A stretch of DNA of 64,000 nt from Siphonodentalium dalli (taxonomy: Eukaryota > Mollusca > Scaphopoda > Gadilida > Siphonodentaliidae): contig CP136065.1 of the NCBI GenBank assembly GCA_032622095.1, forward strand, positions 55,113,949 to 55,177,948. Direction: 5' to 3'. The notes beneath the pieces were generated by a model. It made no database searches and had not been told where the DNA came from. It was given only the letters and a program-made list of their open reading frames with translations. Position 1 is the stretch's first letter. Every line of letters begins with the position of its first letter. Both the position numbers and the translations under genes were made by a program. Positions 1-64,000 of the stretch are shown in pieces.

Positions 1-177
1 CCAGTAGCACTGTTACAAGTGAAACTAAATAAATATTACTTCTCGTATCTTTCGCTTTGGTAAAGATGCATGCTATGTGCACGTTTCCGTTCATATTCTG
101 GCACCATATGGTTTTCTATGACGAAATGCCCGCAAAAACAAAAAAACGTGCAAACTTGCCAGCGTATGAACGTACCC
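1..177. mobile_element. MITE abutting the donor of stalk exon 1 (left part outside window)
   Basis: Positions 1-177 match 2812-2984, the right part of the complete MITE in front of stalk exon 3. The right terminus reads GAACGTACCC followed by TTA and then the exon donor. The terminal inverted repeat is of the GGTACGTTCATACACTGGC type. Confidence 0.6.
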
Positions 178-181
178 TTAC

Positions 182-268
182 CTGAAGGGATTGTTGTTGT
201 TGTTGTCGTTGTTGCTGTTGTTGTTGTTGGTGACATAGTCGGTTCCGTCGTCTGGTCAGTAACAGGTG
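182..268 (-). CDS. Thr-rich stalk exon 1 of locus 1 (partial gene)
   Basis: Minus-strand internal exon of 87 bp. Acceptor tatatag precedes CACCTGTTAC and the donor is CCTTCAG|gtaaggg. It starts and ends in phase 1, so it can be gained or skipped without a frameshift. It encodes PVTDQTTEPTMSP followed by a run of Thr with one Ala and then IPS, a short mucin-like O-glycosylatable spacer. It is the last of three tandem copies in locus 1 and the shortest (28 full codons plus split codons). The phase fits directly after the CTLD-3 exon at 10463-10683. The plus-strand poly-Val reading frame is only its shadow. No transmembrane exon follows inside the window, so the gene continues beyond the left edge. 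Exon edges and phases are read from the sequence; the stalk function is inferred. Confidence 0.75.
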
Positions 269-348
269 CTATATAATAAAACAAAACAAAAATAAAGATA
301 TCGCAAACTTCAGCGACGAAAATAGAAGCGAACAAAACCCATTACCAA

Positions 349-762
349 GGGTACGTTCATTATCTGGCAAGTTTGCACTACATGTATTACAGGCATTTGC
401 TCATAAAACCCCCAATTGGGGCCAGAATATGAACGGCAACATGCATATAAGATGCATATTTACCAAAAGTAACGAGATTAGACGTAAGAGTACGATAGTT
501 CCACGTGTAACGGTGCTACTAACACATTGCTTAGAATGCCTGTATAATTTATTTTTTCGAGATAATTGCAAACTATGTACAGGCAAATTTCGATAGCATC
601 ACTCCTATGCAACTACATAGTTTTTATTTCTCACGTAGTTAGCCATGGTACAGATGCATTTTATGATCAGTTTTCATTCGGTGTCTGGCACAGTGTAGCT
701 CTCTATACCGAACTGCCTCGAAAGAATGTCTGGCCAATTTGCAAGTGTATGAACGTATACCC
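349..762. mobile_element. MITE of the GGTACGTTCATAC family, upstream of stalk exon 1
   Basis: About 414 bp with terminal inverted repeats GGGTACGTTCAT on the left and its complement (slightly degenerate, ATGAACGTATACC type) on the right. The flanks are CAA on the left and TAA on the right, so the TSD is imperfect. Equivalent insertions sit at 1479-1869 and 3204-3594 beside the other two stalk exons. No coding capacity is seen. The TIR and 3-bp TWA-like TSD suggest a PIF/Harbinger-type non-autonomous element, which is an inference. Confidence 0.6.
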
Positions 763-765
763 TAA

Positions 766-1164
766 ACGACGCAAATCAAATGAAATCCAACAGAATTCTA
801 TAACGCGCTATATATAATTTGCGAGCCACATTTGCGCATGCAGGATAAATTGCATGGTAATTAAGTGATTCCGCGTGTAGGTTATGTCGTGTAACGTGTA
901 GGCATTAAACCGCCATTTTAAGAAAATGTCCAGTCATAAACATGGTTTGTTTTGTTTGGAAGATAGCTCAGGTTTAGTTATAATATAATATCCTATGGTG
1001 ATTGATCCTTCGAATGTATAACCCGTTATAACTCATCCGATCGCCACAAGCTCTTTTGACTTCTACTGCTACGGAGTTATGCCTTTTGAAACGATATTTA
1101 TTGATATACTGTTAAAGTCTTGTTAAATGTTATGCGACGAGATGTTCCCCTATTACAGGCATTT
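766..1164. repeat. Intronic segment shared with units B, C and 8766-8940
   Basis: No gene is seen. This spacer is duplicated at about 1873-2060 and 3598-3811. Its part from about 987 to 1160 matches 8766-8930. It is the unbroken version of the site that the large Helitron split at 3821/8766. Confidence 0.7.
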
Positions 1165-1250
1165 GTTCATATTCTGGCACCATATGGGTTTCTATGACGA
1201 AATGCCCGGAAAAACATACCGTGCAAACTTGCCAGCGTATGAACGTACCC
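1165..1250. mobile_element. Truncated MITE abutting the donor of stalk exon 2
   Basis: Only the right portion of the MITE is present, from GTTCATATTCTGGCACCATA to GAACGTACCC. The sequence before it (CTATTACAGGCATTTG) is shared with 8920-8937, so the copy looks like the product of unequal recombination. Confidence 0.55.
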
Positions 1251-1254
1251 TTAC

Positions 1255-1398
1255 CTGAAGGGATTGTTGTTGTTGTTGTTGTCGTCGTTGTTGTTGTTGT
1301 TGTTGTTGTCGTCGTTGCTGTTGTCGTCGTTGTAGTTGTTTCTGCTGCTGTTGTTGTTGGTGATATAGTGGGTTCCGTCGTCTGGGCAGTAACAGGTG
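1255..1398 (-). CDS. Thr-rich stalk exon 2 of locus 1
   Basis: Minus-strand phase 1-1 exon of 144 bp, with acceptor tatatag|CACCTG and donor TTCAG|gtaagg. It encodes PVTAQTTEPTISP, then about 30 residues almost entirely Thr broken by a few Ala and Glu, then IPS. The Thr codons are ACA and ACG in an (AAC/GAC)n-like tract, seen as GTT/GTC on the plus strand, so replication slippage could change stalk length without breaking frame. It is the second of three tandem copies, 48 codons long against 29 and 45 for its neighbours. A mucin-like spacer between the CTLD and the membrane is the likely role. Confidence 0.75.
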
Positions 1399-1478
1399 CT
1401 ATATAATAAAACAAAACAAAAATAAACATACCGCAAACTTCAGCGACGAAAATAGAAGCGAACAAAACCCATTACTAA

Positions 1479-1869
1479 AGGTACGTTCATACACTGCCAA
1501 GTTTGTATATATTACAGGCATTTTCTCATAGAAACGCCAATTGGGGCCAGAATATGAACGGCAACATTCATATAAGATGCATATTTACCAAAAGTAACGA
1601 GATGAGAAGTAATATTACGATGGTTCCACGTGTAACGGTGCTACTAACACATTGCTTAGATTGCCTGTATAATTTATAACTATGTACAGGCAAATTTCAA
1701 TAGCGTCACTACTAGTGCAACTACATAGTTTTTATTTCTCACGTAGTTAGCCATGGTACAGATGCATTTTATGATAATTTTTCATTCGGTGTCTGGCACA
1801 GAGTAGCTCTCTATACCGAACTGCCTGCGAAAGAATATCTGGCCAATTTGCAAGTGTATGAACGTACCC
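1479..1869. mobile_element. MITE (391 bp) upstream of stalk exon 2, TSD TAA
   Basis: Terminal inverted repeats AGGTACGTTCATACACTG and the complement GTGTATGAACGTACCC are flanked by TAA at 1476-1478 and 1870-1872. It has the same length as the copy at 3204-3594. The corresponding position in locus 2 (about 49832) has no insertion, giving an empty site. Confidence 0.7.
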
Positions 1870-2059
1870 TAAACGACGCAAATCAAATGAAATCCAACAT
1901 AATTCTATAACGCGCTATATATAATTTGCGAGCCACATTTGTGCATGCAGGATAAACTGGTAATTAGAGAGATTCTGCTTGTAGGTTATGACGTGTTATG
2001 TAACGTGTAGGCATTAAACCGCCATTTTATGAAAATGTCCAGTCATAAACATGGTTTGT

Positions 2060-2229
2060 TTTGTTTGGAACAAAGGGAAAAAATGGACAATAACATACTG
2101 TTTATGCCATATTTCTGATTGGTATGAGAACAAAGTCTGTCTATATTTTACTATTATTTCTGTTTATGGCGGTTTTTGACGGAGGTGAATATTTTAACAG
2201 CATACCCACCGCCAACGCCTCGCGTATCT
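2060..2229 (+). mobile_element. Right-end fragment of a piggyBac-like MITE
   Basis: From about ATGGACAATAACATACTG to CGTATCT next to TTAA (2230-2233), it matches the 3' part of the MITEs at 14581-15074 and 43960-44925. The 5' half is missing. Confidence 0.55.
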
Positions 2230-2233
2230 TTAA

Positions 2234-2567
2234 TATCTCCATTATTACCATTTCCATGCCATTATAACTGGTGGAATCGTTTGGTGAGACGTCTTACACA
2301 AACTGAACACAATGGAAAAAAACCCAACATAAAAACACTGGTGGGCGGGTTCGTAAACAAAGTAATTAAATAGGTGTACCATTATAGTCGAATATAACTA
2401 TAATATGGAAATCCAGGATGTGCCTGGCTCGTTACTGGCGTAACGACGGGGAAAATTCGACGATATGGATACATGTATTCGTACCCAAGAACGATATCAA
2501 CCAATAATACATGTTCCATTATACTTATTGCAGATGCGGAGTCTCTAAACGGGGTTTCTAATTCGAC
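2234..2567. other. Intron; downstream flank of the ancestral stalk exon
   Basis: No coding sequence is seen. From about 2380 to 2567 the sequence matches 49390-49580, the intron just 3' of the stalk exon in locus 2. This shows that stalk exon 3 and the locus-2 stalk exon are orthologous or paralogous positions. Confidence 0.6.
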
Positions 2568-2570
2568 TAA

Positions 2571-2984
2571 GGGTACATTCATGCACTGGCAAGTTTGCAC
2601 GGTATGGTTTGCAGATATTTTGTCGTAGAAAACGATATGGTGCCATAATATGAACAGAAACAAGCACATAAAGTGCATCTGTGCCACAGCTAACTACGTG
2701 CGAAGTAAAATCTATGTAGTCCCTCTAGTAACGATGCTACCAGAATTTGCCTGTAAATATCATGGAATTATCTCGCAAGAATAAATCATACAGGTATTTG
2801 AAGGCAAATTCCAGTAGCACTGTTACAAGTGAAACTAGATAAATTTTACTTCTCGTATCTTTCGCTTTGGTAAAGATGCATGTTATGTGCACGTCTCCGT
2901 TCATATTCTGGCACCATATGGGTTTCTATGACGAAATGCCCGGAAAAACATACCGTGCAAACTTGCCAGCGTATGAACGTACCC
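2571..2984. mobile_element. MITE inserted in the splice donor of stalk exon 3
   Basis: Complete 414-bp copy. The left terminus GGGTACATTCATGCACTGG follows TAA (2568-2570); the right terminus GAACGTACCC is followed by TTA (2985-2987) and then C2988, the complement of the donor G. The locus-2 counterpart reads AACATACCTGAAGG with no insertion, so this is a precise insertion at intron positions +2 to +4. Confidence 0.7.
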
Positions 2985-2988
2985 TTAC

Positions 2989-2996
2989 CTGAAGGG

Positions 2997-3028
<32 letters not shown>

Positions 3029-3123
3029 CGTCGTCGTTGTTGTTGTCGTCGTTGTAGTTGTTTCTGCTGTTGTTGTTGTTGTTGGTGATATAGTCGGTTC
3101 CGTCGTCTGGGCAGTAACAGGTG
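2989..3123 (-). CDS. Thr-rich stalk exon 3 of locus 1
   Basis: Minus-strand phase 1-1 exon of 135 bp with acceptor tatatag|CACCTG and donor TTCAG|gtaagg. It encodes PVTAQTTEPTISP, a short Thr/Ala/Glu segment, about 20 consecutive Thr and IPS. It is the first of the three tandem stalk exons met by transcription and is framed by MITEs on both sides (2571-2984 and 3204-3594). The upstream exon is CTLD-3 part B (10463-10683), which ends in phase 1 with a G, giving Ala at the junction. Confidence 0.75.
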
Positions 3124-3203
3124 CTATATAATAAAACAAAACAAAAATAAACATACCGCAAACTTCAGCGACGAAAATAGAAGCGAACAAAACCCATTAC
3201 TAA

Positions 3204-3594
3204 AGGTACGTTCATACACTGCCAAGTTTGTATATATTACAGGCATTTTCTCATAGAAACGCCAATTGGGGCCAGAATATGAACGGCAACATTCATATAA
3301 GATGCATATTTACCAAAAGTAACGAGATGAGAAGTAATATTACGATGGTTCCACGTGTAACGGTGCTACTAACACATTGCTTAGATTGCCTGTATAATTT
3401 ATAACTATGTACAGGCAAATTTCAATAGCGTCACTACTAGTGCAACTACATAGTTTTTATTTCTCACGTAGTTAGACATGGTACAGATGCATTTTATGAT
3501 AATTTTTCATTCGGTGTCTGGCACAGAGTAGCTCTCTATACCGAACTGCATGCGAAAGAATATCTGGCCAATTTGCAAGTGTATGAACGTACCC
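3204..3594. mobile_element. MITE (391 bp) upstream of stalk exon 3, TSD TAA
   Basis: Same termini and length as 1479-1869. TAA occurs at 3201-3203 and 3595-3597. Removing the element gives CATTACTAAACGACGCAAAT, which aligns with uninterrupted CATTGCGAAACGGAAAGCAA in locus 2 near 49828. Confidence 0.7.
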
Positions 3595-3821
3595 TAAATG
3601 ACGCAAATCAAATGAAATCCAACAGAATTCTATAACGCGCTATATATAATTTGCGAGCCACATTTGCGCATGCAGGATAAATTGCATGGTAATTAAGTGA
3701 TTCCGCGTGTAGGTTATGTCGTGTAACGTGTAGGCATTAAACCGCCATTTTATGAAAATGTCCAGTCATAAACATGGCTTGTTTTGTTTGGAAGATAGCT
3801 CAGGTTTAGTTATAAATATAA

Positions 3822-4189
3822 CTAGCCGATGAGCCCGACGTTGTCCGGGCTATTCAAAAACCAAATTTCAAGTCGATAGCTCCACCCGTTTCCGAGATCT
3901 GGTCTGCGCATGCGCGAAGCTGGCGTCGCACGGGCTCGGCGACCCGATAAAATTCGTACCCGGTGCAAGATACATTCACATACCAAATTTCAAGTCGATA
4001 GATCCACCCGTTTCCGAGATATCGTCTGCGCATGCGCTGCACGGGCGTCGGGCGCGCCAATACGACAACGACGACCGCCTGGTCAAACTACACACACGTA
4101 CCAAGTTTCGTCCCGATCGGTCGAGAATCGTAGATTTGTATAAATGACAGACAGACAGACAGACAGAGGTCTTCAAAATATATATGAGA
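3822..4189 (-). mobile_element. Short non-autonomous Helitron, tandem copy 1
   Basis: It runs from the complement of ...CATCGGCTAG to the complement of TCTCATATATATTTTGAAG, with a GTCTGTCT microsatellite just inside the 5' end and a 3'-terminal GC hairpin about 8 bases before CTAG. It contains about two copies of a roughly 122-bp internal unit (AAATTTCAAGTCGATAG...). No ORF belongs to it; the reading frames across it are repeat shadows. Confidence 0.8.
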
Positions 4190-4695
4190 CTAGCCGATGA
4201 GCCCGACGTTGTCCGGGCTATTCAAAAACCAAATTTCAAGTCGATATAGCCCCCCCCCCGTTTCCGAGATCTGGTCTGCGCATGCGCGAAGCTTGCGTCG
4301 CACGGGCTCGGCGACCCGATAAAATTCGTATCCGGGGCAAGATACATTCACATACCAAATTTCAAGTCGATAGCTCCACCCGTTTCCGAGATCTGGTCTG
4401 GGCATGCGCGAAGCTGGCGTCGCACGGGCTCAGCGACCCGATTAAATTCGTATCCGGGGCAAGATACATTCACATACCAAATTTCAAGTCGATAGCTTCA
4501 CCCGTTTCCGAGATCTCATCTGCGCATGCGCGAAGCAGGCGCCACACGGGCTCGCCAATACGACAACGTTCACCGCCTGGTCAAACTACACACACGTACC
4601 AAGTTTCGTCCCGATCGGTCGAGAATCGTAGATTTGTATCAATGACAGACAGACAAACAAACAAACAAACAGAGGTCTTCAAAATATATATGAGA
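4190..4695 (-). mobile_element. Short non-autonomous Helitron, tandem copy 2
   Basis: It abuts copy 1 with no spacer base, has the same termini and about three internal units of roughly 122 bp. Head-to-tail, end-to-end junctions like this are a known outcome of rolling-circle transposition. Confidence 0.8.
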
Positions 4696-5377
4696 CTAGC
4701 CGATGAGCCCGACGTTGTCCGGGCGACGTTGTCCGGGCTATTCAAAAACCAAATCCCGACGTTGTCCGGGCTATTCAAAAACCAAATTTCAAGTCGAAAG
4801 CTCCACCCGTTTCCTAGATCTGGTCTGCGCATGCGCGAAGCTGGCGTCGCACGGCCTCGGCGACCCGATAATAAAATTCGTATCCGGGGCAAGATACATT
4901 CACATACCAAATTTCAAGTCGATAGCTCCACCCGTTTCCGATATCTCTATTGCGCATGCGCGAAGCTGGCGTCGGACGGGCTGGGCGACCCGATAAAATT
5001 CGTATCCGGGGCAAGATATATTCACGTACCAAATTTCAAGTCGATAGCTCCACCCGTTTCCGAGATCTCGTCTGCGCATGCGCGAAGCTGGCGTCGCACG
5101 GGCTCGGGGACCCGATAAAATTCGTATCCGGGGCAAGATACATTCACATAGCAAATTTCAAGTCGATAGCTCCACCCGTTTCCGAGATCTCGTCTGCGCA
5201 TGCGCTGCACGGGCGCCGCACGGGCTCGCCAATACGACAACGTCCACCGCCTGGTCAAACTACACACACATACCAAGTTTCGTCCCGATCGGTCGAGAAT
5301 CGTAGATTTGTATTAATGACAAACATACAGACAAACATACAGACAGACAGACAGAGGTCTTCAAAATATATATGAGA
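4696..5377 (-). mobile_element. Short non-autonomous Helitron, tandem copy 3
   Basis: It abuts copy 2, with the same termini. It has about five internal units, and the 3' hairpin region is partly reduplicated (two to three GACGTTGTCCGGG motifs at about 4711-4770). The base after its 5' end is T5378. Confidence 0.8.
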
Positions 5378-6119
5378 TGACCAGATTTTAGCACAGTAAT
5401 TACAATGAGATAAAATGTTCTTGACATACGTGGAAATGAACATCCGCAGTGGACGAAAGAAATTAGGGCGCTTAAAATAGCAAATTATAAGAAAAGACAG
5501 GTTAAGGCAGTAACTGCAATGATACAGTTATAGGGGAAGATATGCTTCTGATTAATGGATGAATGTTGATGAAATGTGCTGTGGTAGTGGGAAGAATTGT
5601 CCTTGTTCTGATTACATAAAGTCTTGTGTCTTTTCTTGCATGTATCGATGGCTGCCGGTGAATGACGGGTGATTTGCAGACGAGCAGCAGTCCACACCCG
5701 AATAGGGGAAGATATGCTTCTGATTAATACATTTCAAGTCGAAAGCTCCACCCTTTTCCGAGATCTGGAACTCCAATGGTAATGAAGAAATCAGAAAAGA
5801 TATTCAACGAAGCTCTCTGATTCAAGGAGAGTACACCAACAATGTCAACAAATGCACAAAACGTTAGTTCGTGGCGTTTGGTAGACATAGAATTCCTGGC
5901 TAACATATAAAGAGCGTTATCTGTGAACGGATTCCTGATATGGAAATAACAAAGAGCGTCTATATCATGTTTGATATTCTAATAGCATTTTCACAGTTCA
6001 CAGTTCACGCCAGAATAGGGGAAGATATGCTTATGATTAATTAATGGATGAATGTTGATGAAATGTGCTCATGTTTGATATTCTAATAGAAATGCATTTT
6101 CACAGTTCACGCCAGAATA
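5378..6119. repeat. Dispersed repeat GGGGAAGATATGCTTCTGATT
   Basis: A motif beginning CAGAATAGGGGAAGATATGC and continuing GATGAATGTTGATGAAATG recurs near 5535, 5703, 6010, 7476 and 7706. A CATGTTTGATATTCTAATAG...CGCCAGAATA segment occurs at about 5967-6019 and again at 6070-6119. No gene is seen. Short open frames on the minus strand have no recognisable domain. Confidence 0.5.
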
Positions 6120-7474
6120 TAGTCCAAGTCTTCTCGTACTAAAGCCGGCTAAGATATTGGGATGGAGGTGCCGGTCTTTAGTCCGAGTTCGTCCCGTATA
6201 GTCTCTTATGACACGACGTAAGCGTTATTGACCCGCTCAAATAAAACCACAATTATATGAAATAAAATATCACAATTGCGACAATAAACGGATATTTTCA
6301 ACAGAAGACATGCTATTTGATCTGAAACCCACATCAGTTGTGAATTGAAAGCGGTAATTTAATGCGAAAAGAGACATTTATCGCAATGTTTACAATTTTT
6401 TTAAAGTATGCGAACTCAGTTGACCTCGCGAACTGTGTTCGGCATTTTCCGTTGAAAATATTCCGTAGATTTTGGACAAACAACGCAAATTACGATGAAT
6501 TCTCCATTGTAATCGTAATTATGTGTGTCAATAAATAAAAAATAAATAGTTTAATTAAACATTGGAGATATAAATGTAATACATTAAATAAATTACGGGA
6601 ATTATAACCCTCTCAAAGTTAAAAACAGTGTAAACACAACGAGCATTAGAATAAATAATATGCCTTATATGGTGCTACATTTCACCCACATTTGGTGGAC
6701 TTCCGCGAAATTAAGATATATACTAAGCGAACAGGGCAATATATTGCTCTTGTTATGCACACAAAAAATCAAACAAAATTTGTATACATTTTGAACCTTA
6801 AGTTTGAAAAGTCCCACTGAAACGGAAGAACTATATTTCGAAACTGTGTGATTCGGTTATCCGATTATTTTATCAACACACAAATCAAAATGCACATCAC
6901 ACGCATGGCAAGTCAGACATAAGAGTTCTAATTTGCTCCAATTTTGACAAGTTGCTTGCGAAAATTGTCAACAAAACTACCGTTCTGATCCTCCATTATG
7001 TCATTAAGGTTTTAGTGCGGGAATTGTTCTCAAAGCACATAGGAAACTGGACTTTGGGGCGATCGGTTTTCGCCATTTTGTTCGGAAAACCCCGCGCTAT
7101 ATATAGAAACGGAAACTAGAATACCCAGCGGACAATGCCGGAATTCTTCGGAACCTGACTTCGGCTTTCAGTTAAGTAAACAAAATATAAAAACAGCGAT
7201 GTTGGTGACAATCAACCGGAATATTCTATGCGTAATGTAACATGAAAGTTAGATTATTATACACCATTATGACCATAATATGTCTCTCTTTCCGATGTAT
7301 ATAGCATCATGTATTGATTTATTAGGTAAATCGAGTAAAATACAACACAGATTCCCGCCACAGATCGCGGGCGTAAGTCGTGTCATAAGAGACTATACGG
7401 GACGAACTCGGACTAAAGATCGGCACCTCCATCCCAATATCTTAGCCGGCTTTAGTACGAGAAGACTTGGACTA
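6120..7474. mobile_element. Mutator-like (MULE) non-autonomous element, 1355 bp
   Basis: Terminal inverted repeats of about 105 bp start TAGTCCAAGTCTTCTCGTAC and differ at only a few positions. A perfect 9-bp direct repeat, GCCAGAATA, flanks it at 6111-6119 and 7475-7483. Long TIRs plus a 9-bp TSD are typical of Mutator-like elements. The interior is AT-rich and has no transposase-like ORF. An uninterrupted copy of the target lies next door at about 6009-6060. Confidence 0.8.
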
Positions 7475-7483
7475 GCCAGAATA

Positions 7484-8765
7484 GGGAAAGATATGCTTCT
7501 GATTAATTAATGGATGAATGTTGATGAAATGTGCTGTGGTTGTGAGAAGAATTGTCCTTATTCTGATAACATAAAGTCTTGTGTCTTTTCGTGCATGTAT
7601 CGTGAATGATGACGGTACAATTCTGATTACATAAAGTCTTGTGTCTTTTCGTGCATGTATCGTGAATGATGACGGCACAATTTCGTTATTATTGACCAGA
7701 TTTTAGTGGATGAATGTTGATGAAATGTGCTGTGGTAGTGGGAAGAATTGTCCTTGTTCTGATAACAAAGTCTTGTGTCTTTTCGTGCATGTATCGAGGG
7801 TTGCGCGCGCGAAGCTGGCGTCGCGAAGAATTGTCCTTGTTCTGATGAGTGCCGTTTTTTGTGAATGAGAGTGGAGAATGGGTGCTCTGGGCTTCTCCAA
7901 AATGCGACGTCGACGATTCCCGTGGGATAATGGCCCGTATATCTCTGTGCAGATGCTAATAACGTTGAATGGTAAACAAACGCTCTTTATAGCGATGCGT
8001 TAAAAACAAACGCTCATTAAATTATCACTTGATTAACCACCGCAGTGCCGTTTTTTGTGACTGAGAGTGGAGAATGGGTGCTCTGGGCTTCTCCAAAATG
8101 CGACGTCGACGATTCCCGTGGGATTTTACCTTTGGATCGTGGGGGGGGGGGGGGGTGAAAAAAAAATTCCGGCACGTATGCCGGGGTGGGTGGGTGGTCA
8201 AAGCCACCAACAAGCAATTTTTTCCGCAACTAAAAAAAAAAATCCTGCTTGTTTTTTTTAGTGTTTTGGCAATGAGTTGGGCTTCAAAACCACTTTGAAT
8301 GAGAGAAATAATGTAATTCTAACTGGTAAACTGACTGCAGGCAGTTATCGTGTTGTATTTTGTTGCAAATTTTGAAATCCAAGATGGCCGCTGGCAGCCA
8401 TGTTTTTTTGGCCGAATGACCTCAAAATGACTCATTCCTATTTACATGTCCATGTTAACATCCATGATAAATAGTATGTACATAAATTCATATACAGCTG
8501 TTTACAGTGAATTTCCCCCCGCAAATCTCTGTTTTAGTGTTAAAAGGGGGGTGGGTTTCAAAAAATGGTCGGAAAAACTGCCGAAAATGGGGGTGAGAGG
8601 GTACAAAAAATGATCGAAAGGGAAAAAATGCCATACGTGCCTGAAATATTTTTCCGACCCCCTCCCCCCCTGTTTGGATAGGAAGTTTGGTCTCGATCGG
8701 TCAACCCGTTTTCGATTCTATAAAGGACATACAGACAGACAGAGGTCTTCAAAATATATATGAGA
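7484..8765. repeat. Repeat fragments and a Helitron 5' end
   Basis: It contains further copies of the GAAGATATGC/ATGAATGTTGATGAAATG repeat, two tandem copies of AAAGTCTTGTGTCTTTTCGTG, a duplicated segment (GTGCCGTTTTTTGTGA...GACGTCGACGATTCCCG at about 7848-7923 and 8046-8121), a poly-G tract near 8140 and a Helitron 5' terminus ending at 8765. No supported gene. Confidence 0.5.
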
Positions 8766-9993
8766 TATACTATGGTGATTTATCCTTTATAACCCGTTAT
8801 AACTCAGCCGATCGCCACAAGCTCTTTTGAATCTACTGCTACAGAGTTATGCCTTTTGAAACGATATTTATTGATATACTGTCAAAGTCTTGTTAAATGT
8901 TATGCGACGAGATGTTCCCCTATTACAGGCATTTGTTTGAGTAGTCTCGTATTAATTATCGATGTCATATGCTCACTTTCTCAAGAATTGACAAGTTACT
9001 GAATCCGATTTTTGGCGCATCAGTTTGAATAGTTGTTCGTCACAAGAACACACATACAATGATCGGATTGCCAGACAATTAAGCAATGATATTAAGCGGC
9101 TTCACAATTTCACTGGGTCCATACCAAAATCGGGATATGTTGATGAATAACTTCTAATAAATGTTGTCTCACAATCAATTATGTGTTTTAATCGCTCGTG
9201 GCATGTGTATACTACAAGAAATGACATTTACGTCCAAATAGTAACTCCGATAATAGTCTTCATCATAAACATTCGAGATTTGCGATCGAAACTCGGAACG
9301 TTTGTGCTGGTTCTGTATCTATATATTTCAATACAGGAACCTTCCGGTTACAGACGCACTGATTGTTACCGAGTGCGGGGCGTTGTATTTTTGATCACGT
9401 GCACGAGAATCATGCAACAGATATAAAACAAAAATTGACGCCCATGGAACAACCTTGAATGAAAATGATGTTATATGGTTGTTGTATGGTTGCATAGTAA
9501 GATATATTAGATATGGAATTTGTTTACTTTGTCCGTAGTATGCACCACAAAGGCTAGAAACTGTGTTTGTTTTCAATTATTTGTTTACATTGAGAAGGGA
9601 GGTAGTGCACCGTTTGTGAAGCTTTATTCGTGTTCTTCGCCTCATTATTTTAACAAAATATGAATTTCACATGGTATGCATGATTAACACAACTAACTGG
9701 TAAGCGACATACTATAATTTAGATACAACACTTAACTAGTAATCAACAGAAAACCGACTCGCCACTTAAATTTTTCTGGTTACAAAACGTCAAACCGGAC
9801 AGAGAATGCGGAACCGGATTGTGTCGATTGCAAACTCCATGCAAGGTTTATCTCCCTTGATGACTCGAGAAAACCACTGCCACATGTGACATTTTTCTCA
9901 CATTTTGTACATGTTGTTGACTTCCGCGATATTAATATATCGAACAGAGCCACACGTTGCCTTGATGAAGCATCCCAAATATATAATAACAAG
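8766..9993. other. Intron of locus 1; no supported gene
   Basis: The first 170 bases continue the duplicated spacer interrupted at 3821. A minus-strand frame ending at 9780 (Cys-containing, with KCEKNVTCGSGF) follows a possible acceptor but has no recognisable domain and no counterpart in locus 2. Confidence 0.5.
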
Positions 9994-10092
9994 GTTTTGT
10001 GTAATTTCGTGAATTTTGTGTAAATTCGTGAATTTTGTGTAAATTCGTGAATTTTGTGTAAATTCGTGAATTTTGTGTAAATTCGTGAATTT
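9994..10092. repeat. 19-bp tandem repeat
   Basis: About five copies of TTTTGTGTAAATTCGTGAA, near identical. Confidence 0.85.
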
Positions 10093-10440
10093 TCAAAAAA
10101 ATCTCAATTTGAAGGGGGAAATCATTACCCTCTATAACCGATTACTATAGTTCTAAAACAACAGCTGTTTACACTCACACAATGAGAGATATGTTCTAAC
10201 TATGTAAAAAAGAGTAACCCAACTAGTGCATGCACTGCGTCTACCATCTGTCTTCGACAAAATAAATGAAACATTTTTCATTGCATATTTTAGTTTTTTG
10301 CTAGTTATTAGCAGAACTATTTTTTTGGACGAAAAACACCATGAAACAACATAATAACAACAACAATAAATATGTTCAACAAAGATTCGTGTCTCTGGGT
10401 AAGTATGTCGATTGCTTACCATGTTAAATATTATGTTTGA
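10093..10440. mobile_element. Single arm of the inverted-repeat element found at 54271-55460
   Basis: The stretch from AAATCTCAATTTGAAGGGGG through GAGAGATATGTTC to TTTTTCATTGCATATTTTAG matches the arms of the element at 54271-55460. It ends about 25 bp before CTLD-3 exon B, where locus 2 has an unrelated hairpin repeat. Confidence 0.5.
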
Positions 10441-10462
10441 GTTAAACAGCGTTTCGACTAAC

Positions 10463-10683
10463 CTGCACGTTCGCACATAGCCCGTGTGTAATTGTCCCGA
10501 TTCGTACAATGGGTGTCATACCAGGTCCACGTTGAGCCGGCCATGAGCACACAGTCTCCATCCATATTTGGCTGACCGGCTTGCCAGTTGTATGTTTCGA
10601 TCACGTTGTCATGGTTAAGCCAAGTTGAACCGTTGAACGCAGTAGCTACCCATATACTCTCGTAACTTTGTATTGTGTTGAGT
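10463..10683 (-). CDS. CTLD-3 second-half exon, locus 1
   Basis: Minus-strand exon of 221 bp, acceptor cattaaag|ACTC, donor CGTGCAG|gttagt; it enters in phase 2 and leaves in phase 1. It encodes LNTIQSYESIWVATAFNGS, TWLNHDN, YNWQAGQPNMDGDCVL, WYDTHC and RAMCERA. This is the C-terminal half of a C-type lectin-like domain with the conserved final two cysteines. In place of the EPN/QPD motif there is QPN, and WYD replaces the canonical WND calcium-site motif. It lacks an ATG because it is an internal exon. Its twin at 51503-51723 has identical length and only a few substitutions. Extracellular glycan or ligand binding is the family role; calcium-dependent sugar binding is uncertain with these motifs. 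Confidence 0.85.
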
Positions 10684-11288
10684 CTTTAATGAAATAGTAT
10701 AACAATATACACGACTACACACTTGTAAACCGTGATGGGACCAGAATATATGTCAACTACAAGTCATTCCTTTATACATGTATGCACGTGTGTAAAACTT
10801 TAGTCATATGACATATTCCAGTTTTTAAAATTCCACCCAAGATTTAAATGCAAACAATGTGAATTAAAATTAATTTTCTGACAAAATAATAGACATATTG
10901 ACCATTTCAGAAAATTGGTCTGCATAATAATAACTTACGTGCATGTACCAGTCGAAAAAATATTTGGCCCTATATGGGTTGCAAACATGCATCATTACCC
11001 AGAGTTGGCATTCTATATTCGGAATTGGATAGGGTTAAATTTGAAATTTGGGTGATGAATGCCCCCAAATGCACCAAAATCCATTTATATATGGGTGAAG
11101 ACCGACCTACACAATTATATGCTCTGGTTCTTGAGATACACTTGATTATTTGGGGTTACCACGTTTTATCCGAATTGTTATACGATCAGTGCTGTACATT
11201 TTTAGTTTTATTATATTTGTAAATTCTCCAGTGACAGAACGTGGGTTCCCAAACGGCATAAACAATTAAAGGTGGATCTTATACTCAC
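10684..11288. other. Intron between CTLD-3 halves, conserved with locus 2
   Basis: Much of it aligns with 51724-52549, for example TGAATGCCCCCAAATGCACC and CAGTGACAGAACGTGGGTTC. This shows that the duplication covered introns as well as exons. Confidence 0.7.
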
Positions 11289-11454
11289 ATGCTGCTCCAC
11301 AGAAGACTAATTGTGTCACGCTGAACATGAATGAGACGCCCACCGCGAACAGCGCAGTAGTTTTCCGCCTCTAATGCGTTAACGTAGCCGTTCCCTAACC
11401 AGAAGCACTTCGCCGAAGTTTCGTAATAAACGGATCCGACGGAGGTGCAGAAAT
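11289..11454 (-). CDS. CTLD-3 first-half exon, locus 1
   Basis: Minus-strand exon of 166 bp, acceptor attcgatag|ATTTCTGC, donor AGCAT|gtgagt, phase 1 in and phase 2 out. It encodes DFCTSVGSVYYETSAKCFWL, ALEAENYCAVRGGRLIHV and LLWSS. This is the N-terminal CTLD half with its three cysteines and the GGRL strand that precedes the WIG-type core. It joins in frame to 10463-10683, giving Ile at the junction. The twin in locus 2 is 52550-52715. Confidence 0.85.
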
Positions 11455-12904
11455 CTATCGAATACAAGATAATTGTGCATGCAAATAGCTTATGGATAAT
11501 CGACATGTAAATATATTTTGGATACTCGCGCATGTAAATTGATTGTGGATAATTGCACATGTAAATGGAGATTTTTCAAGTTTCGTTGTTCTCTTTTGAA
11601 GCAAATATCAAAGTTTCTATGGTAAATCACATATGATGGATCAACTATTCAAAATCTGGGATACATATATCATGTACTGTTTTGATTCCGATATGCTCTA
11701 CTGGACATGACATGTTGTGCATTTCCGATAATGTATATAATGCACATTTACATAATGTATATAATATATATACACGTCGGATATTATGAAAGCCCATCCG
11801 TATATTCACCAAAAGCTCATAATCAGTGTTTTGTATTATTACTGTCATAAACAAATATGTATGTACCCTACCCGGAGTGCATATTGTACACCAAATATAT
11901 GACACTCGATCCATATATACTTTTAAACATATTGTATGTGTATATAAGAATATACAAGGGGATCGGGGCTCAAGAAATGTCAAGTTAGTTAGTCCCTCTC
12001 CCGAATACACGAATTTGGCCATGCATATTCTATTAGAGTACCAAGATGGCGAAAACAAATTGCAATTACGAAAAGTAAAACAGGACCATTAAAATAGATG
12101 GCGATATGAGTCAATACAAGAATGTGAAGTTAGTATTGATGCATGACGTAAATAATTTGGCGACTGACCTTGTTGCAACCATGAAAGATACGCTGGTAGA
12201 AATTACCGATAGGTAGAAGTGTTGATGCCTATACGAATGTTGTATATATATCCAACCATACTTGAATTAGACTAAACTCGCAGGTTCGCATAATTCTATC
12301 TGCACCCACCCATTTGTGTTGGAACATTCCAACTGGGGCTCAAGGCTGTCCAACTACTGGAAGTGTCCAACCTGGCACCCATTAGGGTTGGAACATTTCC
12401 AACTGATGGCCATTTCAGACCAACTTATGACCAAAAAGTAGAAGGAAAAAAATCCTACTGCTGATCTAAACACAATAAATTCCCCACTAATTACCAATTG
12501 GAAAATCAAACAATGAGAACAGTTTCAAGCTATGAGTGGGGTAACATTTCAAAGTAATGTTTTGCAGGGCTAGAAATTTGCGACTGTTGAAATTGTTTTC
12601 CAAAATGGGGTGGGGGGGGGGGGGGTAAACACCCCCTGTCGGCACGTCCCTGTCTGGATGTCCAATGCTACCCCTAAAACTTCCAATTTTGACTTAAAGC
12701 TGAAGTAGGAAATTATGGTAAAAACGACATGTTTGTGCGCTAAGTGTGCACCAGAACATTACACTATCAGAACAGTGCCAACATATTTCGGTCTCAAATT
12801 TACAATCGCTGTTGATTCAGGGACGAAATTACCAACTCTTGAAAATTGTGACCAATGTTAGACATGCACCTCCCCCTTTCCCGTCGCCAGATTTATGTGC
12901 TTAC
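11455..12904. other. Intron, no supported gene
   Basis: AT-rich. It contains a fragment of the TTGGAACATTTCCAACT-type repeat at about 12310-12460 (related to 15420-15720) and a poly-G run at 12614. The minus-strand frame at 11645-12058 shows no domain and no splice context that I can support. Confidence 0.5.
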
Positions 12905-13045
12905 CTGTTGTATATTCTGGAGTGCTGCTGTGTATGGGTGTTGGTGACGTTGCTATGGGTGTTACTGTTACTGTCAATGTAGTGGTTATCGTAACCGATG
13001 CAGTTGTTTCATTGGCTGCAGTGTTGTCGGGTGTCCATCCAGTTG
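12905..13045 (-). CDS. Ser/Thr-rich stalk exon between CTLD-2 and CTLD-3, locus 1
   Basis: Minus-strand 141-bp exon, acceptor catgcag|CAACTGG, donor CAACAG|gtaagc, phase 1 both sides. It encodes ATGWTPDNTAANETTASVTI, a Thr/Val/Pro stretch and STPEYTT. It contains at least one N-glycosylation sequon (NET) and many potential O-glycosylation sites. Its twin at 53439-53579 is the same length. It joins CTLD-2 (…CEAN) to CTLD-3 (DFCTS…) in frame. Unlike the stalk exons at the left edge, its repeats are diverged, so length is likely stable. Confidence 0.75.
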
Positions 13046-13379
13046 CTGCATGTTCAAAAATCATTATTCTGGTATTTCTCATTTGGACCAGTTTGGACCT
13101 CAAAAATTATTAATACTATACGTTATATGATTTCAGGTCGATAGATACACGAACTAATGATATACAGTCTTTGAATGTTTCTGCTGTGTTCAAATGTTCG
13201 CACAATCCTGTGACAGACGAACGCTCTTAGTTCATACCATATCAGACATAGACTAACAAGGAACTAGGGCACAAACAGAAGAGCGAAATTATAATATGAC
13301 CAGAAATTCGACGACACATCAGTCTCAACTGGACATTTCAATAATAAACAATGGTGGATGTTGGTGGATGATTTTATGA
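13046..13379. other. Intron, nothing recognised
   Basis: AT-rich unique-looking sequence between the stalk exon and the LINE remnant. Confidence 0.4.
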
Positions 13380-13524
13380 AAAGACTCAAAATACGCATAG
13401 TAATTTTTCACAATTGATCGAATCCAGTAATCAAGTTAACGATGCTTCTGAAATAGCTAATACTCTAACTAACTATTTAGTTGAACAGGGTGCGTATATT
13501 GACGACTCGCTACATTTACTAGAC

Positions 13525-13816
13525 GGGGGTCTCGGTGGCTCAATCGGTTAGGGGTACAACTCCAAGTCGTTTCGCCTTCCAGCGCTGGCGATAAGGGTTC
13601 AAATCCACATGTTTCCATCGTGGACTTTGTAACTCGAAATCGTTATCTGGGAAAGTTGTCAGTTACTTGCCGATGGCCGGTGGTTTGCGCACATGGTCGA
13701 CGAGTTTATCAGCCATTGAAATCACTGTTAGATTAGCCGTAAGTGTGCGGATTTCCTTCACCATTAAAACTGGCAATGTCGTGATATGGCCTTAGTGGCT
13801 AAAACGACATAAAACC

Positions 13817-13845
<29 letters not shown>
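13525..13845 (+). mobile_element. tRNA-derived SINE with (AATC)n tail
   Basis: The head GGGTCTCGGTGGCTCAATCG contains a pol III A box (TGGCTCAATCGG) and a B box GGTTCAAATCC at about 13596. The body is about 230 bp and the tail is AATCAATC repeats. A perfect 12-bp target duplication CATTTACTAGAC lies at 13513-13524 and 13846-13857. It is inserted in LINE coding sequence. Confidence 0.85.
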
Positions 13846-13849
<4 letters not shown>

Positions 13850-13920
13850 TACTAGACTTACATTTTAACAGTAAGTGTCTGGAAGATATCAAAGTAACTG
13901 TTGAAGATGTCATTCAGATT

Positions 13921-14352
13921 TCTCCTCTGTAGTCGTGACATGCAAGTGATTTCTTCACCGAACGGATGTTGCTGTTTTGTGTCTACTGTATGTTGTGTCA
14001 AACCTCTCATTCACTCACTCACTCGCTCTGTCTGTCGATCTCTGTCGCTCGCTCTCACCCTCACCCTCACCCTCTATGTATCTCTCCCTTAACTCCCTTA
14101 TTACAATGTTATACCCATATTTCAATTCCAAATATGTAATAACATTCTAATCAAACAAAAACTATATATCCCGTCTACTTTACCTCAAATGATACACATA
14201 CGAGGTAACATTTATTCTACGGGGAGAGGACTTTTAACAAAAAGCCTTTTGCTTGTTGTCCAATCCTTGTTTCTCAATCTCTCTGCACCTATAAGTGTAT
14301 TGTGGTTGTGTTATATGTTTGAATTTTTTTAAATAAATATTGTTTACACCAA
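13921..14352 (+). mobile_element. 432-bp retroposon-like insert in the LINE
   Basis: It is flanked by TCAGATT at 13914-13920 and 14353-14359. Removing it restores the LINE frame (…EDVIQI/NSLETAKAS…). The sequence holds a CTCACC simple repeat and ends TTTTTTTAAATAAATATTG, so a 5'-truncated retroposon 3' end is plausible. The exact type is unknown. Confidence 0.6.
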
Positions 14353-14580
14353 TCAGATTCTAAATTCACTTGAAACTGCTAAAGCTTCCGTGCCTGATAG
14401 CGTTATAAATAGGGTACTGAAAAACTTTTCGTTTGTACTGGCAGAACCTCTAACAAGATTATTTAATGTTCTTTTTGATGAATCACATTTCCCTCAAACA
14501 TGGAATAAGAAAGGCTCTGTGAATGAGAAAGGTAATTATAGGCCAGTATATCTGACTAGAAATCTTAGTAAAGTGTTTAA

Positions 14581-15074
14581 AGGCACGTGAGGCCTTAGTT
14601 GTCGAAAATATTCATATTTGTTCCAATCACAGTAAACAGAAAAACATTAAAACGCATACAGTTTCGTTCATATATACCATGACCATCGCGTAAACAGCAT
14701 GTTATCATAAAGATTTACTATATGTTACCTAAGCAATAGCCTGATTGTGTTACAGAAGACAGTACAATGCTGCTGGCTAATCACACACAAATGGCATAAA
14801 CGCTCTTTATTCGTTCCATATCAGGAATTCACCAACAAAGAACGCTCTTTATGTTTACCATCATAATATAAACAAAAACAAGAAAAGTAACTTTTTATGC
14901 CTTTGTTTACATAACAATGGTCAAATATATGACAATAACATACTGTTTATGCGATATTTCTTATTTGTCTACGGACAAAGTCTGTCTACATTTTGTTGTT
15001 CTTTCTGTTTGTGGCGGTTTTCGACGGGTGGAAATATTTTCACAGGATACCCACCGCCAAGGCCAACCGTACCT
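14581..15074. mobile_element. piggyBac-like MITE, 494 bp, TSD TTAA
   Basis: Termini AGGCACG and CGTACCT form imperfect inverted repeats, with TTAA at 14577-14580 and 15075-15078. Excision restores LINE coding across KVFKKVVFKH. A copy of exactly the same length is at 23534-24027. The TTAA target is diagnostic for piggyBac-type transposition; no transposase is present here. Confidence 0.8.
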
Positions 15075-15400
15075 TTAAGAAGGTGGTGTTTAAACATGTG
15101 TATGAATTTACTTCTTCACACTGCCTGTTAACTCCACACCAGTCAGGATTTACACCTGGCGATAGTACATATACCAACTTCTCGACATTGATTACTTTAT
15201 CCAACAATCTTTAAACGATAGGTCATCTGTCATATTTGTTTAGTGCTATAAGCAATGCGTTGGACAGAGTTTGGCATCGATGTTTTATACGTAACTTAAA
15301 TGCAAATGGTATCCGAGGTCAATTGCTGTCATGGTTTGTTAAATATCTTAATAATATAACTCAATCCACAGTAATTAATGGAAAACATATCTACGAATAG

Positions 15401-15850
15401 TTCTAATGTTTGGACGAAAAATGGTCATTATTTGGAAAGTTTCCAAACATATATTGGGTGTCAGTTTGGAAATGCCCAATAGATGGAAACCTTGGAAAAT
15501 TTCAACCCAATGGGGGAGGGGGTGTTAACGGCATTTATCAGACTTGTCCATTTGGGTCTGGTTCAAAGGGTGCAGTTGGAAATTGTGAAGACACACACAC
15601 ACGAAGACTATCCAGCCACACCCTGGCCCCCACCTTAGGTTGAAATTTGCCAACTGGTACATCAGATTCTCCAAAATTCCAATGTAACACACCTGTGGTT
15701 GGAAATTTCGAACTGACAAGCCATGTTAGTCTAAACAATTGACGGAACATTGAAAAATATTCTACTTTTGGTCTAAAATCAACAAATGTTGCACGAAATA
15801 CTGGTTTGAATATCGAACTACCAGAAAACATTCAACCTATACTATTGGTC
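15401..15850. repeat. TTGGAAATTTCCAA-type repeat fragment
   Basis: It has short palindromic TTGGAA/TTCCAA motifs related to those at 12310-12460. No gene is supported. Confidence 0.35.
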
Positions 15851-15852
15851 TG

Positions 15853-16031
15853 ATACAGTAATGCTCTAAGTAATCGACTTCTTAATCACAGCAGAATTAT
15901 GGGTAACTTTTCAGGATTTGGGGGAGAGCTTTCCGATGAATGGCAACAAGCCATATTTCCGACTAAATCCTGAAAAGTGACCCATAATTCTGCTGTGGTT
16001 AAGAAGTCGATTACTTAGAGCATTACTGTAT
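15853..16031. mobile_element. Fold-back element, 67-bp arms
   Basis: Arms 15853-15919 and 15965-16031 (ATACAGTAATGCTCTAAGTA… against its complement) are nearly perfect inverted repeats around a 45-base loop. It would form a long hairpin; probably a fold-back MITE. Confidence 0.8.
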
Positions 16032-17540
16032 AGGCTGTGTCATGTATGAACTGCTACATGACAATTATTATCAAAGTTGATGGCATTAGGGCCCATCATA
16101 ACTGCTAGCAATCGATCTCAATAAAGTATATGACGAACAGTGTCTTTTGTTAGTCGATACATGGGCGAATTGTTTCCACCATTGTATCGTTGGATCACTC
16201 CAATCCCTCATTACTCGCTCCTTGTCTTAAAGATGGGAATAATATATGAGGTAATTGTAAAATTGTATCTGTTGAAACGCGTCCATATTTGAGTAACGTT
16301 CGAGTGACAATGTTTCAATTGTGGCATTATAACGCCAAAAACGGTACTCGCTCTCAATCGACATTATTTATAGCTTTCCCATTGAATTGATTGTGCAGGT
16401 ACGATTTTTTAGCTCGACGGTATAAGAGACTGTACTGCTACATCTTGGTATTGTTGGATAGGGTTTAAACTGGAGATGAATAATTCGCCACTCAGACCTG
16501 CTATATCGGGTTTAAACTATGGTTTTAGCTGTAAAACGGCAGTTTAAACAGAAAAGTTTACGTATAGACTAGGTTTAAACAGGATATACATAATCCAACC
16601 ACTATGTTTGACCAGTGCGTATACCAGGATTCGTTATATCAGGTTTAAACCTCCGAGTTTAAACCTGGTTTAACCCTACATTGGCGGTCCAGCCAAACCG
16701 GGCGTTTTTGTCGTTCAGTTGCCAGCAAATTCGATACGGAGATATGAGCATACAGTCAAACAACCCTCTTACCAATCAGACCAAAATACATTCTGATATA
16801 ATGGTTATTGACACGCCATAAATTATCGCGAACGCGTGCGCACTCATTGGATTTATTCATTGAGAAATAAGTATCGCCCGTGGACCATTAATCCGACCTC
16901 ATTATGGGTCTGAATCAAGCTGACAAAGTGCATGTCTATCAACATGAGTTTCACGCGCTGTTCATCACTTTCTGATAGATTTTCTGCAAGATGCTTTACC
17001 CCCAAAATTTGGTGTATTTACATGTATATCTGTAGTCCTATATATTAAATGGCACAGGAGCTGCCTATCTGTATTTCCATTTGTCCGGGGCAACTGTTCT
17101 CCCATATACCTGGACCGATTTAAACCAGATTAGGTGTGGTGACTCGCCAGGTAACGGGGCAACCAGGCGGATGGCATTAGGTTTTCAAAATTTTGATTTA
17201 AAAATAAAAACAATTTAATTTTTTTTTTAAAGTGAAACAATTGTGTTGTTAAATTGAGTAAGAAGTTGAATCTAACAAGAAACAAATTTTAAAATTTTAA
17301 TTCATATTTGTTTGTTTTAAATTTAATTAAATGTTCAAATGATAAAAAATTGCGCAAAGTTATCGCAGGCTCCTATCGCACAAAGGGGTCACAGCCCCTT
17401 CTGACGCTGAATAAAAGCTCCATAATCGAGTCAATCCGGGACCAAGAGGTCAGTCAAGTAAAGTCAGTTGCTCGTGAGTGCACACCAGAAGCGGCATTGA
17501 ACTGTTTGAAGTGCGTAACCATGCAGAGGGACAGCTTTTA
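16032..17540. repeat. Intron with GTTTAAAC-rich repeat; no supported gene
   Basis: AGGTTTAAAC motifs recur at 16450-16680 and again at 18825-18950. The flanks of these two clusters (about 16290-16400 and 18420-18560) also align, suggesting an old repeat family. The 77-codon plus-strand frame at 17308-17541 is not recognised. Confidence 0.4.
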
Positions 17541-17542
17541 AC

Positions 17543-18345
17543 AAAGAAATATATTAAATGCGTTGCTTTTTTTCAATGTTATAAATTTCCCGTCATACAG
17601 ACAACCCCAGGTTTTGAACTGGTGGAATATTATGGGAATTTATGGGTGTAGGCAGAGTAGAGCTTTGTGGTATGATCAACATCTAAACAAGTTATCAAAT
17701 TTGACCCATATAGCAATATAATTTTAGGATTGCAAACTATATGTATAGCATATCTGGTCTTGCCGTAGCATCGTTCTGGTGTCAAAATTAAAGGTTGACT
17801 TCGTCCGGGCTGTTTGCCCTCTGCTTTCGAAAACCTCCGTGGATCAAACACCGAAATCCGTCGAAAGGCGCGATTTGACCTTGAATTGACAATTTTGAAG
17901 GTCAAGGTCAGGTCAGGGTCACGATTTGACCCATCCAAAACACTTCCTGGACAAAAGTAACCCTATGTATCAAATTTCGTCGAAATCCCGTCGAAAGGCG
18001 CGATTTGACCTTGAATTGACCATTTTGAAGGTCAAGTCGGGGTCACGATTTGACCCGTCCAAAACACTCCCCGGACAAAAGTAGCCATATGTATCAAATT
18101 TCGTCGAAATCCCGTCGAAAGAAATATATTACATGCGTTGCTTTTTTCCATGTTATAAATTTCCCGTCATACAGAAAATCCCAGGTTTTGAACTGGTGGA
18201 ATATTATGGGAATTTATGATCTACATCTAAACAAGTTATCAAATTTGACCCATATAGCAATATAATTTTAGGATTGCAAACTATATGTATAGCATATCTG
18301 GTCTTGCAGTAGCATCGTTCTGGTGTCAAAATTAAAACGTTGAAC
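17543..18345. repeat. Approx. 240-bp direct duplication around a Helitron-family fragment
   Basis: 17543-17790 and 18121-18338 are near-identical (GAAATATATT…GTTCTGGTGTCAAAATTAAA). Between them, 17791-18120 resembles, in complement, the interior of the Helitrons ending GGACGAAGTCGGGTCACC (two tandem CGTCGAAAGGCGCGATTTGA units). Confidence 0.7.
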
Positions 18346-19258
18346 CCTTCAAATGACCAGTATTTGTGATTGCCACAAGCCAAACAAAAAAGCCACAAGA
18401 TAGTTGTAAACATCATATTGAAGGAACATGTCCGCATCTGAGCAAAGTTCCCGTGCGAATGAATCAGATGTGGCATGATAACACCAGTCGGCAGTCACCA
18501 CTTAGACACGCCCTCACTCGAGATTATTTACAGCTCCGCCCTTTGATCTGATTGATTGACAATTCTAAACCACGATTGAGAAAAGACGGATTTGTCGTCT
18601 TTAGGATTAGCCTCGGAAAAACTGGTTTAGCTGGACCGTCGTATTATATGGCATAGTTGCCCTTTTAAGCTTATAAAACGCAAAAAAAATAGCGAAATTG
18701 ACAAACAATTATCCCCAAACACGTTATAGGTGTGAGTGCTTATCGCTTTTAAATTTCCAATCAAAATATTTTCGCTGTCTTAATTATTGATTTTCGCAAT
18801 CAAGAAAAATGGTCTGGCTGGACCAGGTTTAAACCATGCAGAGATGACGAATGCATTACACAGACCAGCTGTCTCTGGTTTAAACCACCGATTTAGCTGT
18901 CAAACGACTGGTTACACCTAGATGTTTACGTAGACCAGGTTTAAACCTGAGATGACGAATCCGGCATTTCAGTTTTTGTTTTGTGTGATGTTGACAAGGA
19001 TTCAACAAGCTCAAGTTCAATTCAGTTCACTTTTATAAAATAACTTTTCTGAGATGTCGCCCATTTCTGACCCACGAATGATCGCCCTTTGAATTTCAAC
19101 AATACCGTAACTATATAATTCAGAAGACATGTCTAGTTTACTATGTATGCAGTCCAGTGCGATCCGATCTGTTCTGTTTCCTGCGTTGTGGAGCTGAGAT
19201 TACTGCGATGTTAAAAACATTGGTCATCTCAGCACGATCTCAACGTACATGCTTAGGT
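18346..19258. other. Intron downstream of CTLD-2; repeat remnants only
   Basis: It includes the second GTTTAAAC cluster. No coding exon is recognised. Confidence 0.4.
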
Positions 19259-19510
19259 GGGTACGTTCACATAACCGGCGAAGCTTTTTTTCATAGTATA
19301 TATAGCGACGAAATGCCATATACGTTATTGTACTATCGATTCTTGCTTTGAAGGGTAATTTCGGGAAAATATCCGCTGTATAAAGGAAATATATGTCACT
19401 GCGCATGTAAGTAACAATGGGGCATGTGCATGATTTGTCGTTCATATCCTAACACAGAACCATGCATGTATAGCGAATTGCCTGCATATTTACCAGCGTA
19501 TGAAGCTACC
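19259..19510. mobile_element. Short member of the GGTACGTTCA MITE family
   Basis: The left end GGGTACGTTCACATAACC and the right end CAGCGTATGAAGCTACC are imperfect inverted repeats. It lies only 28 bp beyond the donor of CTLD-2 exon B. Confidence 0.45.
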
Positions 19511-19538
19511 TTTAAATTGTGCTCAGTTTATGACTCAC

Positions 19539-19813
19539 CGTTCGCTTCACAAACAGCGATGGTCCCATAATAGACATATGCGTAAGCATTCCACAAACCA
19601 TCAGCTGTACTGAAAGCTGCATAATCCTCAGTCAGCCACTGACAACTTCCGTCAGCATAGCAGTACTCGCCCCAGTTGTACGGCTCGAACCTTCTCCAGT
19701 TTGTAAATGCGATAGCACTACCATCAGTCTTTACCCAAGTGTTTTCGTTCGCGGCGTCGCTAATTCCCATCCAACCGAGTGACCACTTCCAATCCAGGTT
19801 TCCTAGGAGCAGC
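19539..19813 (-). CDS. CTLD-2 second-half exon, locus 1
   Basis: Minus-strand 275-bp exon, acceptor attaacag|GCTGCTC, donor GCGAACG|gtgagt, phase 2 in and phase 1 out. It encodes LLLGNLDWKWSLGWMG (the WIG-like core), NTWVKTDGS, FTNWRRFEPYNWGEYC, EDYAAFSTADGLWNAY and YYGTIAVCEAN. The residues at the sugar-site loop read EPY rather than EPN and the WND equivalent is WNA, so classical mannose-type calcium site 2 looks lost. The penultimate cysteine expected near the WND motif is not present (AYVYYG). It is a full-length partner of 55998-56272. Confidence 0.85.
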
Positions 19814-20389
19814 CTGTTAATACATCAGATCTGATTTACACTCGCGCAGAGATTACAAGAAAACCATAGCCAGAAATGGTAATGGCCTTTTTTTTATTAA
19901 GCATAACTTATGCTATAACTTGTTCATCAATCTTTCAGTTGATAAATGGAGATTTCTTCAAAAGAAGACGCAAATACTGAGCATGCGCACTCTAATTAAA
20001 ATACCCACAATTCACTGTTCACACTTCACGAGTCAATGGACTCCCAATGGGTTATATATTATTTTGCATAGACTCCCTATGGGTTGAATACTATTTCCCT
20101 CTTTACTAAAGTACAATAATAATACCGATTGTTTTGTATACCAAAGTTTCAACATTAAATTACATGACTATCTTAATAGTGCATGAAATAGCAGACAGAA
20201 TAATAATCAGGCCAAAATTATCGATCTTTGTTACATGGTTCAAGTACGCAAATACCGAGTACGTTTTTAATCACATTTAGTCCATAACTTTTCACCGTGT
20301 ACGACAGGGCCAGATGTGCTTGTCAATATACACCATAAGAGGGCGTAACAATATACTTATCCTCGTCAATTATCATCATCAATAAGTCC
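19814..20389. other. Intron, nothing recognised
   Basis: AT-rich, with two CTCCCWATGGGTT motifs near 20042 and 20086 only. Confidence 0.4.
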
Positions 20390-20785
20390 GCGTTCACACC
20401 CTGGCAAATTTGTTTGGTATTTTTCTGTTATAGAAAACATTATGGTGCCAAAGCAACGACATGCACATAAAATACAACCTTACCAAACAATATGGTACCA
20501 TGCAACAACATGCACATACCATAAAACCTTACCAAAGCTATTCCCACGAGAAGGAAACTGCTATAATTCCGAATGTAACGGCGCAACTAACACATTCCTT
20601 CAAATACCTGTATGATTAATGTATAATATATATAGCATCTTACATTTGGAACTAACAAACATCGTACTTCTCACTTAGACAGACGCATTTTATAATAATG
20701 TTTGTGTTTATTTTCTTGTAAAGTATAGCTTTATGTAACGAAATGCCTGAACAAATTTCCGGCAAATTTGCGAGTGTATTTTCGG
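20390..20785. mobile_element. Diverged GTTCAYACNCTGGCAAATTTG MITE
   Basis: The ends CGTTCACACCCTGGCAAATTTG-like and GGCAAATTTGCGAGTGTAT-like are inverted. The interior shares ATAACACATTCCTTCAAATACCTGTAT-like blocks with the MITEs at 349-762 and 2571-2984. Confidence 0.45.
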
Positions 20786-21025
20786 TTTAAACCTATCAAG
20801 ATTCAAAGTGGCGTCAAAGCCTCATGGATGATGGCGGACTGATGTCTGAAGTCATGTTATTACACCCTTGTGCCGTCTGGGGATCAAAATAGGTCGTCCA
20901 ATACTTATATAGGGACAGGGACTTGATATTATCCACCAGAACGACTCATATAATAATTCTCGTCGTAGAATGTAGAAACATAAAGTTTCAGCATGGAGCA
21001 GTAAAGAGAGTTCCTTGCTGGTCGA

Positions 21026-21338
21026 GCTGAATTTATCATTGTCACATTGTTTCGTCCATGTGCAAAACGTCACACGGCGTATCAAATGTTCCTCTGTATG
21101 TCGCAGTTAAACTCAAGAAGGAGTAACCATTCAAATTCCTTTGAAATTTCACTCGAAATTCACAAACAAATAATTATAGTAATACATATTAACAGACGAC
21201 TAATTTAAAATTGCGTTTTTAATGAGATTTTGAGTTGCTGCGTGACGCTTTTCTCATAAATAGAGGAGGGCCTGTGTTACTTTTGCATGTTTTGTGTTGC
21301 TTTTTGCACGAAACCATGCGACAATGACAAATTCAGCG
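21026..21338. mobile_element. MITE with ~40-bp TIR (CATTGTCACATTGTTTCG)
   Basis: The left end GCTGAATTTATCATTGTCAC and the right complement GCTGAATTTGTCATTGTCGC are imperfect inverted repeats. The same termini bound 42372-42853. Confidence 0.6.
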
Positions 21339-21464
21339 TTAATTAGTGTACATTGTTCATATGGTAAGATAAAGAGCGTTATGTATATTGCTATGTCCCT
21401 TTTTAATGGACTGATATATCGACATTTCGTGTATTTATCCGTTTAACTCGGTTTGCTGAATGTT

Positions 21465-22711
21465 CATTATTCCGAAGGCTCACTATTCCGAAGGTTCGCT
21501 ATTCCGAAGGTTCACTATTCCGAATGTTTCTATTCTGTGAGTATTTAACCACTAATGAGTCAAAATTTGCACACCCCTCCCCCACAAAAACTACACGAAA
21601 AATACTATTACGCTAGTATTCACATACAGTACATTTAAACACCACATTCCAATTCCCAAATTGTCCCAGATGTCGGTTATTAATAGAAAGAAGCCAGTAT
21701 CAGTTTATCGTTTATTATGAAAGTTGAAAACAAGATGAATGCATGACTGTAATGAGCTTCATGTAAGAGATACAGTCTGTCCGAACTGGCAATCTGTATT
21801 TGAAAGAAACATCAACATTAAAGTCCCACTTAATTTTCGAACCCATAGATCACATCTATAAAATATATGCCATATTATATACCATTTTAAATAGGAATAT
21901 CTAACATTGTATTATCAACTTATCTGGTGTAATAAACTGTGAACATGTTGTTTTTGGTGAGTTATCGACATGTTTTTGTGCTTAAGTTTCATCTGGTTTT
22001 GTTGCGCAAAGTATTATGGAGGGGGAATAACTCTATATTTTAAAAATAGAGTTATTCCCCTTCCATTGAAAATAAACTGTAGTTTGAATTCTGTTCCATT
22101 CTGGAAGCCATAACGGGGGAAATGATTTTATGATTTCAGCTATTTTTATTACTCTGTGGGCACCTTCTGATACACAGACGTTTTCAAATGGTGATGAATT
22201 ATAGTATTTAATCATATTTTTTGGCATAGATTGTTAGGCCTATTAAAACACTATATCAAGCCACTATAAAAATATATAACTATATTGAGCGATATTCTGC
22301 TACGCAGTATTTTATGGCGCTCCTTATTCGTTATATACCCCACTGTTATAATCCGCCTTCAGCTGGCGAATTCTTGCCTCTAAGATGATTGAGTTATAAC
22401 GTCATACGTAATGACATTAAATCGTATGGAAACATAGCAATTGTGTGGGCTGCGTGTCGTGAATATGTATTGAGAAATAACGTCACACGTAATGACATTA
22501 AATCTCAAGGAAACCCGCGAAACTTCGTGACAAAGAACCCTCTCAATACTTTAGAATATAGAATTAACCTTTAAACTAACAAGAACATTCGGAATAGCGA
22601 ACCTTCGGAACAGAGAACCTTCGGAATAACGAACCTTCGGAATAGCGAATCTTCGGAATAGAGAACATTCGGATTAGTGAACCTTCGGAATAGCGAACCT
22701 TCGGAATAGAG
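21465..22711. mobile_element. Element with inverted minisatellite ends (TTCGGAATAGCGAACC)
   Basis: At the left, about four units of TATTCCGAAGGTTCGC; at the right, about eight units in the opposite orientation. The arms thus form a terminal inverted repeat built of a variable number of ~16-bp units. It encloses a perfect palindrome (22021-22060) and a duplicated TAACGTCAYACGTAATGACA segment (22398, 22477). Confidence 0.65.
22021..22060. repeat. Perfect short palindrome
   Basis: GGGGAATAACTCTAT and its complement are separated by about 10 AT bases. Confidence 0.85.
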
Positions 22712-22780
22712 ACATGTCCCCGGTTTGCTGCATGTACATTGGTAAACAAGGAAAGTCATTATATGCTACATCACACGTAC

Positions 22781-22961
22781 TTGTCACCGAGGATTGCATC
22801 TTGTTCTCGTCTGTCATTGAACACGATGAGGCGTCCACCAGACAGTGAGCAAAATGTTTTCGATCTCATTTGTGTTATACCATTGCTGTTCCTCCAAATG
22901 CACTTTTCTGTTCCATTCAATGCAAGTCCTGTCGGGGCACAAACATGTGGTTCCCTGTGAA
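22781..22961 (-). CDS. CTLD-2 first-half exon, locus 1
   Basis: Minus-strand 181-bp exon, acceptor attttgtag|TTCACAGG, donor GACAA|gtacgt. The phase 1 in/2 out pattern matches the other first-half exons, which is why this acceptor is preferred over the AG seven bases further in. It encodes HREPHVCAPTG, NGTEKCIWRN, RSKTFCSLSGGRLIVFND and AILGD. The three cysteines, an N-linked sequon (NGT) and GGRL are the standard CTLD start. It joins 19539-19813 to give …GDKLLLGNLDW…. Confidence 0.8.
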
Positions 22962-23529
22962 CTACAAAATACAACAAGGCATTGTCTTGCACACAAAACG
23001 ATCATATTTTAAAGGGGCCAAGGCGTTTGCAGTGGGTATATAACAGTGCACGAATACAAATATAAAAGTCTGTAAAACAAAACAAAGAAGAACATGGAGA
23101 AATAGATAAACTTTGTATTTATACTGATTATAAATAGCTCTCAAATAGTGATATTTCGCAATTTTGACAATTTATTATGTAGACAAGATGTTGACAAACA
23201 AACAGCTAATCGCGCAGAAAGTTCAAATATATTGGTCCAAATATGTTCTCAGATTATTTTTCAATGCTCTAAATCTTGTTTTTTAATAAACTTTGTTATA
23301 TGATTGGACTAATCGGTTGTGGAACTGTAGCAATTATGTTACATGACAATGGTTTCGATACAGGAAATCTCGTTACTAAAGAGTTGAAAATAAGATCGTC
23401 TATCTAGTTTTACATGTACTTGTTGATGATAGTTGTTATACAGCCTTGTGTAACAGTTATGTTATTTCGCATGAACACACACCGAAGGCCGAATGTCCCT
23501 TTAGATCCCGGTATGCATGGTTCCTGGCA
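22962..23529. other. Intron, nothing recognised
   Basis: AT-rich sequence without repeats that I could match. Confidence 0.4.
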
Positions 23530-23533
23530 TTAA

Positions 23534-24027
23534 AGGCACGTGCGGCCTTTATTGTCGAAAATATTCATATTTGTTCCAAACACCGTAAACAGAAAAACAT
23601 TAAAACGCATACAGTTTCGTTCATATATACCATGACCATCGCGTAAACAGCATGTTATCATAAAGAACTACTATATTTTACCTAAGCAAGAGCCTGATTG
23701 TGTTATAGAAGACAGCACAATGCTACTGGCTAATCACACACAAGTGGCATAAACGCTCTTTATTAGTTCCATATCAGGTATTCACCAACAAAGAACGCTC
23801 TTTATGTTTACCATCATAATATAAACAAACACCAGAAAAGTAACTTTTTATGCTTTTGTTTACATAACAATGGTCAAACAAATGACCATAACATACTGTT
23901 TATGCGATATTTCTTATTGGTATACGGACAAAGTCTATCTACATTTTGATGTTCTTTCTGTTTGTGGCGGTTTTTGACGGGTGGAAATATTTTCACAGGA
24001 TACCCACAGCCAAGGCCAACCGTACCT
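23534..24027. mobile_element. piggyBac-like MITE, 494 bp, TSD TTAA
   Basis: AGGCACGTGCGG to CCGTACCT with TTAA at 23530-23533 and 24028-24031. It is nearly identical along its whole length to 14581-15074, which indicates recent activity. Confidence 0.85.
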
Positions 24028-24789
24028 TTAAACTATCATTAAATACGGACTGTAGATGCCACAAAAAGACTTCAAGTCACGCAATTCAGAATGATCGGTT
24101 GGACTTTCTTCCGCACGGAACATTAGAGAGCATTCCTTCTAAAATGAATCACGATATGGTAAAACCAAGAGCAGTTATATATCTCACTTCCAAAGAAAAT
24201 TGAAAACACGAAAAATTCTGAATTTTGCAAATTTTTATAAAGCCCAGAAATAAGTATTTCGTGTATTTATTGACATATCTTGTCTCTACATTCAGAGCAA
24301 TCAGACACAGTTTGGAGGAACAAAGGACCCATGTCCGTTTAAACAGCTCCAACCTCATTTCCTTTGACTACGTTTACATGCCGGTAAATTTGCTAGAATG
24401 CAATGTCTACCGGATGTCTATCTCTTGTACACATTTTAATATATTTCAGCGAAAATCTGAAAGTCTGTTCCTTCTGTCGTTGTCCCCAAAACATTTCGGG
24501 GGAATATAGAAATGAGCTGTGGATAGGTGTCCATCCATCGGAAACATTTGGCAGGATGGTAACTTATGATAACTTAATCATATATTACATAATAAGAATG
24601 GTATATAATATGGTACTTATGAGAATGTCCAGTTTGAATTTGACAATTGCATCTCCATTTTAAACTTATAAGTTGCAGAATTATTTTGGTGTTTGGATGA
24701 TAACTTAGTTGTGGTTAACAAATATGTTATGTGTTAAAGTTCGAATTTGGGAAAGATCCTATAATTTTTAGCTCAACTTGACGAAGTCT
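24028..24789. other. Intron, no supported gene
   Basis: Short frames on both strands lack domains. Confidence 0.35.
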
Positions 24790-25640
24790 AGTTTGAACTA
24801 TTGCCATGGGTAGGCCACATCCCTCATCCGATTAGATTGGATTTGTCTGAAATTCGTTGAAGATATGGCGGCCAGCGGCCATTTTCGATTTCAAACTTTA
24901 ATCGGCACTCGCTGCAGCCCGCACATCATACAGATCACGTCCCTCATCCTATCATCACCAAACTGTATGCGGATCTTCAGGGTGACCTATAGATGGGAGC
25001 CATCGATTTTTTTTTCTCGGAATTTCGTTTAAAAACATGCTGCCAGCGGGAATCTTGGATTTCACTCTTTGCATAACTAAATGGGATTTCACTCTTTGCA
25101 TAACTAAATTCTTCGGCACACCATACAGGCAGCATTCCTTGTTCGATCATCACCATTCTTTAAATGGATCTTTGGACTGACCACTAGATGGGAGCAATCG
25201 ATTTTTTTTTCGAAATTCGTTGAAAAACATGGCCGGCAGCAGCCATCTTGGATTTCAAATTTGAATCAATCGGCACACACTTCAGTCCGCATTTATCGGG
25301 AAAATAGTTACAGGCATGATTAGGATGACCTATAGATGGGAGCTATCGAAATCGAAGGTATTTACTCTTTGCATGACTAAATAATTTGGCACACCACACA
25401 TACCACATCCCTCACCCGACCATCACCAAACTGTATATGGATCTTCAGGGTGACTTCTAGATGGGAGCCATCGATTGTTTTCCGAAATTCGTTTAAAAAA
25501 AAACGTGGCTGCAGCGGCCATCTTGGATTTTACTCTCTGCATTATTAAATCTTCGGCACAGCCTACATGTCACACCCATCATCCGATCATTGGATCTTCG
25601 GGGTGACCTCCAGATTATCGAACTGATGAATAACCATGAT
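24790..25640. repeat. Tandem satellite of ~190-bp degenerate units
   Basis: Units share CATCCGATCATCACCAAACT, GATCTTCAGGGTGACC, ATGGGAGCCATCGATT and GCCATCTTGGATTTCA, about four to five copies. A second short array lies at 27640-27925. Confidence 0.7.
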
Positions 25641-27639
25641 TAATGATGACCATTGAATCGCAGCATATGTCCCGTTTTTCCCCGAGAAAGGTTATTTTGA
25701 GTTTTCTATTATTTTTTTCGTTATTTTTCCAATATTTAGATATCTAATCTAATGAGGTTTTGTTTAACCTTGGTTGTTATACATATATGTCGTCTATTGT
25801 ATATTAAATAATAACTATTTTAATCATTTTGCCTAGATTTTGTTTGACAAACGACGATAACGGTGCAAATACTTGGTGGATTTTTCGGGTATGGTTAAAG
25901 AAGCATCCAAAGAGAGTCGATGAAGGGGCTAGTAAATCTTGGTCGAACTCAGGAATAGCCCTGGCAAATTTTGACTGGCAGTGGATGTTCATTTATTTCT
26001 GGGGAAAACGTTATTTAAGTTTCCGTAACAAATTGAAAACAAATCGATTTTTTCGATATTCAGTCGAAAATTTCGAAGATGCCTAATATAGTGCGTTTTT
26101 ATTGTCGTATTCGTTATGTGTTGCCAAATAACTTTCAAATGACAAGTAAATTCATATCGGACGATTGTGTGCGACAACTTACTATAATGGTGGAAATTTT
26201 GAAAATTTGGTGCGTGTTTTGTCATGTGATGATGCTTTTATTTTATAGATCCGGTTTCATGGTGATGCGAACGTCATGAACGTCATTTCACGTCAACGAG
26301 ATGCGTATGGAACGTACGTTCCATGCTACGTTCCATACGTATTTGTAAATATGGAACAGCAATGACACTTTACTTCTGGGAACAAGCGTGTAATAAAATT
26401 GTATAAACCACAATACATGTGTACCATAGAACCAAATATCAACATTATGGATTACCAAGAATCGTTTGTAAAGGCGGTCATTGCAGAATTTATCAAAACT
26501 GGAGTTGTACTTCACATTAGAGGGTGGTTCCAGCTCGAGATTGCATGATTTTCTTTGACTTTTGTTAGCCAATGTCGCAATAAACATTGAATAAATTACA
26601 CAGAAATCCAATCATTGTAATCGATGCAAAGAAAAATTGCACACAATGTCACTTATATCGTGCAATTTTGAGTTGGGACCTTCACTTTCAGGGAAGTACA
26701 TTATTAAGGAACAGGTAATAAATACATGTAACTAATAAATATATTCCCCGCGTTATTTTTTACTTTATAAATTATAACGTTTCCTGTCAAAACATCAAAA
26801 AGTTCCAATGTTTTGTACTTGTATAATACGATTTTTACGGGCGTTTGCCAGAGTAGCGATTCATGGCATGGTTTAAAATTGAAAATAGAGTTGTTTCTTA
26901 AATGTATTTCCTCAGAGAAAGTGATGTGGTGCGCTTTTCTCGTACTTATATATGTGTGTGAAACGAAGTGTGGGTGGACTTAATGGCCAACACAATAGAC
27001 CGCCACATTTTGAGCGTATAATTGTATTATAAACCACAGTACCCTTATAACATAGAAACAAAATATCAACATTACGATTATTAAGGAAGGTTTGTAAAGG
27101 GATTTAGTGCACGAGTTACCAAACTGGAGTAGCCTCTCTGCCGACTTTCATACAGTTAAAGTAGTTGTCACAACATAGAAATAATTGAACTTCCGTGGAT
27201 CATGTTCAAGTACCAATAGACCGAGATAGTTGGCGACTGACACCAGTGACAATGTCAATCGATATTCTAACCCGTGGAAGAATTGTTGTTGTTGTAGTGA
27301 CAGCTAAGTTTGCGACTCTGGCACTTGTAAATGTGTTTGAACAACGCTCGACATTATATTCATCGATTTCCTGCACAGACTATCGCTGCGAGAACCTCTA
27401 GAATGCCAAAAGCACAGGGCAGCCACAAAAGCCAATAGCTCAAAGTTCTCAATTAAATGGCATACCTCACGACACTATCAGACCCACACGCTATTGTTTA
27501 AATATTAACGCTACATTGTCACTTATATTACCCCTAATGATATAAGGTTAAATCGTTTCTAACTCAACATGACAAAGTCAAGTTTCAGCTACATGTATTA
27601 TCCATGCGTTTGTCCGTCAACAATTTCATTTGGCACCCC
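25641..27639. other. Intron, no supported gene
   Basis: It includes a small palindrome at 26300-26342 (CGTATGGAACGTA…TACGTTCCATACG). An 85-codon plus-strand frame at 25829-26086 and a 107-codon minus frame at 26288-26611 are not recognised. Two related blocks containing GGTAATTTATC-like and TATCAACATTA-type sequence (about 26400-26560 and 27020-27140) look like another old duplication. Confidence 0.35.
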
Positions 27640-27925
27640 TACAGGCCACATCCATCATCCGATCATCACCCAACTTCATATGGATCTTCGGGGTCAGCTC
27701 TGGACGGGAGCCATCGATTACTTCCGAAATTCGTTAACAACATGGTCGCCAACTGCCATCTTGGATTTCAAAATTTATTGATTTTTTAAGAAATATTTGG
27801 CATTCGGCAGCCATCTTGTATTTTACTCTTTGCCCGATTAAATACTTTGGCGCACCCTACAGACCACATCTCTCGTCCGATCGTCACCAAACTCCATATG
27901 GATCTTCGTGTGACTCTTTCATTTA
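27640..27925. repeat. Second short array of the ~190-bp satellite
   Basis: About one and a half units with the same ATCCGATCATCACC, GATCTTCGGGGT and CATCTTGGATTTCA landmarks as 24790-25640. Confidence 0.65.
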
Positions 27926-29811
27926 TATTTTTTACAATTAATATTTTAGTGAATTACGCAAAATTGCTATATTCATTAGTTCACATCGACATATGCCCAT
28001 GTCATTTTTCAGACCTGGTTTAGTCTGCAAAATAAAGGATCTGGCATTTGTTTCTATGGCGGTTTCGTAAGAACCCATCGCACCCTGGCATTAACTCTCC
28101 CACAGTTTCGAATGTAGAGAATGGAAACTTTAGGACATTAAAATTGTTGCCAATATATTTCTAATGCATACCATGGACAAAAAACACAGTAACTTTTCAC
28201 CGATTTAACCCCCTTTTATGACCAGAACAATTTGAATCATTTCGAGATTTGGGTACCTGCATTGTTTAAATAACTCCTCCCACATTTTCATATTTAGAAA
28301 ATTGAATCTGTAGGATATTGTTACCCATATATTTCTAATGTACAACACATATAAGGACGACAGAATAAAAAGGTTTTTTTACCAAAGTTCGAAACTTTTG
28401 TTCCGAAAAAGCCAACCTGCTAAAACCATATTTTCGGGGGACGTGTGGTCGGCGACATTGTATTATTTTATTATTGACCAATATTGTTTCTATTACCAAG
28501 TTACGAATACATATTATTTAGGATTACATGAGCTATACGTTCGTTTAGTATTCACATGTGTAAACGTTGCATGCATACAGTGTTGATTATTGTGTAATGT
28601 TCCCCTACCACGCATATGGAATGAGAACCTACTTGGTTTACAAGTTATCCCTCTAATTTTCATAAACCTGGTAGATAAAAAGGGGATTATCATCTAAATA
28701 TTTCATATCGGACATTTTCCTCTGTCATGCGCACGGGGTATATGGACTTCAATGATATTTTGTAGTTTTTAATAAACATATGTAACTATCTCCTGTTGTC
28801 GTGCTATCTGAGTTAACCAAACAAACACCGGATGGAATGGTCCACACATTCTCGACGTCCCCTGTGGGAGTCGCCCTGCAGAGGAATGACAGTCTGTATA
28901 TTGAGGGTGTATTTATAAATGAAACAATGCATCCCTTTGCCTGGGGATACCTCCCACATCCTGGGAAATATCCTAACTATCGTCATTTAAACATGTGGCG
29001 TTGTAAGCTGTTGTGAAAATCCATCGCAATTCCGATTTCGTGGCAATTCATTCTCCCTCCATATAGAACTTCCATTGCATTTGCTCCGAATGGGAGCTTA
29101 GTATTGGCTGCGTGTATTTATAATGCTAATGACATCACTCTCTCTCTCTCTCTCATGATACGGGTTTCACACAAACCGACCATGTGGACAGCCATTTCTT
29201 CTATCTATGGAGCTTCCATATACTGTAATGGCTCCCTCTTTCACTGAACCTGTAAGTTATGTTCCTCTGGCAAGCCTACAATAACATGTATTCTATATTT
29301 AGAGCCGAGTTGCTCGTTTTGTTGACCCCAAATGGCTTCCGTGCACTGCAGGCTGCCATGTGTACATAATGGAACCAGCCACAGAGCCGTTGATGCTCCA
29401 CTGTCTGTGCCCTGAATCCTCGACTTTCTCGTTCCTTGAGACATTCTTTTCTTCTTTTATTATTGGGCAGCTCATCTCCCATTTTTCGAGCTGTTGCATT
29501 TCCTCAATTTCTAAAAGTCCCCAACAAAATGTCAAATATCGCAACATGAAAATCCCACCGCTGCCACCACCCTAACGTCCCCATATGCCGCTAACTTGGG
29601 CCGTTAGTAATAAGGACCTGCGTGGGAGGCACTGCGTAGAGATGGCTCAATGAGCACGACATCATGATATAATTACATATGTTTATTAACCAGACAGGAC
29701 AACGGTAACGTCCGATATGAAACATTTCAACTTTAAAACTTTGAGAGATATTAGAAACCAACTCGGCTCATCTGCGTTAGGACATAAACTAAACACGCTG
29801 ACTATACTCAC
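27926..29811. other. Intron, no supported gene
   Basis: It has a (CT)n tract at 29138-29155 and AT-rich sequence. Small open frames, for example 28801-29016 plus, are unrecognised. Confidence 0.35.
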
Positions 29812-30059
29812 TTTTCATCCCACACAAAGCATATGTGTTGCGGTCCTTGTTACCACAGTGTGTGTCGTACATTTGCCACAACAATGGGCTCCACCATTCC
29901 CGTTTCTCAATTAATGCGCACGCGCCATCGTTGTTCGGCTGATTAGGTTTCCAGTTCGTCCAATCCATAAGTGAGCCGTCCCAGTTCTTCCAGTTCGCAG
30001 TCATGTCATCGTAACGACTACCCAACCAGAACGTCCCGGAGTCGAAAGCGCTTAGCAAC
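29812..30059 (-). CDS. CTLD-1 second-half exon, locus 1
   Basis: Minus-strand 248-bp exon, acceptor aatcaacag|GTTGCTAAGC, donor ATGAAAA|gtgagt, phase 2 in and 1 out. It encodes LLSAFDSGTFWLGSRYDD (WIG-like FWLG core), NWDGSLMDWTNWKPNQPNND, CALIEKREW, MYDTHCGNKDRNTYALC and GMK. It is the most canonical CTLD half here: GS.MDW..W, QPNND at the Ca2+-site loop, all C-terminal cysteines and a YDTHC end. It leads in phase 1 into CTLD-2. No counterpart is seen in locus 2, which may extend past the window. Confidence 0.85.
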
Positions 30060-30500
30060 CTGTTGATTTATAATTAATGGTTGGGGTTTTATGCAGTTCT
30101 ATTAGCTAGACCCAATCTCGATCAATTAAAGACACATGATATTTCGATCAAGCTTCAGTTTATACATATAATGACTAATAGTCACTTTTGGTAAGTCTCA
30201 GACACTGGTAAGTCTCAGACTGTACTAAGTACATGTCAATGAAAAGCCCAAATAAGAGTGCATTGTTGGGGTCAGAACTATTTAGAAACTGTTTGGTAAG
30301 CATCTAATATACATAGACAAGCATGCTTCAAGTGGAATAAAAGCACAAATAAATATGAAATGGACGTATAAGTCAGTTTACTACTCTTAAGAAATGGATG
30401 TTGATTTGCTTGCATTTCATAGAGTACGACATTTTGGCTAGGTCTTCATGTAAGAATACACGAAATCATATATATTTCTCCATATATATTATCGACACGG

Positions 30501-30547
<47 letters not shown>
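30060..30547. repeat. Intron with (TA)n microsatellite
   Basis: A pure TA run at about 30505-30547 immediately precedes the Helitron array. Confidence 0.6.
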
Positions 30548-30550
<3 letters not shown>

Positions 30551-31152
30551 ATTATATATTTTGAAAGATCTGTGTGTGTGTGTGTGTGTGTATCTGTCTG
30601 TGTGTGTGTAATCGATGGACTCGAAAATGGCCCAGCCGATTTCGATGAAACTTGGTATGTGGGGGTGTTTTCGGCCGGGGACAAACATAGGCCTATTGAT
30701 TTTCAGATCCGAGGTCAACTTCTCACGTGCCGAGGTCAAATCTGTTTTTACGCCGTTTTGCGCTAATATATTTCAGTTCGGTGCTCACAAATCGATTCGA
30801 TATAGCGCGAATAATAAATTGCCAGTCATATAATTTGCACGGTTAGAATCTGTGGAGCTTCATCTTTCCAATGATGTATCACACGCCTGTGTACGTTTAA
30901 CGTTTCTACCTTAATTATCGGGAAGAACGCAGGACCATGCTTCGCTCATCGAAAATCATTGCGTAAATATATTACGCCATCAACATATCGTGACGTGATC
31001 GCGTTAACTCTTAACCGGCCGATGTCGCGTTAACTCATCACCGGCCGAGGTATCCGCAAATGACATTGGGCTACAGATCTCGAAAACAGGTGGAGCAATC
31101 GACTTGAAATTTGGTTTTTGAATAGCCCGGACGAAGTCGGGTCACCTTCTAG
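30548..31152 (+). mobile_element. Non-autonomous Helitron, family 2, tandem copy 1
   Basis: The 5' end TCTATTATATATTTTGAAAG follows an A. A TG-rich microsatellite lies just inside. The 3' end has the hairpin CCCGGACGAAGTCGGG, then TCACCTT and CTAG. The next base, T, starts a second copy. A TA-rich target fits Helitron preference. Confidence 0.75.
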
Positions 31153-32097
31153 TATTATATATTTTGGAAGATCTGTTTGTTTGTTTGTTTGTTTGTTTGT
31201 TTGTTTGTTTGTTTGTTTGTGTGTGTGTGTGTGTAATCGATGAACTCGAAAACGACCGACCCGATTTCGATGAAACTTGGTATGTGGGGGTATTTTCGGG
31301 TCAGGAGTAACATAGGCCTATTGATTTTCAGATCCGAGGTCAACTTTTCACGTGCCGAGGTCAAATCTGTTTTTACGCTGTGTTACGGGACTTTCATTTG
31401 AGTTCGGTGCTTACAAATCGATTCGAAACAGCGCGAATAATAAAATGCCAGTCATAATACTGACACTGTTGGGAATCTTTCGTGTTTCCTCTTTCCAACG
31501 ATATATAATGCGTATGTATCCGTTTTAGTTATCTGCCTCAATTATCAAGAAGAAGTGGTACTATCTTCCATCAGGATAAAAACAATGCGTAACTTCTATG
31601 ACGTCGTTAGAGGTCATAACGTTAGATCACGTTAACGCTTAACCGGCCGATGCATTTGACTGTTTCAGACGTCTTGGCGATATCTCGGGCACCGATGGTA
31701 ATTTATCTTTACGTTGAAACTTGATAATTAATGAGCGTGTGTATATGAGGCGCGTTTATATACTTGAGTGGAAATCAAATCGGGTTAAACTGGCGGATTT
31801 TTACGGACGAAATTTGATGCATAGGGTATCTCAGTATCCGCTGGGCCGATTTCCCGGTATCCGCTGGGCCGATTTCCACCATTTTTGGGGTGTTGGTGTT
31901 TGACCCCACCTGACATTCACAATGGTCAATTCAAGGTCAAATCGGGTAAAACCGGATGGATTTCGACGGGTACTTTTGTCGGGTACTTTTGTTCGGGCAC
32001 TGTGTTTTGGACGGGTCAAATCGTGACCCCACTTGACCTTGGCCTTCAAAATAGACAATTCAAGGTCAAAGCCCGGACGAAGTCGGGTCACCTTCTA

Positions 32098-32098
<1 letters not shown>
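31153..32098 (+). mobile_element. Non-autonomous Helitron, family 2, tandem copy 2
   Basis: It abuts copy 1, starting TATTATATATTTTGG (first bases altered), with a TTTG microsatellite. It ends with the hairpin CCCGGACGAAGTCGGG and CTAG|T at 32095-32099. Its interior contains the CGGATTTTTACGG…GGTCAAATCG block also present at 33490-33780. Confidence 0.75.
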
Positions 32099-32134
<36 letters not shown>

Positions 32135-32244
32135 ATATACATATATGTATAGCTATATGTGTACGTAGGACACCGACATGCGCAAGTATGGTTACTGTTT
32201 GCTGAAGTATCTCAGAACCCAACTCTATAATTATGTGTGTGCCA
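32099..32244. repeat. (TA)n and spacer between two Helitron arrays
   Basis: TA microsatellite 32099-32131, then about 110 bp of unassigned sequence. Confidence 0.6.
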
Positions 32245-32302
32245 TCTCATATATAATTTGAAGACCTCTGTCTGTCTGTCTGTTTGTCTGTTTGTCGGCT
32301 AG
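32245..32302 (+). mobile_element. 58-bp minimal Helitron derivative
   Basis: It has a 5' end TCTCATATATAATTTGAAG, a short GTCT repeat and then CGGCTAG. Everything between, including the 3' hairpin, is absent. The A at 32244 and the T of the next copy's 5' end flank it. Confidence 0.65.
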
Positions 32303-32883
32303 TCTCATATATATTTTGAAGACCTCTGTTTGGGTGTTTGTATGTTTGTATGTTTGTATGTATGTTTGTCTGTCTGTCATTTATACAAATCTACGATTCT
32401 CGACCGATCGGGACGAAACTTGGTACGTGTGTGTAGTTTGACCAGGCGGTCGACGTTGTCGTATTGGCGAGCCCGTGCGACGCCAGCTTCGCGCATGCGC
32501 AGACAAGATCTCGGAAACGGGTGGAGCTATCGACTTGAAATTTACTATGTGAATGTATCTTGACCCGGATACGAATTTTATCGGGTCGCCGAGCCCGTGT
32601 GACGCCAGCTTCGCGCATGCGCAGACGAGATCTCGGAAACGGGTGGAGCTATCGACTTGAAATTTGCTATGTGAATGTATCTTGCCCCGTATACGAATTT
32701 TATCGGGTCGCCGAGCCCGTGCAACGCCAGCTTCGCGCATGCGCAGACCAGATCTCGGAAACGGGTAGAGCCATCGACTTGCAATTTGGTTTTGAATAGC
32801 CCGGACAACGTCGGGCTGGGTAGAGCTATCGACTTGAAATTTGGTTATTGAATAGCCCGGACAACGTCGGGCTCATCGGCTAG
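32303..32883 (+). mobile_element. Non-autonomous Helitron, family 1 (same as 3822-5377)
   Basis: TCTCATATATATTTTGAAGA to the hairpin GCCCGGACAACGTCGGGC, CTCATCGG and CTAG. It contains about three ~122-bp internal units (complement orientation relative to 3822-5377). The 3' hairpin region is duplicated at about 32801-32870. Confidence 0.8.
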
Positions 32884-33812
32884 TCTATTATATATTGTGG
32901 AAGATCTGTTTGTGTGTTTGTGTGTGTGTTTGTGTGTGTAATCGATGAACTCGAAAACAGCCGACCCGATTTCGATGAAACTTGGTATGTGGGGGTATTT
33001 TCGGGCCAGGAGTAACATAGGCCTATTGATTTTCAGATCCGATGTCAACTTTTCACGTGCCGAGGTCAAATCTGTTTTTACGCTGTGTTACGAGACTTTC
33101 ATTTGAGTTCGGTGCTTACAAATCGATTCGAAACAGCGCGAATAATAAAATGCCAGTCATAATAATGACACTGTGAGAATCTTTCGTGTTTCCTCTTTCC
33201 AACGATATATAATGCGTATGTATCCGTTTTAGTTATCTGCCTCAATTACCAAGAAGAAGTGGTACTATCTTCCATCAGGATAAAAACAATGCGTAACTTC
33301 TATGACGTCGTTATCTAGAGGTCATAACGTTAGATCACGTTAACGCTTAACCGGCCGATGCATTTGACTGTTTCAGACGTCTTGGCGATATCTCGGGCAC
33401 CGATGGTAATTTATCTTTACGTTGAAACTTGATAATTAATGAGCGTGTGTATATGAGGCGCGTTTATATACTTGAGTGGAAATCAAATCGGGTTAAACTG
33501 GCGGATTTTTACGGACGAAATTTGATGCATAGTGTATCTCGGTATCCGCTGGGGCGATTTCCCGGTATCCGCTGGGCCGATTTCCACCATTTTTGGGGTG
33601 TTGGTGTTTGACCCCACCTGACCTTGACCTTCAAAATGGTCAATTCAAGGTCAAATCGCGTAAAACCGGATGGATTTCGACGGGTACTTTTGTCGGGTAC
33701 TTTTGTTCGGACACTTTGTTCTGGACGGGTCAAATCGTGACCCCACTTGACCTTGGCCTTCAAAATAGACAATTCAAGGTCAAAGCCCGGACGAAGTCGG
33801 GTCACCTTCTAT
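32884..33812 (+). mobile_element. Non-autonomous Helitron, family 2, third array member
   Basis: It starts TCTATTATATATTGTGGAAG directly after the CTAG of the previous element. Its body is almost identical to 31153-32098 and it ends with the hairpin plus TCACCTTCTAT (CTAG mutated to CTAT). Confidence 0.75.
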
Positions 33813-34726
33813 TATACATATATATTCGTTTATACCATAATTGGCTAATCTACAGTGTGTATAACACCTATTTTGTAAATTTCATCTTTATACCCTACTG
33901 TGTGTATAAAGATTCCTACTATTGGTATACATTTATACTGTTGTGTAAATATTTCAACGGCACTTTTGTGTTAAAAGTTTATACCCACAGTAGAACGACC
34001 CGTCATTTGACCTCTGGCGACCTCGCTGTCGAAATTTAGCTAAATTTTTCGTCACACCCGCTTCGCGAAGTAAATACACAATTTTTCCGACTCAAAACAC
34101 TCTGAAATGCGATAAGTGGTCTAAACACAGAGATATATACTATACAATTTATAGATAGATAGATAATTTTGTAATGGCTAAAATATGCAAAATTTGCAGA
34201 CATGAGCATAAGCATATATACAAAAGTGTAAACACAGAGTGTGACATTCATATAATATAAATATAAAAAGTATAGATATATAAATTCCATTTACTGGGTT
34301 TACTTGTCAAAAAATGACACATTAAAGTTATTTTAATGATGTTTTATGCTAGCTGCACCGACAAAGTACACGTTTTATATAGGTCGGCGGCAGCTGTTGA
34401 AAATGTAAACAAAACAAACGCACGTGTTCGTCTGCCTTTCCGTGTTTAAAGCGAACGACGGCTTACATTTTGACAACAACGTATAGATTGTTAATGGTAT
34501 CTGCAATGTGGGAAATCTGAATGTGTGTTCACATCAGCTGACTGATGTCCTAGAAAGTGGCGGATCACCGAATTTCCTAGAAATATGTATTACTACGGGT
34601 GACCACATTCATGATAACTCAACATATTTGAGTCACTCGGTGCACGTACATGTTAATAGTCACCAACAGAGTAGCAATACATTTACGAAGCGACCGAAGA
34701 ATAATAATTATATGGTATAAACAAAA
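33813..34726. other. Intron, nothing recognised
   Basis: AT-rich, no coding or repeat signature that I can support. Confidence 0.35.
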
Positions 34727-34863
34727 TACACCCATAGTAGCCGAGAATAACAATTTTTCACCACTCGTGGAATTGTGGTTTTAACCACTCGCCAAAGGCT
34801 CGTGGTTAAAACCACAATACCACTCGTGGTGAAATTGTTTTATTCTCGGCTACTATGGGTGTA
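34727..34863. mobile_element. Fold-back element, ~137 bp near-perfect palindrome
   Basis: TACACCCATAGTAGCCGAGA is mirrored by TCTCGGCTACTATGGGTGTA. The inner ACCACTCGTGG and TGGTTTTAACCAC blocks also pair. It would extrude a long hairpin. Confidence 0.85.
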
Positions 34864-36390
34864 TCATGTTCTATATTTATACACTGCCCAGGGCACACCT
34901 ACACCGACACATGCCCGTATATACGGTGTGCTTTATGTATACATGTAAGTGTACTCAATCCAGGACACTCCGACACCGACAGTATATATACCCGTTCGTA
35001 CTCTGCCCATGGCACACCGACACCGACACCGTCACATTCTGTATAGTGGAGTAGATTAAGTAAACATTTCAAGGCAATTGTTCAAATTGTGACTAAAGCA
35101 TGAAACTTTGCACATATGTACATATTCACACACTTATTGATATTAGATATGGAGCCACGCTGAAATTTAACTTTAACCCCTCTTCTAAGGGGTTTTCCAA
35201 ATTTAAAGAGCGTTTCGTGATTAAATAAGTTATTCAATATCGCAATTAATCCTACCATGAAATATGCGAATTAAAATTAGTCATATAAGTAGGTATGACT
35301 CTGAGAGATATGATGCCACATTTTTAGGGTAAAACTGGAACTCCCCGTCCAAGACGGCCGTCAAAATGGCTGCTGAAAGAGGAAATTTGACGTTTTTTCA
35401 CTAATATCTTCTAGATCAGGTTCTGCTGTATGGAACTGGTTTGGAGATATGACTTTATTTTGTATCGATCGTGTTAACTGATCATTAGAGCAATGAAATA
35501 TGCCATTCGTGTTATTCCAGTCCCTTCAGATCCCTCAATAATTCGACTATACAGAACTCGGTATGAAATTTCAACGAAAATCACCGTTAGGATTCTAGTC
35601 ATATTTTAACAAGATACTGACAGAACTGTGCAAATTAAGTGAGGCATACAATTAATTACGAATATTTGAACTCAATCAACAAAAATTGTCACTTTGTCTG
35701 AAAATGACAATGACATTGCCAGAATTATTGGATATTTTTATCACAAACTTGACATCAAAATTGGCAAAAATTAACTTTTCGAGTCTGGACCATTTATTCA
35801 AGTAAATGGGACTATCTTTGGTATCAAAGATGTTTATTGTTTTTGGTCTGTCTTAAATGCGTCACACTAATGTGTTTTAAGACAACATTACTCAAGATGG
35901 CTTCCAAAATGGCAACCATATTTGGTAATTTTGTTTTACATATATCCCGAGTAGTATTCTCTGTTCCCAAGAGTTAGCAAATTGTAACTCACTTAGTTAG
36001 TAACCATATATTACTTAATCCACTGACTACTACGTGTTTCATTCTCGTTGTCCCTGTACCTTCTGGGGGCTAGGTCTTCATGTAAGAATACACGAAATCA
36101 CTAACCATTACTTATATTTACACTCTATTGAGTGAACTGGCAGATTGAAAGAGCACTCAGCGCCCATTTCCAACGTTTTTTCGTAGTTTGTTGCAAGTTG
36201 CGTCTACACAATGTGGAAGCAGGTTTGGTCTTGGGTGGCTTTTTGCACGTTTTTGGAAATCGTGAATAACTGTACGCACGCAGCCATACGATAATGACCA
36301 AGTCAGCATAACTAGGTGAATTGTAATTTATTAGTTGGTGTAATAGGGTGAGACTGAGATCGATCTGTTTCCCCAAGATCTTCTACTCAC
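34864..36390. other. Intron, no supported gene
   Basis: It has an ACACCGACAC-rich stretch at 34900-35035, including two copies of ACACCTACACCGACAC/ACACTCCGACACCGAC. Around 36200-36310 lies a fragment with the TTTTTGCACG motif of the 42372-42853 MITE family. Confidence 0.35.
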
Positions 36391-36562
36391 AAATTTTCAA
36401 CCAGGAAGGTCATAACGCCAAGGTCTGGTAAAGCTGCTGGATAACCCCCGTATGATGCACAGAATTCCACACCAATCTGGAAATCACTGGAAACATTGTT
36501 CACCCAGAAGCACGTCTGTAGCGGCTTGTGGTACACGGCGTTGGGGGCTGAGCATATCATTC
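36391..36562 (-). CDS. CTLD-1 first-half exon, locus 1
   Basis: Minus-strand 172-bp exon, acceptor tctctccag|GAATGATATG (polypyrimidine), donor AATTT|gtgagt, phase 1 in and 2 out. It encodes MICSAPNAVYHKPLQTCFWV, FQIGVEFCASYGGYPAALPD and FLVEN. The three cysteines and GGYPA strand match a CTLD N-terminal half. It joins 29812-30059 across a 6.3-kb intron packed with Helitrons. It is the most 5' exon found for locus 1; a signal-peptide exon in phase 1 must lie further right but was not identified. Confidence 0.8.
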
Positions 36563-36623
36563 CTGGAGAGAAACATGCGTATAATATGTGGTAACTTGTG
36601 TGTAATATGCAGCGAGTTGTTTA

Positions 36624-37215
36624 TCTATTATATATTTTGGAACTTCTGTGTGTGTGTGTATGTGTGTATGTGTTATAGACTCGAAAACTGCTCGACCGAT
36701 CCGACTCAAATTTGGCATGTAGGCCTACTTTGAACCCGGGAACAATATGTGTGGGTCCATTTTCACGTGCGACCGTGTCCTTGACCTTGACCTCGCTCAT
36801 ATACGCTCATATAGGTATGTTTCTAGACCTCGACCGATCCGACTCAAATTTGGTATGCAGACCTACTTTGATCCAGGGAACAATATGGGCAATTTCACGT
36901 GCGACTGTGTCCTTGGCCTTGACCTCGCTCGTACACGCTCATATAGGCATGTTTCTGGACCGATCGAACAATATTTTGTTTCTTTCTCCTAATAATTTTC
37001 AACGTTGCTCGCTCAGTATTTTTCAAGGTTGTCACTTTGAATTAGTAGATCAATCTCTCATTGTCAATAGTTTTCTCAATAGTTTTTTCTTTCTCCTAAT
37101 ACTTTTCAATGTTGTTTTTTCTTTCTCCTAACACTTCTCAACGTTGTTCGCTCAGACGGAGGCGATCACAAAGAAATCCCTAAATAAGCCGGACGAAGTC
37201 GGACACATCAGCTAG
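36624..37215 (+). mobile_element. Non-autonomous Helitron, family 3, next to CTLD-1
   Basis: 5' TCTATTATATATTTTGGAAC after an A, TG microsatellite, two tandem ~110-bp units (CGACCGATCCGACTCAAATTT…), 3' hairpin CCGGACGAAGTCGG, then ACACATCAG and CTAG|T. It lies 61 bp upstream of the CTLD-1 first-half acceptor. Confidence 0.75.
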
Positions 37216-37914
37216 TAACATATATTTCTCATCCGCACCTCACTCTCGTATAACATTGAGAACGACAATAATTTGTTAGAGGAAACTTGAACTTTAGTAA
37301 AAAAATAATTAATGTTAACACATCAAATATGGGATACCATTTAAATCATTTTAATACAAATTTATTGATTGTTCATTCTTGTAGTTATATGAACCAAGCT
37401 GTCCATCGCCAGTACTGACTAATAGAGTTATGCGGATTTTACAATGGGAATCGGTTAACATTTGAAAATCACAATTCTGATGGACTCAACTGTAATGTGT
37501 GTCATTGGAAAGGATATGCCGTTGTGGTTACAATGCCTAATTGCGGCATATTTTGTAGTCAGTGTCGAATACCCAAAGGAAATACGGATATGTCCATCGA
37601 GCGGTATTTGTTTAAAATAAGAAAAGTGAGCCCTGCGTGTCCCACCAGGATGTGTTTACATCCGCTTCCATAATTATTTTAATCACTGATGTGATTGTTG
37701 ATTGATATCAAAACTGCGACAGTATTGGAATATTATATGACCGCAGACAATTAATAATACATGGCATTTCAGTTCACTTCTATGAGTCAATTATTGCCTT
37801 GGGTTGTGGTGTGTGTCTTCTGTGATATTACCGTGATTTAGCTGCTATTATATACTAATAGTTACATGTATTGTATATGTACTTGCTCCTATTGCATTTG
37901 TCAAATGTATGTAA
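37216..37914. other. Nothing recognised
   Basis: AT-rich sequence without supported genes. Confidence 0.35.
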
Positions 37915-38250
37915 TCTGGTTGGTTCCCTAAAACCAAAACGGTTCCTCGAAGAACCGAAATGGTTCAATGATGAACCAATCTGGATCCACAAAGACTGGA
38001 AATGGTTCCACGAAGAACCCACTCGAAGAACTAAAATAGACACACGAAGAACCAAACTAAGGAACCAAACTGGTTATCCAAAGAACCAAAGTTGTTCTAC
38101 GAAGAACCGAACCAAAGAATCAAATGGTTCCACGAAGAACAAACCTCAGTTGTTACATGAAGACCCAACCAAAAATGGTTTCGCGAATAACTAACCTGGT
38201 TCAACATAGGAGACATCCCGAGGAACCAGTTTTGGTTCTTCGAAGAACCA
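37915..38250. repeat. GGTTC...GAAGAACC palindromic tandem repeat
   Basis: About a dozen degenerate 20-30 bp units built of GGTTCNNCGAAGAACC. Each unit is itself palindromic, so the array could pair with itself in many registers. Confidence 0.7.
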
Positions 38251-38469
38251 AATGAATTAAGAGTGTACGTAGTTAGTTCTGTGTAATATTGAAGTGAATT
38301 GTGTGCTCAACGGACAAGGTGTGAGTATACAAACATAAACATATGATAAACCCGTTGTCCAAGATTCTAAAAATCTTTGCATGATAACGGAATATCGCAT
38401 AACTTACTGATAAATGAATTCTGGCATCCAAGATGCTTTGTAGCAACAACAGTTGCGAATCCAACAGTA

Positions 38470-38814
38470 TTAGATTAGGAATAAGTTACAACTAATTTGT
38501 TTTACATATTTTAATATTGGAATCAGAATTTCAAAAAACGGAACACGATAAAAATATCTCCACAGCGTTGAAGTTTTGATTAATATCATGATTACAATCT
38601 TTGTAGTCGGGACAACCTTGCCGTGCCCATAACATATCTCTACATACTCTCGCTTCATGCATGTCATGACCAAACATTTGAAGTTCAACCCATCCCCATG
38701 TGACCGATTGTCAAGCTTGATCTGAGTTGAGGGACATCTCAATGTACCATTGCTGATTGCTATCGGATTGAATGCATTGGACCATTCATTCGATTGATGC
38801 ATTGTTTCGTACAT
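38470..38814 (-). CDS. Unrecognised Cys-containing frame, possible exon
   Basis: A 114-codon minus-strand frame whose first ~75 residues look protein-like: NGTLRCPSTQIKLDNRSHGD, FKCLVMTC and YVEICYGHGK. It has an N-glycosylation sequon and four cysteines. A possible acceptor (cgatag) lies just before the first ATG codon. It lies between the two CTLD loci, in the region where 5' exons of locus 1 would be expected. I do not recognise the family and phases do not clearly join it to CTLD-1. It could be an N-terminal domain exon or a separate gene fragment. Confidence 0.3.
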   Translation of the reverse strand: MYETMHQSNEWSNAFNPIAISNGTLRCPSTQIKLDNRSHGDGLNFKCLVMTCMKREYVEICYGHGKVVPTTKIVIMILIKTSTLWRYFYRVPFFEILIPILKYVKQISCNLFLI

Positions 38815-39167
38815 AGACTATCGCGTTTCAAAGTCCTCGATTACTGCAGGGTAGGTTGAGGTTTAAATGGGTGTGTTTACATTGGTGTAGATCTGTGTAC
38901 AGACATATGTGAAGCATTATGTCACGGATTACTGTGGGGTAGGTGGATGTATTAAAACTGAAAGATCCCTAACGCTTCTCATTATAATTGCCAAAACCAT
39001 ACTTAGCATGTATGATCGGGTTATTTTATCGTTCATTTGATACATAATATGGTAATTTATTTATCCACAACATGATATTTTATAGGCGAATATCGTGAAT
39101 AGGAACCATACAATAGCCACATTAGATATTATATATTTAATATTGAGAAGAATTTCTGCCTATTTAT

Positions 39168-39290
39168 GTCCATGCCCGCTTATATTACAGCTTTCATTAA
39201 TCCTTATTGACCAGTAGTAAATGTGCATGCATGAGCTTTTATTATTGGTTGATAAGGACTAATGAAAACTGTAATATACGCGGGCATGGA
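39168..39290. mobile_element. Fold-back element
   Basis: The arm TGTCCATGCCCGCTTATATT… and its complement …GTAATATACGCGGGCATGGA surround about 32 bases. Confidence 0.7.
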
Positions 39291-39439
39291 AACTTGATTG
39301 CTTAGCTTCACATAATTTCATATTATTTGTGCATTTTAATGAATTTATGCCAATGCTTGAAACAAGGACCCAAAAAGCGTGCATTCTATATGGTTATGAA
39401 CTTAGGGGTATTCTTCTGGGTCTTCCAGCTTGGAGTGAG

Positions 39440-39632
39440 GTTTTCAATTTTCTCTGTGGGATTTTTGTTTTGCATCTCCAATCGAAGTTTATCTTGTCCG
39501 CTTATAAATATTATAGTTTTCATTAGTGTCATTATCAACCAATCGTAAACGCATCCATCCAAATAATCACGGCAGGATAAACTTCGATTGGAAATGCAAA
39601 ACAAAAATGCCGCAGAGAAAATTGAAAAATAA
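39440..39632. mobile_element. Fold-back element
   Basis: TTTTCAATTTTCTCTGTGGG…CCAATCGAAGTTTATC is mirrored by GATAAACTTCGATTGG…GCAGAGAAAATTGAAAA. The arms are about 55-60 bp. Confidence 0.75.
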
Positions 39633-39930
39633 AGCTTCTGATATTCAGCACGGAGAATCAACAATCCACTTGTTCTAGATATTGCATGATGCGCGTACAA
39701 ATGAGCATCAGTGCAACGGTGGGGAATTGTTCTTTAAGTCTGAATACACGTATTAAAAAACAAGTTTAATTTTAGGCTTTAAACCTCCATGGGACTTTAA
39801 CCAAATTTTCTGCACAAATGTAAGTGGTTAAAGAAAACCAGGCAAAGTCAATATCATTAATCTAATTTTGTCGTAAACTTGTTACTCACTGAGTCGAAAT
39901 TTCATGTCTTACAATGTATTATTATTAACT

Positions 39931-40104
39931 AACCTGTTGCGACAACGAATTCTGCTGACATTATCCATAACAACATTTTTGATTGGCGCCTTCTGTCGCA
40001 AAAACCACGTCCGGAGCTGCATACGATTTCCAGTCATCTGAGTTATAATATCATCATCACTGCACATGTGTACGTAGCCGATTGGTATCGTATGACACTG
40101 GCGT
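39931..40104 (-). CDS. Unrecognised possible exon
   Basis: Minus-strand frame following gccag|TGTCATACG and ending at donor CGCAACAG|gttagt. It contains CHTIPIGYVHMCSDDD and LRTWFLRQKAPIKNVVMDNV, ending IRCRNR. Three cysteines and splice-like edges make it exon-like, phase 0 in and phase 2 out. No family is recognised. It may belong with the frame at 38470-38814. Confidence 0.3.
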
Positions 40105-40429
40105 TTTAACCTCAACAAAAGAGCAGCAACACAACAAATTTACACTTGAATGGACACGATAAATAATTCTAAGATTGCCATAGAATGTAATAGAGCCTAG
40201 GTTTGATGATCGAATTTCAAGGGATTTCATGCCACCCATATGTACCGATTGGCGATATGACACCACCGTGTAGCAGTTACCGGCATTCAGTACACGAGCT
40301 TATCGTCCTAAAAATCGAACCATGGATCCGATGGCTCACACTGTTCTATCAAGTGGGGTCTTCGATGCAAACCACACAGTACGTGGCTTAAAGCGACTCA
40401 TTATACATAGTTTGGCCTCGAATTAGTGT

Positions 40430-40980
40430 GCGTTCATACAGTTGCGTGTTTGACTGGTATTTTTTGCAGGAATTTCGTCATAGAAAAACCATATGGTGAA
40501 ATAATATGTACGGCACCATGCATATATATAAAATGCATCTTTACCAACCTAACGACAAGAGAAGTAAAATTGTGTGTTGCTTCACATGTAACGGTCCTAC
40601 TGACATTTGCCTTCAACAAGCTGAATGAGTTATTCTTGCGATATAATTGCATTGTAGCAAATTTCGGTATCAACGCTATAGGTGAAACAACAGAGTTTTT
40701 ACTGATCACGTAGGTAGCTGTGGTGCAAATGTGCCTTGCATTTAGTTGCTGGCTTTTCGACACAGAAAGCTATAACTTGATCGAAAACGAGCGCAAAAAT
40801 GCATATGTATACCACAGCTACATGTAGCTATGAGAGAAGTAAAAACTCTGTAGTTCTACCTGTAGCGATGCTACTACTACATGTATACGGAAATTTGCCT
40901 GTAAATAGTATGCAGTTATCTCGCAAGAATCAAGCATGGAGGTATTTGAAGGGCAAATGTTACATGTAGTAGCACAGATA
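40430..40980. mobile_element. Diverged GTTCATAC-type MITE sequences
   Basis: Blocks such as ACCATATGGTGAAATAATATG, AAAATGCATCTTTACCAA and TCTCGCAAGAATCAAGCATG match the interior of the MITEs at 349-762 and 2571-2984. Two partial copies appear to be present. Confidence 0.45.
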
Positions 40981-42371
40981 TATGATTTCCAGAAAGCCTT
41001 CGTTACTGTTCGACAACAATGTATATATGGGTCAGACTTTTAATACAAGGTATACATGGTAAGGTTTTCCGAACAATTAGAAGTACAAGATCGGGTTGGT
41101 ATTTGGACTATATATAGTTACATGGGCATTTGTCGTTTCGGCCAAATAATGATGCTACTGTCCTGTACAACGGCACATTGGTAGCCGCCCCGCACCAACA
41201 CAATCCACAATCCCCGACACACCATTTACAGCGCATGCAACAACTAAATATCTTTTTGTTGTTGCCTATACGCTGCAAAACGTTATATTTACCGCAGATA
41301 AAAGTCGATAACCGGACCACATTGGATAATTTACATTGGATCGAGATCTGATTGTGGTATTATAAATTCGGCTTCGATTGCATAGAATAAACAAATCCGA
41401 TAACCAGGAATAGTACGCAAATAAGACGTCTTCTAGCTAAAATTCCTGTTATTACTAGCGTGAAAATGACAATATATTGACAGCCTTTATGCAGCGTTGA
41501 TGTTCGATCGATTTATGTTGGTATCAATCACAATATGGATATACATTTTTAACTTCAAATCTCATTGACAATTTAAATCATGTTCATTATCTTATAGGTT
41601 AATAACGACATTTTCAAATGTCATTAACATAAATATGTGCCTTTGAAAAAACGAGTCGGAGCCAGTGCATTTTAACAATTTTGCCATGATCTTCCTATGC
41701 AAATGAGTCGAAGCCAATCATTTTTCGATATATAAGAGTCGGAGCCTTTGAAAAAACGAGTCGGAGCCCGTGTGCATTTAAAACATGCATGATTGAATAA
41801 AAGCGGCAAACGATATTGATGATATCGATACGTGATTCGACAGTCTGGTGATGGCATATTACAATTATCGTAAGTATCATGATTTATTCCGCCTCTATTC
41901 ATCTCAAAACTGATGGCAAAGTTGGAAATTACGAAATCCATGCAAGGCCAAATATCGATGATCGCCTTATCATAGGGACACAGCGAGACCCCTACCTATC
42001 TCAATCACCGTTGCAATGGTAGGTTATATGGATATCCTTCTACTCATTCCGAAAAAAGGTAACAAAAGCATGACTATTTAATACTCACCATAGTAATTTT
42101 CTCTTGACAGGGTGGGTTTTCCTTGATCAAAATGGCCGAAAGTAAACAACAAATCAGTATATGGTCGGAGCCAAAATCACTCAAGATCACAAAAGTTAAC
42201 CCGCTGACCCGAGTGAATAATGGGCTCATGGTAACATCTCATTATTTGTCATGCACATGTACCAATGGTAGTTTCACGTTGTCAAAGCGGACGGGGAATC
42301 TTGAAGTTGTTCGTGGGGTCATAGACATATCTAACCCGGCTCTTTAATTAATTAAGCATTTGGTTATTGAG
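40981..42371. other. No supported gene; unrecognised frames
   Basis: A minus frame at about 41672-42000 (FAISFEMNRGGINHDTYDN, CNMPSPDC) is open for over 90 codons but lacks recognisable splice sites on both ends. ACGAGTCGGAGCC is repeated at 41650 and 41757. Confidence 0.3.
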
Positions 42372-42853
42372 GCTGAATTGGTCATTGTCACATTGTTTCG
42401 TGCAACAAGACACACATGATCTCTCAAACGTGAAAAACACACACAAACATGATCTCCCAAACTTGCAAAAAGATCCCCCGGATATCCTAAACGTGCAAAA
42501 AAAGAAACACCCAAGATCTCCAAATATGTTCAAAAAAAAAAAAAAATTCACCCAGGTTGTCCTGAACGTGAAAAAAGACACTAGGATCTCATAAATGTGC
42601 AAAAAGTCACCCAGCATCTTAAATGCTAAAAACAAAATTGATTTAAATTAGTCGAATGTTAATTATTATTACAATAATTAATTGTTTGTGTTTTTCGAGT
42701 GCAATTTAAACGGAATTTGAATGGATATTTCACGCGCGTTAAGTTGACTATCGCAGAAGAACGAGACTTTTAAATGCTGGGTGACTTTTGGCACGTTTGG
42801 GAGATATACAGTGTCTTTTTTGTACAATACCATGCGACAATGACAAGTTTAGC
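42372..42853. mobile_element. MITE with internal ~35-bp tandem repeat
   Basis: Ends GCTGAATTGGTCATTGTCAC and the complement GCTAAACTTGTCATTGTCGC. The interior holds about six degenerate units of GATCTCYAAACGTGCAAAAA. Same family as 21026-21338. Confidence 0.6.
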
Positions 42854-43132
42854 GTTATTCAAGTAACATTGAACGTGGCCTATTATCACGTTGATCACTA
42901 GATACTCATTGGTATGGAGTTACTATAGATTCATAATTCATTTGTATAGTGGTGTTCAGATCATACATTTCACATCAATTACTGTTTGTATAATCTGAAA
43001 CCCATGCATATTATCTGTGGAATTTTTAAGTTATCAAGAAAGACTCCCGACTCTCAATCTATAGTAACATAGTTCAAACAAAATGTTATACAGTTTCTTA
43101 TTTTACTATAGAATATCGACAATTTCAACAAA

Positions 43133-43400
43133 TCACAATAAACTGTATCTATCCCACCTGTAATATTTTTTTGATGGAAGTTTCAAAGTATTTTTAAAAT
43201 CCCGAATTACCAACATGTTTGGATCTTTGGCAATATATGGCTCGCTGTCTGAAACGAGATAACCCATAATATATGTGTCCACGACCGACGAAAGGGAGAA
43301 AGATGTATACAATAAACGCACATAAACGTCTTGTTGGCTAGAAGCTCCAAGTATCCAATGATGTAACACCGTTCGTATTGGCACCAACCAACCACCCGGC
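43133..43400 (-). other. Open minus-strand frame just 3' of the locus 2 stop
   Basis: About 89 codons open after tgcag|G, only 32 bases past the stop codon of the TM exon, so it most likely lies in the 3' UTR. It contains WILGASSQQDVYVRLLY and YIMGYLVSDSEPYIAKD. No domain is recognised. An alternative last exon is possible but unsupported. Confidence 0.2.
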
Positions 43401-43432
43401 CTGCATTCAAATTGTCATGTTCAATTTAGAAA

Positions 43433-43722
43433 TTACGTTTCCTGTCCGATATTCCAAATCAGTTTCAGATTGTTCTTGAACAAGGAAATGTCACCAAAGA
43501 ATGTAACAATGACTGCGGCTGCAATAACAGCCATTCCTGTAGCACCGCTGACGATGCCCAACGTTGTGTCCTCTCGAACGCTCTCGTGTGATCGTCGATA
43601 ACGTGACGTTTTCTTCCTTTCAACCAAAATTTTCTTTCTCAAATTATCCACATTCAGCGTTAGTTCTTCTTCTGTGACGTATGGCCTTCTGGTACATCGA
43701 CATGGTCTTAAACGCCGAGAGT
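43433..43722 (-). CDS. Terminal transmembrane-tail exon, locus 2
   Basis: Minus-strand 290-bp last exon: acceptor attcacag|ACTCTCGG in phase 1, stop TAA at 43433-43435. It encodes about 95 residues: RPCRCTRRPYVTEEEL, LRKKILVERKKTSRYRRSHE, DTTLGIVSGATGMAVIAAAV and IVTFFGD, then a short tail ending IGQET. A charged juxtamembrane region precedes one ~22-residue hydrophobic helix. The CRC/TEEEL/KKTS.YRR pattern resembles the C-termini of many predicted molluscan membrane proteins, from memory of that family, not a search. It joins in frame after 47128-47196 (Asp at the junction), making locus 2 a type I membrane protein. Confidence 0.8.
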
Positions 43723-43959
43723 CTGTGAATGCATAAACACACAGTCATAATGCAGCGACGCTAATATGCGTGAACCTCAGAAATTATAGGGAATATTGCG
43801 ATGATAACAGAAAGCCTTTGTTACCCGCTACAAAGGAAACACCAAGTAAAGGGCACAACCATTGATGAAACGTGAACGCCAACAAGCAACAGCATAAATG
43901 CACAATTGTTAGTTTCTATTACTTTCATTTTCAACAAGAGCGTCGCCCGTTTGGCTTAA

Positions 43960-44925
43960 AGGCACGGGCGGCGTTCGTTGCAGAAATATTCATATTTGTT
44001 CAAATCGCCATCAACAGAAGGAATATTAAAATTTATTCCACACCCATTGATGTGAGGCACGTGTATTCAACGGAATCCCAGCCATTGAATACATAGTAGT
44101 GTATACCTCTAGTGGAATACAAGCCGGAACTATTCTTGTTGACGTTGTCGCCAAAAAAGATGACGTACATTACGTCGATCATCCGCTTCCGGTGATCCCC
44201 CCATAATTACTGGCTCTTTGTCAGACTTAAATCACAATAGAGGTGGCTATAGTAACAATGGAGGTGACACTCATGGATTGAACTTATCTGACTGAACGGT
44301 GTAGAATAAATACAGAACACAACTTGCATCATAATCTCGAATCTTTTATCGAACTCGTTGCGGACGGCGCAAAGTTATATTTCGCTCGAGCCACGCTCTC
44401 GCGAAATATATCCTTGCGCCATCCGCAACTCATTCGATAAAAGATTCTCGATTAAGATGCGCGTTGTGTTCTGTCTATATATATAGTTTTGTTCATATGT
44501 CAACATAATCAGCGCGTAAATAGTATATTGTCCTCAAGACGCACGGTGATGTACGTAAACAAGAGCCTGCTCGTGTTACAGAAGTTTTGCTTCTGTTTAC
44601 ATAACACAGTGAAACTCTATTGGTTAATCACACACAAATGATATAAACGCTCTTTATTATTTCCATATCAGGAAAACAGTAACAAACAACGCTCTTTATG
44701 TTTACCATATCCGGATCTAAACAAAAGCCAGGTTCTGTATAGCGTTTTCTGCTTTTGTTTACACAGCAAAGGAAACATTTGACAATAACATACTGTTTAT
44801 GCCATATGTCTTATTGGTATAAGAACAAGGTCTGTCTATATTTTACTATTATTTCTGTTTATGGCGGTTTATGACGGAGGTGAATATTTTAACAGCATAC
44901 CCACCGCCAACGCCGCCGCCGTATC
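43960..44925. mobile_element. Long piggyBac-like MITE with nested palindrome
   Basis: AGGCACGGGCGG to GCCGTATC, with TTAA at 43956-43959 and 44926-44929. It has the same two ends as 14581-15074 but 966 bp, because an extra ~470 bp lies between the 5' and 3' parts. Confidence 0.7.
44321..44477. mobile_element. Palindromic element nested in the piggyBac-like MITE
   Basis: ACAGAACACAACTTGCATCA… pairs with …ATGCGCGTTGTGTTCTGT. The inner GAATCTTTTATCGAACTCGT pairs with its complement. Arms of about 70 bp have a very short loop. Confidence 0.75.
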
Positions 44926-44929
44926 TTAA

Positions 44930-45543
44930 AATTGTTTCAAATTGAATTTCAGAAAGATTCCATAACTTGTAAATTAGAACGTAAAAAAGAAACTGCACGA
45001 AAGCATGTTTTATCGGAAATACGTGCTATGAAGTGTGATATCCTTTTGCCGGTGATTAAATTTATGTGTACATTCCATGGGATCACCCGGAACAGTGACT
45101 GAACATCTTCATTTTAATCAATGTCGATTATATCTATAGCAAACAACTTTCCGGTTGTGCTCCATTACACAACTCGTGGCTGTGCGATAACACAACGCGG
45201 ACAATCGCAACGTGTTCCATTAATATGTGCTCACCCATTAGCAGGCGTGCTCACCAATTAGCAGGCGATGCAAAATAAAGTTGGCAGTTCAATATGCTAA
45301 TCAGAATGCGCGTTTTAGTGACAAATATTCAAATGTAATTACAATTGACAATAACATACCGATAGCTGCTCTGTTATCAAAGCTTTTATTTCGGTCACTG
45401 GCCGTTTTCATTAAGGAAACAAAATACACTTTTGACTGCATATTATCACTTATTGACATATTACGTGCTTATGTCACTACGTCAAACTGATATTTTACGA
45501 CCAATTTGAAGAATTCATTATTAATCCTTTACCCAACAGAACG
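44930..45543. other. Intergenic/intron sequence, nothing recognised
   Basis: Lies 5' of the locus 2 TM exon, inside the predicted intron. Short frame 45281-45490 has no domain. Confidence 0.35.
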
Positions 45544-45835
45544 GCCCTGTGCCAATGCATTCTCTTATATATGCGAGTCGACCATAGGTCGCCTCGCATA
45601 TATAAGAGAATGCATTGGCTTAACATATTAAAAATGATAAAATTGTCAAAGAATGTAGAAAAAATTATAAAAATTGTTAAAAAATGTAAGAAAAAATTAT
45701 AAAATTGTTAAAGAATGTAAGAAAAAATGGTAAAAAGTGTTAAAAAAGATATTTTTTAGGCCAATGCATTCTCTTATATATGCGAGGCGACCTATGGTCG
45801 ACTCGCATATATAAGAGAATGCTTTGGCACAGGGC
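45544..45835. mobile_element. Palindrome-capped minisatellite element, short form
   Basis: A 69-bp hairpin (GCCAATGCATTCTCTTATAT… self-complementary) sits at each end, 45551-45619 and 45760-45828, enclosing ~140 bp of a degenerate AAAATTGTTAAAGAATGTAA tandem repeat. The outermost GCCCTGTGCC/GGCACAGGGC form an overall inverted repeat. Confidence 0.75.
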
Positions 45836-46149
45836 ATAACTGTAACCATCACAATGTGGTCAATGAACCGGTTCCAATGATATCCATATTTGTATGGTGT
45901 TATTGAGACAGACCGAAGATATTTTAGGCTGTTGAAGCTTTATTTGGGCGTTTTTGGCCGGTTTGTTGGGTAAAGGGTTAACGAGAATGATTTCGCCAAC
46001 TAGAGTCACTTTATTTAATTTAAGAATGGCGGTGTGTGCTGGCAATTTTGATACAAATTTTATTAAAACGCCTGCATTGAGTGTATTCATTGAGCGTTTC
46101 AAATCCCTATAACCCTTTCGTGACGGGAGCTTCCTGATTTTTTGCGAAA
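45836..46149. other. Unique spacer between two palindrome-capped elements
   Basis: No supported gene. The minus frame 45860-46102 has no domain. Confidence 0.35.
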
Positions 46150-46645
46150 ACCCTGTGCCAATGCATTCACTTATATATGCGAGTCGACCATAGGTCGTCT
46201 CGTATATATAAGAGAATGCATTGGCCTTACAGATTTTATATTATTTTTTATAATTGTTAAAAAATGTAAGAAAAAATATAAAAAATATATAAAAAGATTG
46301 GTAAAGAATGTAAGAAATAATGATAAAAAATAAAAAATTGTTAAAGAATGTAAGAAAAAATTAGAAAGATTGACAAAGATTGTAAGAAAAAATGATAACA
46401 TAATTGATAAAATTGTTAAAGAATGATAAAGGAAAAATGATAAAAATTGTTAAAGAATATAAGAAAAAATGATACAATTTGTTATAAAATGTAAGAAAAA
46501 TAATAAAAAATGATAACAATTGTTAAAGAATGTAAGAAAAATTTATAATAAATGATAAACAATTGTTAGGCCGAGCATTCTCTCATATATGTGAGACCTC
46601 AGGCTATTGTCGACTCGCATATATAAGAGAATGCATTGGCACATG
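46150..46645. mobile_element. Palindrome-capped minisatellite element, long form
   Basis: Hairpins at 46157-46225 and 46570-46640 enclose ~340 bp of the same AAAATTGTTAAAGAATGTAAG repeat seen in 45544-45835, but with more than twice as many units. Confidence 0.75.
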
Positions 46646-47127
46646 GTCTTATTGTTGCCCCAGCGCAGCTCCCGTCTTCAAATCACTTTAATGTCAATAA
46701 GTTGCTGCGCGTCAAAGTTGTCAGTGATTACGTTAGCTATTCACATTGACGCAATAATGCTGGCGCGCAATCCATCAATTTTTTTGTATAAGTCTAAGTT
46801 GCATCTCCCCGTTGACCCTCTCAACTACTGAAACAATCATATCATTAAGAGAAATTAAAATGTCAAATATAGTGGTGGGCTGGGATATAGATATCATCTA
46901 GAACTCATCTCGGCCCAATAATCATTGATCAGCAGACAAGGCATGGACATTCTCTAAAAAAGAAAATTATTTATGGCTGGCTGTCTTTCTGAATAATCCT
47001 CTTTATCAATGTAGAGATGGGAAACACCGATTCACCATAAAGACACATAAATAAATGAGAATTGTGTGTTCGATGGCAAACTTCGGAGCTAATATACGCT
47101 CAGATACACATTTGGTTTTCGACGTAC
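46646..47127. other. Intron, nothing recognised
   Basis: AT-rich, no repeats matched. Confidence 0.35.
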
Positions 47128-47196
47128 CTGACCAGGTTCTTCCTCTGACATTTGGTGATATAGTCCGTACTTTCGTTGTCTGGCTAGTAACAGGTT
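47128..47196 (-). CDS. Short Thr-poor linker exon, locus 2
   Basis: Minus-strand 69-bp exon, acceptor taatccag|AACCTGTTAC, donor TGGTCAG|gtacgt, phase 1 both sides. It encodes PVTSQTTKVRTISPNVRGRT and WS. The start PVT.QTT…TISP is the same as in the Thr-rich stalk exons at 182-3123 and 49584-49763, but the Thr tract is absent. It probably represents the pre-expansion form of that exon, or a contracted one. It joins 49584-49763 upstream and the TM exon downstream in frame. Confidence 0.65.
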
Positions 47197-47639
47197 CTGG
47201 ATTATGGAAAAAAAAGTACTGTAGATGTCAGTGGACGCTTCGGTGAAAGTGCAACAAAAAAGGAGCAATACCGGGCATGCCATGACCGGGCTTCATTGTC
47301 ATTGTTATATCCCAACATAACTCGTTGGAGATCCTATATATATTCAACTGTAATAGGTGAATATGGATAATATCGGCTTGTGACTTCTATACGAGAGGCA
47401 TCACCCATTAACATATTTCACACTAAAATATTATTTAAGAACAGTGTCGTATACTAAATTAGTACCATGTGTGTTTTTGTGACGGATAACATGACCAGAT
47501 CCTTACGAATGGATAATCACGATGCCACACAATAAGGAAGTAAACGAACATTCAAATTGTTTAAACAGTGTTATGGAAGAGCGATTGAGTATTCATGTTA
47601 CTGTAATTTAGAAAGGTATACTTGCGCGATTATTAAATA

Positions 47640-47930
47640 AAATAAGTTGGCGCAAAAGGTTGCATACCGGATTCGGTCTCGATAATGTTCGCGAGCTTCA
47701 GTATAATATATTATGGATGAAATGGGGCTGTATCACTTTCTACTGGTCTGTCCCGCCTATATTGATATACGACGTCGATATCTGAAAACATTCTATTGTC
47801 ACTGGCCAACCATACATAAATTTGATACACTAATGAAAAATGAATCTAGATTTTCATTGAATCGGTTAGCAAAATACTTATATCACAGCTGCTTTAGAAG
47901 AGATAAATTATTGTCCTCAATGATTTAGTA
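47640..47930 (+). mobile_element. LINE C-terminal fragment
   Basis: Plus-strand residues YHFLLVCPAYIDIRRRYLK, WPTIHKFDTLM and LNRLAKYLYHSCFRRDKL are typical of the C-terminus of non-LTR RT proteins (Cys-containing YHFLLVCP region and LAKYL tail). It is 5'-truncated and frame-broken upstream. Confidence 0.75.
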
Positions 47931-48679
47931 AGTTTCCAATTTAGAATTTAGAATTTGGAACTTAGATTAATATCTATATATATATATATAGTCTGTTTGA
48001 TGCAGGCGCGAGCCCCCTTTTGGGTGATTCGGATTTTGTCCTGGTATTCCGATCACATTATGAAAACACTATAGTAATGACCTCATCTAGTTGGTGAAAT
48101 TGCAGTGAATCCTGGATGCCGGAATAATCCTGAGTCACTCATGGGTCTGTTCGCGCTGATACATGAACAACTGTTACGTCCTCCGCTAGGGACCGTAAAG
48201 TGATGTGAAACACTCCGGTAGAGTGACCAAATAGAAGTGGAGAATAATATTGCCCAAAGTAGTAATTTTTACAGATATTATATCCAAATTGACAACACAG
48301 GCCGTCATTCTTATATATTAATTAAATGCAGTGACGCTCGATGGTGAAATCGTTTTCGTTAGTTTATCACCAATAGATGCATCCCGAATCGAATAGTAAA
48401 TATTTACAATTGAGCGCAGTTCAGACGATGTTTTCAGACGATGGTACGGTTGATTTGCTTCAAATTTTAGCTATGTTAGTAAAATGTTCCACTCATCTAG
48501 TTGGCATAGCGCCTGAATACTAACTTATCAGTTTCACGCACCCGAACAAGTACATAATATGTCTTTAACTCAATTGCATTGTTTTTTGAAACTTTAATAT
48601 TTGTATATGCAATTGACTTGACTTGACCCTGGGATGCGCGATCCCATAATTTCCACCAAAACACAAAAATAGGGAAGTA
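47931..48679. other. Intron, no supported gene
   Basis: Contains the 3' tail of the LINE and a short TA run at 47972-47988. Confidence 0.35.
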
Positions 48680-49285
48680 GTGGATTTAAAGCTATCAAAT
48701 TTAACTGTTAAGCCACATAAAGGCATAGCTGGTTTACGAATATCAGGGGGGAATATCTTGATGGAGGAGGAAACAGACTATATAAAATTTAAAATTATTC
48801 CACATGATCCTTGTGAATGCATATCTCAATTATTCACTTTTTTGCGAATAGAAATTAATAACACCACCACATTAAAGGGGGACTTTACTAAAATGTCCTG
48901 TATTTGAGAGAATTGTTTAGCCTGAATAAAAAGTAAGTTAATAAATATGCAAAGTGTGAGTACCAATGGAAATGGACATCGCTCTGAAATAAAAATTGTT
49001 AGTCGACCAATAGCTGTCAACTTTCACTGTCTGCTGACTAGAACTAAGTACGACGGGAAAAACAAATATTTACGGATATCAGCAAAATCGGAATGCAATG
49101 AATATAATGTATCAAATAATGTATTACATTATATGCATACTAATCCCAGAAATTTATTAAATTTATTGTACATGCAGTCTGCGGGTGTCTTGCCCGTATC
49201 GTGTCTTACCCGATGTATCCCAAATATTGTTCAATCTACTATCCAATTAATTAATTTCGTTACGTCGTTACACGGAACTTCTTAA
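48680..49285 (+). other. Two unrecognised plus-strand frames
   Basis: 48680-48907 (DLKLSNLTVKPHKGIAGLRI…) and 48947-49285 (HRSEIKIVSRPIAVNFHCLL…) are open and protein-like, next to each other, on the strand opposite to the host gene and inside its intron. I see no splice sites or known domain. A decayed retroelement or captured gene fragment is possible. Confidence 0.3.
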
Positions 49286-49583
49286 ATTAGTTTATGTCTT
49301 AAATCTTAAGTCATAAACTAAATTATAATTAAATTATTAAAATTGATTAATTCGTAATGTAAACCAACTAATTATATAGGTGTCTCTTTTTAGTTGAGTA
49401 TAACTATATATAATAGGTAAATCCAGGATGTGCCTGGCTCGTTACTGCCGTAACGACGGGAAAAACTCGGCGATATGGATACACGTATTGGTACACAAGG
49501 ATGATATCGACCTGTAAATTATGCTGTAATGCATGGTCCACAGATATACGGAGTCTCTAAACGTGGTTTCAAATTCAACATAC

Positions 49584-49763
49584 CTGAAGGGATCGTTGTT
49601 GTTCGTGTTGTTGTTGTTGATGACGATGATGTTGTTGTTGTTGGTGATGTTGTTGTTGTTGTTGTTGTTGATGATGATGTTGTTGTTGTTGTTGTTGGTA
49701 GTGGTGGTGGTGGTGTTGTTGTTGATATAGTCGGTTCCGTCGTTGACTGTGTAGTAACAGGTA
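49584..49763 (-). CDS. Pro/Thr/Ser-rich stalk exon, locus 2
   Basis: Minus-strand 180-bp exon, acceptor ctatag|TACCTGTTAC, donor CTTCAG|gtatgt, phase 1-1. It encodes PVTTQSTTEPTISTTTPPPP followed by long Thr runs broken by Ser, Pro and one Arg, ending TIPS. Mucin-like spacer between CTLD-3 and the membrane. Single copy here, against three in locus 1, and lacking the flanking MITEs, so this is the best picture of the uninterrupted exon environment. Confidence 0.8.
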
Positions 49764-50206
49764 CTATAGAATAAGACAAAAAATAATATATTAGAAACTT
49801 CAGCGACGAAAATAGGAACAAAACCCATTGCGAAACGGAAAGCAAACATACAACAAATTTCGTCCATTCATTCTTTATAGAGTTATGGGACTTAGTGTGG
49901 AAATTGAATGAATATTCATCTATGCTAACTTTGAATTTCTGTATCACAGTCATCGCATAAAGTATGTTTGATTGATCGTTAGTGTGCTCACGGGGTAGCA
50001 TAAAGGGAACAACATCAGTGTGTGACTATCATCCCTGTATCTCCGTCATCCCAGCTGTGATTGGATAACAATGGCATGAATGGTATCTACATGTCATCAC
50101 AGGCCAGATAAAAACATCTTAATTTTGAATTAAGCCGCCTCAGAAAATTAATAAACCTCAGCGGAAAGCCAGTGTTGTGATGGATACTCTGGAGTGGTGC
50201 ACGTGT
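49764..50206. other. Intron; empty sites of the locus 1 MITEs
   Basis: ACTTCAGCGACGAAAATAGG-type sequence matches 1439-1475 and 3169-3200, without the MITE insertion. Confidence 0.55.
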
Positions 50207-50577
50207 TAACCTTTTCTATACTAAATACTCATTGATGAGTAGTTACCCACAGGAAATGTTTAGATAACAAGTTTAACCATATCTATACTAAAGCACCATT
50301 GAGGAGTAGTTACCCATAGGAAATGTTCAGATAATAAGTTCAACAAACGAACTATCAAAACTACCGTCGTTTGTTGAACTTATTTTATCTGAACATTTAT
50401 CACCAATAAATAGTATTCCTTCTGCAATTTCTATTGCATGTCGTCTGCTGAGACTGCCCATATTACCTGCACATCCACATGAATATATATAGACCATGCC
50501 AACCTGTATTTTTATAACTAACTGGGTGGGAGAATCCATTTAGCTGGGTGGGAGAATCCATTTAGTATTGAAATGGT
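50207..50577. mobile_element. MITE with AACCATTTCTATACTAAATG termini
   Basis: The left end TTAACCTTTTCTATACTAAA and the right complement TAACCATTTCAATACTAAAT are inverted. Related, shorter copy at about 54002-54272. Confidence 0.6.
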
Positions 50578-51362
50578 TAGATGCTACATGGCGTCCTTTA
50601 TGTTTCCATCAGAAGGTGCACACCTCATATTATGACGTCATATGTGAGCCATCCAGCAATTGCGAAGCTGATTATCTCCCGATAGGGACGGGTTTGTGGG
50701 TGTACCTAAGACGCTGAATCAGCTGCTGGTCAGCAGGTTACCACCTAAAATGCTGGTTTCCCGATTTCAGTTTCACTCAATAATAACGACGAAAGTCGGT
50801 CATGGGTTGTTTAAAATGACAAGTAATGACAAGTGTTATATCCCACTACAGGAAGTGAACACCATTTGACCGCCAGCCATGATCGGTCAGTAGTTCAAAA
50901 TCCCATTCAGAAGTACGGCGGCTGCAGTTCAACAGATTATCGCGAACGCAATTATAACGATGTTAGTAGAGTTTAGGTTGTGCTTACATGTATAGTCTCT
51001 TTCAGCACTTTATCCGGGGCAGTTCAGGAGATTCACCCAAACGCAGTTTAAATGATTTTTAACGACAGTCGGGTCTATGTTGTGCAAATGACATTTCTTT
51101 TTTCGATGGACCATAAGAAAATACAGGGATGGTACACCATTTGACCGACCTACATCACTAGTTCAACAGTTCAAAATCCCGATCAGCATTTGATCGGGAA
51201 CAGTTCAGCAGATTCTCCAAAACTCAGTTTAAATGATGTTTAACGAAGATAGTCGGGTATATGTTGTGCAAATGACGCTTTATCGACGGACCGTCATAAC
51301 GAAATACAGGAGCCCATGTGGAGCCTTGCACTGGCTTACGATGTCAAGGTAAATATTGTTAG
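50578..51362. repeat. Two ~230-bp direct repeats
   Basis: About 50860-51070 and 51130-51290 share CACCATTTGACCG, AGTTCAAAATCCC, CAGTTCAACAGATT-like and GTCGGGTMTATGTTGTGCAAATGAC blocks. Confidence 0.5.
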
Positions 51363-51431
51363 GCCAATGCATTCTCTTATGCATGCGAGGCACGCCATGG
51401 GAGACTCGCATATATAAGAGAATGCATTGGC
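51363..51431. mobile_element. Solo 69-bp hairpin of the palindrome-capped family
   Basis: GCCAATGCATTCTCTTATGC … ATATAAGAGAATGCATTGGC alone, without minisatellite or partner hairpin, 72 bp from CTLD-3 exon B of locus 2. Confidence 0.75.
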
Positions 51432-51502
51432 ACAGTTTTTCGCAAGCTCCAGTTATGAAAGTGTTAAATATTATGTTTGAGTTTAACAGCGTTTCAACTG
51501 AC

Positions 51503-51723
51503 CTTCCCGTTCGCACATAGACCGTGTGTAATTGTCCCGATTCGTACAATGGGTGTCGTACCAGGTCCACGTTGAGCCGACCATGAGCACACATTCTCCA
51601 TCCATATTTGGCTGACCGGCTTGCCAGTTGTATGTTTCGACCACGTTGTCATGGTTAAGCCAAGTTGAACCGTTGAACGCAGCAGCTACCCATATACTCT
51701 CGACATTTTGTGTTCTGTTTAGT
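51503..51723 (-). CDS. CTLD-3 second-half exon, locus 2
   Basis: Minus-strand 221-bp exon, acceptor tattaaag|ACTAAAC, donor CGGGAAG|gtcagt, phase 2 in and 1 out. It encodes LNRTQNVESIWVAAAFNGST, NWQAGQPNMDGECVLM, TWYDTHC and RSMCERE. Compared with 10463-10683 it differs at roughly a dozen residues, many near the N-terminus (NRTQNV for NTIQSY), while the core is unchanged. QPN and WYD motifs as in locus 1. Confidence 0.85.
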
Positions 51724-52549
51724 CTTTAATAAAAAATAGTATAAAAATATACATGACTACAGACTTGGAAACCGTGATATTTGAACCCAAATATATGTAA
51801 CCAGAAGATTCATATATGTTTAATATAATTGTCATTCCGTTACACGTGTGTCACATTTTGGCCATATGACTTATTCCAGATTAAACACATCCACCCAGCA
51901 ATTAAATACAAACAATGTGGTGTAAAACTAGTTTTCTGACAAAATGTTAGATCTACTCACCATTTCAGAGAATTCGTTTGCATAAATACGGGCAGTAAAA
52001 GAACTGTACATGTACCAGGCGAACATGGATGGAGGGCGTAACAGTTGTTCATGTACCAGGCAAACATGTATCATTACCCAAATATTGCACTCTATATTCG
52101 GGTTAAATTTGAATTTGGGTGGTGAATGCCCCCAAATGCACCAAAATCCCTCTCTAAAGATGAGCACAGGCGTACACAATTATGTGCTCTGGTTCTTCAG
52201 GTACACTTGATTATTTGGGGTTACCACGTTTTATCCGAATTATTAGACGAATAGTGCTATACATATCTCGTTATATTATATTTGTAAATTCTCCAGTGAC
52301 AGAACGTGGGTTCCCGACGTCATACACAATAGAAGGTGAATTTTATAGTTTATATTCTTTATCTCTGACCCATTCACATGTCCCTGGGCATATTACCAGA
52401 TATATCAATATATACGATATAACAGTCACTGGTATGGTATATATTGGTTTCGTTGCTATTTTCCCCAGGGGCCTGTAGATTCATTAACATTAGAGGATAT
52501 GGGGAAAATACAAAAGAATGATAGAATGAAGACAGTTTTATGTACTCAC
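51724..52549. other. Intron between CTLD-3 halves, locus 2
   Basis: Aligns with 10684-11288; extra ~200 bp relative to locus 1. Confidence 0.65.
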
Positions 52550-52715
52550 ATGTTGCTCAGCAGAAGGGTAAATGTGTCGGGCTCTAAATGAATGAGACGT
52601 CCACCGAGTCCAGCGCAGTAGCTTTCCGCCTCTAAAGCGTCAACATGGCCGTTACCTAACCAGAAGCACTTCGCCGAAGTTTCGTAATAAACGGGTCCGA
52701 CTGAGGTGCAGAAAT
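52550..52715 (-). CDS. CTLD-3 first-half exon, locus 2
   Basis: Minus-strand 166-bp exon, acceptor tctttgatag|ATTTCTGC, donor AACAT|gtgagt, phase 1 in and 2 out. It encodes DFCTSVGPVYYETSAKCFWL, ALEAESYCAGLGGRLIHLEP and LLLSN. Close twin of 11289-11454, with changes concentrated after the GGRL strand. Confidence 0.85.
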
Positions 52716-53438
52716 CTATCAAAGATAGATAATCGCGCATGTAAGTGGATCACGGATAATAGTGCAATACATGCAAATAGGTTATGGTGATTTTTCAAGG
52801 TTCATTGTCCTCTTGTAACGCAAATCTAAAAGTCATTGAGTCAGAACAACATGGCAGAAGCATGTACTGTTCACGCACATGTATGCTGCATTGAACAAGT
52901 ACATGTCAAGTGATGGCTGTCCGACTCGCGCACCTATACGTCATACCGAATGTCCATTTGTATAATCAATACAAGCTCGTGATCACATATAAATGTATGT
53001 TGTATTGTTACTATTATTATTAGTATATTATATATGCATGTACCCTATCCCGAGCGATTATTATACGGCAATTTACATTATACGCTCGGCTGTTTATACG
53101 AGTGTTATACCGACCGGAACCCGAATGCTTTCCAGTTAGCCCCGGGTATGGCTATATAAGGAGTTTGTGTTGGTGTCCAATGCAATCCTTCAAAACTCCA
53201 ATGTTGACTGAAGGAATGAAAATATTCGAATAGTGTCCTCAAAACTAAATGTGTTCAAAGGCTACCACCCCGTGTTTCGTACGCCGGGTTGAGTGTGTTT
53301 TGGAGCCGTGCGCCGGATTCCGACTCTATTGTCCCGACTGTGTAAAGCGGATCCCTTTCCAGCGAAATGTACAATTTTGCTATTTTTATTCTCATATTGT
53401 TTGCACTATTTATGCTTCCGAAACTATACCTGTCGTAC
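52716..53438. other. Intron, nothing recognised
   Basis: Shorter than the locus 1 equivalent (1.45 kb). Confidence 0.4.
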
Positions 53439-53579
53439 CTGCTGTATATTCTGGAGTACTGTTGTATATGAGTGTCGATGACGTTGCTACTGGTGTTGCT
53501 GTTGCAGCCGATGTAGTGGGTACGGTGACCGATACCATTGTTACATTAGCAGCTGTGTTGTCAGTTGTCCAGTCAGTTG
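53439..53579 (-). CDS. Ser/Thr-rich stalk exon between CTLD-2 and CTLD-3, locus 2
   Basis: Minus-strand 141-bp exon, acceptor ccgtacag|CAACTGAC, donor ACAGCAG|gtacga (a second in-phase donor, CGACAG|gtatag, lies 9 bp further and would add three codons), phase 1-1. It encodes ATDWTTDNTAANVTMVSVTV, a Thr/Ala/Val stretch and STPEYTA. Contains NVT and NST sequons. Twin of 12905-13045. Confidence 0.75.
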
Positions 53580-54001
53580 CTGTACGGTCGAAAGTCGAAC
53601 AGCGTTAATCGAACATGGCTCATTTGAACTTCAACATATGTATACTTTATTTAGTATTATGGAATATATAATAAATAAATTCAAGATGTACTGATGTACG
53701 AAATTTGCATACTTTGAATAACCAAACCAATGGAAGCCAATTTCCAGCTGTTTTCAAAACTTCGCACAGGTATCAGACAGACGCTCGTTATTCATACCCT
53801 GCATATCAGAAATTTACTAACAAGTAAAGCTCTGTATTCCGTTTGTTCAAGATTCAATTAAGTCGTTTCGTACCATCAAAAGTTGTCTGCCTCTTTTTAA
53901 AGCGAGAAATGCTAAGTACAATTTGTTTAGTGTTCAAACCACCATGCAAGTACCTTTCCATTGAAGGTAATTTAAAGCAAGCGTAATATGTGTACATTAG
54001 T
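53580..54001. other. Intron, nothing recognised
   Basis: AT-rich. Confidence 0.35.
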
Positions 54002-54272
54002 ACCGTATATACTAAAGCATCATTGATGAGTAGTTATCCCATAGGAAATGTTCAGATAACAAGTTCAACAAATGTTTATAGAACTTTTTATCTGAACATT
54101 TTCCACCAATTATTATGAATCTATTTGATCTTGTGTTATCGTTTTTTTTCTGTTTGTCATCTGATGTTATTACATGAAGACCCTCGAAACGAATAATATA
54201 CTGTTCCTGGTTCCAATATATATTTATATTTTATAACTGAATGGGAGAATCCATTTAGTATAGAAATGGTTA
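54002..54272. mobile_element. Second MITE with ...TATACTAAA termini
   Basis: Shares ATTGATGAGTAGTTA, AGGAAATGTTCAGATAA and GGGAGAATCCATTTAGTAT blocks with 50207-50577. Confidence 0.55.
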
Positions 54273-55460
54273 AGGATGTGCCCCATTCGTGAATTTAAAA
54301 AAATCTCAATTTCAAACAATCAGTTTGAAGTGGGGAATTATCCTTTATAACCAATGTATGCTATAGTATTTTATTTTATACTTGCCCATGAATTATAAGG
54401 TTTTAGCAGTGAGATATAAGTGATATCCCACTAGTGAGATATAAGTGATATCCCACTGATGAAATTTCTGATGTATTGACATTCATTGGGGGCCATAGGC
54501 AAGTAACTAAAGTATATAATAAACAGAATATCCACACTTTTTCAGTGGATATGGGTTAAATCTCATTCGTGATGACAAAACATTTGAATTTCCACTCGTG
54601 GCTAAAGCCACTCGTGGAAATTCAATGTTTTGTCATCACTCATGAGATATAACCCATATCCACTGAAAAAGTGTGGATATCCTCTATATAACAACAACAC
54701 GTGTTTACCCTCACCATATGAGAGATATGTTCGAATTATGAAAAAAGTGGTTTAAAAAAAAAAAAAAAAAAAGTTTTTTCAAATAGATCGATAATCAGTT
54801 TGACAGGTAATATTAAAAAAAAAACACACTGCATTATCTAGACTATGAGCCCAACTAGGGTATGCGCTCAGTCTATACAATCTGAAATGAAATCATGGCT
54901 GCGAGAAATTAAATCAAACATTTTTCATTGCATATTTGAGTTTTATGTCAGCCATTTGCAGGACTATTTTTGATCGGATAATGGACCCAAAACAACATAA
55001 ACAACATAACTGTTATTCAACCAAGTTTTCCAATAATCTGACAGACATAAATACTCAATACTGATTCATCTTTTTTATGGTGATTTTTCCTTTAAAAAAA
55101 AAGAGTTCTGCAAATGGCCGCCAAAAACAAATACTAGTATGCAATGAAAATGTTTGTATTTATTTTCTCGCAAACAGTCATTATTTCAGATCGTACAATG
55201 AGTTCATACCCTAGTTGGGTTCATGTTCAAGATAATGGCAGTGTGGTTTTTTTTAATATTTCCTGTCAAACTGTCTATCGACATACATGAAAAAATTGTT
55301 GTTGTTTTAAACCACTTTTTTCATAATTCGAGCATATCTCGCACATCGTGAGGTAATTAGTTGTTGTTTTAGTAGTATAGAATACATTGGTTATAAGTGA
55401 TAATGATTTTTTCCCTTCAAATTGAGGTGTTTTGAAAATTCACGAATGGGGAGCCTTCTT
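54271..55460. mobile_element. Long inverted-repeat element with nested palindrome
   Basis: The left arm starts GCCCCATTCGTGAATTT and the right arm ends AAATTCACGAATGGGG. The arms are ~370 bp and pair over most of 54280-54985 and 55070-55450. The left arm carries an extra palindrome at 54528-54680. A single arm occurs at 10093-10440. Confidence 0.65.
54528..54680. mobile_element. Nested palindrome, ~153 bp
   Basis: ATATCCACACTTTTTCAGTG … CACTGAAAAAGTGTGGATAT, with an inner CACTCGTGG pair like the 34727-34863 element. Confidence 0.8.
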
Positions 55461-55997
55461 AATGTGGCAAACACAATTCTAGGTATCTATGTAATTAGAA
55501 GTGACACAAATAGGCATCTATATCGAGCAATAATAATGGTACATCTATATGCAAATGCACACCGATGGAGTGTAATATGTCAGACCGTTATTACATGTAC
55601 ACGCAGTCGATCGTTTAATTAGCTAACCGGATATCCGTTAAGCAAATAACAGATTACATTTGTGCCTAGACTTCAAATGGTGAAGCAAAACGAAACGTGT
55701 CAACGCTATGTCATAAGCATAAGACGAATTTTCTCACTCGTTTCCACTTGAGTAGACCTTCACTCGATGAACCAATTGTTATATCAGTGACTTTCGTTGA
55801 ATAATCATTGACACAGAATCATCTACTCGGATATATAAACATCATATATGGTAAAGTGTTGAGTCGTTTCAAGTGTAACAGTGTGACGGCTCTATTGTTA
55901 TTCATCAACGAACGCGTGTATGATCTTATCCGGTTTAAGTGTGAAGTTTACCTCAATTAACATACACTCGCAAAGTGTGCCTAGGTTTGTAACTCAC
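55461..55997. other. Intron, nothing recognised
   Basis: No repeats matched. Confidence 0.35.
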
Positions 55998-56272
55998 CGT
56001 TCGCTTCACAAACAGCGATGGCTCCAGAAAAGTTACAGAAGTAATCTGCCCACACACCATCAGCTAATGTAAATGCCGCACAATCTTCATGCAGATTATA
56101 ACAAACACTATTCGCAAAGCAGTAAGTTCCCACATCATTCGGCTCTCTCCGCTTCCAGTTTGCAAATACGACAGCGCTACCATCAGTGTTTACCCACGTG
56201 TCTTCGATCATGACATCGGTGACTCCCATCCAACCGAGGGACCACGTCCAATCCAGGTTTCCCAAGAGCAGC
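55998..56272 (-). CDS. CTLD-2 second-half exon, locus 2
   Basis: Minus-strand 275-bp exon, acceptor ctttaacag|GCTGCTC, donor GCGAACG|gtgagt, phase 2 in and 1 out. It encodes LLLGNLDWTWSLGWMG, DTWVNTDGS, FANWKRREPNDVGTYC, LHEDCAAFTLADGVWADYFC and GAIAVCEAN. Same length as 19539-19813. This copy keeps EPN, the mannose-type motif, and the cysteine after the WND position, where it reads WAD. Its first-half partner exon was not found up to the right edge, so either it lies beyond the window or the copy is incomplete. Confidence 0.85.
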
Positions 56273-56317
56273 CTGTTAAAGATACGGTAAGCGTTGCATG
56301 GCGGTCGGCATTGCTGT

Positions 56318-56500
56318 TAAAATAGTCAAATCCGTTAAAACCGCCATAAACAGAAAGAATATTATATTATAGACACATTTTGTTGTTATACCAATCATAA
56401 ATATCGCGTAAATGCATGTCATTGTCATGTTATAGTACTCGCGTTATGTAAACACACGACATGTTATGTAAACAAGTAGTACGTAATAAATATGCGATAA
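56318..56500 (-). mobile_element. Diverged fragment of the piggyBac-like MITE
   Basis: AAAACCGCCATAAACAGAAA matches the complement of the 3' part of 43960-44925; ends not preserved. Confidence 0.4.
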
Positions 56501-56766
56501 GCAAAACACTCAACACCGGGGAGAGACCCCACTAATTGAACTTTGGTTAGAAATGCCACCAAGTTGTTTACAACATACCGGTATATATATATGTCAGAGT
56601 TATGGAGGCACAGTATGAGTCTTCGTTGCTTCATATTTGCTTAACTCAGTGAGCGTGAACAAATTCTCATTTCTTATCGAAATGGCCATGCGTCGATCGG
56701 AATGATACATCGAGATGTCCCTCAAACAAAATCAAACTTGAAAATCGGTCCAGATTTTCATACATG

Positions 56767-56849
56767 CCGGGGTTCAAACCCGCGCCAACCTCGTCTAGCC
56801 CAGACTGTGATGATCTTATCCACGACCTAATCACCTCGGCTACGGGGAC
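56767..56849 (-). mobile_element. tRNA-derived SINE head
   Basis: On the minus strand GTCCCCGTAGCCGAGGTGAT holds an A box and GGTTTGAACC a B box about 50 bases on. An intact cloverleaf is not evident. A second B-box-like GGGTTCGAATCC lies on the plus strand at about 56904. Confidence 0.55.
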
Positions 56850-56949
56850 ATCCTTAAAAGGGAAGCCCTTTCGCAGAGAGTTAGGAAGCGTGTCAGTCTG
56901 AACATGGGTTCGAATCCACTACCTTCGAAATTCTTGATCTGCATATACA

Positions 56950-57253
56950 AATGCTCGGCTCACACAAAGTGTGTTTTGTGGAATACATCGTATGCATACT
57001 GTAATTACACTATACTAATAGTATATTCTTGAGGAATTTTTAATAATTAGGTAACTGTTATTTCTAAATTCTAACCAATGACGAAGGTCATCCGTCCATT
57101 TAAGTGTGTCATGCATGGTGGTATTCGCATGCGAGAAATACCCATGAGTCTCTGACGAGTGGCTATTTCGAGAAACGATTATCACCATGATATGTATAAG
57201 TTATAACCCGCTTGGGTATCTGTACAGCCGGTAGAGGATTCATTTTTATATTT
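56950..57253. other. Nothing recognised
   Basis: Contains one arm (TTATAACCCGCTTGGGTATC at about 57200) of the fold-back seen at 60547-60622. Confidence 0.35.
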
Positions 57254-58249
57254 TATATATACAAATAGGTATGAAGGCCCGACACATCGGTGGCCACGTT
57301 GAGTTAATATGCACCGATTTACTTCAGGTAAACGGCAAAAAGTATGATTACTTACTTAAAATAAACAGATTAATGTCCGATAATTGCTCCATATATTGCA
57401 TATTTCATTCCACGATAAATAGTTTTATTTGATCAGTGTTATGATTTAAAAAACGCGACTAACCATTGATCTTTCCGGCATGCACAGTAAGCTGCCAATC
57501 GGCAGATATGGAATACTGACCATACACAGTCGTTTGTACTTTTTCACCGAAATTCATTTCGTGGAAGTGGATCAGGGCATTGGAATATTCGTGGTTGTGT
57601 GTGCTTAAGGTCCTTCCACGCACGGCAGACGTCGCATGGAAGGCGTCTTAAGCAATAATCGGTTCTTGATTGGTTTCCAGTAGAATGATGTGAATAATCA
57701 ACGGACGAATATATTCTACTCGGATTATGTTGGGAGAATATCTGTGATGCGATTAAGTTTTTTTTTTCATATCTGATTTCGATAATTCGATAAATCAGTG
57801 AAAATAGAACATAGTGAATTGTGACAAACAACTACCGCATATACACTGTTAGAAAATACTGTCGGTTTGGCGGTGTCGGACCGTCGTAATCCGACAATCC
57901 CATACCGTTTATTCAGTTCCACGAAATGAATTCCGGTAACAAAAAGTGTTTCGGATCTGCCGATTGGCAGCTTACTGTGTATGCCGGAAAGATCAACGGT
58001 TAGTCGCTTTTTTTAAAACATAACACTGATCAAATAAAACAATTTATCGTAGAATGATGAAATATACAATATATGGAGCAATTATCGGACCATTATCTGT
58101 TTATTTAAAGTGAGAAATCATACTCATAGTACATTTTGCCGTTTACACAAACTGAATCGGTGCAGATTAACCACCACATGGCTGCATCAACAGTGCCAAC
58201 TCAACCTGGCCACCGAGGTGTCAAGCCTTCAGACCTCTTTGTATATATC
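57254..58249. mobile_element. Inverted duplication with ~310-330 bp arms
   Basis: 57254-57564 and 57917-58249 are imperfect inverted repeats (for example ATCTTTCCGGCATGCACAGT and its complement). The loop is ~350 bp. Fold-back transposon or recombination product; no transposase frame. Confidence 0.65.
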
Positions 58250-59159
58250 AAATATAAAAATGTTACAAGGGTATGTGGGTGCGACCCGGTACTCCGGGAC
58301 CACTTGCATCCGACTCTGGTGTGCATGGGTGGTCCAACGCACACAGTAAACCGAGTGGATTCCATTCAATGTGTGGCATACCTACATGTAGGTGAATTCA
58401 TAATCCGGTGAGGTTGACAAAAAAATCGGCAACATAATGTTCGAGGGCGTAGCCCGAGCACATTATGTGACCGAATTCCTAAGCATTTCTGAAGAGTCAA
58501 GTATATATAATCAAACAAAATGCACAGAATATAGAACAAGGAATTACACACACATTTCATGCACAAACAAGTATGTACACACACGGAGACACAAGAGATT
58601 AATATAAATGGACACATATATAATTAGTGGTATGGAAGCCGTATACATGCGCATATGCACGTACACGATTATACGGTGGAATGTATCCATGCAGTGATGG
58701 TTAGAGACAGGAATGAAATCGGGAGAACAATATAGCAAAATCATGTCAATTATTCCCGAACATCAAAAGGTACCAGATTTGAGCGGCTTCGACAACATAA
58801 CATCGACAATCCCCAGGACATTTTCAGCGATGCCATGGAGAGAATTTGGGATATACCCAATAAACGGTAATTGATCCAGACTCGGTTATCGAACTCCTTG
58901 CTTCGAATGTTGAAGAATATAAACCAAATGAATATTCGCTTTTCGTGCTCTGGACATTGGGATATCTGCACAGTTGCAACAAGGACACATTTGTTACCAT
59001 GTTAGAAACAGGTTGTCCAGAAAACACTTTCAAACTAGACCTGATTCGTTCTGCAATTTTCCCTTAATGCAAGAAGCAGTCGTCATTTTGAGCAGAACTC
59101 AACCCTTAAACGTATGTAAAATCGTCTGGTGACACGGTATCGAACAAACTTTTTAATGA
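58250..59159. other. No supported gene
   Basis: Contains a small palindrome AACATAATGTTCGAGGGCGT… / …GAGCACATTATG near 58428-58468. Confidence 0.35.
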
Positions 59160-60420
59160 TATCTAAAACTTGCTCTATTACCTGGTAGAAGAAAAATCGG
59201 AATGTCTACAGGGCCTTGTTTCAACTTCTACAAAAAGTACAAAATCGAAATCAACTGGTGCCGGCACTGCCAAAAATGTACAAACTAGTAACGAACGATG
59301 TGGACTGAAAATTCTTATTGACTATTCAATTCAGTCTAAAGTCGACATTCTAAACCAGAAAGGTCGTGTTCAATCAGCCGACTACACACTAAACGAAACA
59401 GTTCCGATACTAAAGGCTAAACAAGATTTTCTCGAAAATAGGCTGATCATAATGGATAAACAAGTGCAGGAAATTCAAATATGACCGAAGAAAACTCTGT
59501 GGCCGCGACATCAGCACAATTTACAGTAGAACGTCAACAAGATGATAAATACGACGGTACCGCCAACTGAATAACGACCTAAAACCGTAAAGCGAGATAT
59601 TGCTGATTTATCTGAGTCTGTGCTTAAGTCAATCCACCAGAATAAATCCATCACCATTGCTATAAGCTGTCTCAGAGGGGAAGTGAAAGTTTCTGCACAG
59701 ACAAAACCATCTGCTGTGAAATGCGACTGTGCAAATAAATGTAAGGAGATGTGTGGTAACACTATCTAAATTCATGGGCACATTACGAAGGAATTCGAAA
59801 ACTACACCGACAAGCTAAAAGCCGTCACATCAGATGTAGACAATATGAAGGCATTCCGACCTTCCGGAGTATTATCAAAGCATTCGCGTAAATCGGTTTC
59901 CAGATCTTACCATGGTGACTACGACCAGGACTCTTCATTTCAAAACAGTATCCCGCGTTCACCTTCTGAAGTATATATGTAGCGATGTTGGCGGTATACA
60001 GCCAATTAATGCAGACGTACACACCATACCTAAACATACAGATTCATGTCATCCGAGGGCTGAACGTCCACCTACTACTCCCGAAGACAAACACTGTGAA
60101 CCGAAGTGTGACAGTAGAAGATTCTTATACAACATGAAAAGAATATCCTATGAAAACCACACATGTTCTCGAAGGAGTTCTTGATATGAAAAAAGTTGCA
60201 AATTATATCAGAAACAGAGGTGTTAAATTTTCTATTATTCAGATAATGGAGAGTGCAAATGGTCACTCAATCCTCATAGTAAACATTTCAAATGATAGTT
60301 TGTCCAAAGTGAATTCACCTAATTTCTGTCACGTGCAGACAATGGGAACCAAGCCCTTACACGGCGAACCAAGGCTATCGCGCCTAAATACGGCGGTCTT
60401 AATTGTATTGCCTACATGAT
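59160..60420 (+). mobile_element. Probable LINE ORF1 remnant
   Basis: Plus-strand, frame-broken coding sequence. 59170-59484 gives a Lys/Ser/Thr-rich start and a helical, coiled-coil-like region (NETVPILKAKQDFLENRLII…VQEIQI). Later frames contain KCDCANKCKEMCG-like Cys clusters (about 59720-59755) and, at 60150-60419, MKKVANYIRNRGVKFSIIQI. Position upstream of the endonuclease remnant suggests ORF1 of the same element. Several stops. Confidence 0.45.
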
Positions 60421-60546
60421 AATAATTGCTTGTCCTTGCATTCAGTCAATTGAAAGTTATCTTCCTTACATGGAATATGACAGGCGCATTGTCGTCATCT
60501 AAGTATTTACACTTGATGTTAGATCAACACAATGTCCATATGTATA

Positions 60547-60622
60547 GGTTATAACCCCCTTGGGTATCTGCGAAGCGGCCTCGGTCTATATTTCTTGTAC
60601 AGATACCCAAGGGGGTTATGAC
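60547..60622. mobile_element. Small fold-back element
   Basis: TATAACCCCCTTGGGTATCT and AGATACCCAAGGGGGTTAT pair around a ~28-base loop. Confidence 0.75.
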
Positions 60623-61140
60623 ATATTTATAAAACGGTTCACACCCAAGGCAAACACAATTGAGTCACATTCTATTCGACGATTACCTATCAATTACCAT
60701 TCAATCAAAAGTTAATTGAATGGATTGTGATATTACCTATTCCTGTTGAATAATTAGTCAAATGTTCGTTGACAATCGGCTCCCTTGCGTCTGCATTATA
60801 TATCAGCATTGATAAACCATTTTGAGTCCGAATTTGAGAACGTTTTATGATTATACTGATATCGTGTTTCTTGACAAAACAGATTCTTCCTTGTGACAAT
60901 AAACTGTTTCAGCTGTTTAGGTTATTTTTCGCCTTGTTGCCATAATGGAATTATCGTTCAGAACACGGGAGACAATGTGCCGGTAGTGTTCGGACTCGGA
61001 AGTGAAACTATTCCACATTGCATGAAGTTTGTGTGATGAAATATCACCGGCATTCATAACAAAAGACGTAAGCAAACCTGTGTATAGTGCTGTATTTTCC
61101 GCGCTCATGCATGTATATATATGTGAACAGTTTGTGAAAT
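60623..61140. other. No supported gene
   Basis: Separates the two LINE-like segments; AT-rich with a short inverted repeat near 60700. Confidence 0.35.
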
Positions 61141-62260
61141 TTTCTCAGTGTATCATTCTAAAGATCATTACGTGATTATTGTGGATTATACCTCGAAACA
61201 GGTTTGGATCTCGTTCAGTTTACTTCCAATCATGCGCACCCGCCCCTCCCGACAAACCAAAACATATTCAACCGAAAGTGTTGGGTCCCCACGCATGCAG
61301 ACCACCCCTATACATGTATGTCCGCTAATAATGGAATTATCCGTGTTTTAACTTCCCGAGTGACTGGTTCGATCATTATCATGGCGCATTGTTAGAATTT
61401 CACACCTACCGCTCCGATCTCCTTTCAGCTTACTGTCCAATTAATGTCAATTTCTGTGTGATATTTAGCTCAAATCTGTATTTTGGCCCCGTTGAAATAC
61501 AGACTCATACAAGAAATATTGTTCACGAATTGGAGCAATTTGATTGGCCGAGGGGTGTGGACCGGATTATAAATGTGGGATATCTGCCCGACAATATTCA
61601 TGCCAATTTCGAATCACACGCTGTAAGCGACTATACGATGCGTTATCTACCGACAACTTATTGCCGAGGATATATCGACAACCTGTCTGACATTTATGAG
61701 AAGTACTATTGTCTTGGAAAAATCACTCTGATGGGCGACTTCAACGCTGACCTTTCTAGGCATGATGCAAGATCAAATGCCTTCAAAACGTTCGTGGAGA
61801 AAAAACATTTTTCTCTGTCAATGAGATTGCATCCCGCATATACATGTATATTCCGAATTTGTCCCGGCTACGGGCCAAGCTACATGTAGCTCGACGATTG
61901 ATCATTTTATTATCCTTCAAAATGATAAGTACAACAGAGTATCCTATCATGTTTTTGATTATGACGCAACCAATGTATCTAACCACCACCATCTCATTGT
62001 CTTTATCGACACGCAGTTCTCCCGCCCGCCGCGGTTTCAAAAATGTTCACAATTCGCCATTGAGGTATAACTGGAAAAAATTCCAAGATGTTGAGAGACT
62101 AGAAACATATTTACCTCCATTGAATACAAACCATTTGCTCTCATGCGATATTGATAAGGTATATGATTCAATAGTCACTGCGACAAATAGCAGCAAGAGA
62201 ATTAATCCCATCCATTTTGGAATGTCACGCTCACTGCACTGCACAGTGAGATGACTAATG
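61141..62260 (+). mobile_element. LINE endonuclease (APE-type) remnant
   Basis: Plus-strand frame 61389-61889 ends with IDNLSDIYEKYYCLGKITLM, then GDFNADLSRHD, the GDFNA signature of apurinic-like endonucleases of non-LTR retrotransposons. IINVGYLPDN fits the upstream strand. A frame shift around 61850 leads to YNRVSYHVFDYDATNVSNHH and YNWKKFQDVERLE, typical of the region between endonuclease and RT. Stops and shifts show decay. Confidence 0.7.
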
Positions 62261-64000
62261 CCAGAACCAATGGACCTATCCCTACGTCCCGCCCACCTGT
62301 AGGCTGCATGGTTACTGTTACTACGCACCACAAGCCATCTCAATTCCGCTATCTCTTCAGTGCTAAAATAGCTTCCGATGAGAAATGACTGTGTTGTTAA
62401 ACGCCATGTAACACGATAATATAGTTCGTTATTAATATCACGATTTTTAGATACCTTTGTGTGTATATATGCAACACGTAAAAGTGACTGTCGTTAGATA
62501 TAAACAAAAATAGAACCAGTTTTTAAACAAAAACAGGTGTGATTGTTAGGCCACTTCCGATAAACAACAAACATAGATGTTTAGGCATACTTTGAATCAA
62601 ACGGTGTAAATGAAGCCATTATGAAACTTCAATATCAAATAGCAAATTTAATATCGAAGCTATGCTAATGGTTCACACCTTGATGAAATAAATCAAACGG
62701 GGGTGTACATGGGGTAATTAATCTATAATCCCTCTTTTGTCGAAATAAATATAACGATATCAGTTTACCATACACAAGCGTCCTGAATGAACCCCGGTGA
62801 CATCAGGCCGGATGCAAAGGGTGATCAAATAATGGCCTTTTTAAATTCCACTACTTTTTTTTCGGGAATAAAGTACATTAAAGAAAACGCCGACTATCAT
62901 GGAGTCAGTTACATGTTGCCATGTCGAGGCAACAATGGCACAAAGTGAACTTATTCGGTGAAGGTTGCCTGTATACACCGCGAAGCACGTGCAATGTGTG
63001 AAATTTCGTTGCTATTCTATTGGAAAACATCTGTTGATTCTCATTTACACGTACATTGTCGGAGGAAGCTTTAGATTCTCAAATGGATTCAGTAAGATCG
63101 ACGTTCGCACGAGATCCTACATGTTAGTGTGAATAGCAGGCATTCGAACTCAATATTACCACGATGTTATAACAGCAACAAATGTAGGCCTATATATTTA
63201 TAACGAAAAACACTTCACATAAAACACATACTCGCGGCACAATTAATATTCATAACGCATCATCGATCGGGACTACTATTTCACGTTTTAGTCTGAAATC
63301 TGTTTTATATAAATATTGAAATTTAAATAACACTAGGATCCGAGTGTGGTCGTTGGCATGGTTTAATCCAGCGTAAAAAGATGTCATATATAGTTACTTT
63401 TCTATTTAAACCGAACTAAAACATGTATAAATATCGTTCGTCAACCGGACATGTTCCCCATGCACATATCAACACCATTGTAGCTTTTTAAGACATATTT
63501 TGCTCTCGTGTTCGTAAATTCCCTATAGCTTACAACTGTTGTTAGGGACCGGCTTGTGGTGCGATTCATATCACTAGGCAGGCGTATGTTGCTTCCGGGT
63601 TTAAGCTATCGGCTCATTGGCTATAATTGAAATTGGGGCGGTACCTATGTATATGTCCATTGGATTAAACATGGTCGAGTAGCAGATCCCAGCAACACAG
63701 TGTACATGGCATACACACATACCAAATGTGACTGCCGAAGAGAACATCGTAAATGCTCACAGAATTGTCTTGACGATTGCATGAATGAGATACATTTGCA
63801 GAAGTAGATCTAGCTTTATTCTTCAGACTCCTCAATGCAAAACGCACGCGTTTAGGTGCTCAGTTATCGTCATAGTTTGTAACGAACGGGCGTGTTATCA
63901 GAGATGATGAAGAAATCTCGAGTGAATGGATACAATACTATATGAGTCAATATATTCAACATTATTAAGTGATACCTCATTTGATCAAGATCATTATTCT
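62261..64000. other. No supported gene
   Basis: AT-rich, no CTLD exon recognised on either strand although the missing CTLD-2 first half of locus 2 was looked for here. Confidence 0.4.

Follow-up and report, generated by a model that had tools for sequence, protein, structure and literature searches.

A single Tourist-like MITE probably inserted into the TAA of a consensus splice donor, CAG/GTAAGT (the slash marks the exon end), in one of the two copies of a C-type-lectin gene. The donor core GTAAG would have been kept, and the exon would later have been duplicated together with the inserted element. We assign this reading, in which use of the donor is a prediction, a probability of about 0.8.

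Host gene and genomic context

The window (the whole 64-kb stretch of DNA analyzed) is eukaryotic in character, with lectin exons separated by introns that have GT donors. Two colinear copies of a C-type-lectin gene, locus 1 and locus 2, lie on the minus strand and correspond through the following matches, whose bounds are those of the match and not of exons:

19537-19812 (locus 1) / 55996-56271 (locus 2): matching segment
12903-12983 (locus 1) / 53437-53520 (locus 2): matching segment
11288-11440 (locus 1) / 52549-52701 (locus 2), minus strand: lectin domain, first part
10461-10658 (locus 1) / 51501-51698 (locus 2), minus strand: lectin domain, second part

When joined, the lectin parts of locus 1 match the Pfam family PF00059 (Lectin_C), for which three of three proteins pass the cut-off of 22.6 bits, the third barely (28.2, 29.6, and 22.9 bits). 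Comparison of one lectin domain with solved structures returned IgE Fc receptor II entries, representing 9 distinct sequences (best E value, 4.6e-07). Between the loci, the dN/dS ratios of the lectin parts are 0.77, 0.46, and 0.54, values that are too imprecise to prove constraint. The part at 10461-10658 / 51501-51698 has a dS of 0.051, compared with 0.279 and 0.530 for two others, and this low value may be due to gene conversion. The lectin parts are followed by a threonine-rich stalk exon, which is present three times in locus 1 and once in locus 2; all four copies have lengths that are multiples of 3 and an open threonine frame.

Two further features of the region were noted. A third, diverged stalk-like exon (47152-47214) is devoid of the threonine run, matches the exon start at ∼75%, and has a possible donor, GTACGT, at its end. 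A repeat of 122-bp tandem units occurs in both orientations, at 3834-5377 and 32245-32884, and its first copy includes a GACAGACAGACA run.

Insertion site and empty site

The insertion was located at the donor of stalk exon 3, and the same position in the paralogue is free of the element. The features concerned are as follows:

2989-3123, minus strand: stalk exon 3 (135 bp, or 45 x 3; open Thr-rich frame)
2983-2988, minus strand: regenerated 5' splice site GTAAGG, a putative donor (sequence read)
2985-2987, minus strand: exon-side target copy TAA, donor positions +2 to +4 (sequence read)
2571-2984, minus strand: MITE A (414 bp; terminal inverted repeats [TIRs] GGGTACRTTCATRC...; near-palindromic throughout)
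2568-2570, minus strand: far target copy, reading TTA at present and differing by one base from the exon-side TAA
2353-2567, minus strand: intron stretch beyond MITE A, continuing into paralogue 49359-49579 (homology match)
49584-49763, minus strand: locus 2 stalk exon, without the element (180 bp)
49578-49583, minus strand: empty site, the 5' splice site GTATGT of the paralogue (sequence read)
3204-3594, no strand assigned: MITE B, a related element close to the exon 3 acceptor side (flanking TAA at 3201-3203 and 3595-3597)

Read directly on the minus strand, exon 3 ends with CCTTCAG/G, after which come TAA and the start of the MITE, GGGTACG. The G of the donor is at 2988 and the T at 2987. 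This reading, together with the empty site in the paralogue, bears out the claim of the earlier note that a MITE lies inside a stalk-exon splice donor. It also agrees with that note in that the 3-bp target duplication (TAA, 2987-2985) spans the T of the GT and in that, at the level of the sequence, a usable-looking GTAAGG is left after the insertion. The two target copies of MITE A differ at their middle base, TAA on the exon side versus TTA on the far side.

In the colinear paralogue, ∼47 kb away, the donor CCTTCAG/GTATGTTGAA stands directly after the exon end at 49584. Homology between the loci stops sharply at MITE A and is found on both sides of it. On the left, 2353-2567 matches 49359-49579 (78.0% over 223 columns, with gaps farther out), and on the right, 2986-3021 matches 49581-49619; both are local matches. 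Beside the break, the ungapped identity is 22/25 on the right and 27/30 on the left, the latter for a target of 3 bp, the only length that fits (4 to 11 of 30 for eight other lengths). These local matches and ungapped flanks were used throughout, and a global alignment of the whole region, which was misplaced in ACA repeats, was set aside. With gaps left out, locus 1 and the paralogue are 83.4% identical in the post-donor intron and 89.4% identical on the acceptor side.

The case named in the earlier note as fatal to its reading was that the locus 2 sequence had arisen by deletion, and the clean 3-bp empty site argues against it. A precise excision there is nevertheless conceivable: MITE A would then be older than the gene duplication, and the empty site would be its footprint. 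Elements of the PIF/Harbinger superfamily can excise precisely, which speaks for such an event. However, MITE B marks another point at which the homology of the two loci ends (3204 / 49835), so that at least one more event would be needed. This objection is weakened in turn by the search for a second empty site, in which the sequence past MITE B gave no locus 2 match better than shuffled sequence (of 200 shuffles, 124, 87, and 101 reached the score for copies 2, 3, and 1, respectively). We regard excision as improbable; it is compatible with the rescue of the donor, and the account of how the donor was preserved would be unchanged by it.

The element and its relatives

The ends of MITE A, GGGTACATTCATGCACTGGC and GGGTACGTTCATACGCTGGC, are inverted repeats with a G-rich start, and, excluding gaps, the element and its reverse complement are 78.4% identical. 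Its minus strand folds with an MFE of -211.7 kcal/mol, compared with -107.3 kcal/mol for the lowest shuffle; this control is rough, consisting of 20 mononucleotide shuffles for each MITE, in which the plus-strand letters were shuffled while the minus strand was folded. Matches to the MITE terminus with at most 3 mismatches number 11 in the 64-kb window, where 0.53 are expected, and none of 100 shuffles reached 11. Exact TIR patterns had no matches in viral_contigs or in genome_contigs, as expected for a eukaryotic element. Diverged MITE relatives were observed at 20391-20779 and 40425-40958; the first seems to be TAA flanked near both ends, and the second is apparently rearranged.

Three copies of MITE B were compared. 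In copies 2 and 3, TAA stands at either end, and the flanks of copy 1 are CAA/TAA; the first TIR base is A at exon 3 (AGGTACG) and G in copy 1. These flanks also bear on whether the target of MITE A could instead have been the 2-bp TA of a Stowaway/mariner-like MITE, with one base lost in locus 1. If the TIR is read as AGGGTAC, both ends are indeed TA flanked, but the ungapped left flank fits a 3-bp target at 27/30 and a 2-bp target at only 9/30. MITE B copies 2 and 3, moreover, have TAA on both sides, and the TA reading does not hold on their right side. A TA target is thus highly improbable, and MITE A is best classified, by its target and TIR, as a putative Tourist-like MITE.

Target bases and donor strength

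The target reads TAA on the exon side, TTA on the far side, and TAT in the paralogue. An ancestral TAA requires two changes (T/A at +4 relative to the paralogue and an A-to-T change in the far copy), whereas TTA or TAT requires three. Because parsimony gives TAA and because MITE B is flanked by TAA, the donor before insertion was probably GTAAGT and not the GTATGT of the paralogue, a reconstruction that draws on few bases. The insertion would then have changed +6 alone, from T to G.

The three donors were scored by their pairing with the 5' end of U1 and with a human donor matrix. Pairing energies are -12.1 kcal/mol for GTAAGT, -11.5 for GTAAGG, and -8.3 for GTATGT (-8.0 with the 9-base donor); the corresponding matrix scores are 12.6, 11.4, and 9.6 bits. 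The present donor therefore appears slightly weaker than its putative predecessor, yet stronger than that of the paralogue. The suggestion of the earlier note that GTAAGG is arguably better than GTATGT holds for the comparison with the paralogue (-11.5 versus -8.3 kcal/mol), but not as an improvement over the probable starting sequence GTAAGT (-12.1 kcal/mol). Donor improvement was accordingly rejected as the main reading.

True improvement would follow if the target had been TAT, as in the paralogue; the insertion would have produced GTATGG, and a later selected change of T to A at +4 would have given GTAAGG. The paralogue does read GTATGT, and the weakness of GTATGG (-7.7 kcal/mol, 8.4 bits) would have created pressure to change. 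Against this, the TAT target costs three changes rather than two, with the far copy altered at two bases (TAT to TTA); the related MITE B uses TAA; and +4 differs between the gene pair elsewhere too, the donor of the first stalk exon being GTAAGC in one and GTACGA in the other. On balance, a TAT target seems quite unlikely.

With the TAA target that we prefer, the first base of the TIR matters for pairing with U1: directly after the TAA, a G gives -11.5 kcal/mol, compared with -8.3 for A, -8.0 for C, and -8.1 for T. The far target copy is preceded by the terminal C of MITE A and has no GT. A second possible donor, GTACGT, is located 6 nt onward within the TIR; it is in frame and weak (-5.8 kcal/mol, 6.8 bits).

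Duplication of the exon unit

The other two stalk exons of locus 1 have the same donor, CAG/GTAAGGGTACG, as exon 3, and each is accompanied by a copy of MITE A:

1255-1398, minus strand: stalk exon 2 (144 bp; donor as in exon 3; duplicate of the exon 3 unit)
1165-1250, minus strand: MITE A copy at exon 2, truncated to the donor end
182-268, minus strand: stalk exon 1 (87 bp; donor as in exon 3; duplicate)
1-177, minus strand: MITE A copy at exon 1, extending past the window edge

The units match one another beyond the exons: 1165-2070 versus 2899-3793 at 95.6% over 913 columns, 1-997 versus 2811-3831 at 87.9% over 1049 columns, and 89-961 versus 1165-2070 at 85.0%. The first 89 intron bases are identical in units 3 and 2, and identity among the three units is 93.1 to 100% over the segments compared, gaps left out. 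Three separate insertions were rejected on the grounds of these matches. Thus, the earlier note was right that exons 1 and 2 have the same arrangement, with the same donor, but the arrangement was copied there by duplication, and one insertion took place rather than three.

Exon 3 is probably the original copy, since the sequence past its MITE A continues into the paralogue (2353-2567 / 49359-49579). The divergence of the exons themselves, estimated from low-complexity alignments, does not follow this simple order: at synonymous sites, exon 3 has a divergence of 0.325 from exon 2 and 0.222 from the paralogue. The higher divergence from exon 2 may be caused by the alignment of repeats or by gene conversion. 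Of the 15 changes that separate exons 3 and 2 in these alignments, 11 are synonymous. Stalk-exon dN/dS, taken from alignments that are likewise of low complexity, is below 1 in five of six pairs and 1.3 in one (exon 1 versus locus 2).

Other repeats were observed around the units. A ∼180-bp repeat (988-1167 / 8765-8937, 92.8% identical) ends within 3 bases of the MITE cut at exon 2 (1165), and a dispersed repeat at the end of duplicated unit 2 (2059-2233) has copies at 14913, 23854, 44753, and 56276.

Predicted effect of the hairpin on splicing

Whether the regenerated donor is accessible may depend on how much of MITE A has been transcribed. The costs of opening the donors were computed from equilibrium folds without proteins, whereas in the cell, U1 could bind before the far arm is transcribed. 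For exon 3, the cost is 3.8 to 6.1 kcal/mol at six intron lengths between 50 and 417 nt (3.8 at 417 nt) and rises to 7.2 at 418, 10.7 at 421, and 11.6 kcal/mol at 500 nt, to be compared with -11.5 kcal/mol for U1 pairing. The donor is therefore predicted to become buried in the MITE A hairpin after transcription of the far TIR, which, with the far target copy, would pair with it. At 430 nt, the cost is 9.8 kcal/mol with TAA in the far copy and 11.1 kcal/mol with TTA, so that masking would come mostly from the TIR and not from the changed base. Exon 2, with its truncated element, has costs of 4.8 to 6.1 kcal/mol at the same seven lengths and 9.8 kcal/mol with the upstream MITE B arm, which likewise is predicted to pair on the donor side; the value for exon 3 with both the hairpin and the upstream MITE B arm is 13.2 kcal/mol, and that for locus 2 is 5.9 to 6.2 kcal/mol throughout.

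Exons 2 and 3 were also seen to lie between inverted, related MITE arms (1165-1560 and 2899-3290), with an MFE of about -135 kcal/mol and a donor cost of 9.8 kcal/mol. Exons placed between inverted MITE arms are, on these folds, candidates for skipping or for circular RNA.

It is conceivable, if on the unlikely side, that the hairpin or the cryptic donor in the TIR interferes with splicing and that exon 3 is skipped or variably spliced, a loss that would be tolerated as each stalk exon is in phase 1 at both ends and dispensable. The opening cost of up to 11.6 kcal/mol with the complete hairpin, the weak in-frame GTACGT within the TIR, and the stalk exon lengths in multiples of 3 all favor interference; conversely, the cost of 3.8 to 6.1 kcal/mol over 50 to 417 nt implies that U1 could bind cotranscriptionally, and an open frame is kept in the exon copies. 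Such interference is compatible with the insertion and donor rescue proposed here. It is doubtful that MITE A acts further as a kinetic splice switch, in which fast binding of U1 would include exon 3 and slow binding would let the completed hairpin hide the donor. The change of the far copy from TAA to TTA would, in such a switch, extend the hairpin through the duplicated target into the donor. If this were true, the length of the stalk would vary with transcription speed, and in a more general form, G-starting, TWA-targeting elements would be preadapted to settle in GTAAG donors.

Proposed mechanism

According to our preferred reading, one Tourist-like (PIF/Harbinger-type) MITE would have inserted into the TAA of the consensus CAG/GTAAGT in one of the duplicated C-type-lectin gene copies. 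Duplication of the 3 bp would leave GTAA on the exon side, where the first base of the TIR, a G, would replace the G at +5, keeping GTAAG. Because the TAA duplication is joined to a G-starting TIR, GTAAG would be restored in either orientation; both ends of MITE A start with GGG, and the outcome should accordingly not depend on orientation. The far target copy, following the terminal C, would offer no GT and would not compete. Later, the exon and its MITE-bearing flank would have been duplicated at least twice, which would account for the arrangement at stalk exons 1 and 2. The insertion site, the empty site, the length of the target, and the open frames are observations; the TAA target, the order of events, and use of the donor belong to the interpretation.

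The rarity of such a hit can be gauged from the window, which includes 2943 TWA sites. Among the putative donors (12 examined, 10 of them nonduplicate), 3 of the 10 have TWA at +2 to +4, namely, GTAAGC, GTTAGT, and GTAAGG, the last being entered in its presumed preinsertion form, GTAAGT. On the basis of these three sites only, a random TWA insertion would reach such a donor about once in a thousand times. Families of such elements usually have many copies in a genome. A donor hit, unlikely for one insertion, is thus expected over the many copies of a family, and the harmless cases are those that remain.

The case illustrates how a transposon insertion at the most sensitive part of an intron can leave the signal nearly intact. 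In annotated eukaryotic genomes, survival at +4/+5 of 5' splice sites is predicted to be more frequent for G-starting TWA elements than for other superfamilies. If the hairpin masks the donor, the locus would also provide a natural test of cotranscriptional U1 binding.

Comparison with known systems

MITE A resembles the Tourist-like MITEs of the PIF/Harbinger type in its 3-bp TAA/TTA target, the GGG start of its TIR, its size of a few hundred base pairs, and its strong hairpin. Tourist elements have TWA as their target, in an account that also names PIF/Harbinger transposases (PMC12595863); here, the gap at the empty site is 3 bp, and the copies, TAA and TTA, differ by one base. Among the tabulated silkworm TWA families, two of three start with GGG (GGGTC and GGGCC) and one starts with AGCC (PMC2997013), and both TIRs of MITE A have such a G-rich start. 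What differs from the Tourist-like MITEs is that the target at exon 3 is itself a splice donor. No description of the same arrangement was recognized in the literature search, within the text available for the sources, which is weak evidence of absence.

Three known systems come close. Introner families co-opt a 5' splice site from the TSD (PMC9860276), and described introners carry inverted repeats together with direct repeats overlapping exon/intron boundaries (PMC7789003). As in MITE A, the duplicated target supplies the 5' splice site beside the TIR. In contrast to introners, MITE A enlarges an existing intron and creates none, with the 3' splice site presumably being the old one; the splice site appears to be older than MITE A, because the donor occupies the same position in the element-free paralogue, unless the element was excised there. 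In [D1,2] stwintrons, an internal intron lies between G1 and U2 of the donor and is spliced out first (PMC12403724). The likeness is that the 5' donor of an intron already in place is interrupted by an insert; MITE A, however, sits after +4, nothing separates the G from the T of the exon 3 donor, and no internal intron is evident. Finally, MITEs of mulberry are found at alternative 5' and 3' splice sites and are associated with alternative splicing (PMC6593561), whereas at MITE A the original donor core is kept. Set beside these systems, the transposon hit in a lectin-gene splice donor is a neat and understandable accident, not a new kind of system.
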